From contig CAIYVX010000067.1 of the NCBI GenBank assembly GCA_903929765.1, forward strand, positions 1 through 59,914: 59,914 nt of DNA. Direction: 5' to 3'. Both the position numbers and the translations under genes were made by a program. Source of the DNA: an uncultured Planctomycetia bacterium. GTDB lineage: Bacteria > Planctomycetota > Phycisphaerae > FEN-1346 > JAACEH01. The stretch's first letter is position 1, and the number at the start of each line of letters is the position of its first letter. Shown here in pieces: positions 1 to 59,914 of this stretch. Under the pieces are notes generated by a model, which was given only the letters and a program-made list of their open reading frames with translations, was not told the origin of the DNA and ran no database searches.

Positions 1-21
1 CTCCCCTCAAGGGAGAGGGGT
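1..21. repeat. Palindromic repeat family A, partial copy at the left edge
   Basis: The bases CCCCTCAAGGGAGAGGGG form the tip of a hairpin also found at 19421, 21852 and 24231. The copy is cut by the window start and runs into the GTG start proposed for the first gene. Confidence 0.6.
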
Positions 22-403
22 GAAGAAGAGGAACCCCCTTTTGACCCGCGAGGAATTTGAAGATCAGGTCGATCTGGCGCTGGACTCGTTGCCGGAGGAG
101 ATCGCCGACCTGATGGACAATATCGAAGTCGTGGTCGAAAGCCGACCCTCGCGCCGCGACCTCCAGAGCGTCCGCCTTCCGCGCGGCGAAACGCTCCTGG
201 GCCTCTACGTCGGCATTTCCCTCAACCGCCGCGGCGAACATTACAACTCCGCCCTGCCCGACCGCGTCATCATCTACCAGAAAACCATCGAAGACGCCTA
301 TCCGCCGGAGGAGGTCGTCGAAGGCATCCGCACCACTGTTCTCCACGAAGTCGGACATCATTTCGGGCTGACGGACGACCGGCTGCATGAACTAGGCTAT
401 TGA
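20..403 (+). CDS. Zincin-like metallopeptidase family protein
   Basis: A protein of about 127 residues matching the small zincin-like family often annotated as 'metallopeptidase family protein'. The C-terminal motif HEVGHHFGL is an HExxH zinc site followed by a third ligand candidate, and the chain ends soon after in DDRLHELGY, as usual for this family. The substrate is unknown and no signal peptide is seen, so it is probably cytosolic. The GTG start at 20 lies inside a repeat. A TTG at 41, preceded by AGAGGA at good spacing, is an equally good start and would begin at the conserved TREEFEDQV segment. The frame is open to the left edge, so a start outside the window cannot be excluded. Confidence 0.8.
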   Translation: MKKRNPLLTREEFEDQVDLALDSLPEEIADLMDNIEVVVESRPSRRDLQSVRLPRGETLLGLYVGISLNRRGEHYNSALPDRVIIYQKTIEDAYPPEEVVEGIRTTVLHEVGHHFGLTDDRLHELGY

Positions 404-463
404 CCGGTATTTTTCATGAGTCTTCCGGCAAACTCGGAAGTCCCCGACGATCAGGAAAAACGG

Positions 464-570
464 CGAATATCCAACACCCAACACTCAATATCCAATCATG
501 AAGGGAAAAGCTCCCGCAGCGGAATCAGCACTTGGGTGTTGGACATTGGGTGTTGGATATTGGGACTTCG
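464..570. repeat. Palindromic repeat family H (two-arm dyad)
   Basis: The arm AATATCCAACACCCAA (466-481) is the exact reverse complement of TTGGGTGTTGGATATT (546-561). A second, slightly imperfect arm pair lies just inside. The roughly 100-base element fills most of the gap between the metallopeptidase and the phosphatase. No gene is supported in 404-677, although open frames run through it. Confidence 0.75.
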
Positions 571-677
571 CTGTTTCCGTTTCGCGGCGCGGATCATGGC
601 CTGTCTGCGCCAGACCAGGCCGCCCCATTCCATTTTTCTTGGACCTGGGCCGCTCGGAAACTCGATTAATACGGGGT

Positions 678-1859
678 ATGAATACTCTCCTCTTGATTTC
701 CGACCAGCCCACGGCCCCGCCGCTGCTGGCCGGCCTGGTGGAAGACCTCGGCCTGCGGCTCCAGGTGGAAACCGATCCGCGTGCCTTGTTCCAGTTCCCC
801 GACATCCGCCGCATCGACCTGGTGTTCATCATCGTCCGCCCGGACGAGCCGATGGGCTGGAACATTCTCCAACTCGTCGCCCAGACCATCGCCATCGCCC
901 ATCTGCCGCTGGTGGCCGTCGGCGAGCACCTTTCCGACCAGGATCGCGTCCGGGCCTTCCAACTCGGGGCCGTCGAGTGCCTGTCGCTCGACCTGCCCAT
1001 CGAGGAACTCCGCGTCCGGGTCCGCCTGTTGACCTCGGCCAAGGAGCGGCTCGACCAGATTGTCGATCAGAGCGTCCAGGCCATCCTCGTGGCCCGCCAA
1101 CTGCGCCAGAGCGTGAGCAAGATCGACGAAGAACTCCGCCTGGCCCGGCGGCTGCAGATGGACTTCTTGCCGCGCACCATGCCCGAAATCGGCCGCACCC
1201 GTTTTGCGGCGCGGCTCTATCCGGCGGGCTGGGTGGCCGGCGATTTCTACGACGTTTTCCGCCTCGACGAGCGGCACGTCGGCTTTTACATTGCCGACGC
1301 GGTGGGCCACGGCGTTCCGGCGGCGCTCCTCACGATTTTCGTCAAGCACAGCCTCCAGACCAAGCGGATCGTCGGCCGCAGCTACGAACTGATTCCCCCC
1401 GGCGAGGCCCTGGCCCTGTTCAACGCCGACCTGATCAGCGCCGACCTGCACCAATCGCCGTTTATCAGCATGGTTTATTGCGTGATCGACGTGGAGACCG
1501 GGGTGATGAATTACGCCCGGGCCGGTCATCCGCGGCCGCTGCTGCTGGAAGGCCAGACCGCCCCGCGCGAACTGCCCGGCGACGGGCCGCTCTTGGGCGT
1601 GATGAGCAACGCCGTCTTCGAGCCGGCCGAGTACAAATTTGAGCCCGGCCAGCGTCTGCTGCTCTACACCGACGGCGTCGAGCGCTGCCAGAACGACGGC
1701 ATCATCGGGACCGAGGCGTTTCTCCAGGTGGCGGCGCGCGAGAACCAGGCCGGCCGCGAAGTCTATCTCCAGACCCTCCTCGACGCGGTCCTGCGGCCGC
1801 GCGACAACGACCCCATCGCCGACGACGTGACCATGCTGGCCATGGATTTTATGGCGTAA
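678..1859 (+). CDS. SpoIIE/RsbU-type PP2C phosphatase with degenerate receiver domain
   Basis: A 393-residue protein. Residues 1 to about 115 resemble a response-regulator receiver. At the expected phosphoacceptor position, in IDLVFIIVRPDE, there is an isoleucine instead of aspartate, so it may not be phosphorylated. A short coiled-coil-like linker (DEELRLARRLQMDFLP) leads into a PPM/SpoIIE domain with GWVAGDFYD, ADAVGHGVPAALL, LLLYTDGVE and DDVTMLAM, the metal-binding acidic motifs. Such proteins usually dephosphorylate anti-sigma-factor antagonists. No partner kinase or STAS gene is adjacent. ATG 678 was chosen because upstream frame-open codons (from 498) lie in repeat DNA. Confidence 0.88.
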   Translation: MNTLLLISDQPTAPPLLAGLVEDLGLRLQVETDPRALFQFPDIRRIDLVFIIVRPDEPMGWNILQLVAQTIAIAHLPLVAVGEHLSDQDRVRAFQLGAVECLSLDLPIEELRVRVRLLTSAKERLDQIVDQSVQAILVARQLRQSVSKIDEELRLARRLQMDFLPRTMPEIGRTRFAARLYPAGWVAGDFYDVFRLDERHVGFYIADAVGHGVPAALLTIFVKHSLQTKRIVGRSYELIPPGEALALFNADLISADLHQSPFISMVYCVIDVETGVMNYARAGHPRPLLLEGQTAPRELPGDGPLLGVMSNAVFEPAEYKFEPGQRLLLYTDGVERCQNDGIIGTEAFLQVAARENQAGREVYLQTLLDAVLRPRDNDPIADDVTMLAMDFMA

Positions 1860-1897
1860 ACTGGAACAGCAAAACTACCCATAAGAAATCGAAGAAA

Positions 1898-1975
1898 TGT
1901 GCCACGGTCGGCTTGTCCGACCGTGTGGGACGCCAACAAACATTCGCACGGTCGGGCAAAGCCGACCGTGGCACA
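1898..1975. repeat. Palindromic repeat family B, copy 1
   Basis: Outer arms GTGCCACGGTCGGCTT and its near-complement AAGCCGACCGTGGCAC enclose a short spacer. A near-identical copy is at 41169-41244. It lies just after the phosphatase gene and may act as a transcript end. Confidence 0.85.
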
Positions 1976-2037
1976 AATGAAACGCCCTGCGAAATCTGTC
2001 GCAGGGCGGGCAGGTTGCTCAACAGTTCCACACCAAT

Positions 2038-2406
2038 TTACGAACGCCCTCTCCCCTCGGCGTCTCGCCGCTCCAAATCGTGAGCTGAATCCTGCCGCAC
2101 GACGGGTTTGCGGACCAGCGAAATCAGGCCGCTGAAGGTCCGGCCGCGCGGGCCGTCCAGAAAGCCCCGGCGGCGAAGCTGGCTTTTCAGGCCGATGCTG
2201 ATGTAGCCGATCATCAGGCCGCCCGACCAGAACCAATCGTTTGGAGTATTTTGGTCAACCCGGTCAACCCGAACGACAGGAACGCCCACGAAAGCGTCAG
2301 GAGCGCTAGCAGCATTGAAAATGGCGTCCGGGGGCGCGGCCAAGCACGGCCAGGAGGCGAGGGAAAGGGCCAGGAGACCCAGGAAGGCAACGACAAATAG
2401 GCGCAT
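2038..2406 (-). CDS. Hypothetical small exported protein
   Basis: A 122-residue ORF with a clear N-terminal signal peptide (MRLFVVAFLGLLALSLASWPCLA, cleavage probably after an Ala near residue 24). The middle holds a glycine-rich hydrophobic stretch (WSGGLMIGYISIGL) that could be a membrane segment. The tail is rich in Arg, Asp and Glu and may be read-through of non-coding DNA. No family is recognised. The ribosome-binding site is weak. The signal peptide is the main reason to keep the call; it could also be a decayed gene. Confidence 0.4.
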   Translation of the reverse strand: MRLFVVAFLGLLALSLASWPCLAAPPDAIFNAASAPDAFVGVPVVRVDRVDQNTPNDWFWSGGLMIGYISIGLKSQLRRRGFLDGPRGRTFSGLISLVRKPVVRQDSAHDLERRDAEGRGRS

Positions 2407-2704
2407 AGCAGAATCCGAAAACGGTGGCCATCGTGACCACAGCCGTCCCCGTTTCTGTCTCTAGCGTCCCTCGCTCGACAGAACTAACGAAGTGTTAAAG
2501 TGCAACTCCCGTGCCGCTGAGACTGGTAATTCCTTGACAACGTGGCAAATAACGCGCAACTCTATGTACAGCAACAAGTTAAAATTACATTTGCCAGCAG
2601 GTCGCTTGACTTTCCGCCAGAGGCTTCCAGACAGATGATGATTAATTTCAACAAAAGAGGCGAAAAAGTATCGTTATTGGTCTTACCCTGCTCCTAAGTG
2701 CTTA
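2407..2704. other. Gene-free stretch, AT-richer than its flanks
   Basis: Nothing coding is supported here. It separates the end of the dacB-like gene from the small exported protein, both on the minus strand. A TTGACA at about 2534 has no acceptable -10 partner at 16-18 bases. No repeat family member was recognised. Confidence 0.5.
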
Positions 2705-4231
2705 TTAGTGCTTGAGTAGCGTCTCGCAGATATCATCTTCCCACTCGTTCACCTCGAAGCCGTTCTGCACGTTGTTCACGATCATGGAAAAGGCGATCAG
2801 CCGCCCGCTGTCGCTCTTGACGTAGCCCGAGAGGGATTTGACCCCGTTGATGAACCCGGTCTTGGCAAAGAGCCGGCCGAAGAGATCTTTGTGGTTCTTC
2901 ATCCGCTTTTTCAGCGTGCCCATCGAGTCGCCGGCCACGGCGAGGGAATCCATCCAGGCCTCCGGGTGCGGCCGCTTGGCCATCACCACCAGGAGCCGCA
3001 CCAGCGTGTCGGCGGTCATGCGGTCGTTGCGGCTCAGGCCGCAGCCGTCGTCAAAGACGCAGCCGGTCGTCGGCACGCCCAGGGCCGCCAGGGCCTGGGG
3101 CACGGCCCGGTCGCCGGCCGCCCACGAGCCTTGAGCCGTCGGCCACTCCTTGTCCTTGCTCTCGCCATAGGCCGCCAGGGCCTTCAGGATGCACTCGGCG
3201 TAAAAGTCCTGGCTGTCGGTGTTGGCCACGCGGACGCTCTGGGCCAGGGTCGAGTAATGGTACACCAGCGGCGTGAAATCTTTGGGCATCCGCCAATCGG
3301 CGGTCCAGACTTTGCGGCGCACCACTTGGCCGGTCACGGTCACGCCTTCGGCCTGGAAAGTTTCGCGGATCACCGTGGCGGCGAACATGCCGGGATCGCC
3401 CACGGTGCGGTTGACGGCCTTCGGCAATTGCCAGCCGGGGGCCACGTCGCCTTTGACGGCGAGCGTGGTGCTCTGCCGCTGGCGGTCGACCGAGAACGTG
3501 CCGCGCCCGGCGCCGGCGCGGGTCATGACCTGGCCGGAGAGTTGGAAGTAGCTCGTGGCGGGGGAAATCGTAACCGTCGCCGGCTGGCCGGCCTGGGCGG
3601 CTCCGCGAACGGAAACGTCGATGCAGGAATCGTTCAGGTTCAAGGCGCCGGCCGGGGCTTCGTACCAGTCGAAATATTGTTTCGGCGGCCAATTCTGATG
3701 AACCCAGGTCGATTCAAAGAGGAAGTCGTCGAAGACGAGGTCGCCGGCGATTTGCGTGACGCCGGCCTTCTTGAGGGCGGCCGCCCATTGCCGCAGCGCC
3801 GCGGTCGGGTCGTCGTTAAAGAACCGGCCGGAGAGGTTGGGATCGCCGCCGCCGACAACGACCAGGTCTTTGCCCTGAGTGCCGATCATGGTGCGGAAGC
3901 GCCAATCGTCGCCGAGGACGGTGAGGGCGGCGGCGGCGGTGGCAAGCTTCATGTTGCTGGCGGGCAGGAGGGGAAGATTCTGACCGGAGGCAAAAATCAT
4001 ATCGCCGCTGGCAACGTCCATGACGGCGAAGCCGAACTTGTCGCCCTTGAGGCGTGAGTCGGCGGCAAAGGGGGCAAGCTTATGGGCCAGATCGCCCAGC
4101 GACGGCGGCGAAACCGGCTGGGCCACAATCGGCTTTCCCGCCGGCGGGGCGGCCCAGACCGCTCCGGCAGCACAAAGACCCAGGATCAACGACACGGCAA
4201 CCAACCAGCTTCGGCGAGACAGAAATTCCAT
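2705..4231 (-). CDS. dacB: D-alanyl-D-alanine carboxypeptidase/endopeptidase, peptidase S13 (PBP4-like)
   Basis: A 508-residue periplasmic penicillin-binding protein that would trim or cut peptidoglycan cross-links. It has a signal peptide (residues 1 to about 28, ending AVWAA). The three serine-transferase motifs of S13 enzymes are present: SNMK (Ser92, Lys95), SRN in the C-terminal half, and KTG followed by the conserved FINGVKSLSGYV. The insertion between the SxxK and SxN motifs is typical of the family. ATG 4231 was chosen over an upstream in-frame start because a GGAAG lies 8 bases before it and the signal peptide begins there. A strong promoter lies just upstream (4291-4319). Confidence 0.93.
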   Translation of the reverse strand: MEFLSRRSWLVAVSLILGLCAAGAVWAAPPAGKPIVAQPVSPPSLGDLAHKLAPFAADSRLKGDKFGFAVMDVASGDMIFASGQNLPLLPASNMKLATAAAALTVLGDDWRFRTMIGTQGKDLVVVGGGDPNLSGRFFNDDPTAALRQWAAALKKAGVTQIAGDLVFDDFLFESTWVHQNWPPKQYFDWYEAPAGALNLNDSCIDVSVRGAAQAGQPATVTISPATSYFQLSGQVMTRAGAGRGTFSVDRQRQSTTLAVKGDVAPGWQLPKAVNRTVGDPGMFAATVIRETFQAEGVTVTGQVVRRKVWTADWRMPKDFTPLVYHYSTLAQSVRVANTDSQDFYAECILKALAAYGESKDKEWPTAQGSWAAGDRAVPQALAALGVPTTGCVFDDGCGLSRNDRMTADTLVRLLVVMAKRPHPEAWMDSLAVAGDSMGTLKKRMKNHKDLFGRLFAKTGFINGVKSLSGYVKSDSGRLIAFSMIVNNVQNGFEVNEWEDDICETLLKH

Positions 4232-4290
4232 GACGACCGCTTCCTTCCTTGGACGAACGCGACCCGTTAGACTTTCCAAATTCGCGCGGG

Positions 4291-4319
4291 ATTATAATAC
4301 TGTTAGACGACGACCGCAA
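4291..4319 (-). promoter_or_regulatory. Predicted sigma-70 promoter of the dacB-like gene
   Basis: On the minus strand TTGCGG (4319-4314) and a perfect TATAAT (4296-4291) are separated by 17 bases. Transcription would start near 4284, giving a leader of about 50 bases before ATG 4231. Confidence 0.7.
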
Positions 4320-4364
4320 TGAAACTATAGACATGACGGTTTCCTTAAACACGGCGAACATCAC

Positions 4365-4388
4365 AAATAGGGTCTGTCCCTATTTTTT
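4365..4388. terminator. Hairpin with T-run, repeat family I
   Basis: AAATAGGG (4365-4372) pairs with CCCTATTT (4378-4385) across a 5-base loop, and a run of T follows on the plus strand. It directly abuts the stop of the SGNH hydrolase gene. Related hairpins are at 5757-5783 and 24120-24140, so this is both a repeat and a probable terminator. Confidence 0.6.
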
Positions 4389-5729
4389 TCACCGCGAAAT
4401 CTCCAGGTGATGGGGCAAGGGCTGGTTGACGCGGTAAATCTGTTCCTGAAGGACCGCCACCTCGGCCCGATAGGTGTCTTCGTGCAACTTACTCTCCAGG
4501 TAACGGTCGGCCTGTAGTTTGCAATAGTCATACCACGGCTGGGCTTTGTCCTTTTCGATTTTCTGGTCCAGGGCTTTCTTGATCATTTTGATACTCATTT
4601 TTTTGAGATTGAACTCGCGGAGAAAAGACCATTCATTTTCGGCAATGCAGCGGAGGTGCTGGCGATAAATATGGAACCGGCGCGTGACCAGGTCGGCCAC
4701 GGCGAGCGCCTGGCGATACTGGGGCGTCGCCGTCTCGACGGCCAGATTGACCCCTTTTTGCAGTTGTGCCGCGGAAAAAGACCGGATCGGGAGGCCGTCG
4801 ATGCGCAACTGATAAGTGCCCCGGGGCAGGTGCTTCACCTGAAGCGTTTCCTCATTGAAGCGTTCCACAAACGGAATGAGATTAAGGACGGCGCGGCAGG
4901 ACTCGGGCAGGGGGAACGGCAGACTTCTTTCGGTGAAGTCGAAGGCCAGGGAGCGGTCACGTTTGATGACGTTGGTGATGGCGGCACGAAGCAGATCCAG
5001 GGGCCGGCCGGTAGCAGCGTCGAGCGCCAGGCAAGCGACTTCCCGCGGCGCGCCGAGGGCCTTTAGAAACTCGAAGGCCATCACAAAATTGCCGGATTCG
5101 CCCGCATGCACTCGATCCAGGCCAATCAGCGTCGCTCCAGGATCGTTCTTTTGGAACTTGGCATTCCAGTCGGCCAGGGGCTGGTGCCAATCGACCAGGG
5201 TGGTCCCGAATTCCCCGGCCAGTTCACGGACGACGGCGGCGCACTTGTCCAGAGCCTGCAGGAAACCCCGTTCGACCGGCGGGGCGTCCGGATGAACTAG
5301 CGTGGCGTCGTATAGGCCGGGCGTGATCAGAATAATGCGGACCTTCTTTTTTTGCAGGCGGGCGAGGAGATCGCGCATACCGTCGCGGAAAACGCCGAGG
5401 GACTTGTCGTGCTCTTTCCTGACGAAGTCGTCCGAGGCCTCGACCGGAAATTTCTGGCTCATGTCGTTGCCGCCGAGCAGGATGGAAACGACGGTGGGCC
5501 GGTGGACCAGAATGTCGTCCTTCAGCCGTTGAAGAAGATGGGAGACTTTGTTGCCGCTGATTCCACAATTGAAAACGGCGAGCCGGTTTTCCGGAAAGCG
5601 AGTGGCGTAATAGAGCTGCACAAACTGCTGGTAAGCGCCGCCGATGGTGAGGCTGTCCCCGGCGGCACACCAACGCTCGTTGGCGCCGAAGAAGGGGCGC
5701 GGGCTCGCGGACCGGCTGGTGCGTTTCAC
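4389..5729 (-). CDS. SGNH/GDSL-family hydrolase
   Basis: A 446-residue protein. The N-terminal half is an SGNH hydrolase domain: block I GDSLT (catalytic Ser), a glycine in FNCGISGNK, block III GGND, and a late DRVHAGESG supplying the Asp-x-x-His pair. Such enzymes deacylate esters, often acetyl groups on polysaccharides. The C-terminal half, about 200 residues, is an unassigned region rich in charged helices. No signal peptide is seen. The start is GTG at 5729, preceded by AAAGGGA. The position next to sugar-metabolism genes fits carbohydrate ester cleavage, which is inference. Confidence 0.85.
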   Translation of the reverse strand: MKRTSRSASPRPFFGANERWCAAGDSLTIGGAYQQFVQLYYATRFPENRLAVFNCGISGNKVSHLLQRLKDDILVHRPTVVSILLGGNDMSQKFPVEASDDFVRKEHDKSLGVFRDGMRDLLARLQKKKVRIILITPGLYDATLVHPDAPPVERGFLQALDKCAAVVRELAGEFGTTLVDWHQPLADWNAKFQKNDPGATLIGLDRVHAGESGNFVMAFEFLKALGAPREVACLALDAATGRPLDLLRAAITNVIKRDRSLAFDFTERSLPFPLPESCRAVLNLIPFVERFNEETLQVKHLPRGTYQLRIDGLPIRSFSAAQLQKGVNLAVETATPQYRQALAVADLVTRRFHIYRQHLRCIAENEWSFLREFNLKKMSIKMIKKALDQKIEKDKAQPWYDYCKLQADRYLESKLHEDTYRAEVAVLQEQIYRVNQPLPHHLEISR

Positions 5730-5756
5730 GGTAAATTTTCCCTTTCGTTTAACTCT

Positions 5757-5783
5757 TAATAGCTAGGGTACGGACCTAGTTAT
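5757..5783. repeat. Repeat family I hairpin (imperfect copy)
   Basis: AATAGCTAGG and CCTAGTTATT form an imperfect hairpin, related to the perfect versions at 4365 and 24120. It lies in the leader of the SGNH hydrolase gene. Confidence 0.5.
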
Positions 5784-5859
5784 TCGCCAATCTTCAAGAT
5801 CACAGATTGTGACCGCATCGGTTTGCACATTCGTCGGCCCGACGAACGGCATCAACAGC

Positions 5860-5936
5860 CGGACAGGGCAGAGCCCTGTCCCTACGAAACAGCAACAGCA
5901 ACGGCAGGGCAGAGATAAACTCTGCCCCTACGAATA
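5860..5936. repeat. Palindromic repeat family F, two units
   Basis: Two short hairpins in tandem share the ends CAGGGCAGAG and CCCTACGAA. A related unit with GGGACAGGG and CCCTGTCCCTACGAA sits at about 58480-58512. Together they fill the gap between the UROD-type gene and the SGNH gene. Confidence 0.65.
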
Positions 5937-7022
5937 CAATCGCCCCTCGTCGAGCATGGCCAGGTAATTGTCGAGCGGGATGTAGTTGGCGACGGAGTTG
6001 CCGGTGCCGAGGCAGTAGCCGCCGCCGGGCTGGCAGGCGTCGAGCGTTTTGCGGACGCGGGCGCGGATGGCCTTCTCGTCGGAGCGGCAGAGGAAATCGA
6101 CGTCGATGCCGCCGAGAAGCGAGAGGCGCCGGCCGTAGCGGCGCTTCACGTCGCAAACGTCCTCGATGGTGTCCTCGAAGCTGTGCTTGGCGTCGATTTT
6201 CACGTCTTCGATGAGGTCTTCCATGATGTCGGCCATGCAGCCGCAGGAGTGCAGGAGGTAGGGCCGGCCGGCGACGTGCGACCGGGCGGCGAGTTGGCGG
6301 TGGCAGGGCAGGAGGAACTCGCGGGTGTCGGCGGGCGAGATCATGAGGCCGGTCTTGAAACCCAGGTCGTCGGTGCCCCAGATGATTTTGACGCGGTCGA
6401 ATTCGAGCATCCGCTCCAGCATGCGTGAAAAATAGTTTTCCAGTTTCCGGGCGATGGCTTCGACCAGGTCGCGCTGCTCGAAGAGGGCGTAGCAGAGCGT
6501 CTCGTAGCCCATGAACCAGGAGAGGAACTCCATCTGGTGGGCGAAGCCGCCGGAACCGATGATGCACATGTCGTCGGGGAGATTTTTCTGGTACCACTCC
6601 AGTTCGCGGGTGGCGCTGGGCTTGGCGGGATCGGGCCAGGGAAACTTTTCGAACTGCTCCCAGTTGGTGACCGGGCCGACATGCTCGTCGCGGTAGACGC
6701 GGTCGGCCTGGCTCAGGGCGGCGGTGTCCTTAACGGCTTGGCTGCCGAGGCCGGCAAACTCCAGGTCGACCAGGCCGATGCGGACGAAGTCGTAGCCGCA
6801 GAAGCGCTGGACGGCGACGAGCTTTTTCCTCTCATAATCAGGATCGGACTTGCTCTGGCCGCGCGTCAGGTCGAAACGTTCGGCGATAGCGTCGCGGATT
6901 TCCGGGTCCTGGAAGATTTCCGCGAAAAAGACGCGGTTGGGCGTGCCGCGGCGGAGGATATTGTCGACCAGGCCGGGCCAGTCGGGTTTGAATTTTTGTT
7001 CGAGACCTTTGAACTGCGGCAT
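5928..7022 (-). CDS. Uroporphyrinogen decarboxylase-family methyltransferase (MtaA/cmuA-like), paralog 1
   Basis: A 364-residue TIM barrel of the UROD family. Members outside heme synthesis move methyl groups between corrinoid proteins and thiols or folates, using a zinc site. Here HSCGC (His258, Cys260) and Cys337 in GGGYCLGTGNS form the His-x-Cys...Cys zinc pattern of MtaA-type methyltransferases, which argues against true heme-pathway UroD. A perfect GGAGGT lies 7 bases before ATG 7022, so that start is preferred to an in-frame ATG 15 bases upstream. It is closely similar throughout to the gene at 9257. No corrinoid-binding protein gene is near, so its methyl partner is unknown. Confidence 0.85.
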   Translation of the reverse strand: MPQFKGLEQKFKPDWPGLVDNILRRGTPNRVFFAEIFQDPEIRDAIAERFDLTRGQSKSDPDYERKKLVAVQRFCGYDFVRIGLVDLEFAGLGSQAVKDTAALSQADRVYRDEHVGPVTNWEQFEKFPWPDPAKPSATRELEWYQKNLPDDMCIIGSGGFAHQMEFLSWFMGYETLCYALFEQRDLVEAIARKLENYFSRMLERMLEFDRVKIIWGTDDLGFKTGLMISPADTREFLLPCHRQLAARSHVAGRPYLLHSCGCMADIMEDLIEDVKIDAKHSFEDTIEDVCDVKRRYGRRLSLLGGIDVDFLCRSDEKAIRARVRKTLDACQPGGGYCLGTGNSVANYIPLDNYLAMLDEGRLYS

Positions 7023-7112
7023 TGTAGCCACCTCCATTTAAAGACTAATAGCACCAACAGAAAAGGCAAGACGATTGACCTCGTCGTTCAGGTCGTCCCT
7101 GATGTCGGCCTG

Positions 7113-8003
7113 TCAGCCGCAGGAACGAAGGAAGCCGTCCGGCGGCGTGCGCGGCAGAAAACGAACTCCCGCGCCGCGGGCCAACTCGTGCAACCTCGCA
7201 AAACTCACAAGGTAGTCTTCTTCCCGGCTGAAGTGTTCGCAGAAGCAGGGCGTATCGGCGGGCAACGCCGCCAGACGGCGCAGGTAGGTATGATAATCCA
7301 TTTCGCCTTCGCCGATCACGACCTCGTCGAGTTTCAGAAACATGTGGGTATTGTCGTGTCGAATGTCTTTGAGGTGTACGGCCACCACTCGGTCAGCAAG
7401 CAGATCAAACGTCTGATGGATCAACTCCGTGGTGCGGAACAGCATCTGCTGCGTCACGAGATTCATCTGATCCAGGTGCAGCCCCACGGCGGGGTGGTCC
7501 ACGCTGTCCAGAAAGGCGCGGATGTCCGCGGGCTGGTAAAAAAAGGTGTTGCACCAGGGTTCAATGACAAACCTGGTGCGTTTCAGTTCCAGACCGTCGA
7601 GGATTCGCAGCACAACTTCGCGAAACCCGCGGCGGAAGTCCTCCGTCCAGTTGGCGGCGTGGTGAGCCAGCGGGTGGTCGCTGGGGTGCCGACTGCCCGC
7701 CAGGCTCACCACGCAGCGGCAGCCCATCACGTCAGCCTGGCGCAGCATGTGCCGCACGAGACTGATCCGCCGCGCCCGCAGCGCCGCGTCGGAAGTCATG
7801 AGGTTTTCCCACATGCCCGCTTCGCCGACGACGATGCCGCAGGCGACGGCCCGCGCCCCGAAGGCGGCGCAGGCCTCGGAATCGTCCCCGCGCACCAATG
7901 GGTCCGGCGCGCCGATGGCGGAAAGCCCGTGGGCGTCCAGCGCCGCGCACAGGCCCTCCAGGCCCGCGATGTTTTCCGTCCCAAACCAGCCGCCGAGTCT
8001 CAT
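7113..8003 (-). CDS. Sugar phosphate isomerase/epimerase (xylose isomerase-like TIM barrel)
   Basis: A 296-residue protein of the AP-endonuclease-2 / xylose-isomerase-like TIM-barrel family. Metal-binding candidates are spread as in that family: Glu in RFVIEPWCN, Asp in GLHLDQMN, His in VVAVHLKDIRHDN, and Glu in CFCEHFS. These enzymes isomerise or epimerise sugars or inositol derivatives. Its start overlaps the stop of the upstream oxidoreductase gene by 4 bases (ATGA), so the two are translationally coupled and probably act on the same substrate. Confidence 0.85.
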   Translation of the reverse strand: MRLGGWFGTENIAGLEGLCAALDAHGLSAIGAPDPLVRGDDSEACAAFGARAVACGIVVGEAGMWENLMTSDAALRARRISLVRHMLRQADVMGCRCVVSLAGSRHPSDHPLAHHAANWTEDFRRGFREVVLRILDGLELKRTRFVIEPWCNTFFYQPADIRAFLDSVDHPAVGLHLDQMNLVTQQMLFRTTELIHQTFDLLADRVVAVHLKDIRHDNTHMFLKLDEVVIGEGEMDYHTYLRRLAALPADTPCFCEHFSREEDYLVSFARLHELARGAGVRFLPRTPPDGFLRSCG

Positions 8004-9076
8004 AGGGCCTCCTGCAACGTCGCGTCATAGGCTGCGGCTATTTCCGGCGGCAGTTCCACGTCGACCGGCTGCCGCGTGCGCTGGCTCTCGATCAGCGCTG
8101 CGATCACATGGGTGTTCACCACGGATTCAACCAGGGGCACCAGCGGCGCCGCTTCTTTCCGCGCTGCGGCCGCGAAGTTGCGCAGTTGCGCCGCGTAGCT
8201 GTCCGTCGCGGGCACGTTGTGGCGCGTCGCCGCCACCTGCCCCCACGTCGGCGCGCAACGATGTTCGACGGTCCCCTCGCCCGCTATCGTCCACGCCACA
8301 GGAACAAACAAATGCCCGCGCGTGCCTTCGACCTGAAGCTCCTGCGAGAACTGCTGACCGTGACTGGAGCTGATGATCCCCGTGACGCCGTTGCGGTACT
8401 CGATAAGCCCGAACAGCCGCATGATTACGCCCAGGCTCTTGCTCATCGTGCCCGTGGCATACACGCGGGATGGGCAGGCGCGGGCGAAGTGCCCCGCGGC
8501 GTTGACGGCGTAACAGGCGGCGTCAAACGGCACCCCGCCGCCGCAATCGCTCCGCAGTCGCCAGTTACGCTTCTCGAGGGCCGGCGGCGCGTCCATTTCG
8601 AGAGGCCCGTTATCCCAGCCGAACTCGGCGCGGATGTTATCAACCCGCCCGATCTCGCCGGCGAAGATCATCTGCTCCAGGCGGCGGATGGCGGGGTGGT
8701 GGCGGTACATGAACCCCTCCATCACCAGCGCACCGGACCGACACGCCAGGTGCCAGATCTCGCCGGCCTGGGCGCCGGTCATGGTCAGGGCCTTTTCGCA
8801 CAGGATATTCCTGATGCCCGCCGCCAGGCAGACTTCGATTTGCTCCCGGTGCTGATTGGGCCAGGTGGCCAGCAGCACCCCGTCGAGCGCCTCGGCCTTG
8901 AGCATCTCTCGGTAATCGTCGTAGACCGCTTCCGCGCCGTACGTGGCCGCCCAATCCGCGGCGGCCGCACGCCGCACGTCGCACGCCGCAACGAAGCGGA
9001 GGTCCTTGATCTGCTGTGCCGCCTTCCCGTGGGCCGCGGCGATTCCTCCGCAGCCGATGATACCAAGCCTTAACAT
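8000..9076 (-). CDS. Gfo/Idh/MocA family oxidoreductase
   Basis: A 358-residue NAD(P)-dependent sugar oxidoreductase. The Rossmann motif is at the N-terminus (LGIIGCGGIAAAH), the EK catalytic lysine motif is in NILCEKALTM, and the C-terminal alpha/beta domain follows (GGGVPFDAACYAVNAAGHF). Family members oxidise or reduce hydroxyls of inositols, amino sugars or other hexoses. It is first in a coupled pair with the isomerase at 7113, and paralogous UROD-type genes sit on both sides, suggesting one catabolic unit. The exact substrate cannot be read from sequence. Confidence 0.9.
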   Translation of the reverse strand: MLRLGIIGCGGIAAAHGKAAQQIKDLRFVAACDVRRAAAADWAATYGAEAVYDDYREMLKAEALDGVLLATWPNQHREQIEVCLAAGIRNILCEKALTMTGAQAGEIWHLACRSGALVMEGFMYRHHPAIRRLEQMIFAGEIGRVDNIRAEFGWDNGPLEMDAPPALEKRNWRLRSDCGGGVPFDAACYAVNAAGHFARACPSRVYATGTMSKSLGVIMRLFGLIEYRNGVTGIISSSHGQQFSQELQVEGTRGHLFVPVAWTIAGEGTVEHRCAPTWGQVAATRHNVPATDSYAAQLRNFAAAARKEAAPLVPLVESVVNTHVIAALIESQRTRQPVDVELPPEIAAAYDATLQEAL

Positions 9077-9256
9077 GTTCGTGCCCTCTTAATCGACATT
9101 TCCCATCTGGCCTTATCCGGTGCCGTAACCGGACTCTTCAGCTAACAATGTTGAAACTTCTCCGCAGGAAAAGCAACCTCTTTTCTCCCGAGAACTCGGC
9201 GAACCGCCCCGAAAAAGCGCAGAAGCTGGAAAACATGGTCTGTCACTATTTTGATT

Positions 9257-10348
9257 CTATGAATAGAGCCGCCCCTCGTCGAGCATGGTCAGGTAATTGT
9301 CGAGCGGGATGTAGTTGGCGACGGAGTTGCCGGTGCCGAAGCAATAACCGCCGCCGCTTTGGCAGGCGTCGAGCGTTTTGCGGACGCGGGCGCGGATGGC
9401 GGCCTCGTCGGAGCGGCAGAGGAAATCAACGTCGATGCCGCCGATGAAGGAGAGGCGTTTGCCGTAGCGGCGCTTCGCCTCGCAGACGTCCTGGATGGTG
9501 TCCTCGAAGCTGTGTTTGGCGTCGATTTTGACGTCTTCGATCAGGTCTTCCATGATGTCGGTCAGACAGCCGCAGGCGTGCAGAAGGTAGGGCCGTCCGG
9601 CGGCATGAGCAGCGGCGGCCAATTGGCGGTGGCAGGGGAGGACGAGCTTCCGCATGTCGTCGGGCGAGATCATGAGGCCGGTTTTGAAGCCCATGTCGTC
9701 GGAACTCCAGACGAGCTTGACGCGGTCGAATTCCAGGAGCCGCTCCTGGCAGACGGCGAAGAACTGTTCCAGCTTCCGGGCGATGGCCTCGACCAGATCG
9801 CGCTGATCGACGAGGGCGAAGCAGAGCGTCTCATAGCCCATGAGCCAACAGAGGAATTCCATCTGATGGCCGTAGCCGCCGAAGCCGCAGATGCACATGT
9901 CGTCGGGGAGATTTTTCTGGTACCACTGGAGTTCGCTGGTGACGGCGGGCCTGGTGGGATCGGGCCAGGGGAACTTTTCAAACTGCTCCCAGTTGGTGAT
10001 CGGTCCGGTGTGCTCGTCGCGATAGGCGCGGTCGCCACGATTCAGCGCAGCGGTGTCTTTGGTGGCGGCGTCGTGGAATTGAAAGTCCAGGTCCATCAGA
10101 GGAACTTGAACATAGTCGTAGCCGCAGAAGCGCTGGACGGCGATGTACTTTTTGCGCTCGAAATCGGGGTCGGACGGATTGAGGCCGCGCGTCAGGTCGA
10201 AACGCTGGGCGATGGCGTTTTTGATTTCCGGATCCTGGAAGAGTTCCATGAAGTAAACGCGATTGGGCGTGCCACGGCGAAGCAGATTGTCGACGAGGCC
10301 GGGCCAGTCGGGCTGGAATTTTTTTTCGAGACCTTTGAACTTCGGCAT
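9257..10348 (-). CDS. Uroporphyrinogen decarboxylase-family methyltransferase (MtaA/cmuA-like), paralog 2
   Basis: A 363-residue paralog of the 5928 gene, similar almost end to end, including the C-terminal CRSDEAAIRARVRKTLDACQ block. The zinc-type pattern is kept: HACGC and the distal Cys in GGGYCFGTGNS. ATG 10348 was chosen because GAAGGG lies just upstream and the protein begins at the conserved MPKFKGLEKKF, as in the paralog; an in-frame start at 10441 would add DNA from a repeat and the promoter. It is the first gene of the minus-strand block and has its own promoter at 10442-10469. Confidence 0.85.
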   Translation of the reverse strand: MPKFKGLEKKFQPDWPGLVDNLLRRGTPNRVYFMELFQDPEIKNAIAQRFDLTRGLNPSDPDFERKKYIAVQRFCGYDYVQVPLMDLDFQFHDAATKDTAALNRGDRAYRDEHTGPITNWEQFEKFPWPDPTRPAVTSELQWYQKNLPDDMCICGFGGYGHQMEFLCWLMGYETLCFALVDQRDLVEAIARKLEQFFAVCQERLLEFDRVKLVWSSDDMGFKTGLMISPDDMRKLVLPCHRQLAAAAHAAGRPYLLHACGCLTDIMEDLIEDVKIDAKHSFEDTIQDVCEAKRRYGKRLSFIGGIDVDFLCRSDEAAIRARVRKTLDACQSGGGYCFGTGNSVANYIPLDNYLTMLDEGRLYS

Positions 10349-10376
10349 AAATTTGCCCTTCATAATCAAGAGCCGC

Positions 10377-10400
10377 GTGGCTGCAAGCAGCCACCCTACA
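10377..10400. repeat. Palindrome related to family D
   Basis: GTGGCTGCAAGCAGCCAC is a perfect palindrome followed by CCTACAC, like the family D element at 23002. It lies in the predicted leader of the paralog-2 methyltransferase mRNA. Confidence 0.5.
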
Positions 10401-10441
10401 CTCTGTCGGATTGGGGCCCGACCTACATAATAGGAGGGCAC

Positions 10442-10469
10442 ATTATAGTGCTGCGGCGATTGATTACAA
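10442..10469 (-). promoter_or_regulatory. Predicted sigma-70 promoter of the UROD-type gene
   Basis: TTGTAA (10469-10464) and a perfect TATAAT (10447-10442) are 16 bases apart on the minus strand. The leader to ATG 10348 would be close to 90 bases and contains the palindrome at 10377. The rest of the gap to the divergent gene at 10713 shows no other clear signal. Confidence 0.6.
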
Positions 10470-10712
10470 GCCGCGAAGGTAGTGAGCTTCTACAACCAGC
10501 GCGGTGACCTGCTGCGTCCAGGAACCTCGAATACCGCCTTGGTCGCTCGTAAACACGGCTTCTGCTCTGTTTTCGGGGCGGGTCGCCAGGCTCTCGGGAG
10601 AATAGAGGTTGCTTTTCCTCCGGAGAAGTGTCAAATTGGCCTCTGAAGTGCCCTGCTTGGTAGCTGGGCAGGCTTCAAATGGGAAATGGCGGTTAACAGT
10701 AGGAGAGTTGGA

Positions 10713-12764
10713 ATGCGGAGAGTATTGTCCAGTTTCGTCGTGGCCGCGGGTGGCCTGGTTTGTCTCTGGTTCGCTGGTGATCTCAGAGCCGCGGACGCGG
10801 CGGCGGCCCAGGCGGCGGCCGTGACCTTGAGGAACAGCGACGTTTTTGCGGAGGAGTTGCCGGTCAGCCCCGCCACGGGCGGGCTTCGCCCGATTTCAAT
10901 TGTCGCGGCACGAAACGGGGCCTTCTCCGGCCGCGTGGTCGTGGAGTCCGCGGCGCCGATCAAGGGCCTTCGCGCTACCGCCGGGCCGCTCTCTGCCGAG
11001 GGGGCCACCATTTCCGGATCGAATGTCACGGTGCGTTACGCCGTGACTCCAGACTCAAGCTGGGGCGGATACAACCGGCTCGACTTCATCCTGGAGACGC
11101 CGCCGGCCCAGGTAGTCCTCAGCAACAAGCAGGCGGTGGCCGCCGTCTGGCTGACGGTCAAGACGGAGCGCGGCACGAGGCCCGGAGTCTACAAGGGAAC
11201 TCTCCAGGTCGAGGCCGTCGGCCTGCCGACCACGACCGTCCCCGTGGAATTGAAGGTGGCCGACTGGACGTTGCCCGACTCGCAGGACTACGCCACCTGG
11301 GTCGACATGATCCAGTCGCCGGACTCGCTGGCCCTGGAGTACAAAGTGCCGCTCTGGTCCGAGGCTCACTGGAAGCTGATCGCCCAGGCGTTCGACCGTA
11401 TGAAGGGCGTCGGTTGCCGCAATGTCTATATCCCGCTCGTCGCCCACACGAACTTCGGCAACGAGGAATCGATGGTCCGCTGGGTCAAGAAGGGCGAGAA
11501 CGATTACGACTTCGATTTCTCGATCATGGACAAGTACCTGGACCTGGCCGTGAAGCACCTGGGGCTGCCGAAGATGGTCACCTTCCAGTCCTGGGAGGTC
11601 TACCAGGCCGCAGACTCGCGCAAATCACTGGCTTATCGCGATACCGCGGCGGCCAAGGAGATACGCGAGGAACTCAAGGGCCGTGGCCCGCGCGTCACCG
11701 TGCTTGACCCCAAGACCGGTAAGACCGAAATGGTCTACCTGCCGACCTACGACGATCCGGCCTCGAAGCCCCTGTGGCGGCATCTCTTCTCGGAGGTGCG
11801 CAAGAAGATGCGGTTTCGCGACCTGGAGCAGACGATGATGATCGGCGTCATTTCCGACGTCTGGCCTTCCAAGGAAGACGTGGCTTTTCTGAACGAGGTT
11901 TGCGGCGGTCTGCCCTGGGTTTCGCACGCCCATCCAGGCGTCCTGCACGGCCGGCCGGCGAAAGGGAACAAGATCCTCTACAACATCGCCGATGTCGGCT
12001 TCGAGGCTCACGTTTACGATCTGAACTGGCAGGTCAATCCGGACAAAGGACGCCAGTACGGCTGGCGCAATCCGCAACTGGAATGCCGCTTCGCTCGAAA
12101 CGGCTGGCCGGTTTACTCTTCCGATCTCCAGATGCGCAACCTGATGGAGATCAACATTACCGGCGGGCAGCGCGGGCTGGGACGCATCGGCGTCGACGTC
12201 TGGCCGATCCTCAGGAACAAACGAGGCGCACGGGATGGGGCGGTTTACAACCGGTATCCCGAGGTCGAGTGGCGCAACCTCGACATTGATGGCTGGATGC
12301 TGGCCCCGGGGCCTGACGGCCCGGTCTCGACGGCGCGGCTGGAAAACTTCCGCGAGGGCGTCCAGGAAAGCCAGGCCCGCATCACCATTGAAAAAGCCCT
12401 CGTCGATCCGGCGCTCAAGGCCCGGCTCGGCGACGCCCTGGCCCAGGACTGCCAGAAACTCCTCGATGAACGTCAGCGCGCCCTGTGGCGCAGCATCTGG
12501 AACGACGAGAATGACCTGAAGAGCATCGGCGCCGCGTGCGATCGCGAGCCGATCGAGGCCATCTGGAACACTTTGACCAAAGCCCACAAGAAACTCGCCG
12601 GCTATTGGGACGGTAGCGCCCGCAAGATGCGCGATGACGAGGATGCCCAGGGCTGTGCCTGGTTCTCCGCGTCCTCCTGGCAGCAGCGCAACGAACGGCT
12701 CTTCATTCTGGCCGGCCAGGTCGAGCGGAAGCTCCCCGGCGCCACGGCCAAGAGCGGCGGTTGA
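10713..12764 (+). CDS. Exported glycoside hydrolase-like protein, GH123/DUF4091 type
   Basis: A 683-residue protein with a signal peptide (MRRVLSSFVVAAGGLVCLWF, cleavage near ADA). An N-terminal beta-sandwich (residues about 30-180) leads through PVELKVADWTLPD, the usual linker of GH123/DUF4091 proteins, into a TIM-barrel-like domain. GH123 enzymes cleave beta-N-acetylgalactosaminides by substrate assistance; the acid pair was not identified with confidence here. The C-terminal helical region is unassigned. ATG 10713 was chosen over ATG 10686 because AGGAGA lies 6 bases upstream and the signal peptide starts there. The enzyme probably acts outside the cytoplasm. Confidence 0.75.
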   Translation: MRRVLSSFVVAAGGLVCLWFAGDLRAADAAAAQAAAVTLRNSDVFAEELPVSPATGGLRPISIVAARNGAFSGRVVVESAAPIKGLRATAGPLSAEGATISGSNVTVRYAVTPDSSWGGYNRLDFILETPPAQVVLSNKQAVAAVWLTVKTERGTRPGVYKGTLQVEAVGLPTTTVPVELKVADWTLPDSQDYATWVDMIQSPDSLALEYKVPLWSEAHWKLIAQAFDRMKGVGCRNVYIPLVAHTNFGNEESMVRWVKKGENDYDFDFSIMDKYLDLAVKHLGLPKMVTFQSWEVYQAADSRKSLAYRDTAAAKEIREELKGRGPRVTVLDPKTGKTEMVYLPTYDDPASKPLWRHLFSEVRKKMRFRDLEQTMMIGVISDVWPSKEDVAFLNEVCGGLPWVSHAHPGVLHGRPAKGNKILYNIADVGFEAHVYDLNWQVNPDKGRQYGWRNPQLECRFARNGWPVYSSDLQMRNLMEINITGGQRGLGRIGVDVWPILRNKRGARDGAVYNRYPEVEWRNLDIDGWMLAPGPDGPVSTARLENFREGVQESQARITIEKALVDPALKARLGDALAQDCQKLLDERQRALWRSIWNDENDLKSIGAACDREPIEAIWNTLTKAHKKLAGYWDGSARKMRDDEDAQGCAWFSASSWQQRNERLFILAGQVERKLPGATAKSGG

Positions 12765-12794
12765 TCCTGTCTAATCCTACGGGAGGACCGGTCA

Positions 12795-13802
12795 GTGTCC
12801 GAAATCATTCCGGAAGTCATCTGCGAGTTTCAAGAGGCCTTGCCCGAGGGCAAGGTGCAGTGCCACATTTGCCCGCATGAATGCACCATCGCCCCCGGCC
12901 ACACGGGCCTCTGCCTGTGCCGCAAGAATTTCGACGGCACGTTGCGGCCGCTCAATTACGGGCGGGTGACTTCGACGGCGATGGACCCGATCGAGAAGAA
13001 GCCGCTCTACCACTTCTTTCCCGGCTCGACCATTTACTCAATCGGCTCCTGGGGCTGCAACTTCAAGTGCGACTTCTGCCAGAACTGGAACATTTCGCAG
13101 CAGGCGGCGGCGACGGCGTACCTGGCCCCGGAGGACGCGGTGCGGGCGGCGCTAGAGCAGAAGAGCGTCGGCATCGCTTATACCTATAACGAACCGACGA
13201 TCTGGTTCGAGTACGTCCGGGACACGGCGAAGCTGGCCCGGGCGGCGGGCCTCAAGAACGTGCTGGTCACCAACGGCTACGTCAACGAGGGTCCGCTGGA
13301 CAAGCTGCTGGACGTGATCGACGCGATGAACATCGACATCAAGAGTTTCACGGAGGAGTTTTACCAGCGGCGGTCGCGGGCGCGGCTCTCGCCGGTGCTG
13401 GAGACGGTGGTCCGGGCGGCGAAGCGCTGCCACGTGGAGACGACGACGCTCCTCATACCCGGTTCGAACGATTTTCGCGAGGAGATCATCCTGCTGCGGG
13501 ACTGGATTTACAAACATCTCGGGGCGGACAGCCCGACGCACGTCTCGGCCTACTTGCCGCGCTACAAGTCGCGGGAGCCGGCCACGCCGCCCGACGAGGT
13601 GCTGGCGGCCTGCAAAATTCTCGAAAAGAAATTGCATTTTGTTTACGCGGGGAATATTGTCTCTGGTGACTTGTCGAACACGCGCTGCTACAATTGCGGG
13701 GCCACGGCCGTCAGGCGAGCGGGCTATCACGTGAAGGCCGAGGAACTGAGCAGCGGGGCCTGCGCGAAGTGCGGGCAGGAGTTGAATATGGTGGTGGAGT
13801 GA
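12795..13802 (+). CDS. amrS: AmmeMemoRadiSam system radical SAM enzyme
   Basis: A 335-residue radical SAM protein. The cluster motif is CNFKCDFC (Cys88, Cys92, Cys95), followed by QNWNIS, typical of the AmrS family related to pyruvate-formate-lyase activating enzymes. An N-terminal Cys-rich segment (CHICPHEC) and a C-terminal zinc-ribbon-like pair (CYNCG ... CAKCG) are also characteristic. The family is named for frequent co-occurrence with AMMECR1 and Memo proteins, neither of which is seen here; its reaction is poorly defined. GTG 12795 follows GGGAGGA at good spacing. The preceding glycosidase stop is 30 bases away. Confidence 0.88.
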   Translation: MSEIIPEVICEFQEALPEGKVQCHICPHECTIAPGHTGLCLCRKNFDGTLRPLNYGRVTSTAMDPIEKKPLYHFFPGSTIYSIGSWGCNFKCDFCQNWNISQQAAATAYLAPEDAVRAALEQKSVGIAYTYNEPTIWFEYVRDTAKLARAAGLKNVLVTNGYVNEGPLDKLLDVIDAMNIDIKSFTEEFYQRRSRARLSPVLETVVRAAKRCHVETTTLLIPGSNDFREEIILLRDWIYKHLGADSPTHVSAYLPRYKSREPATPPDEVLAACKILEKKLHFVYAGNIVSGDLSNTRCYNCGATAVRRAGYHVKAEELSSGACAKCGQELNMVVE

Positions 13803-13897
13803 AAAGCTAAAGTCCGATAACCTTAAGGCCGATAACCGTTGATGTCCGTCTCCAGGGGGATAATGCGCACCCGTAGTGTGCCGCCGGAGTGGTTGCG

Positions 13898-15655
13898 ATG
13901 AATTACATGAAATGGTGTCTGCTGGCAGTGGCGGTGCTGGGCCTGGGGTCCTGCGCCGGAGCGTCGAAAAAGCCGGCCGAGCCGGCGAAACCGGCGGTCG
14001 TGCCGGCTGAGCGCAAGGGCACGGTTGGGGAACTGGCCGCGGTTTCCGGGGCCAATCCCATCCTGGTCCAGGGTTACAGCCTGGTGACGGGCCTCAAGGG
14101 GGCCGGCGGGGCCGTCCTGCCGCAAAGCCTGCGGGAAGAGATGGTCAAGGAACTGTCCCGCCACGGCATCCGTGAGCCGCAGCGCGTGCTGGCCGACCCG
14201 GACAACGCCGTGGTCGAGGTGGCCGGGCTGATCCCGCCCGGAGCGGCCAAGGGGGAACGGTTCGATCTGGCCGTGGCCCCGGCCCGCGGCACCGACACCA
14301 TCAGCCTGGAAGGCGGGTTCCTGCTCCAGACCGATCTGGGCTCGGCCGAAGATCGCAGCGGGGGCGCTTACGTCGGGTCGTTTATGGGCGACGGCAAAGG
14401 ACCGGTCTTCGTTTCGCCGTTCCTGCTGCCGAGCGACAAACCGACGCCCGCGCCTTCCGGCGGCCGGCGGCCGATTACGCGGGCGGAGTCGGCGGGCAAC
14501 GTGGCCTCCGGGGCGGCGGCGGAGGTAGGGCCGGGGCCTAAGAGCGACCCGCGTCTGGGCCGCGTGCTGGGCGGGGGTCGCAACAGCGCCGCCCGCAGCC
14601 TGACGCTGCAACTGATCGATCCCAGTTCGCGGGCCGCGGACCAGATTATCCGGCAGATCAACGCCCGGTTTCCCGACGCGGCGGTGGGCCGGCTGGACCC
14701 CTCGGTCATCACGCTGCGCATCCCCAGAAGCTATGCCCATGACAAAGTTAGATTCGTTAACGTCGTCGGCTCGATTTTCCTGGCCGACAACCCGGCCCAG
14801 CGCGAGGAGCATTTGCGCGAACTGGCCCGGCAACTGCGCCGCCCGGCCGAGCGGGACAGTGCGGCTTACGGGCTGGAAGCCTTCGGCAAAGCGTGCGTCC
14901 CGCTCCTGGAGCCGCTCCAGCAGGATCCCGATCCGGCGGTCCGCTTTTATGCGGCGCGAACGCTGACCTGCGTCGGGGCGACGGACACGGCGGCGACGCT
15001 GGAACAATTCATTCGCGACGACAGTTCGCCGTTCCAGGAGCAGGCGGTGCAGGCCCTGGGGGAACTCGCCGCCGGCGGCAAGAATCAACTCCTGGCCGCC
15101 TTCGACGCCCGCAATCCGAACGTCCGTATCGCCGCATACCTGACGCTGGCTCGCGTTTCGCCCAGCCTGCTGCCCAGCGTGAAGATCGAGGACCGGATGG
15201 AACTGGCCGTGGTGCCGAGCAGGAGCGAGCCGTTTGTTTTTGTGGCCCGCCAACTCAAGCCGCGCATCGTTCTGTTCGGCAACGTGGAAATCAAGCCGCC
15301 GCTGATGATCGATACGCCGCGCTATCTGGTCACGGCCAGCGAGGGGAGCCTCAAGGCCACGCTGATCAGCAAAGCCCTGGGCGGCCGGCATCCCATCGAG
15401 ACGAACCTGAGCGTGGCGGACATCGTAGCGACCATGGCCGGCCCGCCGAACTCGACGGCCGAAAGCCCGGAGCCTAAGGGCCTGGACCTGGCCTATTCTG
15501 ACCTCGTCGGTTTTCTCGACCGGGCGCACAACGAAGGGGCCATGAACGCCCCGATCGTCCTGGAACCCGTGCAATTTGTCGGCCCGGGCACGGCAGCCAA
15601 GCCGTCCGGCAAACCCGCCGGGCCGGAATCGGATATTGTCATACCTGAGAAATGA
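13898..15655 (+). CDS. FlgI-like (P-ring domain) lipoprotein with HEAT-like repeats
   Basis: A 585-residue lipoprotein: signal peptide with lipobox LGSC near residue 22, then an Ala/Pro/Lys linker. Residues about 45-145 match the start of flagellar P-ring protein FlgI (ELAAVSG ... VQGYSLVTGLKGAGG, and VEVAGLIPPGAAKGERFDL). A later block (TLQLIDPSSRAADQIIRQIN ... VITLRIPRSY) matches the FlgI middle domain. Residues about 290-380 form HEAT-like helical repeats (DPDPAVRFYAARTLTCVG), followed by an unassigned C-terminus. No other flagellar gene is nearby, so a structural role other than a flagellar ring is likely. ATG 13898 was preferred to GTG 13889, which overlaps the GGAG. Confidence 0.72.
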   Translation: MNYMKWCLLAVAVLGLGSCAGASKKPAEPAKPAVVPAERKGTVGELAAVSGANPILVQGYSLVTGLKGAGGAVLPQSLREEMVKELSRHGIREPQRVLADPDNAVVEVAGLIPPGAAKGERFDLAVAPARGTDTISLEGGFLLQTDLGSAEDRSGGAYVGSFMGDGKGPVFVSPFLLPSDKPTPAPSGGRRPITRAESAGNVASGAAAEVGPGPKSDPRLGRVLGGGRNSAARSLTLQLIDPSSRAADQIIRQINARFPDAAVGRLDPSVITLRIPRSYAHDKVRFVNVVGSIFLADNPAQREEHLRELARQLRRPAERDSAAYGLEAFGKACVPLLEPLQQDPDPAVRFYAARTLTCVGATDTAATLEQFIRDDSSPFQEQAVQALGELAAGGKNQLLAAFDARNPNVRIAAYLTLARVSPSLLPSVKIEDRMELAVVPSRSEPFVFVARQLKPRIVLFGNVEIKPPLMIDTPRYLVTASEGSLKATLISKALGGRHPIETNLSVADIVATMAGPPNSTAESPEPKGLDLAYSDLVGFLDRAHNEGAMNAPIVLEPVQFVGPGTAAKPSGKPAGPESDIVIPEK

Positions 15656-15691
15656 TCGCCACGGTGGAACCGCGGCGCGATGGAGAGCGCT

Positions 15692-18600
15692 ATGCAGATT
15701 AAGAAGTTGGAACTGTTCGGATTCAAATCTTTCGCCGACCGGACCGAATTCGTGTTTGACCGCGGCGTGACCTGCATCGTCGGACCCAACGGTTGCGGCA
15801 AGAGCAACGTCGTGGACGCGGTGAAGTGGATCCTGGGCGAGCAATCGGCCAAGAGCCTGCGCGGGCAGGAGATGCTCGACGTGGTCTTCAACGGCTCGGC
15901 CAACCGCCATCCGCTGGGCTTTGCCGAGGCGACGCTGACGTTCGACAACACGTCGCGCCGCCTCCCGCTCGACCAGGCCGAGGTGGCCGTGACGCGCCGG
16001 CTCTACCGCTCGGGCGAGAGCGAGTACATGATCAACCGGCAGAGTTGCCGCCTCAAGGACATCCGCGAAATGATGATGGACACCGGGGCGGGCCTCAACG
16101 CCTATTCCCTGGTCGAACAGGGCCGCGTGGAGGTGCTGCTCCAATCCAACCCGCAGGAACGCCGGGCCGTGTTCGAGGAAGCGGCGGGGATATCCAAATA
16201 TAAAGCTAAGAAACGGGAAGCCCTCCGCAAGTTGGAACGGACGGAGCAGAACCTGCTGCGCCTGGGGGACATCATCGAAGAGGTCGAGCGGCGGCTGCGG
16301 TCGGTCAAGTACCAGGCCGGCAAAGCTCGGTCATGGCAGACCTGCAACGACCGCCTCAAGGAACTGCGCACGCAGCACGCCCTGAACGAGTACCACAACC
16401 TGAGCCGGCGGGGCGAAGAACTGACGGGCGAACTGGCAGCGGCGCAGGACGAGCGGACCGGCTTGCAGGCGCAGACGGCCGGGCTGGAGGCCGAGCGGAG
16501 CCGGCTCGATACGGAGCTTTTGGGCCTCGAGGACGAGTTGCGCAGCGTGGACAATCAACTCATGGACGTGCGCGGCCAGATCGGAGCGGCCGAGGACGCC
16601 ATCGCCTTCAATCGGACGCGGATCGACGAATGGTTGCGGACGCAGGAGCGCGACCGCAAGCGCACCGCCGATCTCGACCTTCGCCTGGGTGAACTGGACG
16701 GTCAGATTGCCGGCGAGAGCGAGGCGGCCGGGGCGATTGACGGACGGCTGGCCGTGCTCAAGGCTGAACTGGCCGAAACGGAAAATCAGCTTTTGGCGGC
16801 GCAGCAGGCGGCGCGCGGCACCGTGGCCGACCTGGAGCGGCGCAAGTCGGACATCATGGAGTTGCTCCAGCAGGCCTCGCAGGCCCGCAACGAAATCTCC
16901 AACGCCGATCTGCGGACGGAAAATCTGGCGGCGACGCGAACGCGGCTCCAGCGGCGCCTCGGGGAAATTGCCGAACAACTCGACCGCGTGGGCAAAGAGA
17001 AGGCCGAGACGGAAGCCCGAATCGGCGAACTCGACTCGCGGCTGGACCGCGATAAGAAGAGGCTCCAGGTTAAGCACGAGGAAGCCGAGGCCCTGAACAA
17101 GGAAGCCGAGGGCGTGGCGGCGGAAACGGCGGCGGCCAAGGAATTCCGCTCCGGCCTCGTGTCGCGGCAGGAACTGCTGGCCGACCTGGAACAGCGCGGC
17201 GAAGGGCTGGAACAGGGCGTCCGTCGCGTGCTGGAACTTTCGCAGAACGGCGTGTTCCCCGGCATTCGCGGCATCGTGGCTTCGCTCTTCAACGTCGATA
17301 CGCGCTACGCCATGCTGATTGAGGCGGCGCTGGGCGAGGCGGAACAGTCGATTGTTATCTCGCGGCGGCAGGACGTGGTGGCGGGGCTGGAGACGCTGGA
17401 AGAGGCGCTGGAGGGCCGGGCGGGATTCTTGCCGCTGGATTCTTTGCGTAGCGGGGTGCCACACTTTGTCCCGGCGGGCTTTATCGCCGGGCAAAGTGTG
17501 TCTTCGGACGGCACACCTTGCCCCCAAACAGCCGGGGGACAAGGTGTGGCACCCACATTCGAACCTTTAGACGTGTCGCAATATCCCGGCGTGGTGGCCC
17601 GGGCGGCGGACCTCGTGCAGACCGAACCTGACCTGCGGCCGGCGGTGGAATGCCTGCTCGGCCGGACACTGCTGGTCAACGACCTGGCCACGGCGCTGCA
17701 ATTGGCTTCCGGGCCGCTGGCGGCGCTGCGGTTTGTCACGATGGCCGGCGAAGTGGTCGAACCCGACGGCCGGCTGAGCCTCGGGCGCGTGATGGCCAAG
17801 GCCGGCCTCATCAGCCGCCACAGCGAGCGGCGGACGCTCGACACGCAACTGGCCGAGGTACAATCGCGGATCGTCGTCCTGACGGCGCAAGGCGAGGACG
17901 TGTTGCAGCGCATTCATGGCCTCGACGACGAGCAGAAGGAACTCCGCTCGGTCATTTACGACACTTCGACGGCGCGGGTCGATCTGGCGGCGCAGTTGCG
18001 GCGGCTCGACGACACGGCGGCGGCGGTGCGGGCCGAGCAGCCGCTCCTCAATTCCGAAATTGCCGAGGCGGACGCCCAGACGGCGCAGTTGGTCGCCCGG
18101 CGCGGGGAGTTCGACGCGCGGCTCTCGAGCCTTGAGTCCGAGAGCGTTCGCCGGCGCGAGGAAGTGGAAAACCTGGGCCGGCAGCTTTCGCTCTCCGAGG
18201 CCGACCGGCACAAGATCGAAGATCGCCGGACGCAGCAGCGCGTCGACGTGGCGACGGTTGAGGAACAGCGGCGCTCGGTGGTGGACCGGTTGGCCCATCT
18301 GCGCGACACTCGCGACGATGCGGCGCGGCAGCGGCGCGATGCGGCCGAGGAACTGGCCCGCTGCGCTTCGCGGCTGGCCGAGGCGGAACGGACGATTCTG
18401 CGGCACGAGTCGGTCATCGCCGACCTCTTCCTGAAGAAGGAAGCTGCGGCGGCGCGGTCGAGAGAATTGGCTCAGGCCCGGACCGCCGGGCGCGAGCAGG
18501 TGGCGGCTCTGGCGGAGCAGGTGCACACGCTGGCCGAGCAGCTTCATGCGGCCGAGGAAAAGTTCCACGCCCTCGACATTGAGGCCCGCGAGTGCCGGCT

Positions 18601-19411
18601 GAAGATGGAAACCCTGTGCCAGCGGGTCCGCGACGATTTCGGCCTCGACCTGGTCGAGAAGCACGCCTCTTACGTCGCCCAGGAAGTCGATTGGGCGGCC
18701 ATCGACACGGAAATCGAAGACCTCAAGGGCAAGATCGAGCGGCTCGGAGCGGTCAACCTCGACGCGATCAAGGAACAGGACGAACTGGAACGGCGGGCCG
18801 AGTTCCTCAAGGTGCAACAGGCCGATTTGCAACAGGCCGGGAAGATGCTCAACGACCTGATCGCACGCCTGAATCAGGAATCGGTCACGCGGTTCAATGC
18901 CACATTCGCCCAGGTCCGCGAGAACTTTGTCGAACTGTTCCGCAAACTTTTCGGCGGCGGCAAGGCCGACATCGTCCTCCTCAACCCGGAAGACGTTTTG
19001 GAGTCGGGCATCGAGATCATCGCCCGCCCGCCCGGCAAGGAACCCTGCTCGATCAGCCTCCTCTCCGGCGGCGAGAAGACGATGACGGCCGTGGCCCTGC
19101 TGATGGCCGTGTTCCGCTCGAAGCCCTCGCCCTACTGCATCCTCGACGAAGTCGATGCCGCCCTGGACGAGGCGAACAATCAGCGGTTCAACAGCCTGGT
19201 GCAGGAATTCGTCAAGGACTCGCAGTTCATCATTATCTCGCACTCGAAGCGCACGATGTCCGCCGCCGACGTGCTCTACGGCGTGACGATGCAGGAACCC
19301 GGCGTCTCGAAAAAGATTTCCGTCCGCTTCTCGGACGTGCACAACATCAACCTGGACGACCCGGCCGCCCTGGCGGCGCAGGACCAGCCGGAGCAGGCCG
19401 CGGGGGCGTAA
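15692..19411 (+). CDS. smc: Chromosome segregation ATPase SMC
   Basis: A 1239-residue SMC protein that organises and segregates the chromosome with ScpA and ScpB (not in this window). The N-terminal head has Walker A GPNGCGKSN (residues 31-39). Two long coiled coils flank a hinge near residues 515-700, and the C-terminal head carries the signature LLSGGEKTM and Walker B YCILDEVDAALDEAN. ATG 15692 matches the conserved MQIKKLELFGFKSF start. Within the hinge, about 34 codons (17454-17554) come from a two-hairpin palindromic repeat also found between genes, giving an unusual Gly/Pro/Ser-rich loop before EPLDVSQYPGVV. The frame stays open. Confidence 0.97.
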   Translation: MQIKKLELFGFKSFADRTEFVFDRGVTCIVGPNGCGKSNVVDAVKWILGEQSAKSLRGQEMLDVVFNGSANRHPLGFAEATLTFDNTSRRLPLDQAEVAVTRRLYRSGESEYMINRQSCRLKDIREMMMDTGAGLNAYSLVEQGRVEVLLQSNPQERRAVFEEAAGISKYKAKKREALRKLERTEQNLLRLGDIIEEVERRLRSVKYQAGKARSWQTCNDRLKELRTQHALNEYHNLSRRGEELTGELAAAQDERTGLQAQTAGLEAERSRLDTELLGLEDELRSVDNQLMDVRGQIGAAEDAIAFNRTRIDEWLRTQERDRKRTADLDLRLGELDGQIAGESEAAGAIDGRLAVLKAELAETENQLLAAQQAARGTVADLERRKSDIMELLQQASQARNEISNADLRTENLAATRTRLQRRLGEIAEQLDRVGKEKAETEARIGELDSRLDRDKKRLQVKHEEAEALNKEAEGVAAETAAAKEFRSGLVSRQELLADLEQRGEGLEQGVRRVLELSQNGVFPGIRGIVASLFNVDTRYAMLIEAALGEAEQSIVISRRQDVVAGLETLEEALEGRAGFLPLDSLRSGVPHFVPAGFIAGQSVSSDGTPCPQTAGGQGVAPTFEPLDVSQYPGVVARAADLVQTEPDLRPAVECLLGRTLLVNDLATALQLASGPLAALRFVTMAGEVVEPDGRLSLGRVMAKAGLISRHSERRTLDTQLAEVQSRIVVLTAQGEDVLQRIHGLDDEQKELRSVIYDTSTARVDLAAQLRRLDDTAAAVRAEQPLLNSEIAEADAQTAQLVARRGEFDARLSSLESESVRRREEVENLGRQLSLSEADRHKIEDRRTQQRVDVATVEEQRRSVVDRLAHLRDTRDDAARQRRDAAEELARCASRLAEAERTILRHESVIADLFLKKEAAAARSRELAQARTAGREQVAALAEQVHTLAEQLHAAEEKFHALDIEARECRLKMETLCQRVRDDFGLDLVEKHASYVAQEVDWAAIDTEIEDLKGKIERLGAVNLDAIKEQDELERRAEFLKVQQADLQQAGKMLNDLIARLNQESVTRFNATFAQVRENFVELFRKLFGGGKADIVLLNPEDVLESGIEIIARPPGKEPCSISLLSGGEKTMTAVALLMAVFRSKPSPYCILDEVDAALDEANNQRFNSLVQEFVKDSQFIIISHSKRTMSAADVLYGVTMQEPGVSKKISVRFSDVHNINLDDPAALAAQDQPEQAAGA
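17454..17554. repeat. Palindromic repeat family C (two hairpins), in frame inside smc
   Basis: Starts GGGTGCCACACTTTG and ends CAAGGTGTGGCACCC. Two stems lie in tandem, CACTTTGTCCCGGCG/CGCCGGGCAAAGTG and CACCTTGCCCCC/GGGGGACAAGGTG. The same architecture is intergenic at 29562-29666. Length and phase leave the smc frame intact. Confidence 0.9.
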
Positions 19412-19420
19412 TTTGTTGTT

Positions 19421-19470
19421 TCACCCCTCTCCCTTGGGAGAGGGTGGCACGAAGTGCCGGGTGAGGGGTT
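19421..19470. repeat. Palindromic repeat family A
   Basis: CACCCCTCTCCCTTGGGAGA begins the element and GGCACGAAGTGCCGGGTGAG follows its middle: two hairpins (CTCTCCCTTGGGAGAG and GGCACGAAGTGCC) within outer arms CACCCCT and GTGAGGGG. It sits 10 bases after the smc stop. Confidence 0.85.
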
Positions 19471-19516
19471 GAGGCCAATGACCTCCCAAATTGAATGGTG
19501 ATGGTCGAGGATTGCA

Positions 19517-20080
19517 ATGGAACGATTACGAAAATGGATATTTATGCATCCGATAGTCGCTATTTCCCTGTTCAGTTCGATGGCGTTGCTTTTGTTATTC
19601 GTCGGTTCGGTCGCCGCAATCTGGCTGTTGAGTAGTGAGGACCGGCTTCCTGGCGTGATTTCCTGGTTAGCTGTTCTGTTTTATATAATTATCATCTTTG
19701 GCTTGCCTTCATTGACCTGTTGGATCAAGATCAACCGAGGAAGAGCCGGCTTGGCTCATCACAATGTTCTATGGTCAATCCCCTGGCAATTTCTGATACT
19801 TTCGATATTTTCGGCCGCCCAATTGTATACAGTAAGTAATATGATGAGTACCAGTCCAGATTATGATATCAAGGTAGAATTGAGGCAAAATGAAATTGTG
19901 AGCATTTTCTTGTCTGGATGCATGGGGCTGCTTATTCTACTTGGTTGGGCCATTGGCGAAGGAATCATCAGTCGTCAAAGACGGCTTGGCCGATGGAAAA
20001 CAATTATTGTTCAAGATGCAAATCTCGTGTCGCAGATGCCGGAGACGATGAAGTCCCTTGAACGATTGGAAAAAATTTAA
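19517..20080 (+). CDS. Hypothetical four-helix integral membrane protein
   Basis: A 187-residue protein with about four transmembrane segments (VAISLFSSMALLLLFVGSVA, SWLAVLFYIIIIFGLP, LWSIPWQFLILSIFS, IFLSGCMGLLILLGWAIG). The last is followed by a basic cytoplasmic tail (SRQRRLGRWK). No family is recognised. Its codons are clearly more AT-rich than smc before it and lon after it, with many ATA, TTA and AAT codons, which suggests late acquisition. It may be co-transcribed with lon, 56 bases downstream, but no functional link is evident. Confidence 0.65.
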   Translation: MERLRKWIFMHPIVAISLFSSMALLLLFVGSVAAIWLLSSEDRLPGVISWLAVLFYIIIIFGLPSLTCWIKINRGRAGLAHHNVLWSIPWQFLILSIFSAAQLYTVSNMMSTSPDYDIKVELRQNEIVSIFLSGCMGLLILLGWAIGEGIISRQRRLGRWKTIIVQDANLVSQMPETMKSLERLEKI

Positions 20081-20136
20081 GCATCGGGAGAAAAAGACTG
20101 ATCTTTCTCTGATCCCGAAGCCGAACGGATTAAACC

Positions 20137-22632
20137 ATGACCGACTTTCCGAAGGAACTTCCGCGCAGCTTGCGGCTGCCGCTGGTGCCGCTGCGCGAAT
20201 TGGTGGTGTTTCCGCACCTGGTGGTGCCGCTGATGCTGGCGCGCGAGGCCAGCCTGCGGGCGGTGCGGCGCGCGACCGCCGGCGACGGGCTGGTGCTGCT
20301 CCTCAGTCAGCTTGACGGGGCGGTCGAAGCGCCGGGGCTGGGCGATTTTTACAAGGTCGGGGCCGTGGCCCGCGTGCTGCAACTTTTCCGCGTGACCGAC
20401 GAGACGAACAAGGTGATCGTCGAAGCGGTGGCCCGGGCTCGCGTCAAACGCATCGCCGAGACGGCGGGGGAATATCGCGCCGCCGTGGAAATCATTCCCG
20501 AAATCGGCCGCGAAAAAGCCCCGGAGGCCGAGGCCCTGGTCCGCACCGTCCGGGGTCAGTTCTACGCCTATGCCGCCGCCAGCATGAGCGTGCCCGACAA
20601 CATTAACGAACTGGTCGGCATCATCGACTCGCCGGGCCATCTGGCCGACACGGTGGCCGCCTACGTCAAGCTGCCGCTGGACACCAAGCAGGAATTGCTC
20701 TCCGAGCCGGACGCCGAAAAGCGGCTCTCGCGGCTCACGGCGCTATTGGAACACGAACTGAAAATCCTGAAGCTTCAGCACGACATCACCGACCGCGTGC
20801 GCGGGCGGATTCAGAAATCGCAGAAGGATTATTTTCTGCGCGAGCAGATGCGGGCCATCGAGGAAGAACTCGGCCAGGGCGATCCGACGGCCAAGCCGCA
20901 CGGCGAACTGGAGGCGGCCATCGAGAAGGCCGAGATGCCCGAGCCGGTCCTGGCCGTGGCCCGCCGCGAACTGCAGAAGCTCCGCCGCTCGCAGCCGCTC
21001 TCGCCGCAATCGGCGGTGATCGAGGAATATCTCCATTGGCTGGCCGACCTGCCGTGGCAGAAAAAGACCGAGGACAATCTCGACCTGCAGCACGCGCGTA
21101 AAATTCTCGACGCGGAGCATTACGGGCTGGAAGATCCGAAGCAGCGGATTCTGGAATACCTCGCGGTCAAGCGGCTGACGGCCGACTCGCAGCACGAGCC
21201 GATTCTCTGCCTGATCGGCCCGCCGGGGGTGGGCAAGACCAGTCTGGCTCGGTCGGTGGCCCTGGCCCTGGGGCGGAAGTTTGTGCGGAAGTCCCTGGGC
21301 GGCGTGCGCGACGAGGCGGAAATTCGCGGCCATCGCCGGACCTACGTCGGGGCCATGCCGGGACGGATTATTCAGAGCCTGCGCAAGGCCGGCAGCCGCA
21401 ACCCGGTGTTCCTGCTGGACGAGATCGACAAGCTGGCGGCCGATTTCCGGGGCGATCCGGCGGCGGCGCTGCTGGAAGTTTTGGACCCGGACGAGAACAA
21501 CACTTTCAGCGACCATTATCTGGAGGTGGAGTTCGACCTGTCGGACGTGCTCTTCATCACGACGGCGAACCTGGCCTCGGCCATTCCGCCGGTGCTGCGC
21601 GACCGCATGGAAGTGATCGAACTGGGCGGCTACACGCTGGCCGAGAAACTCCAGATCGCCCGGCGGCACCTCCTGCCGCGCCAGTTCAAGGCCCACGGCC
21701 TGACCGGCCGCGACTTAAAATTCCCGGCGGCGGTGCTGACGCAACTGATCGAAGAATATACGAGCGAAGCGGGCCTGCGGACGCTGAACAAGCGGCTGGC
21801 GGACGTTTGCCGCAAGGTGGCGGCGAAGCTGGCGGAGAAAGTGCCGCTTCTTCACCCCTCTCCCCTTGAGGGAGAGGGTAGGGTGAGGGGTCGGAAGGCC
21901 GGAAAACTCGCCCTTCGCCGAAAAACTCTCATTCTCACTGCCGCCGATCTGGCGAAGCATCTCGGCCCGCCGCCGTTCCGGCAGGAAGTGCGGGCGCGCG
22001 GGCGCGAGGTCGGGGCGGCCACGGGGCTGGCCTGGACCGAGGCCGGCGGGCGAACCATGACCGTCGAAGCCTCGTGGATGCGCGGCAAGGGCCGCATCAC
22101 CCTGACCGGGCAACTGGGCGACGTGATGCAGGAATCGGCCCGCGCCGCCGTGACCTACGTCCGCTCGCACGCGGAAGAGTTCGCTCTGGACGCCCGCGTT
22201 TTCGATTCGATTGACCTGCACCTGCACGTGCCCGAGGGGGCGACGCCCAAGGACGGTCCGTCGGCGGGGCTGGCGATGGTCGCAGCCGTGGTTTCCGCCC
22301 TGACCGGCAAACCCGTTCGCCGCGACGTGGCCACGACCGGCGAGATCACCCTTCGCGGCGACGTACTGGCCATCGGGGGCCTCAAAGAAAAAGTTTTAGC
22401 CGCCCATCGCCAGGGCATCCGCACCATCGTCGTGCCGGAATCGAACCGCGTCGACCTGCCCAAGATTCCCGAGGAAGTGAGCCGGATTACCGATTTCATT
22501 TTCGTCCGCCAGGCCTCCGAAGCCCTGGCCGTCCTCGTCCCCGGCGCCCCGGCCGTCTCCCCCTCGCCGCGGGCCTTGCCGGCCATCGCCGCCGATGCTC
22601 CGACGGAGTTGCCGCCGGAGGCGGCACATTGA
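20137..22632 (+). CDS. lon: ATP-dependent Lon protease
   Basis: An 831-residue Lon: N-terminal substrate-binding domain (residues about 10-210), AAA+ module with Walker A GPPGVGKT (near 361-368) and Walker B VFLLDEIDK, then the protease domain with the Ser-Lys dyad, Ser709 in PKDGPSAG and Lys752 in GGLKEKV. It degrades misfolded and regulatory proteins in the cytoplasm. Between the AAA lid and the protease domain, after RKVAAKLAEKVPL, sits a stretch (HPSPLEGEGRVRG) encoded by a palindromic repeat of family A, 21852-21891. The Lys/Arg-rich residues after it look like extra linker, and the domains on both sides are intact. Confidence 0.97.
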   Translation: MTDFPKELPRSLRLPLVPLRELVVFPHLVVPLMLAREASLRAVRRATAGDGLVLLLSQLDGAVEAPGLGDFYKVGAVARVLQLFRVTDETNKVIVEAVARARVKRIAETAGEYRAAVEIIPEIGREKAPEAEALVRTVRGQFYAYAAASMSVPDNINELVGIIDSPGHLADTVAAYVKLPLDTKQELLSEPDAEKRLSRLTALLEHELKILKLQHDITDRVRGRIQKSQKDYFLREQMRAIEEELGQGDPTAKPHGELEAAIEKAEMPEPVLAVARRELQKLRRSQPLSPQSAVIEEYLHWLADLPWQKKTEDNLDLQHARKILDAEHYGLEDPKQRILEYLAVKRLTADSQHEPILCLIGPPGVGKTSLARSVALALGRKFVRKSLGGVRDEAEIRGHRRTYVGAMPGRIIQSLRKAGSRNPVFLLDEIDKLAADFRGDPAAALLEVLDPDENNTFSDHYLEVEFDLSDVLFITTANLASAIPPVLRDRMEVIELGGYTLAEKLQIARRHLLPRQFKAHGLTGRDLKFPAAVLTQLIEEYTSEAGLRTLNKRLADVCRKVAAKLAEKVPLLHPSPLEGEGRVRGRKAGKLALRRKTLILTAADLAKHLGPPPFRQEVRARGREVGAATGLAWTEAGGRTMTVEASWMRGKGRITLTGQLGDVMQESARAAVTYVRSHAEEFALDARVFDSIDLHLHVPEGATPKDGPSAGLAMVAAVVSALTGKPVRRDVATTGEITLRGDVLAIGGLKEKVLAAHRQGIRTIVVPESNRVDLPKIPEEVSRITDFIFVRQASEALAVLVPGAPAVSPSPRALPAIAADAPTELPPEAAH
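21852..21891. repeat. Palindromic repeat family A, in frame inside lon
   Basis: TCACCCCTCTCCCCTTGAGG and GGTAGGGTGAGGGG are the outer parts of the hairpin seen between genes at 19421 and 24231. Here the copy is translated as part of Lon, in the linker before the protease domain. Confidence 0.88.
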
Positions 22633-22650
22633 TTCGGCAGGGTTGTAGCG

Positions 22651-22845
22651 ATGAAACAATACAAAGGTTATGAAGCGAAGGTCGAGTACGACGCCAAAGC
22701 CGAGTTGTTTCACGGCGAAGCCTTCGGCATTCGTGATGTCGTGACTTTTCAGGGACGCTCGGTCGAGGAATGCGAAAAGGCGTTTCACGATTCGGTTGAA
22801 GTCTATTTGGAATTTTGTCGTGAGCGCGGCGAGAAGCCGGCTTAA
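22651..22845 (+). CDS. HicB-family antitoxin-like protein, C-terminally truncated
   Basis: A 64-residue protein with the N-terminal HicB fold: MKQYKGYEAKVEYDAKAELF, GEAFGIRDVVTFQGRSVEE, then a helix with YLEFCRERGEKPA. Complete members continue with a phrase like KPFSGKF and a ribbon-helix-helix DNA-binding part; here a TAA ends the chain at that point. The following 60 bases in another frame read EPFRSFRCTPEAF, weakly like the missing segment, so a frameshift is possible. No HicA toxin gene is adjacent. A repeat begins 80 bases further on. Confidence 0.65.
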   Translation: MKQYKGYEAKVEYDAKAELFHGEAFGIRDVVTFQGRSVEECEKAFHDSVEVYLEFCRERGEKPA

Positions 22846-22924
22846 CCAAGCAGAACCATTTCGTTCATTTCGTTGCACGCCGGAAGCATTCCCGTGATCC
22901 GATACGTCGCCAGCGCGACAAAGA

Positions 22925-22970
22925 ACACACTTTGGTCCCGACTTCGTCGGGCCTTCAAAGTGTGGCACCC
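22925..22970. repeat. Palindromic repeat family C, single hairpin
   Basis: ACACTTTGGTCCCGACTTCG followed by TCGGGCCTTCAAAGTGTGGC forms one hairpin ending in GGCACCC, matching the second half of the element at 43146-43323. Confidence 0.8.
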
Positions 22971-23001
22971 GGATTTTCATCCACACGGTTTAAACGGAAC
23001 T

Positions 23002-23025
23002 GGTGCGTGCAAGCACGCACCCTAC
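23002..23025. repeat. Palindromic repeat family D
   Basis: GGTGCGTGCAAGCACGCACC is a perfect palindrome followed by CTAC. An inverted copy is at 58358-58381. Its end forms the TAG stop codon of the MoxR gene. Confidence 0.85.
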
Positions 23026-24008
23026 ACGGTTTCCGGCACGGCTTCGAGCACCTGTTCGACCAGGCGGTCGGGGTTGATGCCGGCGGCTTCGCCTTCGAAG
23101 TTGAGGATGAGGCGGTGGCGGAGGGCGGCGGGGGCGACGCGGCGCACATCGGGGAACGAGACGTTGTGGCGGCCTTCGCGCAGGGCGTTGGCCTTGGCTC
23201 CCAGGACGATGGATTGGGCGGCGCGGGGACTGGCGCCGTAGCGGACGTATTTTTTCGCGGCCTCAACAGTTAAGGCGCTTTCGGGGTGCGTGGCCAGGAC
23301 CAGGCGGCCGATGTAGTCCTTGACGTGCGCGGCCACCGGAACTTCGCGGACAAGTTGCCGCATCGAGAGAACCGCGTCGCGGTCGGCGACTTTGCGGGCG
23401 GCGGGAACGGCGGCGCCGGTGGTGCGGTCGAGGATGGCGGTCAGGTCGGCGAGGCTGGGGCTGCCGACGATGATCTTGAACATGAAGCGGTCGAGCTGGG
23501 CCTCGGGCAGGGGGTAGGTGCCTTCCATTTCGATGGGGTTCTGTGTGGCCAGGACGAAGAACGGCTCTTCGAGGCGGTAGCTGGTGCGGGCGACGGAGAC
23601 GCTCTTTTCGGCCATGGCTTCGAGGACGGCGGACTGGGTTTTGGGCGTGGCCCGGTTGATTTCGTCGGCCAGGATGAGGTGGCCGAAGATCGGGCCTTCG
23701 CGGAACTGGAAGACCTTGCCGCCGCGACCGTCTTCGACGACGACGTGGGTGCCGATGATGTCGGCGGGCATCAGGTCGGGGGTGAACTGGATGCGGGAGA
23801 AGCGGAGGTCGAGCACGTCGGCCAGGGTGCGGACGAGGACGGTTTTGCCGATGCCGGGCACGCCTTCGAGCAAGGCGTGGCCGCCGGTCAGCAGACACGC
23901 GAGTACCTGTTCGACAACGTCATCCATGCCGACGATTACGCCGGCAACCTCGGAGCGAATGGCTTCGTACTGGCGGTGAAATTCGGCGACACGAGCCTCG
24001 ACGTCCAT
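23022..24008 (-). CDS. MoxR-family AAA+ ATPase
   Basis: A 328-residue AAA+ ATPase of the MoxR/RavA group, chaperone-like proteins that help assemble or activate enzyme complexes, usually with DUF58 and von Willebrand domain partners. Visible motifs: Walker A GVPGIGKT, Walker B LILADEINR, sensor 1 VLATQNPIE, the PEAQLDRFMF arginine region, and the C-terminal lid with YGASPRAAQSI. None of the usual partner genes follows. The gene ends inside the family D palindrome, which supplies the stop. The N-terminus (MDVEARVAEFHRQYEAIRSE) fits the family's usual start. Confidence 0.92.
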   Translation of the reverse strand: MDVEARVAEFHRQYEAIRSEVAGVIVGMDDVVEQVLACLLTGGHALLEGVPGIGKTVLVRTLADVLDLRFSRIQFTPDLMPADIIGTHVVVEDGRGGKVFQFREGPIFGHLILADEINRATPKTQSAVLEAMAEKSVSVARTSYRLEEPFFVLATQNPIEMEGTYPLPEAQLDRFMFKIIVGSPSLADLTAILDRTTGAAVPAARKVADRDAVLSMRQLVREVPVAAHVKDYIGRLVLATHPESALTVEAAKKYVRYGASPRAAQSIVLGAKANALREGRHNVSFPDVRRVAPAALRHRLILNFEGEAAGINPDRLVEQVLEAVPETV

Positions 24009-24063
24009 GGGCGGTCTCCGCTAGAGCACAGGGCGAAAGGATATGGTAAGTCGGGCGGGGGGA

Positions 24064-24098
24064 AAATGCAAAATGCAAAATTAAAAATGAAAAATTAG
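24064..24098. repeat. AT-rich repeat family G
   Basis: AAAATGCAAAATGCAAAATT followed by AAAAATGAAAAATTA. Similar strings are at 29454-29486 and 41111-41141, always just outside a gene. Confidence 0.65.
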
Positions 24099-24119
24099 GG
24101 ACCACCGCAGAAACGGAAT

Positions 24120-24140
24120 AACTAGGGTCGTACCCTAGTT
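24120..24140. terminator. Hairpin of family I, possible terminator
   Basis: AACTAGGG pairs with CCCTAGTT across a 5-base loop, and TTTCT follows on the plus strand. It lies upstream of moxR, in a gap that otherwise holds only repeats. Confidence 0.45.
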
Positions 24141-24185
24141 TTTCTAGTTATTACAAGGAAAAGTAAAAAGGAAAAGTAAAAACCG

Positions 24186-24220
24186 TGGGTGGCATGGCGG
24201 CGGTGTTTGCCGCCATGTGG
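24186..24220. repeat. Palindromic repeat family E
   Basis: GGGTGGCATGGCGGC and GCCGCCATG form a hairpin. An inverted relative is at 26639-26673 (CATGGCGGCAAACAGC, GCCGCCATGCCACCC). Confidence 0.7.
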
Positions 24221-24230
24221 AGCAGAGCTA

Positions 24231-24277
24231 ACCCCTCACCCGGCACTTCGTGCCACCCTCTCCCAAGGGAGAGGGGT
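24231..24277. repeat. Palindromic repeat family A, inverted copy
   Basis: ACCCCTCACCCGGCACTTCG begins the element and CTCTCCCAAGGGAGAGGGGT ends it. It is the reverse complement of the copy at 19421, 10 bases beyond the tatD-like stop. Confidence 0.88.
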
Positions 24278-24287
24278 AAAACAGCCA

Positions 24288-25124
24288 TCACGGCAGGCGG
24301 AAGAGTTCGCGGGCGTTGGCACAGGTGCGGCGGCGGACTTCGTTGAGGTCGAGGGTGTAGAGGTCGGCCAGGGCGGCGCAGACGTGGGCGACCAGGGCGG
24401 GTTCGTTGGGTTCGTCCTTGCCCTTTTTGCGGGCCTGGCGGCGCGCGGTGCGGACTGGTTCGGGCGTGCAGTAAGGGGCGTCGGTTTCGACGAGGAGCCG
24501 GTCCAGGGGGATGCGGCGGGCGACCTCGCGGACGTTCTCGGAGTTGGCGTAGGTGACGATGCCGGTGAGGCCGATGTAGAAGCCGCGCTCCAGGGCGGCC
24601 TCGGCCAGTTCCCAGGTGTCGGTGAAACAGTGGAACACGCCGCGCGGCATCGCGCCGCGGGATTCTTCGTCGAGAATGGCGATGGTGTCCTGCGCCGCGT
24701 CGCGGGTGTGGACGACCAGCGGCAAATTCTTTTCCAGGGCCAGCCGGATGCCGCGGCGGAAGACTTCGCGCTGCTCGGCCCGGGGGCTGAGGTCGTAATG
24801 ATAATCGAGGCCGAACTCGCCGAGGGCGACGACTTCCGGCTCATCGGCCAGGCGGGCGAGGAGTTCCCAATCGGGCGGCGTGACCTGGTGGGCGTTGTGC
24901 GGATGGAAGCCTAGGGAGGTGTAGACGCGCGGTCCGCCGGCGATGGTGTTGGCCCGGCGGGTCTGTGCGGCGACGACGGCGTTGGAGGCCGGTTCGGTGG
25001 CGACGTTGACGATGATTGAGACGCCGGCTTCGACGGCGCGGGCCAGGACGGCGTCGAGCTGGGCTTCGAGTTCGGGATAGAACAGGTGAGCGTGGCTGTC
25101 GCAGATGGGTTCGAGGTTGGGCAT
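24288..25124 (-). CDS. TatD family hydrolase/deoxyribonuclease
   Basis: A 278-residue TIM-barrel metal hydrolase. Conserved motifs in order: DSHAHLF (metal-binding His pair), TSLGFHPHNAH, ALGEFGLDYHYD (Glu), PLVVHTRDA, GVFHCFTD and LLVETDAPYC (catalytic Asp). TatD proteins are 3'-5' exonucleases linked to DNA repair and turnover. The start lies 5 bases after the stop of the isomerase gene, so the two are probably co-transcribed with yraN. One oddity is a Lys/Arg-rich insert (RTARRQARKKGKDEPNE) after the TDAPY motif, where others have a shorter loop. Confidence 0.93.
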   Translation of the reverse strand: MPNLEPICDSHAHLFYPELEAQLDAVLARAVEAGVSIIVNVATEPASNAVVAAQTRRANTIAGGPRVYTSLGFHPHNAHQVTPPDWELLARLADEPEVVALGEFGLDYHYDLSPRAEQREVFRRGIRLALEKNLPLVVHTRDAAQDTIAILDEESRGAMPRGVFHCFTDTWELAEAALERGFYIGLTGIVTYANSENVREVARRIPLDRLLVETDAPYCTPEPVRTARRQARKKGKDEPNEPALVAHVCAALADLYTLDLNEVRRRTCANARELFRLP

Positions 25125-25129
25125 TTAAT

Positions 25130-25981
25130 TCAGGCCTTATTTTGTCGTGCTTCGGCAACCATTTCGGCAAACCGCGTCCCGCCGGCGATGATCTCGGCCA
25201 GGAAATCCTTTTCGCTCTGGTCGCCGACATTGTGCATGTTCGATTCGATGGTCAGCACCGGCTTGGCGTAGCCGCTGGTGGCGATGAGGCGGGCCAGGCG
25301 CGGCCAGTCGGTCGTGCCGCGAAAGAGCGGCCAATGGCGGTCCTTCTCGCCCTCGTTGTCGTGCAGGTGCAAGGCGATGAGGCGGGCCTTGAGTGGCTCC
25401 AGACGGTCCAGACCGTTGCCGGCAATGGTCCCATGCCCGGCATCATAACAAATTCCTAGAAAGTCGGGAGGATAGGCGGCCAGGGCCTGTTCGATCAGAA
25501 CGAAGTTGTCGAAGGGCATGTTTTCCAGGGCGATGCGGACCTGCCGCTCGCGGGCGAAAGGCTGGAGAGCGTCGAGCGAGCGGCGGAAGCGCGACCACCA
25601 GGCAGAGGTGCTGTCCCACCAGCGGATGAACCAGGGCAGGTGCATGACGATCACGTCGCTGCCCAATTCTCGCGTTATTTCGATGCGGTTGCGGACCAGT
25701 TCGATTCCCGCGCGGCGGCGCCACGGCCAGGGCGAACCCCAGGAATGACGGTCGCCGGAACTGGCGTGGACATCGTTGAGCGAAAGTCCCAGTTCGCGGA
25801 ACAGGGCGGCGAGGCGACGCACTTCGTCGGCGGGGTAAAGATAATCGGTGTTCCACTGGTGACACCAGTGGACGTGGCGGAAGCCGGTCTCGGCCAGGCG
25901 GCGCAGGTGCGGTTCAGGATCGCCGCGCGAAGTGACGTAGTCGGTGGCCAGGGCGAGATTTTCGAGCATGGCGGCACTCAT
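25130..25981 (-). CDS. Sugar phosphate isomerase/epimerase (TIM barrel)
   Basis: A 283-residue xylose-isomerase-like TIM barrel. Metal-ligand candidates: Glu in RIALENMPFDN, Asp and His in GICYDAGHGTI, His in LIALHLHDNEGEKDRHW, and Glu in PVLTIESNMH. The product is most likely a sugar or polyol isomerase/epimerase; the substrate is unknown. ATG 25981 was chosen because upstream codons of the longer frame (to 26335) belong to the yraN gene in another phase. The start follows the yraN stop by 4 bases, so the genes are tightly packed in one operon. Confidence 0.88.
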   Translation of the reverse strand: MSAAMLENLALATDYVTSRGDPEPHLRRLAETGFRHVHWCHQWNTDYLYPADEVRRLAALFRELGLSLNDVHASSGDRHSWGSPWPWRRRAGIELVRNRIEITRELGSDVIVMHLPWFIRWWDSTSAWWSRFRRSLDALQPFARERQVRIALENMPFDNFVLIEQALAAYPPDFLGICYDAGHGTIAGNGLDRLEPLKARLIALHLHDNEGEKDRHWPLFRGTTDWPRLARLIATSGYAKPVLTIESNMHNVGDQSEKDFLAEIIAGGTRFAEMVAEARQNKA

Positions 25982-25985
25982 TTCC

Positions 25986-26360
25986 TCACGTCCGAAACGC
26001 TCCCGGCGTGTGGCGAACCTGGGCCTTGCCGGCGGCATCGAAGGTGACGGCCAGGACGTCGAACCGCAGCGGCACGTCCTGGCTGACCCGTTTGCGTTTG
26101 AGATAAATCTGGGCGGCGCGGATGATGTGGCGTTGCTTCTCGCGGCCGACGGCCTGTTCGGCGGTGGCGATGGATTCGTCGGTTCTGGTTTTGACCTCGG
26201 CGAAGATGATGCGGCCGTCGCGTTTATCGAGGGCGATGAGGTCGATTTCCCCCAGCGGGGTGGAGTAGTTGCGGGCCAGGATGCGGCACCCCGCGCGGCG
26301 GAGGAACCGCGCAGCCGCCCGCTCACCGCGCGCACCGAAGATTTTTCGCCAGAAACTCAA
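25986..26360 (-). CDS. YraN family protein (UPF0102), endonuclease-like
   Basis: A 124-residue protein of the UPF0102/YraN family. The restriction-endonuclease-like core is visible: GERAAARFLRRAGC, LARNYSTPLGEIDLIALD (Asp of the active site) and IIFAEVKTRT (Glu and Lys). The family's biological job is uncertain, with links to DNA repair or uptake suggested. The proposed start is TTG at 26360, which overlaps the TGA of the small upstream ORF as TTGA. This gives the family's usual N-terminus and length. Confidence 0.9.
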   Translation of the reverse strand: MSFWRKIFGARGERAAARFLRRAGCRILARNYSTPLGEIDLIALDKRDGRIIFAEVKTRTDESIATAEQAVGREKQRHIIRAAQIYLKRKRVSQDVPLRFDVLAVTFDAAGKAQVRHTPGAFRT

Positions 26361-26512
26361 GTTCGTTTTTTGTCCAAGCCGAGTTCGCGGCGCACCTGAT
26401 CGAAGGGAATGCGTCTGGGATCCTTGAGGGCCTTTCTGGCTTCGCGGATATCAATGCGATCCTCGATTACCTCAAGTTCCTTTCGCGTCATGCGCTTTTT
26501 CACGGTCGTCAC
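26357..26512 (-). CDS. Small antitoxin-like ORF (RelB/Phd-like)
   Basis: A 51-residue ORF too short for a standard length cut-off. The protein reads MTTVKKRMTRKELEVIEDR and continues DIREARKALKDPRRIPFDQ, then VRRELGLDKK. The pattern E-D-x-x-D-x-x-x-A-x-x-AL...RIP...V-x-x-ELGL is common at the C-termini of RelB- or Phd-like antitoxins. GGAGA lies 9 bases before the GTG start at 26512; an internal ATG is at 26491. No RelE/ParE-type toxin gene is adjacent. The stop overlaps the TTG start of yraN, so it would be translationally coupled to it. Confidence 0.5.
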   Translation of the reverse strand: MTTVKKRMTRKELEVIEDRIDIREARKALKDPRRIPFDQVRRELGLDKKRT

Positions 26513-26596
26513 GATTCAGATTCTCCAATAAAAATGGCCTTCTGCATTTCCCGTTCATCTATTATGCCGTGATTCGGCGGATTGTCGAAACAGTTT

Positions 26597-26673
26597 TTCG
26601 CATGGCGGGCAAGACCCGCCGTGGCACACCAAGAGCGAAACATGGCGGCAAACAGCGGCCGCCATGCCACCCG
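26597..26673. repeat. Palindromic repeats of family E
   Basis: Two hairpins: GCATGGCGGGCAAGACCCGC at 26598 and CATGGCGGCAAACAGCGGCC at 26641, the latter ending GCCATGCCACCC. The rest of the 26513-26893 gap shows no supported gene. Confidence 0.65.
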
Positions 26674-26893
26674 TTCTCGGTAATCATGTCTGGTTTTTTT
26701 CGGTTTTTCGTAACCAACGCTTGACACCGCCGCTGGGGATGTCAAAATGGGCGGTTGGCCGCAGCAAAAAGTTTGCCCGCCACGGATGGCGATCGGCTTC
26801 GAGGATCGACGCCCATTGTCTCGCAACTCGAACTAACGGATTTCATGGTGACGGACCGCCAGACTGGATAGGCCCTAAGGGCAGGATAGCGCA

Positions 26894-29446
26894 ATGAATA
26901 TTGTCAAACGGCTGGTCGTGGTCCCGCGGTTGCCGGCGGCGCTGGAGCGCCTCAAGCCGCTGGCCTATAACATCTGGTGGAGTTTCGACCAGGAGGGGCG
27001 GGAACTGTTCCGCCGCCTGGAACCAGATCTTTGGGAACGTCTGGGTCACAATCCGGTGCACATGCTCGGCACGGTCAGCCAGGACCGCCTCAACGCCCTG
27101 GCCGACGACGAAGGTTTCCTGTCGCAATTGAATCGGACCTGGCAGCGGTTTCAGGATTATCTGAATTCGAGCCACCGCTTCAGCCACCGCGAGGCCGAGG
27201 GCCAGGTGCTGGCCTATTTTTCGGCCGAGTTCGGCCTGACCGAGGCCCTGCCGATTTATTCCGGCGGCCTGGGCGTCCTCTCCGGCGACCACCTCAAGGC
27301 GGCCAGCGACCTGGGGTTGCCGCTGGTGGCCGTGGGCCTCTTGTACCGCGAAGGCTATTTCCGGCAGTACCTCAACGCCGACGGCTGGCAGCAGGAAACC
27401 TACGCGGAAAACGATTTCTACAACATGCCCGTGCAGGAAGTGAAGCGCGAGGACGGCACGGCGGTCATTATCGAGGTGGATTTCCCCGGCTACGTGGTCA
27501 AGGCCAAGGTGATGCGAATCGACGTGGGCCGCGTGCCGCTCTACCTGCTCGACACGAACATTGCCGAGAACGCGCCGGAAAACCGGGGCATCACGGCCCA
27601 GCTTTACGGCGGCGACAGCGAGATGCGCATCCGCCAGGAAATGATGCTGGGCATCGGCGGCTACCGGGCCTTGCAGGCCGTCGGCAAGACGCCGGCCGTC
27701 TGCCACATCAACGAAGGCCACGCGGCCTTCCTGGCCGTCGAGCGGGTCTGGCAACTGATGCAGTCCGAGAAGGTCTCCTTCGACGTAGCGGCGCAGGTCA
27801 TCGCGGCCGGCAACTGTTTCACCACGCACACGCCGGTGCCGGCCGGCAACGACGTCTTCGACGTGGTCCTGATGGACAAGTACGTGGGGCTTTATTACGA
27901 CCGCCTGGGCATCGGGCGGGAAGGCTTCCTGGCCCTGGGCCGACAGGACCCCGGCAACCCGCGCGAAAATTTCTGCATGACCGTGCTGGCCCTGAAGCTG
28001 TCGGGCCACCGCAACGGCGTCTCGAAGCTCCACGGCGAGGTCTCGCGGGCCATGTGGGAGCGGGTCTGGCCGGGCGTGCCGGTCCACGAAATTCCGATCA
28101 CCAGCATCACCAACGGTGTCCACACCCGGACCTGGATCTCCAACGATCTGGCCGACCTGTATGACCGCTACCTCGGGCCGCACTGGGTGCTGTCGCCCGC
28201 GCGGATGGACATCTGGAATCGCATCTCGAACATCCCCGACACGGAATTGTGGCGAGCGTTGGAACGGCGGCGCGAGCGGCTGGTGGCCTTCGCCCGGCGG
28301 CGACTGCGGCAACAGTTCGAGCGGCGCGGCCTCAGTTCGCGCGAGATCGCCGGGGCGGACGAAATTCTCGACCCCAGCGTGCTGACAATCTGTTTCGCCC
28401 GGCGCTTTGCGACCTACAAGCGCGGGACGCTCCTCTTCCGCGACGTGGCCCGGCTGGCGGCCCTGGTGAACGATCCGCACCGGCCGATCCAGATCATTTT
28501 CGCCGGCAAAGCCCATCCCCGCGACAGCGGCGGCAAGGAACTGATCCGCGAAATCGTCCACCAGTCGCGCCGGGCGGAACTGAAAAGTCGCATCGTCTTC
28601 ATCGAAGACTACGACATGAACGTGGCCCGCTACCTCTTGCAGGGAGCGGACATCTGGCTGAACACGCCGCTGCGGCCGATGGAAGCCTCCGGCACCAGCG
28701 GCATGAAAGCCGCCGCCAACGGGGCCTTGAACCTCTCGATTCCCGACGGCTGGTGGGTGGAGGGTTATCAGAAGACCAACGGCTGGAACATCGGCAGCGG
28801 CGAGAGCTATGCGACCCGCGACGAGCAGGACGACGTCGAGGCCAACGCGATTTACGAGTTGCTGGAAAAAGAAATCTGCCCGATCTTCTACGATCGCGGG
28901 CCGGACCATGTGCCGCGCGAATGGGTGCGGCGGATGAAGTCGGCAATTCAGACCACCGGCCCGGTTTTCAGCACGAGCCGCATGGTGCAGGAATATGCCG
29001 GGCTCTTTTATTTCCCGGCCTACGAGCAATATCAGCGGCTGCGGGCCGACAACCTGGCTCGGGCCAGGTCGCTGGTTCAGTGGCGCGACCGGCTGCGCGG
29101 GGCCTGGCGCGAGGTTCGCGTCGAGCGGATTGAGTCCAGCGCCGGCAGCGAAGTCGCCGTGGGCGACAACCTGGAAGTCCGGGCCGTGGTCCACCTGGGG
29201 CCGATCAGCGCCAACGACGTGCGGATCGAAGCCTGCTACGGGCCGATGGATTCACAAGGGCGGCTGACGCGCAGCAAAGTCCTCTTCCTCCAGCCGGTCG
29301 ACCAGCCCGTCGACGGGCGGCAGACCTTCGCCGCGACGCTCCAGTTCCGCACGTCCGGCCTGCAAGGTTTCTCGGTCCGCGTGGTGGCCAACCACGAAGA
29401 CGTACTCTGTCCGTGGGACATCGGGCTGATTACCTGGGCGACGTGA
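26894..29446 (+). CDS. glgP: Alpha-glucan (glycogen) phosphorylase
   Basis: An 850-residue GT35 phosphorylase that releases glucose-1-phosphate from glycogen or maltodextrin. The N-terminal segment (LKPLAYNIWWSFDQEGRELF) is the DUF3417-type start typical of the shorter bacterial and archaeal alpha-glucan phosphorylases. Further motifs: EFGLTEALPIYSGGLGVLSG, HINEGHAAFLAVER and the pyridoxal-phosphate lysine in EASGTSGMKAAANGALNLS. The last 120 residues are an extra beta-rich domain. A 15-bp terminator hairpin lies 47 bases after the stop. The convergent neighbour encodes a CBM48-like glycogen-binding protein, which fits glycogen metabolism. Confidence 0.95.
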   Translation: MNIVKRLVVVPRLPAALERLKPLAYNIWWSFDQEGRELFRRLEPDLWERLGHNPVHMLGTVSQDRLNALADDEGFLSQLNRTWQRFQDYLNSSHRFSHREAEGQVLAYFSAEFGLTEALPIYSGGLGVLSGDHLKAASDLGLPLVAVGLLYREGYFRQYLNADGWQQETYAENDFYNMPVQEVKREDGTAVIIEVDFPGYVVKAKVMRIDVGRVPLYLLDTNIAENAPENRGITAQLYGGDSEMRIRQEMMLGIGGYRALQAVGKTPAVCHINEGHAAFLAVERVWQLMQSEKVSFDVAAQVIAAGNCFTTHTPVPAGNDVFDVVLMDKYVGLYYDRLGIGREGFLALGRQDPGNPRENFCMTVLALKLSGHRNGVSKLHGEVSRAMWERVWPGVPVHEIPITSITNGVHTRTWISNDLADLYDRYLGPHWVLSPARMDIWNRISNIPDTELWRALERRRERLVAFARRRLRQQFERRGLSSREIAGADEILDPSVLTICFARRFATYKRGTLLFRDVARLAALVNDPHRPIQIIFAGKAHPRDSGGKELIREIVHQSRRAELKSRIVFIEDYDMNVARYLLQGADIWLNTPLRPMEASGTSGMKAAANGALNLSIPDGWWVEGYQKTNGWNIGSGESYATRDEQDDVEANAIYELLEKEICPIFYDRGPDHVPREWVRRMKSAIQTTGPVFSTSRMVQEYAGLFYFPAYEQYQRLRADNLARARSLVQWRDRLRGAWREVRVERIESSAGSEVAVGDNLEVRAVVHLGPISANDVRIEACYGPMDSQGRLTRSKVLFLQPVDQPVDGRQTFAATLQFRTSGLQGFSVRVVANHEDVLCPWDIGLITWAT

Positions 29447-29453
29447 ACGGCAA

Positions 29454-29486
29454 TTAAAAATTAAAAATTCAAAATGAAAAATTGAA
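29454..29486. repeat. AT-rich repeat family G
   Basis: ATTAAAAATTAAAAATTCAA followed by AATGAAAAATTG. Related strings are at 24064 and 41111. Confidence 0.65.
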
Positions 29487-29492
29487 AGCGAC

Positions 29493-29528
29493 AGAAACAA
29501 CCTCCCCCTGTTTGGGGAGGTTGTTTCT
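29493..29528 (+). terminator. Rho-independent terminator after glgP
   Basis: AGAAACAACCTCCCC pairs perfectly with GGGGAGGTTGTTTCT across the loop CTGTTT, a 15-bp stem, with TATT following. Confidence 0.85.
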
Positions 29529-29561
29529 TATTGGAGCGGTTGACATTGGGATGTTCTCTCT

Positions 29562-29666
29562 GGGTGCCACACCCTGGCCCGGCGGGCTGTTTCGCCGGGC
29601 AGGGTGTGTCTTCGTTCGGCACACCTTGCCCCCATACTGACCGGGCGAGACAAGGTGTGTCACCCT
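29562..29666. repeat. Palindromic repeat family C (two hairpins), intergenic
   Basis: Begins GGGTGCCACACCCTGG and ends CAAGGTGTGTCACCC. Same two-stem plan as the smc copy, but the first stem reads CACCCTG/CAGGGTG instead of CACTTTG/CAAAGTG, so both arms changed together. Confidence 0.88.
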
Positions 29667-29711
29667 CCGCCGGAAGGTTTTTTCACTAGATTTTTTTCGG
29701 CGCAAAAGTTG

Positions 29712-29742
29712 GGCGCCCGTCCTGTGAAGAGGAACGGGCGCC
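29712..29742 (-). terminator. Probable terminator of the CBM48-like gene
   Basis: GGCGCCCGT (29712-29720) pairs with ACGGGCGCC (29734-29742). On the minus strand the stem is followed by CAACTTTTG. Confidence 0.6.
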
Positions 29743-29830
29743 GGTGGAGTGTTGGAAAGGGCCATCCCGGAGGCGTCTTTTTCCCGGCCCGACTCTCCGC
29801 CGGGCGACGCGCTCGCAAGATGGCAACCGA

Positions 29831-30193
29831 CTACAGGCGGCTCTTCGTCGCCCTGGTCTTGCTGGTTGAAGCCGATCCGGCCCGGGCGGTCACGCCGGCT
29901 CCTATGGCTTCGCCCTCGGGCACGGTCAACACCGAGTTGAAGCCGCCGCAGCCGTTCGGGACGATGCCGCCGGCGGCATAGTCGGTGAACCACTGGCCTT
30001 CCGAGAAATACCGGAACTGGTACTCGCCGGGCGGCAGCTTGAGGGTGACTTCCCAAGTGCCCGGGCGCGCCTCTTTCATCGGCGTGGCCGTGGTGCTCCA
30101 GTTGTTAAAGCAACCAGCCACAAAGACCGGACCGCCGGCCTTGTGATTGAACGTCAACTTCATCGTCCTCTTCGAGCCATTAAGGCTGACCAT
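29831..30193 (-). CDS. Glycogen-binding CBM48/isoamylase early-set domain protein
   Basis: A 120-residue cytosolic protein consisting mainly of one CBM48/AMPK-beta-like carbohydrate-binding module: VFVAGCFNNWSTTATPMKE, then GTWEVTLKLPPGEYQFRYF and ADGQWF-like EGQWFTDYAAGGIVPN. These residues match the glycogen-binding surface of the family. The C-terminal 25 residues are Ala/Ser/Thr/Lys-rich and disordered-looking. It may tether a partner enzyme to glycogen; the phosphorylase next door, transcribed toward it, supports that idea. ATG 30193 was chosen because GGGGG lies 7-8 bases upstream. Confidence 0.87.
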   Translation of the reverse strand: MVSLNGSKRTMKLTFNHKAGGPVFVAGCFNNWSTTATPMKEARPGTWEVTLKLPPGEYQFRYFSEGQWFTDYAAGGIVPNGCGGFNSVLTVPEGEAIGAGVTARAGSASTSKTRATKSRL

Positions 30194-30390
30194 CGTACAA
30201 CCCCCTTTCACGGAAAACAGATTTCATCCCCGTTTTAATTTGTGCAGGCATAGGCCGACGGCGAAACGTCCGATGCTGGAGCCGAGTATAACGCGCCGGG
30301 CGGCACGCGGTGTATGAAATTTTTGTGCTGAATTTGTTGCCTTTCGGCGAAAAATCATAACCACTTGATTTACAAGAGGTTACAAAAGCG

Positions 30391-30419
30391 TCGCGGGCCG
30401 GAAAAGTCCCGGCCCGCGA
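30391..30419 (-). terminator. Terminator of the DUF4139 gene
   Basis: TCGCGGGCCGG pairs with CCGGCCCGCGA (11 bp, 7-base loop). On the minus strand it is followed by CGCTTTTG, 30 bases past the DUF4139 stop. The rest of the 30194-30448 gap shows nothing coding. Confidence 0.75.
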
Positions 30420-30448
30420 AAAAATCTTCTTGTAATCCGGCACAAAAG

Positions 30449-32635
30449 TCATTCGACGTTCAGAGCCTGAATCTTGTCGCCCAGTTCCTTGTGCTTCTGG
30501 TCGATCTCTTTCTGGAGGTCTTTGGCGTCGGCCCGAAGTTTCTTGATGCCGTCTTCCTGGTGCGACCATTCTTCCACATATTTGGCATACTGCGGATTGG
30601 TGTGGTCGAGCACCTGCATGTTCGCTCGGGTGCGGGACTGATCGTTGGTGATTTCCGTCAGATCCTGCTGCATCCGGTTGAGCTTGGTCTGAAGTTCGGC
30701 GATTTCGGCCTCGGCGGCGGCAAGGCCCTGGAGGGCGTCGACGACGGCCTTCGAGCCCTTGTTGGTCTTGATGTAATAGAGCATGAAGTCGGGCGACTGG
30801 TTGGTCAGGGCGTAGCGCTGATCGACGGTCTGTTCCTCAACCACCTTGAGCTCGGCGGCCCCGTTCTTGCCGTCCTTCTTCGCCGGCACGGTCACGCGGA
30901 AACGGTAGAGTTCCTGCGTGGCCGGTTTCTGGCCTTTGGGTTCCAGTAGCTCAAAGCCCGGCGTGAAGGGATGCTGCACGAGGACGACGCGGTCCTTGTC
31001 TTCCTTGTTGGCGATGTTATAGGCGGTCTCGCGATGGTATTTGGTCGAAGCCACCAGGACGCCGCGGTTGATCTTCAGGGTGACCAGTTCGTTGATGTTC
31101 TTGGGCGCGGGCATCATGACTTCGCGTTTCTGGTCGAGCGAATAGCTCACGAGCCGCTTGTCGCCGGCGGGGACATCATTGATGCGGGCGTCGCCGGCGT
31201 AGGCCCCGGAGTCGTAAATGGTGATCGGTCCCTGCATCAGGTAGAGGCCGGTGGAGTTCTTGAGGTCGAAGCCGTTCAGGGGGAACTTGGGATGGGCCGA
31301 CGGGTCGAAGATGCTCAGCCGCTCGGCTTCGACGGGCTGGTTGACGATGAGGAACATGGCCGACTTCTGGCGTTCCAGGTTGACGGCCCCGGTAATCGGA
31401 TATTCGAACAGGTCGGCCACGGCCTGACCCTGGAGGGCGCCGAGTTCCATCCGGGCAAGGCTCTCGCCGGCAGAGGCCCACCCGTTCCGACCGTCTTTGC
31501 CCTCGCGGGCGCGGAGTTGGTCCTCGCCCTTGTCCTGTGAACTGGCCCGTTTAAAATACAACCCACGTGGCGCCGCCCCAGCCACGGCCGGGGCCGGGGG
31601 GGCCGATTGCTTTGCGGCGGCGACCTCATCCATATTATACCTGCCGGCGGCGTCCTGCGCTTTTTCCGCCAGTTGCTGTTGTTCGGCTTCAACGCCATGC
31701 GAGCCGCCGTAAACCTGGGCCTGGAGGTTGGCGTAAAGTTCCGGCTGGACGATCTGCCGCGGGGCGTAGAGCGGAGTGTAGAGGTCCATGACGAAGCTGA
31801 TCGGCTGGCCGCTCACCAGGCTCAGCTTCACGCCCTTCCAGTCGGCGTCGGTGGTGTTTTCGACGATGGCCCAGCCCTGAAGGAACGGCTTGTCCTTTTC
31901 GTCGGCCACGAGGCGATAGGTGGTTTTCCAGACCGGCGCGGCCACGACGTAGCCGAGCGTGACATCCTGCTTGCCAGCGCCGCCGACGGCGATGGCGACC
32001 GGCTTCTTGTTCTTGTCGCGCGCCGCCGAGAGGACTTCCAGGGCGCGGGTCAGTTCCTTGTCGAGTTCCGGGTCGGTCAGGCGGATTTTCTGGATGGTCG
32101 GCAGTTCCACGCTGTGCATTCCGTCCTCGGACCAGACGTTGAGCACATCGACGGTGACGGTCGTGTGGCCGTCTTCGAGCACCTTTTTGCGCTGTTCGAC
32201 GCCGAGGATCGTGCCGGCGAAGTTCGTGGTGGCGGCGACATCGACTTTGGCCCCGCGAAGCTGGTTGAGGAGCTGGCCGAGGGAGGGATTGGCGGTGATA
32301 TCGACGGCGAAAGACTGCAGCGCCTTGGCCACCGGGTCGCGAGCGGCATAGGTGACGGAGGCCTGCTTAGGCCCCAGAACAACGAGGCTCTTGAGAATGT
32401 CGTTGATGTCTTCGGTCTTGAACATGAGCCGCACTTCGCTGCCGCCGTCAACAGCGCCGGAGCGCTCGAAATAGCCCACGCCGCTGGAGAAGAGGACAAC
32501 GCGGCTGATGGGCAGGTCGGCGGCCGGCGCCGCGGCCGGAGCGGCTGCCGGAGCGGCGGCCAGCTGGCCGAAGGCGGCGCTCGAGGCCAGGAACATTACG
32601 GCCACGAGCATGAGGGCGTGGAACAGGTTTTTCAT
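30449..32635 (-). CDS. Secreted DUF4139 domain protein
   Basis: A 728-residue exported protein. The signal peptide (MKNLFHALMLVAVMFLASSA, cleavage near FGQ) is followed by an Ala/Pro linker. ISRVVLFSSGVGYFERSG begins the conserved N-terminal region. The central DUF4139 part includes VTLGYVVAAPVWKTTYRLV and WAIVENTTDADWKGVKLSLVSGQP. The last 90 residues form a coiled coil (AEAEIAELQTKLNRMQQDL onward). Related proteins include MuiA-like mucoidy inhibitors, but function is unclear; a cell-envelope role is inferred. ATG 32635 follows AAGGAG by 8 bases. There are no enzyme motifs. Confidence 0.85.
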   Translation of the reverse strand: MKNLFHALMLVAVMFLASSAAFGQLAAAPAAAPAAAPAADLPISRVVLFSSGVGYFERSGAVDGGSEVRLMFKTEDINDILKSLVVLGPKQASVTYAARDPVAKALQSFAVDITANPSLGQLLNQLRGAKVDVAATTNFAGTILGVEQRKKVLEDGHTTVTVDVLNVWSEDGMHSVELPTIQKIRLTDPELDKELTRALEVLSAARDKNKKPVAIAVGGAGKQDVTLGYVVAAPVWKTTYRLVADEKDKPFLQGWAIVENTTDADWKGVKLSLVSGQPISFVMDLYTPLYAPRQIVQPELYANLQAQVYGGSHGVEAEQQQLAEKAQDAAGRYNMDEVAAAKQSAPPAPAVAGAAPRGLYFKRASSQDKGEDQLRAREGKDGRNGWASAGESLARMELGALQGQAVADLFEYPITGAVNLERQKSAMFLIVNQPVEAERLSIFDPSAHPKFPLNGFDLKNSTGLYLMQGPITIYDSGAYAGDARINDVPAGDKRLVSYSLDQKREVMMPAPKNINELVTLKINRGVLVASTKYHRETAYNIANKEDKDRVVLVQHPFTPGFELLEPKGQKPATQELYRFRVTVPAKKDGKNGAAELKVVEEQTVDQRYALTNQSPDFMLYYIKTNKGSKAVVDALQGLAAAEAEIAELQTKLNRMQQDLTEITNDQSRTRANMQVLDHTNPQYAKYVEEWSHQEDGIKKLRADAKDLQKEIDQKHKELGDKIQALNVE

Positions 32636-32654
32636 TTTTGCTTCTCCTTTAGGA

Positions 32655-32698
32655 AGTGACCAAAGCCTGGCCACGCCAGCGTGGACCAGGCCACCCGT
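32655..32698. repeat. Palindromic element related to the insert in the second ABC subunit gene
   Basis: GCCTGGCCACGC and GCGTGGACCAGGC form a hairpin. In reverse the element reads GGGTGGCCTGGTCC ... GGCCAGG, close to the in-frame insert at 42331-42361. Confidence 0.6.
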
Positions 32699-32768
32699 AG
32701 TCAGTTACTCTATCTTAGACGCGGCGCCGGGACAATGGTTTCAGAAATCTTTTCGGCGGCCCGGATTC

Positions 32769-34925
32769 TCAGCGATATTCCGCCACGACCATCTTCAGGG
32801 CGTCCAGGTTCTTGAGCGTGGCCCGGACCACGCCGCCACGGCCGCTGGTGAATTTGAGTGTTTTGCCGTCTGGTACCACGCGCAGCCGGGCAAAACGCTT
32901 GCCCGCCAGCGGGCGCAGCGTAAACGGCACTTCGGCCATCGGCACCGGCGGCAACAGGGGTGGATAGTTCAGGAACCCGGCCACCATCCGGTTCTGCTCC
33001 GCCTGATTGCTTACCGACATCCAGACCGCCGGATGCGTGTCGGCCGAGGCGCTCTGGCGGTCGCCGAGCAACTCGCGCAGCAACAGCAGGAGCAGGCGAT
33101 TGTTGGCGGCGCAATCGACGACTTCGAGGTCGGCGGCGGAGTAAATGGCTCGGCCCTTGCCGAAGCGGTTGCTGACCAGGGCCGGGGTTTTGGTGTCGCG
33201 CCACGGCGGCGCACTGTGGATGCTGAGCCAGTTCTGCTCGAAGACGTTGCCCCACTCTTTGGCGCAAGGCAGGGTGAGGGTGGCCAGCACCTGGCCCTCG
33301 GCCCGGTCGGCCAGGCGCAGCGAGCCTTCGCCCTGAGTTGCTTTACCCCAACCGTTACGAGCGATAAAACTCAGACAGGTTTGAGGTTCGATGGCCTGGA
33401 GCAGCGGGCCCTTTCGCGGCTTGAGAAAGCTGACTTCGCCCAGGTCGTCGGCGCCGAAGTGGCAGCCGAAAACATCGGCCAGCATGAAGTCGTCGTGACG
33501 GACGCCCCGGGTTTCCGTGAGCGAGGTGTAGCGGCTGGCGTAAATCCGTCCCCCGCGGCGGACATATTCGCGGATGGCGGCCGTCTCTTCGGCATCCATC
33601 CGCAGGACGTTGGGCAGGACGACGACCTTGTAGCGGTCGAGGTCGGGTAGTTGCTTGCGCGTGATGACGCCGAAGGGGATGTGGGCTTGATGGAGCACGC
33701 GACAGGCGCCCCGGACGGCTTTCTTGTGCGAATAGGTGGTCTGCCAGGGCGTTTCGGTGACCGCCCGGCCGTTCTCGGCGAAGTCCAGGTTCGAATCGCT
33801 GCTCCAGTAGACGGCCACGTCTTCGACCGGCGTGCCGCCGAAGAACGGCTCGTAGCCGGCCAGTTCGCGGTTGATGTCGTGGATCAGGGCGTAGGGCTTG
33901 GCATTGGCGGTGCCGTCGGGATTGATGGCGTCGATAAAAGTCATGGCCGCGCCGAGCAGGGCCGAGGTCAGGGCGGTCATCCGCATTTCCTCGACGCTCT
34001 TGTTCTCCTCGTGATCCTGGAGGGCGGCACAACGGGTGGTCATGAATTCAACAGGCCGGTGGTTCGAGAGGTTGGACATGAGCTTGCTGTTGATCAACTG
34101 TTGCAACTGGTCGTCATAGAAGTCGGCCCCCAGGAAGTCGCTGGCCACGGTCGACCGGAACGACAGTGCCCAGCCCCAGCCCAGGGTGGCACAGGCGAAG
34201 TTGTGGTAAACGGTAATTCCGGGGCTGAGACGCTTGGCGTGAGCCGTCATTTCCGTGGCGAACTCGATCATCCACCGTTCGCGGGCCTCCTGGAAGCGGC
34301 ACCAGGTGGGCGAGAACCAGTCGATGGTCCGGGGAATCTCGCTCCCAGTCTCGGCCTTGTAGCGGGCCTGGCACTGGTCGCAGACGCAGAGCGTCGGCCA
34401 GAAGGTCATGTCGTAAAAGAGGCCGTCGAACTGGTAATTGCTTAGCAACTCCTCGGTCTGGGCCTGGGCAAAAGCCCGGTACCCCGGCTGATTCGGACAG
34501 CAGGAGCCGTAGCGGGAGCCGGCGAACGGCTTGTCGGCGTCGCCGGCGGTCGTCCCGGGCGGGACGGGCCGCCACTCGGGGTGTTCGAGGAAGGCCCAGT
34601 TGTTGAAGACCAACGAATAGTAGGCGCAGGCGTCGATCTTCGCTTTGCGCAGCAGACCGAGCATCTCCCCGACGATGTCGCGCCCGCCCAGGCCCGCGTG
34701 CATCTTGCCGATCTTGGTCGGCCAATAGCAGAGGCCGGTGTGCGCCTGGGTGTAGAACATGACCGAAGTCAGGCCGGCTTGTTTGTACAGTTTGACCATC
34801 GCCGCCGGATCGTATTTCGACAACAGTTTCGGATCCCAGTCGGTAATGTGCATGTCGACCAGCATCCGGCGGTAGCTGCGCTGGAACCAGGGGCGGGTGT
34901 CGGGTTTATTTTTCAGTGCCGTCAT
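32769..34925 (-). CDS. GHL6-type glycosyl hydrolase-like protein with beta-galactosidase trimerisation-like domain, paralog 1
   Basis: A 718-residue cytosolic protein (no signal peptide). Residues about 10-330 form a TIM-barrel domain like hypothetical glycosyl hydrolase family 6: YDPAAMVKLYKQAGLTSVMF, THGLC-like AHTGLCYWPTKIGKMH, PNQPGYRAF, and DGLFYDMTFWPTLCVCDQC with paired Cys. A glutamine-amidotransferase-like beta-galactosidase trimerisation domain follows (VVVLPNVLRMDAEETAAIREYVRRGG ... GRIYASRYTSLTETRG). The C-terminal beta domain is unassigned. The activity is unproven; alpha-L-fucosidase- or beta-galactosidase-like roles are possible. GGAGGT lies 5 bases before ATG 34925. It is a close paralog of the next gene upstream. 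Confidence 0.75.
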   Translation of the reverse strand: MTALKNKPDTRPWFQRSYRRMLVDMHITDWDPKLLSKYDPAAMVKLYKQAGLTSVMFYTQAHTGLCYWPTKIGKMHAGLGGRDIVGEMLGLLRKAKIDACAYYSLVFNNWAFLEHPEWRPVPPGTTAGDADKPFAGSRYGSCCPNQPGYRAFAQAQTEELLSNYQFDGLFYDMTFWPTLCVCDQCQARYKAETGSEIPRTIDWFSPTWCRFQEARERWMIEFATEMTAHAKRLSPGITVYHNFACATLGWGWALSFRSTVASDFLGADFYDDQLQQLINSKLMSNLSNHRPVEFMTTRCAALQDHEENKSVEEMRMTALTSALLGAAMTFIDAINPDGTANAKPYALIHDINRELAGYEPFFGGTPVEDVAVYWSSDSNLDFAENGRAVTETPWQTTYSHKKAVRGACRVLHQAHIPFGVITRKQLPDLDRYKVVVLPNVLRMDAEETAAIREYVRRGGRIYASRYTSLTETRGVRHDDFMLADVFGCHFGADDLGEVSFLKPRKGPLLQAIEPQTCLSFIARNGWGKATQGEGSLRLADRAEGQVLATLTLPCAKEWGNVFEQNWLSIHSAPPWRDTKTPALVSNRFGKGRAIYSAADLEVVDCAANNRLLLLLLRELLGDRQSASADTHPAVWMSVSNQAEQNRMVAGFLNYPPLLPPVPMAEVPFTLRPLAGKRFARLRVVPDGKTLKFTSGRGGVVRATLKNLDALKMVVAEYR

Positions 34926-35010
34926 TACTTACCTCCAAAAAGACTACGCCTGCGGAGCAGGCCTGACAACGGGCTGAATCGGGGCCGTGAGGGCCAAGCC
35001 ACCCGTTACT

Positions 35011-35133
35011 TAGGAACTCTAACAAAACCTGTGGCCCAGCCGCCCCCGGCTGGGAAAGTCCGGGAAAAACCGCACAGCCGAGGGCGGCTGTGCCACCTGG
35101 GCAGGAACTCAATGGGTTTTGTTAGAGTTCCTT
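35011..35133. mobile_element. MITE-like inverted-repeat element between the paralogs
   Basis: AGGAACTCTAACAAAACC (35012-35029) is the exact reverse complement of GGTTTTGTTAGAGTTCCT (35115-35132). The core contains a second dyad around GGCCCAGCCGCC and GGCGGCTGTGCCAC. No ORF is inside. It resembles a non-autonomous miniature element; target duplications are not obvious. Confidence 0.6.
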
Positions 35134-35145
35134 AACCTTGGGCGT

Positions 35146-37311
35146 TCAGCGGTATTCCGCCACGACCATCTTCAGGGCCTCCAGGTTCTTGAGCGTGGCC
35201 CGGATGACGCCGCCACGGCCGCTGGTGAATTTGAGCGGCTTGCCGTCCGGCACAGTTCGCAGCCGCGCGAAACGCCGGCCCGCCGGCGGGCGCAGCGTAA
35301 AGGGCACTTCGGCCATCGGCACCGGCGGCAACTGGGTGGGATAATTGAGGAACCCGGCGACGATACGATTCTGCTCCGCCTGGTCGGTCACGTTCATCCA
35401 GACCGCCGGATGCGTGTCGGCCGAGGCGCTCTGGCGGTCGCCGAGCAAATCGCGCAGCAACAAGAGGAGCAGGCGATTGTTGGCCTGGCAGTCCATGACC
35501 TCGATATCGGCAGCGCAGTAAATGGCCTGGCCTTTGCCGAAGCGGTTGCTGACGAGGGTCGGCGTCGGCGTGTCGCGCCACGGCGGCGCACTGTGGATGC
35601 TGAGCCAGTTCTGCTCGAAGATGTTGCCCCATTCTTTGGCGCAGGGCAGCGTAAGGGTGGCCAGCACCTGGCCCTCGGCCCGGTCGGCCAGACGCAGCGT
35701 CCCGACGCCCGGCTCGGCCCGGTCGCGGACGTGGCGGAAGCTCAGGCAGGTTTGCGGGTCGATCGCCTTCAGGAGCCGGCCTGGTCGCGGCTTGAGAAAG
35801 GTCACCTCGCCCAGATCGTCGGCGGCGAAGTGGCCGCCGAAAACGTCGGCCAGCATGAAGTCGTCGTGGCGGACGCCCCGCGTTTCCGTGAGCGATGTGT
35901 AGCGGCTGGCGTAAATCTTTCCCCCGCGGCGGACGTATTCGCGGAAGGCAGCCACCTCTTCGGCGTCCATCCGCAGGACGTTCGGCAGCACGACCACCTT
36001 ATAGCGGTCCAACTCCGCCAGTTGTTTTCGCGTGATGATGCCGAACGGCACGTGGGCCTGCTGGAGCACGCGGCAGAAGCCGCGGATCGATTGTTTGTGG
36101 GGATAGTTGAAGCCCCAGAGCTGGGCCTCGGCCAGGGGCCGACCGTTCTCGGCAAAGTCCATTTTCGAGTCGTCGCTGAAGTAGATGGCCACGTCCTCGA
36201 CCGGCGTGCCGCCCAGGAACGGCTCGTATTCAGCGAGTTCGCGGTAGATGTCGCGGATCAGGTCGTAGCGTTTGGGATTAACCGTGCCGTCGGGGTTGAT
36301 GGCGTCGATGAAGGTCATGGCGGCGCCGAACAGAGCGGAGGTCAGGGCGGTCAGTCGCAACTCTTCGTCGCTCTTGGCGGACTCGTGGTCCTGAAGGTTG
36401 AGGCAGAGGCTGGTCGAGAATTCGACCGGCTGATTCTGCGACAGGCCGACCAGGAACTTGCTGGTCATGGCCTGTTGCGGCAGGTCGCCGTAGCAGTCGA
36501 GGGAGAGGAAATCGTTGGCCTCGGTGGCCCGGAACGACAGGCCCAGGGTCCAATTGAACAGGGCCGTGGCGAAGTTGTGGTTGATGGAAATTCCGGGGCG
36601 GAGGTTTTTGCACTTGGCCGAAAGTTCCAGGGCGAACTCGGTCATCCAACGTACGCGGGCTTCCTGGAACCGGCACCACTCGGGCGAGAACCAGTCAATG
36701 GTCCGGGGAATCGCCGCGCCGGCCTCGGCCTGGAACCGGGCCTGGCATTGGTCGCAGACGCAAATGTCCGGCCAGAAGGTCATGTCGTAAAACACTCCGT
36801 CGAAGTCGTAGCCGCCGAGGAACTCCTCGGTCTGGGCCAGGGCGAAGGCCCGGTAGCCGGGCTGGTTCGGACAGCAGACGCCGTAGCGTCCGCCGGCGAA
36901 CTTGCCGGCCTCAAGCCCGCCGGGCGGGTCGGCGGCGGGAACCATTCGCCATTCGGGGTGTTCCAGGAAGGCCCAATTGTTGTAGATCACCGAATAGTAG
37001 GCGCAGGCATCCATCTTCGCCTGGCGCAGCAGCCCGAGCATCTCGCCGACGACGTCTCGCCCGACGAGGCCCGCGTGCATCTTGCCGGTCTTCGTCGGCC
37101 AATGGCAAAGCCCGGTGTGGGCCTGGGTGTAGAACATGACCGAAGTCAGGCCGGCTTTTTTGAACAGCTTGACCATCGCCGCCGGATCGTATTTCGACAT
37201 CAGCTTCGGATCCCAGTCGGCAATGTGCATGTCCACCAGCATCCGGCGATAGCCGCGCTGAAACCAGGGCCGCGCGTCGGGCGAATTTTTCTGTTTCGAC
37301 AACTTATTCAT
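35146..37311 (-). CDS. GHL6-type glycosyl hydrolase-like protein with beta-galactosidase trimerisation-like domain, paralog 2
   Basis: A 721-residue paralog of the 32769 gene with the same domain order: TIM barrel with AHTGLCHWPTKTGKMH and DGVFYDMTFWPDICVCDQC, amidotransferase-like trimerisation domain, and C-terminal beta domain. The C-terminal third is almost identical in both (WLSIHSAPPWRDT, LLLLLLRDLLGDRQSASADT). ATG 37311 overlaps the 3' end of the cupin gene by 8 bases and has GGAG 7 bases upstream, inside that gene. Cupin and glycosidase are therefore coupled. Substrate unknown; likely cytosolic processing of imported oligosaccharides. Confidence 0.75.
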   Translation of the reverse strand: MNKLSKQKNSPDARPWFQRGYRRMLVDMHIADWDPKLMSKYDPAAMVKLFKKAGLTSVMFYTQAHTGLCHWPTKTGKMHAGLVGRDVVGEMLGLLRQAKMDACAYYSVIYNNWAFLEHPEWRMVPAADPPGGLEAGKFAGGRYGVCCPNQPGYRAFALAQTEEFLGGYDFDGVFYDMTFWPDICVCDQCQARFQAEAGAAIPRTIDWFSPEWCRFQEARVRWMTEFALELSAKCKNLRPGISINHNFATALFNWTLGLSFRATEANDFLSLDCYGDLPQQAMTSKFLVGLSQNQPVEFSTSLCLNLQDHESAKSDEELRLTALTSALFGAAMTFIDAINPDGTVNPKRYDLIRDIYRELAEYEPFLGGTPVEDVAIYFSDDSKMDFAENGRPLAEAQLWGFNYPHKQSIRGFCRVLQQAHVPFGIITRKQLAELDRYKVVVLPNVLRMDAEEVAAFREYVRRGGKIYASRYTSLTETRGVRHDDFMLADVFGGHFAADDLGEVTFLKPRPGRLLKAIDPQTCLSFRHVRDRAEPGVGTLRLADRAEGQVLATLTLPCAKEWGNIFEQNWLSIHSAPPWRDTPTPTLVSNRFGKGQAIYCAADIEVMDCQANNRLLLLLLRDLLGDRQSASADTHPAVWMNVTDQAEQNRIVAGFLNYPTQLPPVPMAEVPFTLRPPAGRRFARLRTVPDGKPLKFTSGRGGVIRATLKNLEALKMVVAEYR

Positions 37312-38569
37312 CCAAATTCTCCAATTCAGGGTTTTCCGGGCCAAAGTGTTTGAGCATGACTATCGGGTCGGTCGCCGACGGGTTGACGATTTTCACGCCC
37401 TGCCGCGCCGCCGCTTCGCTGACGAAATATTCGTCGTGCGTCATCTGGCCGAAACGGATCTGCGTCGGCGTCTCGATGTCCCAGACACCCAGGCGGCCGT
37501 GGCCCTGCATCATAATCAGTCCGTAGGCCCCGCCGTCGCGGATGGTCACGGTGCGACCGGGCAGGACCGTCAGTTCCTTGGCGCTGAAATCCGGCGAGCG
37601 GTAGCAGATCCAGTTTTCGACGTAGCCGGCGGCGGTCATTTCCTTCACCGCTCGGACGGGCTTCGGGACCATGAAGTTGCGCTCGACGAAATGGTCGTCC
37701 ACGTTCTTTTCCCAATCGAGTACCTCGATCAGGTAGTCGAAATCGCCCAGGCGGTTCTTGGGCGTGTTTTTCCAGAGCAACTCTTCGGGAATAATCGCAT
37801 CGCCCACCAGCGACTGGAACATCCCGAAGACGTCCGAGGCTTTCTGCGGCTCGTAGGTGCAGAGGCTCCCCGGGGCGTGCAGCACGCCCGGCGGGACGTT
37901 CCAGCCCGTGCCCGGTTGCAGCCGGTAGGCCCGCGAGAGGTTGGTGAGCTTGTTGTCGCCCTTGGTGAAATCTTTCAGGCACTGGCGGACCTGCTCTTTG
38001 GTCGTGCCAGGCTCCAGGCCGAAGAAGGTATAGGGAAAGTCGCCGCCGTGATTGTTGACCTGCGTCGGGAAAAAATAAGCCTCGGGTTTGCCAAGCTGGC
38101 CGACCAGGGCGGCATGGCGGTCGCCGTGGTGAATGTGGTGCGGCAGAGGGCCTTTATTGTCGAAAAATTTCGAGTACATCGGCCAGCGTTTGTGCTGGTT
38201 CCAGATACGGTCGCCGATGAGCTGGCCTTTGAGCGTCGCCACGGCGTCGCGCAGGAGCACCTGTTCGGTGCGTCCGCCGCCCTCGACGACGATGAAGCTC
38301 AGGCCCTCGTTGGGACTGGTCAGCGGGCCGTTGTCGGCGGGCGTGGTGGAGGCGAACCAGCGTTCGTCGATGCCGCCGCGCACGCCGCCCAGGGCGTAAT
38401 AGTCGTCCGGGTGCAGCTTGATCCGCCGGCCAGGGACGCAGAAGGAGCGCGGCACCCAGGCCGGGGCCAGGCGGACGATGCCCGCGCCCTGGTCCAGAGC
38501 CATCGCCGACAGCGCTGCGCCCGAGACTTTTTTCGCAGACACCTTGTTTGAAGGCACTTTCCTGACCAT
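37304..38569 (-). CDS. Mannose-6-phosphate isomerase-like cupin protein
   Basis: A 421-residue cupin protein resembling class I phosphomannose isomerases. Metal-site-like residues are in PLPHHIHHGDRHAALVGQLG and EAYFFPTQVN, and a second histidine patch is in GTGWNVPPGVLHAPGSLCTY. The C-terminal domain is another cupin barrel (LTVLPGRTVTIRDGGAYGLI). It may interconvert hexose phosphates or bind a sugar. ATG 38569 was chosen because GGAGG lies 4-5 bases upstream; the in-frame extension to 38740 covers its promoter. It is coupled to the downstream glycosidase-like gene. Confidence 0.75.
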   Translation of the reverse strand: MVRKVPSNKVSAKKVSGAALSAMALDQGAGIVRLAPAWVPRSFCVPGRRIKLHPDDYYALGGVRGGIDERWFASTTPADNGPLTSPNEGLSFIVVEGGGRTEQVLLRDAVATLKGQLIGDRIWNQHKRWPMYSKFFDNKGPLPHHIHHGDRHAALVGQLGKPEAYFFPTQVNNHGGDFPYTFFGLEPGTTKEQVRQCLKDFTKGDNKLTNLSRAYRLQPGTGWNVPPGVLHAPGSLCTYEPQKASDVFGMFQSLVGDAIIPEELLWKNTPKNRLGDFDYLIEVLDWEKNVDDHFVERNFMVPKPVRAVKEMTAAGYVENWICYRSPDFSAKELTVLPGRTVTIRDGGAYGLIMMQGHGRLGVWDIETPTQIRFGQMTHDEYFVSEAAARQGVKIVNPSATDPIVMLKHFGPENPELENLDE

Positions 38570-38636
38570 AAAACCTCCGTTACTGATGGACTTTGTTTGG
38601 CTTGATTCACGGTCGGCGGATCGACCGCCGAGCCTG

Positions 38637-38665
38637 AGTTTATCTTGCATCCGCATGGTCCGCAA
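38637..38665 (-). promoter_or_regulatory. Predicted promoter of the cupin/glycosidase operon
   Basis: TTGCGG (38665-38660) and TAAACT (38642-38637) lie 17 bases apart on the minus strand. The leader of about 60 bases contains GGCGGTCGATCCGCC, a small hairpin. Confidence 0.45.
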
Positions 38666-38786
38666 GCGGCAGAATCGCGTTTTTGTGGCGGCAACGGGTG
38701 CGGCGGGGCGTCCGAAGGCCCCGGACGGGCCTCCCGGCAAATTTTAAAAAAGTGAAAAAAAAGCTATTTTTCCCGGTAAGACAGGT

Positions 38787-38815
38787 TTGACAGGGGCCGG
38801 TGCGGTCCATACAAT
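38787..38815 (+). promoter_or_regulatory. Near-consensus sigma-70 promoter of the HU gene
   Basis: A perfect TTGACA (38787-38792) and TACAAT (38810-38815) are 17 bases apart. Transcription would start near 38822, with a leader of about 53 bases before ATG 38875. This is the best sigma-70 promoter in the window and suits an abundant nucleoid protein. Confidence 0.85.
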
Positions 38816-38874
38816 GCCCCCTTAGTTGTGTCACTTGTCCGGGTGTGGACCCCATCTTTTTAAGGAGCGCAAGT

Positions 38875-39192
38875 ATGGCTAAGAGTGGAAAGGCTGCGAC
38901 GAAGAGTGAGATTCTGGGAAGCATCGCCAACACGACGGAGTTGTCACGCAAGCAGGTGGCGGGCGTGTTCGAAGCCCTGACGGCCCTGATCAAGTCGGCC
39001 GTCGGCAAGAAGGGTCCGGGCGTCTTCACGCTCCCCGGGCTGGCCAAGATCACGGTCGTCCAGAAGCCGGCCGTCCCGGCGCACCGGGGCATCAATCCGT
39101 TCACCAAGGAAGAGCAGGATTTCAAGGCCAAGCCGGCTCGCCGCGTGGTCAAGGTTCGCCCCCTGAAGGGCCTCAAGGATTTCGCGCTGTAG
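38875..39192 (+). CDS. HU-family DNA-binding protein
   Basis: A 105-residue histone-like protein. The N-terminal dimerisation helices (TKSEILGSIANTTELSRKQV, VFEALTALIKSAVG) are followed by the beta-arm region (FTLPGLAKITVVQKPAVPAH, RGINPFTKEEQDFKAKPARR). The arm sequence is the NPFTxEE type common in Planctomycetota and related groups. It bends and compacts DNA. The extra C-terminal segment VVKVRPLKGLKDFAL is a normal end. AAGGAG precedes ATG 38875, and a near-consensus promoter lies just upstream. The next gene starts 100 bases on. Confidence 0.93.
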   Translation: MAKSGKAATKSEILGSIANTTELSRKQVAGVFEALTALIKSAVGKKGPGVFTLPGLAKITVVQKPAVPAHRGINPFTKEEQDFKAKPARRVVKVRPLKGLKDFAL

Positions 39193-39291
39193 TCTGGCAC
39201 GCAGTGCGATAGAAGATCGTAAAGGTAGCGCGTGACGCGGAGCGCTCGCCGACGGCGGGTGCTCCGCATGTTTTCTGCGGAGAAGAGTTCC

Positions 39292-41121
39292 ATGTGGCAG
39301 CGCTTGCGCCGGATGTGGCAACTTCTCGACGATCAGCGGCCGCGCTACCTGGCCTCCCTGGCGGCCATGGGGCTGGCCGTCTTCTTCGATTACCTGATTT
39401 TCCTGACCATCATGGTCACAGTCGATCTGGCCCTGGCCCTGCCGGCGGTCGCAGGCGCCGAGAACGCCTCGCCGGTCCGCGACGCCGTGAAATGGTTCGT
39501 CCTCCAGTGCGGCGGGGCCGAGACCTTGCGGCAGCACCTCTGGATTGCCGCAGCCGCGGTGCTGGTACTGGCTTTGCTGCGCGGCCTGGCCATCTATCTG
39601 CGCGGACGCTGGTCGAGCATTGCCACGGAGATCATCTGCCGCCGGCTCCGCGACCGGCTCTACAACCATCTCCAGCGCGTGCCCTGCGCCTATTTCGATC
39701 AGGCCGACACCGGCGACCTGGTCCAGCGCTGCACCTCCGACGTCGAAACGGTGCGCAGCTTCCTGACCACGCAGGTGGTCGACATTGGCCGCGCCGTTTT
39801 CATGCTTCTGCTCTCGCTCGTGGCCCTGCCGCTCACAAACTGGCGTCTCGCAATATGGGCCCTGGCCCTGGTACCGTTCATTTTCATTTACACCATCGTC
39901 TTTTTCTCCAAAGCCCGCGCCGCCTTCAAGCGGCAGGACGAGGCCGAAGGAGCCATGACCGACCGCATTCAGGAAAACCTGACCGGCATCCGCGTGGTCC
40001 GGGCCTTTGCCCGGCAGGATTATGAATGCCGGCAGTTCGCCGTGAAGAACGCCGCCTACCGCGACCTGGGCTTCAAGCTGGTCAAGCTGATGGCCTGGTA
40101 CTATCCCCTGGCGGACTTTCTCGCCGGGACGCAGCAGGCCCTGGTCATCGTCTTCGGCGGCTGGCAACTGGCCTCGGGGACGGTCCAGGTCGGCGAGTTC
40201 TTCCTGTTCCTGTTCTACATAAGCTTTCTGCTCTGGCCGGTGCGGCAGATGGGCCGCACGCTGGTCGAGGTGGGCAAGGCCTTCGTCTCGATGGACCGCC
40301 TGCACGAAATTCTGGGCCAGGCCGAGGAGCCGACCGGAGCGGCCCTGCCGGCGGCGCGGCTCCAGGGGCGGATCGCCTTCGACGGCGTGACCTTCGCTCA
40401 TGGGACGAAGGAAATTCTGCACGGCGTGTCGTTCTCCGCCGAACCCGGACAGACCGTGGCCCTGCTCGGCCCGTCCGGCTCGGGCAAATCGACGCTGATC
40501 AACCTCCTCCTGAAATTCTACGACTACACCGGCGGCTCGATCACTCTTGACGGCTGCGAGTTGCGCACCCTCGATCCCCGCGCCGTCCGCTCGCAAATCG
40601 GCGTGGTCATGCAGGAACCGTTTCTCTATTCGCGCAGTCTGCGCGAGAACATCAAGCTCGGCCGCTGGGCGGCGCACGATCAGGAGATGGAGGAGGCCTC
40701 GGCCTCGGCGGCCATTCACGAGACGATCACCGGTTTCGACCACGGCTACGACACCCTGGTCGGCGAGCGCGGCATCACCCTCTCCGGCGGCCAACGACAG
40801 CGCGTCGCCCTGGCTCGGGCCATGCTCAAGGACCCGCCCATCCTGATTCTCGACGATGCCCTCAGCGCCGTCGACACGGGCACGGAAACGCTGATTCTGG
40901 AGGCCCTCCAGCGCCGTCGCGGTCGCCACACCACGCTGGTCATCGCCCACCGGCTTTCGACGCTGATGCGGGCCGACCGGATTGTCGTTTTAGAGGCAGG
41001 CCGCGTCACCGAAGCCGGCACGCACGCCGAGTTGCTCGCCCGCGACGGACTCTACCGCCGGCTCTGGGAAATTCAGAGTTCGCTGGAAGATGATTTGCGG
41101 AAAGAAGAAGTTAAAAATTAA
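39292..41121 (+). CDS. ABC exporter subunit 1 (degenerate catalytic site)
   Basis: A 609-residue half-transporter: about six transmembrane helices (residues 20-310), then a nucleotide-binding domain. Motifs: Walker A GPSGSGKST (393-401), canonical signature LSGGQRQR (from Leu497), and Walker B ILILDDALSAVD, where the catalytic Glu is replaced by Asp522. In heterodimeric exporters one subunit carries this change. The next gene has the complementary pattern, so the two likely form one asymmetric exporter for lipids, peptides or drugs. ATG 39292 (MWQRLRRMW) has GGAG 9 bases upstream. Confidence 0.9.
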   Translation: MWQRLRRMWQLLDDQRPRYLASLAAMGLAVFFDYLIFLTIMVTVDLALALPAVAGAENASPVRDAVKWFVLQCGGAETLRQHLWIAAAAVLVLALLRGLAIYLRGRWSSIATEIICRRLRDRLYNHLQRVPCAYFDQADTGDLVQRCTSDVETVRSFLTTQVVDIGRAVFMLLLSLVALPLTNWRLAIWALALVPFIFIYTIVFFSKARAAFKRQDEAEGAMTDRIQENLTGIRVVRAFARQDYECRQFAVKNAAYRDLGFKLVKLMAWYYPLADFLAGTQQALVIVFGGWQLASGTVQVGEFFLFLFYISFLLWPVRQMGRTLVEVGKAFVSMDRLHEILGQAEEPTGAALPAARLQGRIAFDGVTFAHGTKEILHGVSFSAEPGQTVALLGPSGSGKSTLINLLLKFYDYTGGSITLDGCELRTLDPRAVRSQIGVVMQEPFLYSRSLRENIKLGRWAAHDQEMEEASASAAIHETITGFDHGYDTLVGERGITLSGGQRQRVALARAMLKDPPILILDDALSAVDTGTETLILEALQRRRGRHTTLVIAHRLSTLMRADRIVVLEAGRVTEAGTHAELLARDGLYRRLWEIQSSLEDDLRKEEVKN

Positions 41122-41141
41122 AAATGAAAAATTAAAAATGT
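41111..41141. repeat. AT-rich repeat family G
   Basis: AGTTAAAAATTAAAAATGAA followed by AAATTAAAAATG, overlapping the end of ABC subunit 1. Its last codons (KEEVKN) lie in it. Confidence 0.65.
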
Positions 41142-41168
41142 GAACGCTTATGAAAATCTTTGACCATT

Positions 41169-41244
41169 GTGCCACGGTCGGCTTTGCCCGACCGTGTGAA
41201 AACCAACCGATATTCGCACGGTCGGGCAAAGCCGACCGTGGCAC
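41169..41244. repeat. Palindromic repeat family B, copy 2
   Basis: GTGCCACGGTCGGCTTTGCC and GGCAAAGCCGACCGTGGCAC are the outer arms. It matches the copy at 1898-1975 and lies between the two ABC genes. Confidence 0.88.
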
Positions 41245-41280
41245 GGGCCTTAAGCCTTAAGTCTCTCTTTGGAGTCGTCC

Positions 41281-43161
41281 GTGGAAGCCTTTCACGAAGA
41301 AGAATACAGCAAACGCGTCGACCTCGGCCTCTGGCGGCGGCTCATGGCCTATGCCCGGCCTTACCGCGGGAACCTGCTGATCGTCCTCATCACGACGGTC
41401 GTCGGCGCCGTCAGTGACAATGCCCTGCCGCTGGTGACGCGGCAACTGATCGACCGGGCGGCGGCCCACGCCCACGATCCGACCGTCCCCTTCTCTGCCC
41501 TCCTCTTCGGCGCCACCTATGTGGTCATCATGCTGATCAACGGCCTGGCCGTCTGGGGCATCATTTATTACTGCGGCCGCATCTCCACCGGCCTCAGCCA
41601 CGACGTCCGCCAGGCGGGGTTCGTGCGGCTCCAGGAACTTTCCTTTTCCTATTACGATCGCCGCCCGGTCGGCTGGCTCGTCTCGCGCCTGACCTCCGAC
41701 TGCGACCGCCTGGCTCGCGTCATCGCCTGGGGTTGCCTCGACGTCCTGTTCAGCTTCTGGACCCTGGTTTTTGTCTCCTCCGCCATGCTCTGGATCAACT
41801 GGCGGCTGGCCCTGATCGTCATGGCCGTGGTCCCGCCGATGGTCTGGGTCAGCCTGTTCTTCAAAAAGCGGCTGCTCGAGGCGTCGCGGGCCATGCGAAA
41901 AACCAACTCGCGGATCACCGCCGCGTTCAACGAGGGCATTGGCGGCGTGCGGACCACCAAAAGCCTGGTCCGCGAGGACGAAAACTTCGGCGAATTCCGC
42001 TCCATCAGCGCCGAGATGTACCAGCACTCGGTCCGTAACGCCCTGCTCGGGGCGCTCTACCTGCCGGCCATCATCACCCTGGGCGGCTTGTCCCTGGCCG
42101 CCGTACTCTGGCGCGGCGGGGTGCTGGCCATGGCCGGCGACATCAGCCCCGGCACGGTGATCATGTTCCTCAGCTTCGCCGCCTCGTTCGTCTGGCCGAT
42201 TGCCGAAATGGCCCGCGTTCTTTCGGATATGCAGGCGGCCCAGGCCGCCGCCGAGCGCGTCCTCGATCTGCTCAACACCGAGCCGGAGATCAAGGACTCG
42301 CCGGAGGTCGTAGCGGACAATAAAAACGCGGGGTGGCGTGGTCCGGCGAAGACGGGCCACGAAGAACCTGACCACATCGGGCAGATCGAGTTTCGCGGCG
42401 TGAAGTTCGCCTATCAGCAGGGCGAGGCCGTCCTCGACGACTTTTCGCTCACGGTCCGGGCCGGCGAAACTCTGGCCCTGGTCGGCCCCACCGGCGGAGG
42501 CAAGTCGACCATCGTCAGTCTGCTCTGCCGCTTTTACGAACCGACCGGCGGGGAGATTCTCCTCGACGGCGTGGACTATCGCCGCCGCAGCCTCCACTGG
42601 CTCCAGTCGAAGCTCGGCATCGTCCTCCAGGCGCCGCACCTGTTCAAGGGCACGGTCCGCGAGAACATCCGTTACGGCAAGCTGGAGGCCGACGACGCCG
42701 AGGTCGAGCGCGTCGCCCGGCTCGTGAACGCCCACGAGTTTATCACCGGCTTGGCTCTAGGGTACGACACCGACGTGGGCGAGGGCGGTAACCACCTGTC
42801 GGTCGGCCAGAAGCAACTCGTCGCCCTGGCCCGGGCCGTCCTGGCCGAGCCGCAGATTTTCGTCATGGACGAGGCCACCAGTTCCGTCGATACGCGGACC
42901 GAGCAACTGATTCAGCGCGGCGTCGAAAAAGTCCTCAAGAGCCGGACCAGTTTCGTCATTGCCCACCGCCTCTCGACCATCCGCTCGGCCGACCGGATTC
43001 TGGTGATCGATGACGGCCGCATCGTCGAGGAGGGCACGCACCACGACCTGATCCGCCGTCGCGGGCGGTACTATGAACTCTACACCAACCAGTTCACGCA
43101 GGAAAAGGAAGAAGAAGTCCTTCGCGCCGCATTGAACGGAGATCCGGGTGCCACACTTTGA
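41281..43161 (+). CDS. ABC exporter subunit 2 (catalytically competent NBD)
   Basis: A 626-residue half-transporter with about six transmembrane helices and a nucleotide-binding domain. Walker A GPTGGGKST (402-410), a non-canonical signature LSVGQKQL (from Leu506), and a canonical Walker B IFVMDEATSSVD with Glu531. The deviating signature pairs with the Asp of subunit 1 to make one degenerate site. A hairpin-encoded insert (NAGWRGPAKTGHEEPDHIG region, 42331-42361) lies in the linker before the NBD. The final codons (GATL) and the TGA stop come from a family C repeat. GTG 41281 has GGAG 6 bases upstream. Confidence 0.9.
   Translation: MEAFHEEEYSKRVDLGLWRRLMAYARPYRGNLLIVLITTVVGAVSDNALPLVTRQLIDRAAAHAHDPTVPFSALLFGATYVVIMLINGLAVWGIIYYCGRISTGLSHDVRQAGFVRLQELSFSYYDRRPVGWLVSRLTSDCDRLARVIAWGCLDVLFSFWTLVFVSSAMLWINWRLALIVMAVVPPMVWVSLFFKKRLLEASRAMRKTNSRITAAFNEGIGGVRTTKSLVREDENFGEFRSISAEMYQHSVRNALLGALYLPAIITLGGLSLAAVLWRGGVLAMAGDISPGTVIMFLSFAASFVWPIAEMARVLSDMQAAQAAAERVLDLLNTEPEIKDSPEVVADNKNAGWRGPAKTGHEEPDHIGQIEFRGVKFAYQQGEAVLDDFSLTVRAGETLALVGPTGGGKSTIVSLLCRFYEPTGGEILLDGVDYRRRSLHWLQSKLGIVLQAPHLFKGTVRENIRYGKLEADDAEVERVARLVNAHEFITGLALGYDTDVGEGGNHLSVGQKQLVALARAVLAEPQIFVMDEATSSVDTRTEQLIQRGVEKVLKSRTSFVIAHRLSTIRSADRILVIDDGRIVEEGTHHDLIRRRGRYYELYTNQFTQEKEEEVLRAALNGDPGATL
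42331..42361. repeat. Palindromic element, in frame inside the second ABC subunit gene
   Basis: CGTGGTCCG (42337-42345) pairs with CGGGCCACG (42353-42361) with one mismatch. It resembles the intergenic element at 32655-32698 read in reverse (GGGTGGCNTGGTCC ... GGCCA). Confidence 0.6.
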
Positions 43162-43323
43162 AGCCCCGGCTGTATCGGGGCCAAAGTGTGTGCTTTGTCG
43201 TGTTCCGCGCCACAGACTTTTGAGTTGCGACCTTCGGAGGTGGTACCAGCCGTTCAGGCGAGATTTGGCATAACGAAACACACACTTTGGCCCGACTTCG
43301 TCGGGCTTCAAAGTGTGGCACCC
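43146..43323. repeat. Paired family C hairpins between ABC subunit 2 and the M3 peptidase
   Basis: The left unit, GGGTGCCACACTTTGAAGCC to GGGGCCAAAGTGTGTG, and right unit, ACACACTTTGGCCCGAC to TCGGGCTTCAAAGTGTGGCA followed by CCC, face each other around a 70-base core. The left unit contains the TGA of the ABC gene. Confidence 0.85.
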
Positions 43324-43351
43324 GAAAAATACAGATAAGGAGATGCTGCCC

Positions 43352-45094
43352 ATGCCCGAAATGCCCCCCACCGACCTGAACTTCGGCACTCTGCCCCCCT
43401 ACCGCCCGCGCACGTTCGTGCCCGCCGAGGCCGACCTGACTCTGGCGGCGACGGTGACGGCGCTCTACCAGAAACTTCTCGACCGCCCGGCGGGCACGCC
43501 GGCGGAGTTGGAACGATTGCTCCTCGACCGCAGCGAACTGGAGTCGGCCCTGGCCGAAGTCGGGGCGATCCTCTACATCCGCATGACCTGCCAGACCGAC
43601 GATGCAGACCGGGCGGCGGCGTATCGCCAATTTGTCGAAACGGTCGAGCCGACCATCAAGCCCCTGGCCGACGCCCTGAACCGGAAATATCTGAAGGCCC
43701 GCTTCGCCATCAAGCTCGACGAGCGCCGCTACGAAGTTCACGATCGCGGCCTGCGGGCCGACGTCGAACTGTTCCGCCCGGAAAACGTGCCGCTCCAGAC
43801 CGCCGAGGCCCTGGCCTCGCAGGAATATCAGACCGTGAGCGGGGCGATGATGGTGAACTTCCGGGGCCGCGAGCGGACGCTGCCGGAAATGGCCCGCTTC
43901 CTGCTCGAACCCGACCGCACGGTCCGCGAGGCGGCCTGGCGGGCCACGGCGGCGCGGCGGCTTCAGGACAAGGATCGCCTCGAAGAGATTTTCGACCGGA
44001 TGTTCAAACTTCGCAATCAGATCGCCGCCAACGCCGAGTGCCGCGATTTCACCGAGTACCAGTTCCGGGCCTATCACCGCTTCGATTACACGCCGGCGGA
44101 TTGCAAAGCGTACCATCAATCTGCCGAGAAGTGCGTCGTGCCGCTGGTGCGCAGCATCATGGAGCGCCGGCGCAGCGTGATGAAGCTCGACCGCCTGCGG
44201 CCGTGGGACACGGCCGTCGATCCAGAGGGTCGCGCGCCGCTCAAACCGTTCACCGAGGCCGCCGAGTTGGCCGAAGGCGCCCGCGACGTCTTTTCGCAAA
44301 CCGATCCCGACCTCGGCACACAGTTCGAGGAGATGCAATGGCTGGGCCTCCTGGACCTGGCCAGCCGCAAGGGCAAGGCTCCCGGCGGCTATCAATCGAC
44401 GCTCTACGAAGCCCGCAAGCCGTTCATCTTCATGAACGCCGTCGGCGTCGATCGCGACGTGCGGACGCTCCTCCACGAGGGCGGCCACGCCTTCAATGCC
44501 CTGGCCTCGGCCGACGAGCCGCTCTTGGCCTACCAAATGCCCCCGATGGAGTTCGCCGAGGTGGCGAGCATGGGCATGGAACTTCTGGCCGACGGGGCGC
44601 TCGGCGTGTTCTATCCCGACGCCGCCGACCTGGCCCGCTCGCGCCGCGAGCACCTCGAAGGCATCGTCGCCATTCTGCCCTGGGTGGCCACCATCGACGC
44701 CTTCCAGCACTGGCTCTACAGCCATCCGTCTCACAGCGCCGCCGACCGCCGCGCCGCCTGGCTCGAAACCTTCGAGCGGTTCTCCGGCGGGGCGGTCGAT
44801 TGGTCGGGCCTGGAGGCCGAGCGGGCCTTCCTCTGGCATCGCCAGTTGCACATTTTCCAGTGCCCGTTCTATTACATCGAGTACGCCATCGCCCAGCTCG
44901 GCGCGCTGCAACTCTGGGTTCTCGCCCGCCGCGACCAGGCCGCCGCCCTGGCCGGCTACAAACGCGCCCTGGCCCTCGGCGGCTCGCGCCCACTGCCCGA
45001 ACTCTTCTCCGCCGCCGGCATCCGCTTCGACTTCTCCGAATCGACCATCGCGCCGCTCATGGCCGCCGTGGACGAAGCCCTGGCGGTGCTGTAA
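43352..45094 (+). CDS. M3 family metallopeptidase (oligoendopeptidase F-like)
   Basis: A 580-residue zinc peptidase that cleaves oligopeptides in the cytoplasm. The zinc motif is HEGGHAF (His375, Glu376, His379) in TLLHEGGHAFNALAS, and the downstream Glu ligand lies in PMEFAEVASMGMELL. Other family features: an all-helical N-terminal part and FYYIEYAIAQLGALQLW near the C-terminus. ATG 43352 was chosen since AAGGAG lies 9 bases upstream; the frame is open back into the repeat. It has no signal peptide. Transcription may continue from the ABC genes, but the repeat pair separates them. Confidence 0.93.
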   Translation: MPEMPPTDLNFGTLPPYRPRTFVPAEADLTLAATVTALYQKLLDRPAGTPAELERLLLDRSELESALAEVGAILYIRMTCQTDDADRAAAYRQFVETVEPTIKPLADALNRKYLKARFAIKLDERRYEVHDRGLRADVELFRPENVPLQTAEALASQEYQTVSGAMMVNFRGRERTLPEMARFLLEPDRTVREAAWRATAARRLQDKDRLEEIFDRMFKLRNQIAANAECRDFTEYQFRAYHRFDYTPADCKAYHQSAEKCVVPLVRSIMERRRSVMKLDRLRPWDTAVDPEGRAPLKPFTEAAELAEGARDVFSQTDPDLGTQFEEMQWLGLLDLASRKGKAPGGYQSTLYEARKPFIFMNAVGVDRDVRTLLHEGGHAFNALASADEPLLAYQMPPMEFAEVASMGMELLADGALGVFYPDAADLARSRREHLEGIVAILPWVATIDAFQHWLYSHPSHSAADRRAAWLETFERFSGGAVDWSGLEAERAFLWHRQLHIFQCPFYYIEYAIAQLGALQLWVLARRDQAAALAGYKRALALGGSRPLPELFSAAGIRFDFSESTIAPLMAAVDEALAVL

Positions 45095-45158
45095 GTTATG
45101 GCTTGTATGGGAGTAAGTTTCTGCAAGAGGATCTGGTATCCGGCAGCACGGCACAATA

Positions 45159-45656
45159 CTATTCGAAACGCACGCCCAAAACACGTAGCATGGCAAAAGT
45201 GCCACAACAAGGTACGTTGAAGGCTTTGCATAGGTTAGGAATAGGAACTTTGCGTTTGGCCTCTGGTGCTGGTTGCTCCTCCGTCGCAACTGTGAAACTA
45301 TTCGCCTTTGCATAGGCGACTAACCAGCCGTCCGCTCCTGTGGCAAATTCGGCTTTGGCCGCAGTTGTAAATTGAGGCTGTGACTGTACCCAGGTAATGA
45401 GATCTCGGTAGCTGGTGACGACCACTGGTCCGTCGGTTTTTGCGAAGGCATTTTCAAATTGCTGGCTGGCCCAGACCTTGAGTTCGTCTTTGCCACGTGC
45501 AAGTTCGTCATGTACACGGTCAACGCTGATTATACGTCCCCCGTTTGCATGCTCGACCATGCTCTGCCAAAAGCGGGGCGCTATGTCAAAGGCGTAATAC
45601 CTCTTTGCCGCCTCGATTAGTACGCTGGAGTCAACGACAAATATTTGGTCGCTCAT
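45159..45656 (-). CDS. PIN-domain toxin, DUF4411 family
   Basis: A 165-residue PIN-like nuclease. Acidic active-site residues are visible: Asp9 in VVDSSVLIEA, Glu51 in VHDELARG, Asp109 in ATGADGWLVAYA and Glu126 in FTVATEEQ. The DUF4411 family typically pairs with an XRE-ImmA/IrrE protein as a toxin-antitoxin module and would cleave RNA. Its ATG overlaps the TAA of the upstream partner by one base (TAATG), so the pair is translationally coupled. It is convergent with the M3 peptidase gene, and codon use is less GC-rich than in the neighbours. Confidence 0.85.
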   Translation of the reverse strand: MSDQIFVVDSSVLIEAAKRYYAFDIAPRFWQSMVEHANGGRIISVDRVHDELARGKDELKVWASQQFENAFAKTDGPVVVTSYRDLITWVQSQPQFTTAAKAEFATGADGWLVAYAKANSFTVATEEQPAPEAKRKVPIPNLCKAFNVPCCGTFAMLRVLGVRFE

Positions 45657-46807
45657 TACAGTGGCCCTCCGAGCGACTTGGCGAAACTCTCGAAGGTCTT
45701 GCCGTATAGCCCAGTCAGCCGGTAGGCCTCGGAGTAGAGCAATCTATCTGCCCTAGCGGCCCGAATCACAGTCCGGGCAAATCGATTGCCGATGCGAAGG
45801 TTTTGGGTCGCAAAGAAATCTCCCCCGGAAGCTTGTCGGGACTTTGCTCGCCGCACTTCGGCTTGGTAGGAATCATAAAAAGAAAAGAAATCGCTCTTGT
45901 GAATTAGTGCTAAGTCAAGTACTCGGCGCGCAACGACGAGTTCGCTGACCTTGAAATGTCTGGCCAATATTTGAAAACGGTCTTCCGCGCCGCGAACTGA
46001 GGGCCATTTTTCTCGCAGCAAACGCTCCGGAACAAGGAATTCTGCCGCAACCTGATTGCAAACCTGTTCGATCGGGTCATCGGCCGGCATTAGACGGCGC
46101 AGGTCGAAAGCGGCGCTGCTGCCGAAAAAAACATGGGCGAGTTCGTGAGCAAGCGTAAACATCTGGGCGGCTTTTCCGTCGGAGCCGTTGACAAATACCA
46201 GTGGCGCAAATTCGTCAACGAGAACAAAGCCGCGAAATTCTTCCGTGTTCAGCTTGCGATGGTTGTTGTTGCCGACCACCCCATTAGTGACCACCATTAT
46301 CCCTGCATCGTCGATTGCATCCTGCAGAGAACGCAGCGCCAGGCTCCAGTTCGGTCGAACTGAAGCCCAGTCCGACTTAAGGCCGAGGGTCTTCCGCATC
46401 TGTCCGGCCACCCCTGCGCGGTTTGCGCCAAGCCGCACCGAATCGACAAAAGGCAGGCGTTCCTGACCCTCCTCAACCAGGAATTCGCGCATCCAAGCTT
46501 GACGCTGCTGCATCGATTGAATAGTTTCAAGAAGATCCGGGCTGGGCTGCTCCCGCGAGTTGTTACTGACCGTCCGAAAAAATGGGAAGGGCAGGCGTTC
46601 CTCCGGCGGAACGGAGAGGAAAAAGAAACCAAGGGGCGTAGAAGTCGCGTTGGCCAACTTCTCCAATTGGCTCATGGTCGGCTGGGTCCGCCCTGCCGCC
46701 CATTCTTCGATTCGCGGAAATTTATCTGCGAGATCGCCTGGGGACCTTCCAGAGCGGTGGATGGCCCAGCGCAGAACCTTAGTGCCAACTGCCACCGTCG
46801 TTTTCAT
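45656..46807 (-). CDS. XRE-family regulator with ImmA/IrrE metallopeptidase domain (antitoxin)
   Basis: A 383-residue two-domain protein. The N-terminal helix-turn-helix of XRE type spans about residues 8-60 (LRWAIHRSGRSPGDLADKFP, WAAGRTQPTMSQLEKLANAT). The C-terminal ImmA/IrrE domain has the zinc motif HELAH (221-225) and the later EQVCNQVAAEFLVP with Glu247. It would repress its own operon and neutralise the downstream PIN toxin, as in known COG2856/PIN pairs. Its base composition is lower in GC than the flanks, a sign of transfer. A small inverted repeat upstream is a possible operator. Confidence 0.88.
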   Translation of the reverse strand: MKTTVAVGTKVLRWAIHRSGRSPGDLADKFPRIEEWAAGRTQPTMSQLEKLANATSTPLGFFFLSVPPEERLPFPFFRTVSNNSREQPSPDLLETIQSMQQRQAWMREFLVEEGQERLPFVDSVRLGANRAGVAGQMRKTLGLKSDWASVRPNWSLALRSLQDAIDDAGIMVVTNGVVGNNNHRKLNTEEFRGFVLVDEFAPLVFVNGSDGKAAQMFTLAHELAHVFFGSSAAFDLRRLMPADDPIEQVCNQVAAEFLVPERLLREKWPSVRGAEDRFQILARHFKVSELVVARRVLDLALIHKSDFFSFYDSYQAEVRRAKSRQASGGDFFATQNLRIGNRFARTVIRAARADRLLYSEAYRLTGLYGKTFESFAKSLGGPL

Positions 46808-46844
46808 CCAACAGCCTCCGCCGACATTATCCCGCTGAACCTTC

Positions 46845-46857
46845 TAGATTGTATCTA
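46845..46857. promoter_or_regulatory. Possible operator of the toxin-antitoxin operon
   Basis: TAGAT-TGT-ATCTA is a short perfect inverted repeat 38 bases upstream of the XRE gene start, within an AT-rich patch. The placement fits autoregulation; the site itself is weak evidence. Confidence 0.3.
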
Positions 46858-47016
46858 ATTCAACCAACCCCGACCCACAGAAATCGTCTCCGGCACAACA
46901 CCGCCCCTTCGGAGATTGCAGAAGACAGTTTAGTTCGATAGGATTATCCGGCTCCAAAGTCTTTACGTCAAGCTTTTGAGAGTCATCGACCAACCCAGGC
47001 CGGAGCTATAAGTCGA

Positions 47017-48240
47017 ATGTCTTTTGAAGAACCCGAATCACACGTCCTCGAAATCCCCGCCCCGCTGGCCGAACACAAGCGGCGGCGCGGCATGTTTTTC
47101 CTGGCCGTCGCCTGCGTCGGCATCGGCATGGCCTTCAACCTCCAACTCGGCCTCAACGACAACTTCGTCGTCGGCGAGATTCACGTCGACGGGTTCCACA
47201 AGGGCCTCCTGGAATGCCTGCGCGAAAGTTGCGGCATCGCCGCCCTGGGCGTCCTGGCCCTTTTGGCCGGCCTGGCCGAGCCGCTGATCGGCTGCGCCAT
47301 GCTGGTCGTGGTGGGCGTGGGGCTGGCCGCGCTGAACTGGGTGGATAGTTTTTTCTCTCTGGCCGTGATGAGCATGGTCTGGTCACAGGGCCTGCACGTC
47401 TGGATGCCGCTGCCGAACTCGATGATGCTCTCTCTGGCGGAGAAAGGCCGCACCGGCCACCGCCTGGGCCAGCTTCAGTCCGCCGGGGCGGCCGGCGGCG
47501 CGGCCATTCTTGTGCTGCTGCTCATCCTGACCTACGTCAAGGTTCCAATCCGGCCGCTTTACCTGATCGGCGGCGCCGCGGCGGTCCTGGCCGGCGTGGC
47601 CTGCCTCTTCATTCCGCGCGATATCAAGACCCCGGGGCCGCGCTTCATCATGCGCCGCCGGTACGGCCTTTATTACCTCCTGTGCTTCCTGGACGGCTGG
47701 CGGAAACAGATTTTCCTGGCCTTCGCCGGATTCCTGCTGGTCCATGATTACGGCATGAAGCTGACGACGATGCTGGAACTCTGGCTGGTCGGGCAGGTGG
47801 CCGTGTGGCTGCTGTCGCCGCCGGTCGGACGGCTGATCGACCGGATGGGCGAGCGGGCGGTCCTGACGATCTACTTTGTGCTGCTGATCGGGGTCTTCTG
47901 CGGTTACGCCTTCATTTCGACGGCGGCGGTGCTCTGTGCCCTGTTTGTGGCCGACAACGTGCTGTTCACGCTGAACATGGCCCTGACGACCTATGTGCGG
48001 CGACTGGCCCCGCCGTCCGAACACACGCCGACGCTGAGCATGGGCGTGGCCATGAACCACGTGGCGGCGGTGACCATGCCCCTGGCGGGCGGCCTGATCT
48101 GGAAATATGCCGGGTACCAGTGGACCTTCGGCATCGGGATGGCCGCGGCGGCCCTCAGCATTGTTGTGGTTTCTTTCCTGCCGCGACACCAGGAACGGAC
48201 GCCGGCGGCCGTGCCGCATCAGGGCGGCGGCACACCTTAA
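47017..48240 (+). CDS. MFS transporter
   Basis: A 407-residue major-facilitator protein with about 11-12 hydrophobic segments, for example GMFFLAVACVGIGMAFNLQL, AAILVLLLILTYV and LTIYFVLLIGVFCGYAFIS. The basic loop GRLIDRMGERAV resembles the MFS loop motif between paired helices. There are no substrate-defining features. The start ATG 47017 follows CGGAGC, a plausible ribosome-binding site. It is divergent from the toxin-antitoxin operon and followed by a 495-base gap. The C-terminal tail (QERTPAAVPHQGGGTP) looks like read-through into repeat-like DNA. Confidence 0.87.
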   Translation: MSFEEPESHVLEIPAPLAEHKRRRGMFFLAVACVGIGMAFNLQLGLNDNFVVGEIHVDGFHKGLLECLRESCGIAALGVLALLAGLAEPLIGCAMLVVVGVGLAALNWVDSFFSLAVMSMVWSQGLHVWMPLPNSMMLSLAEKGRTGHRLGQLQSAGAAGGAAILVLLLILTYVKVPIRPLYLIGGAAAVLAGVACLFIPRDIKTPGPRFIMRRRYGLYYLLCFLDGWRKQIFLAFAGFLLVHDYGMKLTTMLELWLVGQVAVWLLSPPVGRLIDRMGERAVLTIYFVLLIGVFCGYAFISTAAVLCALFVADNVLFTLNMALTTYVRRLAPPSEHTPTLSMGVAMNHVAAVTMPLAGGLIWKYAGYQWTFGIGMAAAALSIVVVSFLPRHQERTPAAVPHQGGGTP

Positions 48241-48540
48241 TCATCAATCATCAGGTTCATGTCTGGTCTGACCGGCCAAAAAGCAGAGACTGGCTACGAA
48301 ACACAGGGTCCGCCTGATTTCGCACTGTTTTCGACGCCATTCGGACGTAACATCTGCGGTCACGCCATTTTATGAATTTTTTTTGTCGCCTTGGCGCTGG
48401 CTTGTTTTTTTTATCCCCAAGACCATAAAACGTCCGATAAATCGAGGTTTTTTATATTAAGATGCTCTTTCCCTGCCAGCGTCCTATAACATAATTCCAG
48501 TAAAAGCGATAGAAAAAACCCCCATCTCAAGCCGGGCGAT

Positions 48541-48568
48541 TTGCTTTCCTAAGTCTTTTGATTATAAT
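48541..48568 (+). promoter_or_regulatory. Predicted promoter of the secreted protease gene
   Basis: TTGCTT (48541-48546) and a perfect TATAAT (48563-48568) are 16 bases apart. The leader would be about 160 bases. The gap 48241-48735 is AT-rich, with T-runs near 48380 and 48410 that may end the MFS transcript; no gene is seen in it. Confidence 0.55.
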
Positions 48569-48735
48569 GACTTGTGACATTGTGGCGTTCGCTTGGGAAA
48601 AAAAAGAAAAGAAATTTTAGACGATGCTGGTTTCAGTCGATATGGCCTCCATAGCGAATAATAGGCAATTTGGGTAGTTTGAGCAAGACATGGTGTGGTG
48701 TGGGAGAGTTTTGCCAGCTTTACAGGAGGGGTGCC

Positions 48736-50298
48736 GTGAGACTTCTACTTTCCTTGTTAGTTGCGTTGCTGTTGGCCGGAAATAGTCAGGCTCTGGTGCT
48801 GTACAACGATGTCGTACCACCGAGTACTCCACCTTCCGGCGTCATGGGCCTCTACGCCGGCTGGATGAGTTGTGTGGTCGTCAACCCGAATTGGATCATC
48901 GTCTGCAACCATGAAGGCGGAGGCCCGGGCACGTCCGTCGTGGTCAATGGGACGACTTACGTCGTGGCCGCGATCTATTACAGCAACTCCTATGACCTCA
49001 ATCTGGCCCGCATCACCAATCCGGACGGTTCCAACGCCAACCTCCCGGTCTACGCCGATCTCAGTTTGAACAACTCCAGCCTGGTCGGCAAGCAGGTCGT
49101 CATCGGCGGCTACGGCTACAAGCGGGGGGCGCTGACCACTAACGGCGGCGGCTACCTCTGGACGAGCGTCGGCTCCGGCGTGTTGCAGTGGGGCACCAAC
49201 ACCATCACCTACAACATGTACAACTACCTCTACGACAGCTTTGAGCCTTACGGTTCGTCCAAGGCCACGCCCTATGAGGCAGGTCTGGCCTGCGGCGATT
49301 CCGGCGGCGGCTGGTTTTATCTGAACCCCTCGACCGGACGATGGACCGTGGCGGCGCTCTCCGACGGCGTGACCACCAACGGCGCCAGCATGTTTTCTCC
49401 CCCGGACACCAACGACGCCGTCGGCGTGCCGGGCGTGGCCATCTGGGCCAGCGGCATTATCACGGCCTGGGCCGCCCAGTCGAAAACGGTGACGGTGAAC
49501 CAGACGGCCGGCGGCACGGTCTCGGTCTCGCCAAACCAGGCATCTTATACCACCGGCGCCGTGGTTACGATCACGGCGGCGCCCGCCGCAGGTTACAAGT
49601 TCAACGGCTGGAACGTGACGGGCGGAACGGTCTCCGGGAACACCGGCACGGACACCCTGACCATCAACGGCAATGTGACCCTGTCGGCCAACTTCACGGC
49701 CGAGACGCTCACGATCACCGCTTACACCTCGACCACCTGGGTCTACCAGAACACGCCCGTCACTACGCAGGATCGCCATGCCGTGGCCCTGACCATCAAC
49801 GCCACCGACACCTGGGGCAACACCGCCTACTCGGTCACGGTGACCCAGACCGGTCCCGGAGTGGTCACGCCGACCCTGACGCAGACCAACAGCACCACGA
49901 CGGAGCTGGTGCCCCCGACGGACGCTGCGCCGGTGAGTTGGACCGTCCCGGCCGCGAGCCAGATGACCGCTTATCTGGTGGGTGGCCGCGTGAAAGGTAC
50001 GGTGGACGACCTGTCGAACATCGCCCTGACGGGCCTTTGCACGGTTACAGTGACCGTGGCGGGCGACGTTGGTGGTTCAGCAACAGCTACGGCAACCGTC
50101 CAGGTGCGCCCGCTGGGTGACACCAACAACGCCGGAACGGTGAACTCCAGAAGCATCTGCATGATCGTCGGTTGGCTCAATGGCGCCTTTGCGGGCTTTG
50201 ATCCCGAGCTTTTTGACATCGACGGGTCGGGACACAATAAGAACACGCAGCAAATTACCTTCCTGGTCGGCATTCTCAACGGCAACGTGATTCCGTAA
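48736..50298 (+). CDS. Secreted trypsin-like serine protease with InlB-type repeat and degenerate dockerin-like tail
   Basis: A 520-residue exported protein. The signal peptide is MRLLLSLLVALLLAGNSQA. The trypsin-like domain has His59 in IIVCNHEGG, Asp87 in SYDLNLARI and Ser189 in ACGDSGGGW; the His-Asp spacing is short for trypsins. Then comes a divergent InlB B-repeat (VTVNQTAGGTVSVSPNQASY, AAPAAGYKFNGWNV) and an Ig-like region. The C-terminal 60 residues resemble a type I dockerin (GDTNNAGTVN ... FDIDGSGHNKN), but calcium-ligand positions are lost. GTG 48736 follows AGGAGGGG. A role in surface or secretome protein processing is inferred. Confidence 0.82.
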   Translation: MRLLLSLLVALLLAGNSQALVLYNDVVPPSTPPSGVMGLYAGWMSCVVVNPNWIIVCNHEGGGPGTSVVVNGTTYVVAAIYYSNSYDLNLARITNPDGSNANLPVYADLSLNNSSLVGKQVVIGGYGYKRGALTTNGGGYLWTSVGSGVLQWGTNTITYNMYNYLYDSFEPYGSSKATPYEAGLACGDSGGGWFYLNPSTGRWTVAALSDGVTTNGASMFSPPDTNDAVGVPGVAIWASGIITAWAAQSKTVTVNQTAGGTVSVSPNQASYTTGAVVTITAAPAAGYKFNGWNVTGGTVSGNTGTDTLTINGNVTLSANFTAETLTITAYTSTTWVYQNTPVTTQDRHAVALTINATDTWGNTAYSVTVTQTGPGVVTPTLTQTNSTTTELVPPTDAAPVSWTVPAASQMTAYLVGGRVKGTVDDLSNIALTGLCTVTVTVAGDVGGSATATATVQVRPLGDTNNAGTVNSRSICMIVGWLNGAFAGFDPELFDIDGSGHNKNTQQITFLVGILNGNVIP

Positions 50299-50378
50299 GG
50301 GATAGCGGTAACTCGTCCGCGGCAGTCTGGCCGCAGTCCTGGCCCGATGGATCTGGCGGACCGAAACGAATAGGAAGT

Positions 50379-50425
50379 GAAACAAAGCCGGCCTCGCACT
50401 CCAAGTGCGAGGCCGGCTTTGTTTC
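50379..50425. terminator. Strong bidirectional-type terminator hairpin
   Basis: The 22-base arm beginning GAAACAAAGCCGGCCTCGCA (50379-50400) pairs perfectly with the arm ending GGCCGGCTTTGTTTC (50404-50425) across a 3-base loop. It ends the protease transcript 80 bases after the stop. Confidence 0.9.
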
Positions 50426-50730
50426 AAATCGCTGCGGAAAGGGCGGCCACTATGGTCAGACAGAAACAGCTCCCAGGGCGACGATTTGACATGATGCATA
50501 AAAGCTACGCCTGTTACCACGGACAACACTAGTCGTAAGTCCTTATTTTATAGTATGTTACGACGTTTAAACTGCCGTTGCTCATGGATCGTTGTTTCTG
50601 AAAACTAACAATAGGGCTATGTGAGTCGAGTCAATGGTAGAACAGAAAAATAAAATGAAAAAATTATAACTTGTTGTTGTAGCATTAGTTACGACTTTTT
50701 TTATCGTTGTGTTTTGTCAAATCGTCCGCG

Positions 50731-50746
50731 TGGCACGACCTTTGCT
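50731..50746 (+). promoter_or_regulatory. Predicted sigma-54 promoter
   Basis: TGGCACGACCTTTGCT matches the -24/-12 consensus TGGCACG-N4-TTGCW exactly. Transcription would start near 50757. No protein-coding gene follows on this strand. Confidence 0.7.
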
Positions 50747-50756
50747 ATTTAAGAGA

Positions 50757-51060
50757 GCAGTACAGCCCGCTCGCTTGGCATTGCTTAGATTATCCCGCAT
50801 AAGCCCTCCCCCGGGTGCGAGAGTCTCAGCAAACATGCCAAAACCCCCTTCACACTCTAAGCGGCGGGCTTAGAAAGCAGCCTGGCCTTGGGCCAGCGAA
50901 GTTATAAGAAGTTGGTTGAGAGTTTGGAAGTTCCGTGAATCATAAAAGTTGGTTGTACTGAAGGGAGCTTCAATCCCCGCAACTTGGGCGGTGCCTTCCC
51001 TCCAGGTCCCGCCCACTTAACGAAAACCGGGTCGTGGCGAGCAATCGCCACGGCCTGTTT
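50757..51060 (+). ncRNA. Candidate structured non-coding RNA
   Basis: About 300 bases between the sigma-54 promoter and a terminator-like hairpin. Four stems are visible: TAAGCCC/GGGCTTA (50800-50806 with 50866-50872), CTGGCC/GGCCAG (50882-50896), TGGGCGG/CCGCCCA (50985-51015) and CGTGGCGA/TCGCCACG (51033-51052) followed by CCTGTTTCTTT. A direct repeat AAGTTGGTTG occurs twice in the middle. The only small ORF, 12 codons at 50835, lacks a ribosome-binding site. No known RNA family is recognised. Confidence 0.4.
51033..51052. terminator. Terminator-like hairpin between ncRNA candidate and nth
   Basis: CGTGGCGA-GCAA-TCGCCACG is an 8-bp perfect stem with a 4-base loop. It could end nth on the minus strand (followed by ACCCGGTTTTCG) or the candidate RNA on the plus strand. 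Confidence 0.6.
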
Positions 51061-51081
51061 CTTTGCGCGCTGAACCGGCAG

Positions 51082-51723
51082 TCAAGTGATGGCGGACGCC
51101 GAAGGGCAAAGGTCATTGAGCGGACAGTCGGGGCAACGGGGGGTGCGAGCCACACAGATGCGACGACCGAGTTGAATCAGTTCGTGGCCGGCGCGGACCC
51201 AATCCTTCTCGGAAACCAATTTGTTCAAATCCTGCTCGATCTTGACCGGATCGGAATGCTTCGTCCATCCGAGCCGCGCCGCCACGCGCTTGACGTGGGT
51301 ATCGACCACGAAACCGCCGGGCCGCGCGCCGCTGTTGCCCAGGACGACGTTGGCCGTCTTGCGACCGACGCCGGGCAGTTCGACCAGTTCGTCGATTGTC
51401 GTGGGAACCCGTCCGCCATGCTTTTCGACGAGGGCGCTGCAAAAACCCTGGATGCTTTTGGCCTTGGTGTGATAGAAGCCGCACGACCGGATGGCTTCTT
51501 CCAACTCCGCCGGCGGCGCCTCGGCATAAGCCCGGGCGGTACGGTATTTTTTGAAGAGCGCCGGCGTGGTTTTGTTGACGCGAACGTCGGTACACTGGGC
51601 GCTGAGGACCGTGGCCACCAGAAGTTCCAGCGGCGTCTTGAAGTCTAGTGTGCAGCGGGCGTCGGGGAAAGCTTTTTGCAACCGTTTGAGCGTTTCCTCG
51701 ACCGGGGCAGGCTTGCGGGCCAT
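51082..51723 (-). CDS. nth: Endonuclease III
   Basis: A 213-residue base-excision-repair glycosylase/AP lyase acting on oxidised pyrimidines. The helix-hairpin-helix LPGVGRKTANVVL carries catalytic Lys122, and Asp141 lies in VVDTHVKR. The C-terminal iron-sulfur loop has Cys190, 197, 200 and 206 in the C-x6-C-x2-C-x5-C spacing. Length and motif order are standard. It starts just downstream of the isomerase gene with a 16-base gap, so it may be the last gene of that operon, though functionally unrelated. Confidence 0.96.
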   Translation of the reverse strand: MARKPAPVEETLKRLQKAFPDARCTLDFKTPLELLVATVLSAQCTDVRVNKTTPALFKKYRTARAYAEAPPAELEEAIRSCGFYHTKAKSIQGFCSALVEKHGGRVPTTIDELVELPGVGRKTANVVLGNSGARPGGFVVDTHVKRVAARLGWTKHSDPVKIEQDLNKLVSEKDWVRAGHELIQLGRRICVARTPRCPDCPLNDLCPSASAIT

Positions 51724-51739
51724 GGGCCGTTCCTTCTTC

Positions 51740-52621
51740 TTAGCCGGTTCGGCTGGTGGCGTTTTGAATCAGTTGACGGACATAGCGCAGGTCGCGTTCC
51801 AGGAGGTTCGTGTAGTCATAGCCGGGCTTCGGCTGGCCATGGGGCGGGTTGAGACAGATCACCGCCACACGACCGGAGGCGACCGCATGTTGCACCAGGG
51901 CCGGCACATCGTATCCGGCGTCCTCCAAGGCGCAGCGCCAGGCCAAGGGGCCGCCGGTGGTGACGCTCTGGCCGCCTTTGAGGTGGACGTAGCCGGTCAG
52001 ATCGCGCAACTGTTCATAAACGGCCACCGTCGGAAACGTGCCGGCCTGCCACATGTTCTGGGCATCCCAGGTGAACATGACGCGACCGGGACGATTGATG
52101 AGCGCGAAGAGCCGCTGCACTTCCGCCGGAGAGGAGAGGATGCAGCCGCGCACCTCGTTTTCTATGGTCGCCATGAAACCGGCGTCGGCGATGCGGTCAA
52201 TGGCCTGCTGGTAGGCCGCGATGAGCCAGGGGTGGCGCTGCTCGACCTCGGCTACGGCGTCGGCCACCTGGTCGCGGCGGCTGGTGGTCGCGCCGAGCAG
52301 TCGCAGCACCTGCGGCCGCAAGAGCCTGGCCAATTCGATCAGGCGGGCCACCCGGTCGTCGAGTCCGGCGGTGAACAGAGGGCCGCCCTGTTCCACGTCC
52401 GCGTGAAACAGGACGCTCGACAGACAATAGACCTTCAGGCCGCGGCGGTCGATCATTTCGGCCGCCTGCGCCGCCTCGGCATCGGTCAGATCCAACAGGC
52501 TCCGACCGAGAATCGCGTCCTTGAGATCGAGTAACTTCAGCCCCCGGTCCCGCTGGAAATCCAGGGCCGCGGCGAAGTCGGGCGAGGCCATGGCATTGAG
52601 CATTGTGATTTGAACGGTCAT
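51740..52621 (-). CDS. Sugar phosphate isomerase/epimerase (TIM barrel)
   Basis: A 293-residue xylose-isomerase-like TIM-barrel protein. Metal-binding candidates are Glu in FMATIENEVRGC, Asp in VMFTWDAQN, and His in LTGYVHLKGGQ. The last conserved Glu or acid near the C-terminus is not obvious. It lies between nth and a Gfo/Idh/MocA gene, 11 bases after the latter, in a compact minus-strand operon with a cupin and a second oxidoreductase. This set resembles pathways that oxidise, isomerise and reduce an unusual sugar. The substrate is unknown. Confidence 0.83.
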   Translation of the reverse strand: MTVQITMLNAMASPDFAAALDFQRDRGLKLLDLKDAILGRSLLDLTDAEAAQAAEMIDRRGLKVYCLSSVLFHADVEQGGPLFTAGLDDRVARLIELARLLRPQVLRLLGATTSRRDQVADAVAEVEQRHPWLIAAYQQAIDRIADAGFMATIENEVRGCILSSPAEVQRLFALINRPGRVMFTWDAQNMWQAGTFPTVAVYEQLRDLTGYVHLKGGQSVTTGGPLAWRCALEDAGYDVPALVQHAVASGRVAVICLNPPHGQPKPGYDYTNLLERDLRYVRQLIQNATSRTG

Positions 52622-52632
52622 GCTTTGGTCCT

Positions 52633-53688
52633 TCAGGAAGGGGATGAAGTTGATGGTATGGCGACCTCCCGGCCGGTGCGCGCCGACTCATAGCCGGCAT
52701 TGAGCACGTGGGTGATGTAGGCGGCGTCCTCGGCCGTGATGAGGGGCGCGGTCCGCTGGGCAATGGCCTCAAGAAAATCGTCGACGATGGTGAGCGGCTT
52801 GGCCCCGGCGCCGGTGGCCGGAACGAGTTGCCCGGACAAATCTTCCCACTGCCCGTCGGCCAGGCGGCACCGGCCGACCCGCAACGGCGCGGCCACGCCG
52901 TCGGTCCGACAGAAGGACGCGCCGCCGCGCGTGCCGTAGAACTCGTACTCCATACGATCCCCGAAGTGGGGAATGTGGGCCACATAACTGCATTGCAGAT
53001 TGACGGTCAGGTTCCCATCAAAGATCAAAGTCGCCGTGGCAAAGTCTTCGACTTCGGTCCCGGTGAGATAGTTGTGGCTGGTGGAGCGGATGGCGCGGAT
53101 CGGCCGCCGGTCGAGGATGTACCAGACGGCGTCGATCAGGTGTGAGCCGCGACCGATAAGAATGCCGCCGCCAGCCTTGTCTTTCTGGAGCCGCCAACTG
53201 GTCCGGGCGTCGAACATGAAACTCGTCCAGCGGGCCATCCAGCGGACATTGGCTTCATAGAGGTCGCCGATGAGCCCGCTCTGAACCACCTGACGCAGGG
53301 CCTGCACATAGTCGGTCTGCCGCTGGTTGTAGTGGCAGGTCAGAACGAGGCGTCGCTCGCGGGCGGTGCGGGCCATTTCATCGGCGTGGTCGGAGCGGAT
53401 GGCCAGCGGTTTCTCGCAGAAGACGTGTTTACCCGCCCGCAGAGCGTCCATGACCATCGGGTAGTGCAGGAAGTGGGGCGTGGCAATGAAGACGGCGTCG
53501 AGTTCCGGGAGCTTGAGCAATTCGCGGTAATCCGTGAAGCTCCGGGCCACGCCGTGGGCCTCGGCGACGCGTGCGGCGGCCAGGGCGTCCAGATCGCAAA
53601 CGGCCAGCACACGAACTTCAGCTCGTCGCCGCAGCGCTTCGAAGTAACTTGCCCCGTAGCCTTGAATGCCAATGATGGCGACGTTCAT
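52633..53688 (-). CDS. Gfo/Idh/MocA family oxidoreductase
   Basis: A 351-residue NAD(P)-dependent oxidoreductase with N-terminal Rossmann motif (VAIIGIQGYGASY), catalytic EKP in HVFCEKPLAI, and C-terminal substrate domain (GGGILIGRGSHLIDAVWYIL, with the conserved His). ATG 53688 was chosen because GAGG lies about 9 bases upstream. An in-frame ATG at 53703 overlaps the cupin stop and would add five residues. It is one of two such enzymes in the operon, which suggests two successive redox steps or an oxidation-reduction cycle. Confidence 0.9.
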   Translation of the reverse strand: MNVAIIGIQGYGASYFEALRRRAEVRVLAVCDLDALAAARVAEAHGVARSFTDYRELLKLPELDAVFIATPHFLHYPMVMDALRAGKHVFCEKPLAIRSDHADEMARTARERRLVLTCHYNQRQTDYVQALRQVVQSGLIGDLYEANVRWMARWTSFMFDARTSWRLQKDKAGGGILIGRGSHLIDAVWYILDRRPIRAIRSTSHNYLTGTEVEDFATATLIFDGNLTVNLQCSYVAHIPHFGDRMEYEFYGTRGGASFCRTDGVAAPLRVGRCRLADGQWEDLSGQLVPATGAGAKPLTIVDDFLEAIAQRTAPLITAEDAAYITHVLNAGYESARTGREVAIPSTSSPS

Positions 53689-53702
53689 CTGCTGAGTCCT
53701 CA

Positions 53703-54068
53703 TCAGGCTTCTTTCTGAAAGTGCCGCGCGCCGGTATCGTAGACCACGATCATGTCCGCGTCCACGTCTCCGATGCTCTGGGCGTTGTGCGGCACGCCGG
53801 CCTCGACGATCAGGGTGTCGCCCGGATTGAGCGTGACCGACTCGTCGCCGACGGCGTGTTCCAGGCGGCCGGCCAACAGGTAGAGCAACTCCTGACAGTT
53901 TCCGTGGCTGTGCTTGGGATTGTGCTGCCCCTTCTTAATCACGACGCGGCCGACGGTCATTTTAGAGCTGGCGGTCAACTCCTGGTTGGCCAGCCAGTTC
54001 AGCGAGCCCCAGGGCGTCGTGTCTTTTTTCCGTTCGGCCTCGGCCGCTCTTCTGACCACATATTTCAT
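53703..54068 (-). CDS. Small cupin-domain protein
   Basis: A 121-residue single-cupin protein. Cupin motif 1 is in HNPKHSHGNCQELLYLLAGR (His, His, Glu metal ligands), and motif 2 is in LNPGDTLIVEAGVPHNAQ (His). It could be a sugar isomerase, a dioxygenase-like enzyme or a sensor; sequence alone does not say. ATG 54068 was chosen because GGAGG lies 7 bases upstream and it overlaps the TGA of the preceding oxidoreductase gene (ATGA); the longer in-frame start at 54158 lies within that gene. Confidence 0.85.
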   Translation of the reverse strand: MKYVVRRAAEAERKKDTTPWGSLNWLANQELTASSKMTVGRVVIKKGQHNPKHSHGNCQELLYLLAGRLEHAVGDESVTLNPGDTLIVEAGVPHNAQSIGDVDADMIVVYDTGARHFQKEA

Positions 54069-55174
54069 CGCCGCCCCTCCAGAGAAATAGTTTTGCCCGG
54101 ACCCGCACAGAAACCTTCCAGGATCCGCGTCACCTGCCAGGCCTGTTCCAGGTTGCACTTCGACACGGTTCGTTTATCCAAAATCGCCCGGGCGAACTCG
54201 TTGACCTCGCCGTAGTATCCGAGCAGAAACAGGCCCTTATTGTAAAGTTGGCCGAGCGAGAACTCCGGCTCCCAGACGGCCGTGGTTTCCTCCGGTCCGC
54301 CGAGAAAATAGTTGGGCGAACCGCCGTAGGGCGGCAGCGGGCCTTTGAACCAACTGACGCGGATATTGTTCTCCACCACGAGGTGGTTGCCCTTCTCGCC
54401 GAAAACCACGGTGCGTTCCAGCCCGCCGCGACCACACGACCCGGACGTCAGAGCGAGGGTGGCCACCGCTCCGGAGGCGAAGGTGAACATGGTCAGCCCC
54501 GCGCCGCCGGCGGCGCGTTCGTAGTAGAGCGTCTGCGGAGGACCCAGCAGAAAAATAAGCAGCGAGGCCGGATGGACAAGGTGGTCGACAAACGAGACAA
54601 CGCCGTTCACCCGCCGGCCTTCGTCATAATACTGCCGGAATTCCTCGACGGTAGGAATCGCCTCCGGGTATTGGAGCGTGACGATTTGCGACCGGCCGAA
54701 GGCGGGCTGATCCATGATCTCGCGGGCCTTTTCGTTGGCCGGGTAAAACATCATCTTCATGCCGACCATGACGGTGCGACCGGCTTTCGTGGCGGCCCGT
54801 TGCATCCGCTCGATGTCGGCACAGGTGGCGGCCGGCGGCTTTTCCAGCCAGACGTGGTACCCGGCCTCCAGGCAATCGACGACCAGGTCGGGATAGCCCG
54901 GACGGCCGCGCTGGTCGTAGCCGACGACGATGAAGACGGCCTCGAAACCGCCCTCGGCGAGCATCTGGCGATGGTCGGTGTAGGATTTCTCCGCCCCGAA
55001 CTTGGCGGCAAAGGCCGCGGCCTTGCCGGGCGCCATGTCGCACGTGGCCACGAGCTTCACCGGGGCAAAGTGGAAGGTCGGATAGATGTTGCGAAAGGCG
55101 TGGCTGCCGCAACCGATGAAGGCGGCCCGAATCTCCGGCTCGTCCTGCAACTCACCATGAAAACCAATACGCAT
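54065..55174 (-). CDS. Gfo/Idh/MocA family oxidoreductase
   Basis: A 369-residue oxidoreductase with the Rossmann motif slightly internal (RAAFIGCGSHAFRN, after about 15 extra residues), the EKP motif in HVWLEKPPAAT, and the C-terminal domain with FVDHLVHPASLLIFLLG. It heads a four- to five-gene minus-strand operon (cupin, oxidoreductase, isomerase, perhaps nth). AGGAG precedes ATG 55174. It diverges from the large glycosyl hydrolase gene, so glycan release and sugar conversion may be controlled together from the 158-base gap. Confidence 0.9.
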   Translation of the reverse strand: MRIGFHGELQDEPEIRAAFIGCGSHAFRNIYPTFHFAPVKLVATCDMAPGKAAAFAAKFGAEKSYTDHRQMLAEGGFEAVFIVVGYDQRGRPGYPDLVVDCLEAGYHVWLEKPPAATCADIERMQRAATKAGRTVMVGMKMMFYPANEKAREIMDQPAFGRSQIVTLQYPEAIPTVEEFRQYYDEGRRVNGVVSFVDHLVHPASLLIFLLGPPQTLYYERAAGGAGLTMFTFASGAVATLALTSGSCGRGGLERTVVFGEKGNHLVVENNIRVSWFKGPLPPYGGSPNYFLGGPEETTAVWEPEFSLGQLYNKGLFLLGYYGEVNEFARAILDKRTVSKCNLEQAWQVTRILEGFCAGPGKTISLEGRR

Positions 55175-55264
55175 GACAGAGTTCTCCTAACAACCCGGTA
55201 ACTACAGCCTAAAAGCAGACGCGATAATCATATCTTGGAATTGTGGCCGGGGCACGGAAAAATC

Positions 55265-55293
55265 TTGTGGCTCGGCGCGGGCCGGGATAGATT
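55265..55293 (+). promoter_or_regulatory. Predicted promoter of the large glycosyl hydrolase gene
   Basis: TTGTGG (55265-55270) and TAGATT (55288-55293) are 17 bases apart. The start site would be near 55300, 33 bases before ATG 55333. Confidence 0.5.
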
Positions 55294-55332
55294 AAGCGTT
55301 CGGAAAACTTTTTCCCAGACAAAGGAATAGCC

Positions 55333-58300
55333 ATGAGCGTATTGAAGGATTTTCGCCAGCCCCCGGCGGAGTACCGCTTCGCCCCGTTCTGGTTCTGGAA
55401 CCACGAACTGAAAACCGAGGAACTGGAGCGGCAGATTCTGGAACTGAAAGAGCAGGGCTGCGGCGGGTTCATCATGCACGCCCGCCACGGCCTGCTCACG
55501 CCGTACCTGGGCCGCGACTGGTTGGCGGCCGTGGAACATTGCGCCAAGGTGGCCGAGCGCGAAGGGATGTGGGCCTGGCTCTATGACGAGGACAACTGGC
55601 CCTCAGGCACGGTCGGCATGCGAATGGCCCGCGAGCATCCCGAGTTTCGCATGAGCCAGATCTGGATCAGCGACGAGGCGGACCTCGCCAAGGGCGAGAC
55701 GCTGGAGCGCGAGGTGAAGATCGAGGATGATCTGTTCTGCGTCCTGGCGATTCCGCTGGCCGACGGGCAGGCGGTCTGGGGCAAGGAAAAGGAACTGACC
55801 AGCCGGGTGAAGGACGGGCGGTTGAAGTACACGGCCTCGGCGGCGACGGAGAAGGTGGCCGTCTTTTCGCGGGCCTGGTTCCCCGGACATTTCGCCGGCG
55901 GCTACGCGGATACGTTGAACAAGGAAGCCATTGAGTGGTTCATCGGCGAAACGCACCAGAAATACGCCGAGCGGCTGGGCCGGATGTTGGGGCGGAGCGT
56001 CAAGGGCATCTTCACCGACGAGCCGAGCACATGGTACGCATCGCATAAGCGGAGCATTCAGTTTACGGACGAATTGCCGGAACGGTTCAAGAAGGAACAC
56101 AAGACTGATTTCACCCGGGCGCTCGTCGCACTATTCTTTCCCGCCGGCCAGGAGACGCCGCGCGTGCGGCTCCAGTTCCACCGCACGGTGCAGGCGATGT
56201 ACGTCGAGGCGTTTTTCAAACCGATTTACGATTGGTGCCGGCGGCACGGCCTGCGGTCCATCGGGCACATAGACTCCGAAGGCGAACTGGCTGCCCAGGT
56301 CAAGGAACAGACCGACTATTTCGCCACCGCCGAGTACATGCACTATGCCGGCGTGGACACGCTCTTCGATTCGACCTTCCGCCGGGCCGGGCTGCCCAAC
56401 AATCATGTGGCGGCAAAACTGGCCTCCAGCGCCGAACACCTGCTGGAAAAAGAGCGGACCATGGCCGAGGCCTTCGGCGTGGCCGCAGGCTGGGAACTTT
56501 CGCTGCCGACACTGAAATGGCTCGGCGATTTCCAGGCCGTGCTGGGGATTAACTATTTCATGCCGCATGCGGCCTATTATTCCCTGGCGGGGTTCCGCAA
56601 ATGGGAATGTCCGCCGGACCAGTCCTACCACGTCCCCTACGCCCCGTTCTACAAAGTCTTCGCGGACCACCTGGCGCGCCTCAGTGCGGTGCTGCACGGC
56701 GGGCGGCACGTCGCCCCGGCGGCGCTGGTCATGCCGGTGGCGGCCATGGCCGTGGCGCTCGATCCGGGCCACGGTTTCAATTGGACCGACCAATCCAAGG
56801 GCAACCCGGCGGCGCGGGAGATTCAGGCCAGTTTCGAGGAGACCGTGGAGCAACTTTCCCGCCACCAGGTCGATTTCGACATCGTGAACGAGGAGATGCT
56901 CAGTCGGGCGGAGTTAGGCAAGGACGGCCAGTTGCGGCTCCAGAACCACAAGGGCAAGACGCTGGAAAGTTTCCGGGCTTTGGTGCTGCCCTCGGCGCGG
57001 GCCTTGTCGCGCAAGACGATGGACCTGCTGGAAAAATGGGGCGCGGCCGGGTTGGCCATTGTTTTCGTCGATGGGTTGCCGAGCCAGAGTCCCGAGACGG
57101 GCGAAGACGAGGCTTTGGCGGCGCGGGCCAGGAAACTGCTGGAACTGCCGAGCGTCTGCGAATCGAAATCGGCCGCGGCAGCCTTTGTGGCCGAAGTGAA
57201 AAAACGCATCGCCGTGGACGTTGAGATCGCCGAGGCCCGCGACATCCTCTACCTGATGAAAGACAAGGAAGATCGGCGATTCGTCATGCTGGCCAACGCC
57301 AGCCGCGACCTCGGTTATTACGGGCTGCACGTCCGCATCCGGGCGACCGGTGTGCCGCACCTCTTGGACACGCGGACGGGCGAACTGGCGGTGCTGACGC
57401 CGGCGGCGCAGGACGAGGAATGGACGGAGTTGGAACTCGATTTTCCCCCGGCGGGGTCGCACCTGGTGATGTTCGCCGACAAGCGAGCCGCCAAGGAAGA
57501 CGCGTCGCCGCGGCTAGAATCGGTCGAGGAAACGCGGCTCGCCCTGGGCGGCCAGTGGCAGTTCACGGCCGAGGGCGGCAACTATTTTCCGCTCCGCTCC
57601 TGGCAACTCGACGTGGCCGGCCATTCCAATCCAGTGAACAAATGGTCCTCGTTCACGAAGACGTTCCGTGCCCAGTTCCATGCCGCCGTGACGCCGGGGC
57701 AGGCCGTGTTGCTGGCCGACGGGCTGTTCGACCAGCGGATGTTTGTGAACTCGATCAAGCTCGACGTGAAAGTGGCCATCAACGGGCATGACCTGACCGA
57801 CTGGCGCGAGGGGACGCATTACGACCGGCTCGTGCCGGAGGCCGACGTGACGACTTTCATCCGCCAGGGGAGCAACGAGGTGACGGTCGCGGCCGAGGCG
57901 ATGTTCACGGCGGGGTTGAACCTGGATCAGACGCTCTATCTGGCGGGCGATTTCACGGTCGCCGGCCACGGCACGCACGAGGCCCTGAGCGTGGCTCGCG
58001 GCTCGATTCACACCGGCAGTTGGGCGACGCAGGGCTTCCCCTACTTTTCCGGCATCGGCCAGTACGAGCAGGAGTTCGAACTGCCGGCGGGCCTGGCCGG
58101 GCGGCGGCTCTTCCTGGAGTTCGAGCGTGTGGCCCATGTGGTCCAGGTCTTCGTCAACGACCAGGAGGCCGGCGTCCTCCCCTGGGCGCCGTGGAGCCTC
58201 GAAGTTTCGGCCCTGGTCCGTCCCGGCCGCAACCGCCTCAAACTCCGTATCGCCAACACGATGGCCAACGTCTTCCTGCTCCGCCCGGACGAGAGCGGCC

Positions 58301-58353
58301 TGCTGGGCAAGGTGACGCTGGTGGCCAAGCAGCCGGTAAGCGCGGGAAAGTAG
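55333..58353 (+). CDS. Large glycosyl hydrolase-like protein with galactose-binding-like domain
   Basis: A 1006-residue protein without a signal peptide. Its start (EYRFAPFWFWNHELKTEELE, CGGFIMHARHGLLTPYLG) is typical of a family often annotated simply as glycosyl hydrolase and loosely related to GH106 or GH2-type enzymes. Acidic candidates include WLYDEDNWPSG and GIFTDEPSTWY in the TIM-barrel region. A middle amidotransferase-like domain (residues about 450-620) and a C-terminal jelly-roll domain (FPYFSGIGQYEQEFELPAGL, LFLEFERVAHVVQVFVND) follow. Substrate specificity cannot be fixed; alpha-L-rhamnosides or beta-galactosides are possibilities. Confidence 0.75.
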   Translation: MSVLKDFRQPPAEYRFAPFWFWNHELKTEELERQILELKEQGCGGFIMHARHGLLTPYLGRDWLAAVEHCAKVAEREGMWAWLYDEDNWPSGTVGMRMAREHPEFRMSQIWISDEADLAKGETLEREVKIEDDLFCVLAIPLADGQAVWGKEKELTSRVKDGRLKYTASAATEKVAVFSRAWFPGHFAGGYADTLNKEAIEWFIGETHQKYAERLGRMLGRSVKGIFTDEPSTWYASHKRSIQFTDELPERFKKEHKTDFTRALVALFFPAGQETPRVRLQFHRTVQAMYVEAFFKPIYDWCRRHGLRSIGHIDSEGELAAQVKEQTDYFATAEYMHYAGVDTLFDSTFRRAGLPNNHVAAKLASSAEHLLEKERTMAEAFGVAAGWELSLPTLKWLGDFQAVLGINYFMPHAAYYSLAGFRKWECPPDQSYHVPYAPFYKVFADHLARLSAVLHGGRHVAPAALVMPVAAMAVALDPGHGFNWTDQSKGNPAAREIQASFEETVEQLSRHQVDFDIVNEEMLSRAELGKDGQLRLQNHKGKTLESFRALVLPSARALSRKTMDLLEKWGAAGLAIVFVDGLPSQSPETGEDEALAARARKLLELPSVCESKSAAAAFVAEVKKRIAVDVEIAEARDILYLMKDKEDRRFVMLANASRDLGYYGLHVRIRATGVPHLLDTRTGELAVLTPAAQDEEWTELELDFPPAGSHLVMFADKRAAKEDASPRLESVEETRLALGGQWQFTAEGGNYFPLRSWQLDVAGHSNPVNKWSSFTKTFRAQFHAAVTPGQAVLLADGLFDQRMFVNSIKLDVKVAINGHDLTDWREGTHYDRLVPEADVTTFIRQGSNEVTVAAEAMFTAGLNLDQTLYLAGDFTVAGHGTHEALSVARGSIHTGSWATQGFPYFSGIGQYEQEFELPAGLAGRRLFLEFERVAHVVQVFVNDQEAGVLPWAPWSLEVSALVRPGRNRLKLRIANTMANVFLLRPDESGLLGKVTLVAKQPVSAGK

Positions 58354-58357
58354 TCAT

Positions 58358-58381
58358 GTAGGGTGCGTGCTTGCACGCACC
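58358..58381. repeat. Palindromic repeat family D, inverted copy
   Basis: GTAGGGTGCGTGCTTGCACG then CACC, the reverse complement of 23002-23025, just after the glycosyl hydrolase stop. Confidence 0.85.
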
Positions 58382-58479
58382 AATCCTTTGCCTGGCTGTC
58401 ATGCTGGGCGGTTGCTTGACAGCCGCCGCAATATAATGATGTTTTCCGTTTGCCGGTGCTGTTGCTGCCGTTGCCGTTC

Positions 58480-58512
58480 GTGGGACAGGGATCGGCCCTG
58501 TCCCTACGAAAG
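58480..58512. repeat. Palindromic repeat family F
   Basis: GGGACAGGG and CCCTGTCCC form a hairpin around ATCGG, ending in TACGAA. Related to the two units at 5860-5936. Confidence 0.7.
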
Positions 58513-58526
58513 AAACAACAGCACTA

Positions 58527-59735
58527 TCATTTCCTGGCGGCGGTTTTTTGTTTTTTGAGGTAATCGGCGGCCACCAGCGCGGCGATGACGCCTTCGCCGG
58601 AGGCGGTGGCGAGTTGTTTTTTGGAGCCGGCGCGGCAATCGCCGGCGGCATAGAGGCCGGGGACGGCGGTGGCCATGGTGCAATCGTCGGCCAGGATGAA
58701 GCCCTCGGCGTCGGTTTCGACCAGGGGGCGGAGGAAGTCGGTGTTGGGGCGGAGGCCGATCCAGACGAAAACACCGTCGCAAGGATAGGGCCGCTCGGCG
58801 CCGGTGGCGAGGTCTTTGAGGACGACGCCGGTGACGCGGTCGGGGCCTTCGATGCGGGCGACGGTGGTGCGGGAGAGGATCGTCACGCGGTCCTTCTGTT
58901 TCATCAGTTCCTCGATGAGAAACGGCTGGGCGGCGAGTTCGTCGCGGTTGTGGACGATGGTGAGGCGGTCGACGAACTTGAGCAGGTGCAGGCCTTCGTC
59001 CACGGCCGAGTTGCCGCCGCCGACGGCGACGACGTGCTTGCCGCGATAGAACGGGGCGTCGCAGGTGCCGCAATAGCTGACGCCGCGACCGGTGAGTTCC
59101 TGTTCGCCGGGGACGTTGAGGCGTTTGTAGTTGGAGCCGGGGACGAGGATGACGGCGCGGGCGAGAAAGTGTTTGGTCTGGTCGTCGGAATTGGTGACGG
59201 TCAGGTCGAACGAGTCGTGGCGGGGTTCGATTTTTATCACTTCGTGGCGGTCGAGGATTTCGGCGCCGAAGCGGCGGGCCTGGGTGACGAGGCGGTCGGT
59301 GAGGTCGAAGCCGGAAATCGGTTCGGGAAAGCCGGGATAGTTTTCCACGGCGCTGGTGGTGAGGATCTGGCCGCCGGGGACTCCCTTTTCGAGGATCAGG
59401 GTGGTCAGGCGTTCGCGGGTGGTGTAGATGGCGGTGGAAAGCCCGGCGACGCCGGCCCCGACGATGACCACGTCGTAGATCGGTTCGGGCAGGGCCGGGG
59501 CGACGGCGAAAGCAGCGGCCAGGGCAGCCGGATCGGGGTTGACGAGCACGCGGCCGGGGAGAACGAGAACGGGGATGGTGCGCCCGCCGCTCAACTTCAC
59601 GACGACATCGGCAGCGCCGGCGTCCTGGTCGATATCGACGTACTGGAAATCGATTTCATGTTCAATTAGGAAGCGTTTGACCGGGTCGCAGTCGGGGCAC
59701 CAGGAAGCGCCGTAGAGGATGACGTTGGGGGCCAT
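58527..59735 (-). CDS. Glutaredoxin-like / thioredoxin reductase fusion protein
   Basis: A 402-residue flavoprotein. Residues 1-80 form a glutaredoxin-like domain with redox motif WCPDC (Cys13, Cys16) and TIPVLVL with its cis-Pro. Residues 85-400 are a thioredoxin reductase: FAD motif GAGVAG (93-98), redox pair CGTC (222-225), NADPH motif GGGNSA, and C-terminal GLYAAGDCR. It likely passes electrons from NADPH to its own glutaredoxin-like domain or to thioredoxins. ATG 59735 matches the domain start; the in-frame extension to 59795 overlaps the promoter. The -10 box suggests a leaderless mRNA. Confidence 0.92.
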
Positions 59736-59741
59736 GATTTG

Positions 59742-59770
59742 ATGGTAGATTTGATAAGGTTTGCTGTCAA
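59742..59770 (-). promoter_or_regulatory. Predicted promoter giving a leaderless mRNA
   Basis: Perfect TTGACA (59770-59765) and TACCAT (59747-59742) lie 17 bases apart on the minus strand. The expected start site falls on or beside the A of ATG 59735, and no ribosome-binding site precedes that ATG. Confidence 0.65.
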
Positions 59771-59810
59771 GGAGGGGGGGAAGAATGGGGTGCATTAACG
59801 TTTTGGGGAA

Positions 59811-59914
59811 TCAGGCGGCCCGCAGGTGCGGCCAGAGAGTTTCCCAGAGACCATTGAGTCGCATCAGCTTCAAGGCCAGCATCCGTCCCAGGCCATCGTG
59901 CGACCAGCGGCTGC
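59811..59914 (-). CDS. C-terminal fragment of a protein, possibly a transposase, cut by the window edge
   Basis: The last 33 codons of a minus-strand frame that enters from the right edge: SRWSHDGLGRMLALKLMRLN then GLWETLWPHLRAA and a TGA. The Trp/Arg/Leu-rich composition and RWSHDG start resemble the tails of some transposase families (UPF0236/ISKra4-like), but this is an impression, not a match. The frame is open across the whole segment, and the stop is followed by the TrxR promoter. Only the sequence beyond the edge can decide. Confidence 0.35.
   Translation of the reverse strand, partial: SRWSHDGLGRMLALKLMRLNGLWETLWPHLRAA

Follow-up and report, generated by a model that had tools for sequence, protein, structure and literature searches.

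A dispersed repeat, identified from its sequence as the intrastrand triplex motif, is read in frame within the Lon protease gene of a Phycisphaerae bacterium

The window, i.e. the whole stretch of 59,914 nucleotides of DNA that was analysed, belongs to a Phycisphaerae MAG with a genome of 3.83 Mb. It carries a complete gene for the ATP-dependent protease Lon, in which the LON substrate-binding, AAA, Lon_lid and Lon_C domains were recognized (Pfam on ORF 20137-22632), and a short repeat is translated within this gene. The following features of the window were used in the analysis:

20137 to 22632, + strand: lon, ATP-dependent protease, host gene of the repeat (complete ORF, 831 aa)
21844 to 21918, + strand: extra coding DNA in lon relative to compact Lon proteins, about 75 nt or about 25 residues, ends approximate (alignment and AlphaFold model)
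21847 to 21855, + strand: GCTTCTTCAC-type leader, corresponding to the left flank that is conserved in the family (profiled over 101 copies)
21853 to 21891, + strand: in-frame repeat core in lon, residues 573-585, read as HPSPLEGEGRVRG (sequence and translation)
21856 to 21864, + strand: first arm of the lon copy, CCCTCTCCC
21870 to 21878, + strand: second arm, GGGAGAGGG
21881 to 21889, + strand: third arm, GGGTGAGGG
21890 to 21917, + strand: possible right tail (GTCGGAAGGCCGGAAAACTCGCCC), similar to GTTGAGGCCNNNAACCTCC of subtype A1, boundary uncertain
19421 to 19473, + strand: intergenic A1 copy with an extra hairpin (TGGCACGAAGTGCC), directly 3′ of the smc stop codon
24231 to 24280, − strand: intergenic A1 copy with the same extra hairpin, just downstream of a minus-strand gene ending at 24288
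17454 to 17537, + strand: unrelated 84-bp repeat, in frame inside the SMC hinge (85% over 84 nt compared with a second copy in the window, 29562-29645)

In the original prediction a hairpin repeat had been described as translated in frame within Lon at 21852-21891. The end of this span was confirmed, while its start was placed one base early, as the codons begin at 21853. The core DNA (CAC CCC TCT CCC CTT GAG GGA GAG GGT AGG GTG AGG GGT) has the layout CCCTCTCCC-CTTGA-GGGAGAGGG-TA-GGGTGAGGG, and the basic stretch RKAGKLALRRK comes right after the repeat-encoded residues, as had been noticed before. In 646 kb of the genome, the lon copy matched other copies with 94-98% identity over 43-49 nt, one such match reaching 98% over 43 nt (E about 5e-14). 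An equal score for its upstream flank was obtained with 2 of 300 random genomic stretches; likewise, 2 of 300 random stretches resembled the A1 tails as well as the right tail of the lon copy does, a correspondence which is far weaker than that of the core. The folding of the lon insert is unexceptional in comparison with shuffled sequences (z of -1.16 for RNA and of -1.66 for DNA), because the composition itself is G-rich, and the case for the insert thus stands on repeat identity and not on hairpin energy.

Genome-wide, 264 copies of the core pattern CCCTCTCCC-N0..12-GGGAGAGGG were found, of which the lon copy is a near-perfect representative, and the full three-arm motif occurs 240 times; both patterns gave no match when read backwards. 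The anatomy of the family was derived from 101 oriented copies and comprises a left leader CTTCTTCAC, the hairpin CCCTCTCCC-TT(G..)-GGGAGAGGG, a spacer, the third arm GGGTGAGGG and a tail. The spacer preceding the third arm is TA in subtype A2, while in subtype A1 it measures 14-18 nt and forms a further small hairpin of its own, e.g. TGGCCCTTCAGGGCC. Most A1 tails consist of GTTGAGGCCNNNAACCTCC, and those of A2 begin with TGCACCTGTT or TGTTG. The lon copy combines an A2 spacer with a GGGGT end and a tail that is only modestly A1-like. It had been stated that the hairpin within lon is the one found between genes at 19421 and 24231. These two copies are indeed related and intergenic, but they are not of the lon subtype: both belong to A1, and their extra hairpin TGGCACGAAGTGCC is absent from the lon copy.

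Among 61 genomes (the genome studied and relatives), 24 contain the three-arm motif, the genome studied having by far the most copies and the sister only 8. For distant genomes a two-arm hairpin pattern was dropped in favour of the three-arm pattern, as it matches other hairpins too (e.g. in genome G030). Several features of the surroundings of the copies were also recorded. CTT/GTT/CTG triplet tracts ending in CTTCTTCAC often precede the copies (e.g. L096, L126, L131), and copies occur together with their flanks in direct tandem at a spacing of about 60-100 nt (L092:3500-3720; L098:4168-4260), unlike the copies of genomes G004 and G059, which form inverted pairs. Seven-base tandem repeats (AAAAATT/AAAAATG, TTAAGCC, TGAGGAC, TTGGATA) are frequent in intergenic gaps, often beside copies of the repeat (flanks of e.g. 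L131, L110 and L122), and in the window they lie at 24061-24100, 29448-29487 and 41098-41137.

By its sequence, the repeat family was identified as the intrastrand triplex motif (TM), which is defined as CCCTCTCCC-loop-GGGAGAGGG-loop-GGGTGAGGG (Holder et al. 2015, PMC4666352). The same three arms are present in the same order, near-identical copies are numerous per genome, and in the lon copy and subtype A2 the loops are short. The TM arm order CCCTCNCCC / GGGNGAGGG / GGGNGAGGG on one strand was found in the lon copy and in the 240 genomic copies. The loops of the lon copy, with 5 and 2 nt, lie inside the 1-6 nt of ITxF and outside the strict second N3 of the TMECO consensus (N3-6, N3); a duplex hairpin is predicted for this copy and a triplex is putative. 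Apart from loop and end bases, the lon copy is identical to E. coli TMECO no. 2, CCCTCTCCCTTGAGGGAGAGGGTTAGGGTGAGGGT (compared with PMC4666352), and a search with the lon copy gave similar places in 5,045 of 5,426 E. coli genomes, with no annotated feature beneath the matches listed. In addition, CCCTCTCCCXX(X)GGGAGAGGG has been noted in Enterobacter sp. 638 (PMC2869309). The family deviates from the published TM by the small hairpin that A1 has after arm 2 and before arm 3, in a spacer whose 14-18 nt exceed the published loop limit, and by the conserved flanks CTTCTTCAC ... GTTGAGGCC. All 23 TM copies of E. coli MG1655 are intergenic and have no strand bias (Holder et al. 2015, PMC4666352); this is a reported property outside the definition of the motif, and the genome studied departs from it by about 14% of the sampled copies, which lie inside genes and in frame.

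The distribution over coding and intergenic DNA, a count which the original prediction had suggested, was determined in a sample of 646 kb consisting of stretches around listed copies and a few arbitrary contig starts, with coding sequences called by a gene model that is based on codon usage and was trained on this sample, and not taken from a curated annotation. In this sample, 82% of which is coding, 16 of 114 copies (14%) are in frame inside predicted coding sequences, in about 13 genes and in several reading frames; 97 copies are intergenic, 14 gene-internal, 2 near C-termini and 1 overlaps a gene end. Genes thus contain far fewer copies than their share of the DNA would suggest, although roughly one copy in seven lies within one. 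Besides Lon, the hosts include UvrA (two adjacent copies), PriA, the asparagine synthase AsnB, cytochrome b, a TauE permease, a BcrAD/DUF2229 activase (three copies), a GreA-domain protein, a HEAT-repeat protein, a sigma-factor-like protein and the N-terminal part of GrpE. The insert is flanked or spanned by Pfam domains in one and the same frame in Lon, PriA, UvrA, AsnB, cytochrome b and TauE. Most copies are read as PSPxGEG, others as SSPLSPGRG, NPSPGPxGPPSPKGEG or PSPYPLPSRERGEE. In the activase gene (L090:2198-6850, − strand, 1551 codons) the three copies belong to two subtypes and are read in two frames.

Of the six reading frames, only some are free of stops in the consensus A1 and A2 elements. 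Due to this limit and to the rule that the added length has to be a multiple of three, most insertions into genes should be removed. The strong depletion within genes speaks for survivors that are tolerated and not for a targeting of genes. The leader was found changed at TTCAC in copies read in the frame in which TTCAC would give TGA; this change was set aside as evidence, because a stop-bearing copy would not count as intragenic. The TM identity, the two subtypes and the strong depletion go beyond what had been noticed before.

The products of two host genes were compared with their counterparts in the sister, the uvrA gene being located as follows:

L091:6341-9436, − strand: uvrA of the genome studied, with in-frame TM repeats

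At its two repeats UvrA is 49 residues longer than the sister protein, and PriA is about 27 residues longer at its single one; the sister proteins contain no inserts. In the comparison with a solved UvrA (2r6f), 66 residues stand opposite 6. On the basis of these alignments, the inserts of UvrA and PriA are lineage-specific gains. Together with the about 13 host genes, they agree with the earlier suggestion of a general process and not a one-off event. In other TM-bearing genomes, intragenic loci amount to 1 of about 30 in G059 and 0 of about 30 in G004. The G059 copy again lies in uvrA (L193/L273), at a different site and read as LNVFLPLPPGEGRGEGARQTG, and among 18 TM-bearing genomes G059 is the only one, besides the genome studied, with TM in uvrA. 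This is suggestive of uvrA being a recurrent host in separate lineages.

The Lon insert itself was examined in an alignment of 35 rows from the sister, other Phycisphaerae and Planctomycetota, Aminicenantes and Acidobacteriota, which represent 33 distinct homologues (L061 is the L032 contig and L066 the L037 contig). Conservation of the repeat-encoded residues in distant Lon proteins lacking the repeat DNA had been named as the observation that would speak against a repeat origin; HPSPLEGEGRVRG was absent from all 33 distinct homologues. The comparison of linker lengths, which had also been proposed, revealed that the loop at the insert site varies in length among the aligned proteins. Compact Lon proteins have a short turn at this site (e.g. 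AEGKARCRTIT), and Lon of the genome studied has about 25 residues more. The loop of the sister Lon (72% identity) is a different one, rich in Arg/Ala; it exceeds the compact form by about 18 residues and falls short of the loop studied by about 7. The sister loop being already long, the loop was variable beforehand, and the residues derived from the repeat are confined to the genome studied. A clean insertion event is not visible in Lon, as the sister loop is unrelated in sequence and the net difference is only about 7 residues.

The insert had been assigned to the linker between the AAA lid and the protease domain, and this position was upheld and refined to the loop past the last AAA-lid helix and ahead of the strand leading into the protease part. 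In solved Lon chains, homology breaks between query residues 568 and 605. The AlphaFold model of Lon, which was built from 15 sequences and with a mean pLDDT of 78 and a pTM of 0.49 allows local statements only, retains the helix 548-567, has residues 570-594 as coil with pLDDT below 50 and resumes with a strand at 598-599. According to this prediction, the insert is probably a disordered loop, Pro/Gly/Glu-rich at first and then Arg/Lys-rich. Lon most likely still works with the insert, and the insert would be neutral.

In-frame palindromic repeats have precedents. Rickettsia palindromic elements (RPE) are such repeats (PMC10969869), and the repeat studied resembles them in lying in frame in conserved genes of varied, here predicted, function, where it is apparently tolerated (PMC10969869, PMC3733652). 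RPE are about 150 bp long, comprise several families, some of them CGTC-tagged, and belong to another phylum, while the repeat studied has no CGTC; this comparison relies on the description given in reviews. In-frame copies of tagged REPs have been described from several phyla, Verrucomicrobia being one of them; uvrA is one of the host genes and was named as REP host in two further organisms by Di Nocera et al. 2013 (PMC3733652). As with intragenic REPs (GTAG/CGTC, PMC3733652), short hairpins occur chiefly between genes, a minority is in frame and uvrA recurs. Unlike REPs, the repeat has a third purine arm; at the three Y1 loci read, of eight Y1_Tnp matches, no linked RAYT gene was found. An unpaired GTAG/CGTC terminal tag is absent from the 101 copies, whose conserved ends are CTTCTTCAC and GTTGAGGCC or TGCACCTGTT/TGTTG; the string GTAG occurs in A2 only, between arms 2 and 3. 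MITEs are likewise short, non-coding and dispersed, and their in-frame fusions are on record (PMC10969869); unlike for MITEs, a scan of all offsets in the flanks of the 101 copies gave no target-site duplication above noise. No published report of TM copies translated inside genes was found in the open-access literature. While the TM motif and in-gene palindromes are known, translated TM copies thus appear to be new.

Chance resemblance of GC-rich DNA for a Pro/Gly/Arg-rich Lon loop to an intergenic hairpin can practically be dismissed. The variable length of the loop and the unexceptional hairpin stability would be compatible with it, but it is refuted by copy number and by the length of the match (43 nt at 98%), and the reversed pattern is missing genome-wide while the same event is seen in other genes. 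A primary role of the repeat as transcription terminator or RNA-stabilising hairpin, with a merely fortuitous overlap with genes, is extremely unlikely: a hairpin is predicted and the two intergenic window copies are situated just downstream of stop codons, but intergenic copies (16 convergent, 16 divergent and 51 unidirectional, compared with 19, 21 and 60% of intergenic bases) have no convergent bias and are similarly distant from 3′ and 5′ gene ends, long genes contain copies in their middle that are read through, and the four Rfam matches are all below gathering thresholds. A regulatory role is not supported by the copy positions. Lon proteins bind DNA, and the basic stretch directly after the repeat residues as well as the extended, Arg-rich loop of the sister Lon could be taken to mean that the acidic/proline and basic segments form a selected regulatory or DNA-binding loop, for which the repeat was the raw material. 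This is considered very unlikely, as the residues are the coding output of the repeat, alike in unrelated proteins (PSPSGEG, PSPLGEG), lack conservation in relatives and are predicted to be disordered.

The high copy number, near-identity and lineage-specific presence indicate that the repeat was copied into new places, and we infer that new copies are generated when a mobile or template-copied repeat inserts. Spread in trans by a Y1 transposase (IS200/IS605-like, RAYT-type), mechanistically equal to that of REPs, would be a possible mover within this explanation and not an alternative to it. Fold-back single-strand structures are the usual substrate of Y1/RAYT transposases, the genome has eight Y1_Tnp matches, and RAYTs have been proposed as mobilisers of REPs (PMC3733652). 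Nevertheless, this mover is judged rather unlikely: the conserved ends have no consistent GTAG or CGTC tag, the repeat is absent within the 4 kb taken at three own Y1 loci (of the eight Y1 matches), many Y1-rich genomes lack the repeat, and the repeat-bearing genomes G009, G018 and G047 have no Y1 match. Among the transposase genes checked, none is flanked by the repeat.

The repeat in lon is quite probably a dispersing TM copy which entered the gene in its own lineage and survived as a tolerated, translated loop. TM would spread through genomes as a short, non-coding and non-autonomous repeat, and one copy would have entered lon in the lineage studied. Its survival would have been permitted by a net added length that is a multiple of three (about 75 nt), by at least one stop-free frame of the motif per orientation (here ...HPSPLEGEGRVRG...) and by a landing place on the AAA lid, in a loop whose length varies. 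Insertion followed by purging of damaging copies may then account for the about 12 further host genes and for the depletion in genes, the survivors being those that add a multiple of 3 nt, keep the frame open and are positioned in loops or between domains. A more far-reaching version, in which TM is a recurrent source of new loops, stop-free in both orientations, with a portable P-S-P-x-G-E-G insert in dozens of housekeeping proteins and with uvrA hit in separate lineages via a link between triplex DNA and excision repair, seems distinctly unlikely.

A second repeat family inside a second conserved gene, which had also been noted in advance, was verified as the 84-bp repeat at 17454-17537 in SMC. 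In this protein Pfam SMC_hinge covers residues 526-676, i.e. 151 residues for 116 model positions. The pattern of this family is GGGTGCCACAC...GTGTGTCTTCGG...GCACACC, and related stretches were found in six other sampled genome stretches. The window also contains two tandem gene duplications (32769-34925 / 35146-37344 and 5928-7037 / 9257-10441), in which blocks have about 80-90% DNA identity.

TM occurs across phyla, and its copies in E. coli have been described as intergenic. Pro/Gly/Glu-rich loops in Lon, UvrA and PriA of such genomes may be repeat-derived and should be interpreted with caution as functional signatures. With the copies described here, protein-coding palindromes would extend from Rickettsia and classical REPs to a motif able to form triplex DNA, which is putative here. 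Moreover, in-gene copies represent polarised events, absent from the sister and present in the lineage studied, and could be used to establish where the element begins and ends, the length that it inserts and its mobility.

Follow-up and report, generated by a model that had tools for sequence, protein, structure and literature searches.

A predicted sigma-54-dependent structured RNA with C-rich loops, conserved in one order of Planctomycetota

Small RNAs of the RsaE/RoxS type in Firmicutes carry unpaired C-rich motifs which pair with ribosome-binding regions. In mycobacteria, B11/6C likewise carries C-rich loops and represses an mRNA with a G tract in its 5′ UTR (PMC10470900), and the work of Mai et al. 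2019, as cited in that paper, ascribes to 6C/B11 multiple targets reached without RNA chaperones. Small RNAs driven by sigma-54 are known as well: the gene of NrsZ in Pseudomonas, ~226 nt, is RpoN-dependent and works with an NtrC-type activator, and the large (407 nt) RpoN-dependent RNA CrcZ/CrcY of the same genus is driven by the activator CbrB (PMC8395346). Few regulatory RNAs have been described in Planctomycetota. A table in a review from 2022 contains 8 regulatory RNAs for the whole Planctomycetes-Verrucomicrobia-Chlamydiae group (PMC9029176), and our literature searches found no sigma-54-driven sRNA in Planctomycetota. Here we analysed a stretch of 59,914 nucleotides (the window) from an uncultured Planctomycetia bacterium, in which an earlier reading of the sequence (the original prediction) had placed a regulated small RNA behind an orphan sigma-54 promoter.

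The -24/-12 box TGGCACGACCTTTGCT at 50731-50746 (+) carries the GG and GC elements, consistent with the consensus fit first claimed for it. The window has no other exact TGGCACG-N4-TTGCW, and shuffled sequence would give 0.02 of them. Because the motif was uninformative with two mismatches tolerated (12 found vs 10 expected), only the exact box was counted. Sites of the form TGGCAY-N5-TTGCW numbered 9 in the whole 3.8-Mb genome, vs 6 for the reversed control; a sigma-54-type box, TGGCACATTTTTTGCT, was also seen ahead of a groEL-like gene in this genome (L088, G000 C39:46127). As originally described, a strong terminator is located upstream of the box at 50379-50425, and nth (51082-51723) runs in the opposite direction, convergent with the RNA segment. 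About 18 bases separate the T-run of the RNA from the nth stop, a tightly convergent arrangement. With the start placed at the usual distance of 12 nt after the -12 C and the end placed at the T-run, the predicted RNA is ~308 nt long (50757-51064, +), and its start near 50757 would correspond, in most genomes, to a position a few bases 5′ of the outer stem. Relative to the extent initially given, 50731-51060, the predicted transcript starts only at ~50757, and the control sequences extend upstream as far as 50535, to a distal enhancer-like dyad that the original prediction had missed.

We then compared the locus with related genomes. A nucleotide search of 61 genomes (the bacterium's own and relatives) gave matches in G001, the only other genome of the window's own family (f1) among those searched, and further matches in several genomes belonging to the same order. 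R1, a covariance model built on the 5′ domain, matched all eight genomes examined from the order (E 1e-21 to 1e-28), whereas a class sample of 389 further genomes gave no match. A second covariance model found nothing in a sample of 391 further genomes from the phylum. The element is thus specific to the order, and every member examined carries it. No match to the RNA was found in plasmid and phage collections. Exact-motif matches in 12 Actinobacteria, one Rhodoferax and one viral contig were rejected as chance, since none fit the model over its length. In all eight genomes a -24/-12 box with GG and GC lies 71-94 nt 5′ of the invariant core: TGGCACGACCTTTGCT in the window's genome (G000) and TGGCACGGCCCTTGCA, TGGCACAGCCCTTGCA, TGGCACGCCCGTTGCT, TGGCATAGCCCTTGCT, TGGCACGGCGATTGCT, TGGCACAGGCCTTGCA and TGGCATAGCCGTTGCA in G001 to G007, respectively. 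The original prediction had pointed to a sigma-54 gene and enhancer-binding proteins as a check. We identified rpoN in 8/8 of these genomes, and sigma-54 activator domains in 8/8, with a best match per genome of E 3e-70 or lower, for a model that also gives weak matches to related AAA proteins in genomes without sigma-54. Judging from the sequence evidence, we are highly confident that the predicted RNA gene and its sigma-54 promoter are genuine.

The genes around the RNA bear on whether it could be a cis-acting element, that is, a leader, attenuator or antisense RNA of a neighbouring gene. The RNA adjoins nth in both f1 genomes, and in several genomes of family f2 a gene running in the same direction follows it, as would suit such an element. 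However, the RNA persists while its neighbours differ, both between the families (f1 has nth there, f2 other genes) and among the f2 genomes, its promoter and terminator are its own, and the close neighbour in the window is convergent with no overlap, all of which make a cis-acting role very improbable.

The segment had been described as structured, and the plus-strand fold of 50731-51065 indeed outscored each of 100 shuffles (z -4.4; the other strand, z -2.5). The 5′ domain (50765-50869, +), which contains an invariant CCCUCCCCCGGG element, is formed by an outer stem P1 (GCCCGC/GCGGGC plus CGCTT/AAGCG), an inner stem P2 (GGCAT/ATGCC) and an apical hairpin. The apical hairpin displays the C-rich element CCCTCCCCC (50804-50812, +), invariant in 9/9 copies, inside an invariant 17-nt CCCTCCCCCGGGTGCGA (50804-50820). 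On the 3′ side of the P1 interior, the C-rich strand AAAACCCCCTTCACACTCT (50840-50858, +), whose AACCCC is invariant in 9/9 copies, is unpaired in the predicted folds of most relatives (f2). A second hairpin, CTGGCC-TTG-GGCCAG (50882-50896, +), is matched at the corresponding place in relatives by a hairpin of different sequence. It is followed by a variable middle, in which the window carries the repeated element of the original prediction, AAGTTGGTTG, at 50909-50918 and 50946-50955. The conserved motif AATCCCCGCAACTT (50972-50985, +) then precedes the 3′ hairpin, its UCCCCGCAAC being present in 9/10 copies of the 3′ domain and 7/8 genomes. The 3′ hairpin itself (GGGCGG..CCGCCC, 50986-51014, +) has the loop TCCCTCC, with CCCUCC in the RNA, and its loop is C-rich in 9/10 copies. 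The terminator-like hairpin reported earlier was recovered by a terminator scan as an intrinsic terminator at 51028-51064 (+), consisting of a hairpin (51028-51057) and a TTTCTTT tail.

Homologues likewise end in T-run terminators on the strand of the RNA: in f2 the 3′ hairpin plus a T-run is the terminator, and in f1 a further hairpin serves as the terminator. The predicted transcript is 240-383 nt long in f2. In G001 a tandem duplication of the RNA brings it to 736 nt, with two copies of the 5′ domain and three of the 3′ hairpin on a single predicted transcript that again ends in a similar hairpin and TTTCTTT (locus L012, C47, at about 11.1-11.9 kb of the contig). In the f2 middle segment we observed copies of GUUGCGGG(G), the complement of the UCCCCGCAAC motif in the same RNA (G002, G004, G005 and G006; L013-L016), as well as GGAGGG, complementary to its own C-rich loops. 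These complements may possibly form an internal switch or a pseudoknot.

Comparison of the copies revealed pairs of P1 changed on both sides (U-A, C-G and G-C at one position; U-A and C-G at another) and compensatory changes in the 3′ hairpin at pairs 5-25, 6-24 and 9-21, with G-C, A-U, G-U and C-G found at one position. The inner P2 pairs never vary and hence give no information on structure. No shuffle reached the observed covariation score or count of double-changed cells, whereas the count of doubly changed pairs (2) did not exceed all shuffles. With 8 genomes contributing 9 or 10 copies, we regard the apparent covariation in P1 and the 3′ hairpin as real but limited. These data also speak to the reading that the segment encodes a small protein. 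Each homologue does have short ORFs, but they share no common reading frame, single-base indels fall within the best conserved domain, the stems show compensatory changes and the invariant 17-nt block has no codon rhythm. We therefore consider a small protein extremely unlikely, and the earlier statement that the segment holds no convincing ORF stands, since no conserved ORF emerged from the comparison. The locus thus combines a conserved structure with compensatory changes, its own terminator and no ORF, as expected of an intergenic sRNA. Together with the RNA, the promoter type, rpoN and activators in 8/8 genomes, this argues for the regulated small RNA that had been proposed.

A search of Rfam at gathering and permissive thresholds identified no family matching the RNA in the window, the segment or the seven homologous loci; the only match nearby was to an unrelated snoRNA model (E 4.6) upstream of the RNA. 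The RNA family search suggested earlier thus indicates an RNA outside the catalogued families and links it to no known one. A weak match to Acido-Lenti-1 RNA (28.8 bits; gathering threshold 37) was seen downstream of the RNA in G003 (L022:1313-1369). The RNA locus gave no match to the 6S model (RF00013), and neither the RNA nor its homologues matched the 6C covariance model. Could the RNA nevertheless be a diverged housekeeping RNA such as 6S? Its size and stable fold, and the fact that 6S was not found in G000 itself, would fit such a reading, but no Rfam model matches it at any of its loci, and 6S RNA is located elsewhere in G003 and G006, both of which also carry the RNA; the chance of this reading is accordingly minimal.

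Upstream of the sigma-54 box, we identified two 27-bp dyads of the form GTAA-N4-TT-N7-AA-N4-TTAC in 8/8 genomes. In the window, the distal enhancer-like dyad GTAAGTCCTTATTTTATAGTATGTTAC (50535-50561, +) lies 196 bp and the proximal one, ATAACTTGTTGTTGTAGCATTAGTTAC (50666-50692, +), 65 bp upstream of the box, and across the eight genomes they occupy -192 to -201 and -64 to -67, with a spacing of 128-134 bp. The locus and its homologues hence carry predicted upstream activator sites at about -65 and -195, as is typical of a sigma-54 unit. Expectation maximisation on the unaligned upstream regions yielded a palindromic motif scoring 27.9, vs at most 21.2 in 8 shuffles. The dyad sites had been picked by eye ahead of the leave-one-out test, in which a matrix built from the other seven genomes ranked both dyads 1 and 2 of 474 positions in 8/8 genomes, with scores of 8 to 25 bits for the dyads and mostly below 3, once 8.2, for the next position. 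Although the choice by eye calls for caution, these scores make a chance origin of the dyads improbable.

We further examined where else the dyad occurs. A scan of 449 kb from the window's genome gave 10 dyads with scores of at least 15, and three of these precede a strong sigma-54 box, vs ~0.03 expected, two of the three being the RNA's own. The other 7/10 are found at places without a good sigma-54 box, a point against the explanation proposed below. High-scoring copies without a good box nearby occur in the window at 30357-30383 and 48549-48575, the latter preceding the gene for a 542-aa protein upstream of the RNA. The window also contains a second sigma-54-type promoter, CGGCACGGGAGTTGCA (2501-2582, -), with the same kind of dyad 66 bp upstream and a short gene apparently downstream. 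In several genomes of the order, a GTAA-N19-TTAC dyad was seen 44-87 bp before the sigma-54 boxes of unrelated genes (L056, L058, L067, L070, L075, L078, L084, L091 and L092). These promoters, which carry one dyad each, belong to genes resembling glnA, amtB, flagellar hook/rod and porin genes, names that were read off the translations and not taken from a family search. The dyad does not point to one activator, since the same dyad stands before unrelated sigma-54 genes beside activators with different DNA-binding helices; it may represent an order-wide common enhancer. An enhancer-like dyad common to several sigma-54 promoters of the order would aid the mapping of sigma-54 regulons in a poorly studied phylum.

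Based on these features, we propose that the RNA is an activator-controlled, Hfq-independent, trans-acting sRNA which uses C-rich loops like mycobacterial 6C/B11. An NtrC-type activator would bind the dyads 65 and 195 bp upstream and open the promoter on some signal, and sigma-54 RNA polymerase would transcribe a structured regulatory RNA of ~308 nt. The transcript would fold into the 5′ domain, a small second hairpin and the 3′ hairpin, end at the intrinsic terminator and expose the short C-rich stretches CCCUCCCCC, ACCCCCUU, UCCCCGCAAC and CCCUCC. The invariant C-rich elements suggest that it pairs with G-rich sites in mRNAs in the manner of mycobacterial B11/6C; such pairing would take place in trans and without Hfq, at sites such as the Shine-Dalgarno regions of several mRNAs, and alter their translation. 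With the promoter, two enhancer-like sites, the terminator, the conserved structure and candidate loops all defined, each step is testable.

To assess the pairing step, we used 283 translation starts from crude gene calls. Pairing of the apical and 3′ loops with them was only slightly better than that of shuffled loops, the other C-rich strands had no advantage over shuffles, and full complements such as GGAGGG were rare. GGAG was enriched at the translation starts of the window's genome (25% vs 6%, with crude gene starts), and no conserved target gene was found. Because this target test gave a weak result, we hold the explanation as a whole, pairing included, to be somewhat favoured rather than strongly so. 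A broader version, in which the RNA acts lineage-wide and, once triggered by its activator, damps the translation of many genes together, several of its loops acting like anti-Shine-Dalgarno sequences that cover Shine-Dalgarno sites, would amount to a global translation switch under sigma-54 control in bacteria that lack Hfq; we regard it as decidedly unlikely.

The C-rich loops might instead sequester a protein that binds C-rich single strands, with sigma-54 control setting its free amount, as in CsrB/CrcZ-like decoys. Similar motifs are repeated in one RNA, the unit is tandemly duplicated in the 736-nt G001 transcript, and CrcZ itself is a 407-nt RpoN-dependent RNA (PMC8395346), all of which would suit a decoy. 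However, the motifs are not those of known sponges: the G000 transcript contains 2 GGA motifs, where CsrB/RsmZ have many in loops, and 0 AAnAAnA repeats of the A-rich Hfq-binding kind found in CrcZ. Hfq was detected in 0/8 order genomes by a search that detects it in five control genomes. The C-rich motifs also stand in differing structural contexts. A CsrA- or Hfq-type sponge was rejected on these low motif counts, and a protein decoy in general appears unlikely.

Compared with the described systems, the trans-acting RNA we favour resembles 6C/B11 in its C-rich loops, but 6C is a short RNA with two such loops, while the RNA here is larger and multi-stem with three or four C-rich elements, has a sigma-54 promoter, belongs to another phylum and lacks an Rfam match. 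From the RsaE/RoxS type it differs in size, promoter and phylum, again with no Rfam match. Like NrsZ it lies behind a sigma-54 promoter, although no Rfam family covers it; unlike CrcZ, which has A-rich Hfq-binding motifs, the G000 RNA has none, in a genome where Hfq was not detected. Since sigma-54-driven sRNAs such as NrsZ and CrcZ (PMC8395346) and sRNAs with C-rich loops are already known, the RNA is no new category; our literature searches turned up none like it, and it is a new family of such sRNA in a phylum with few described.
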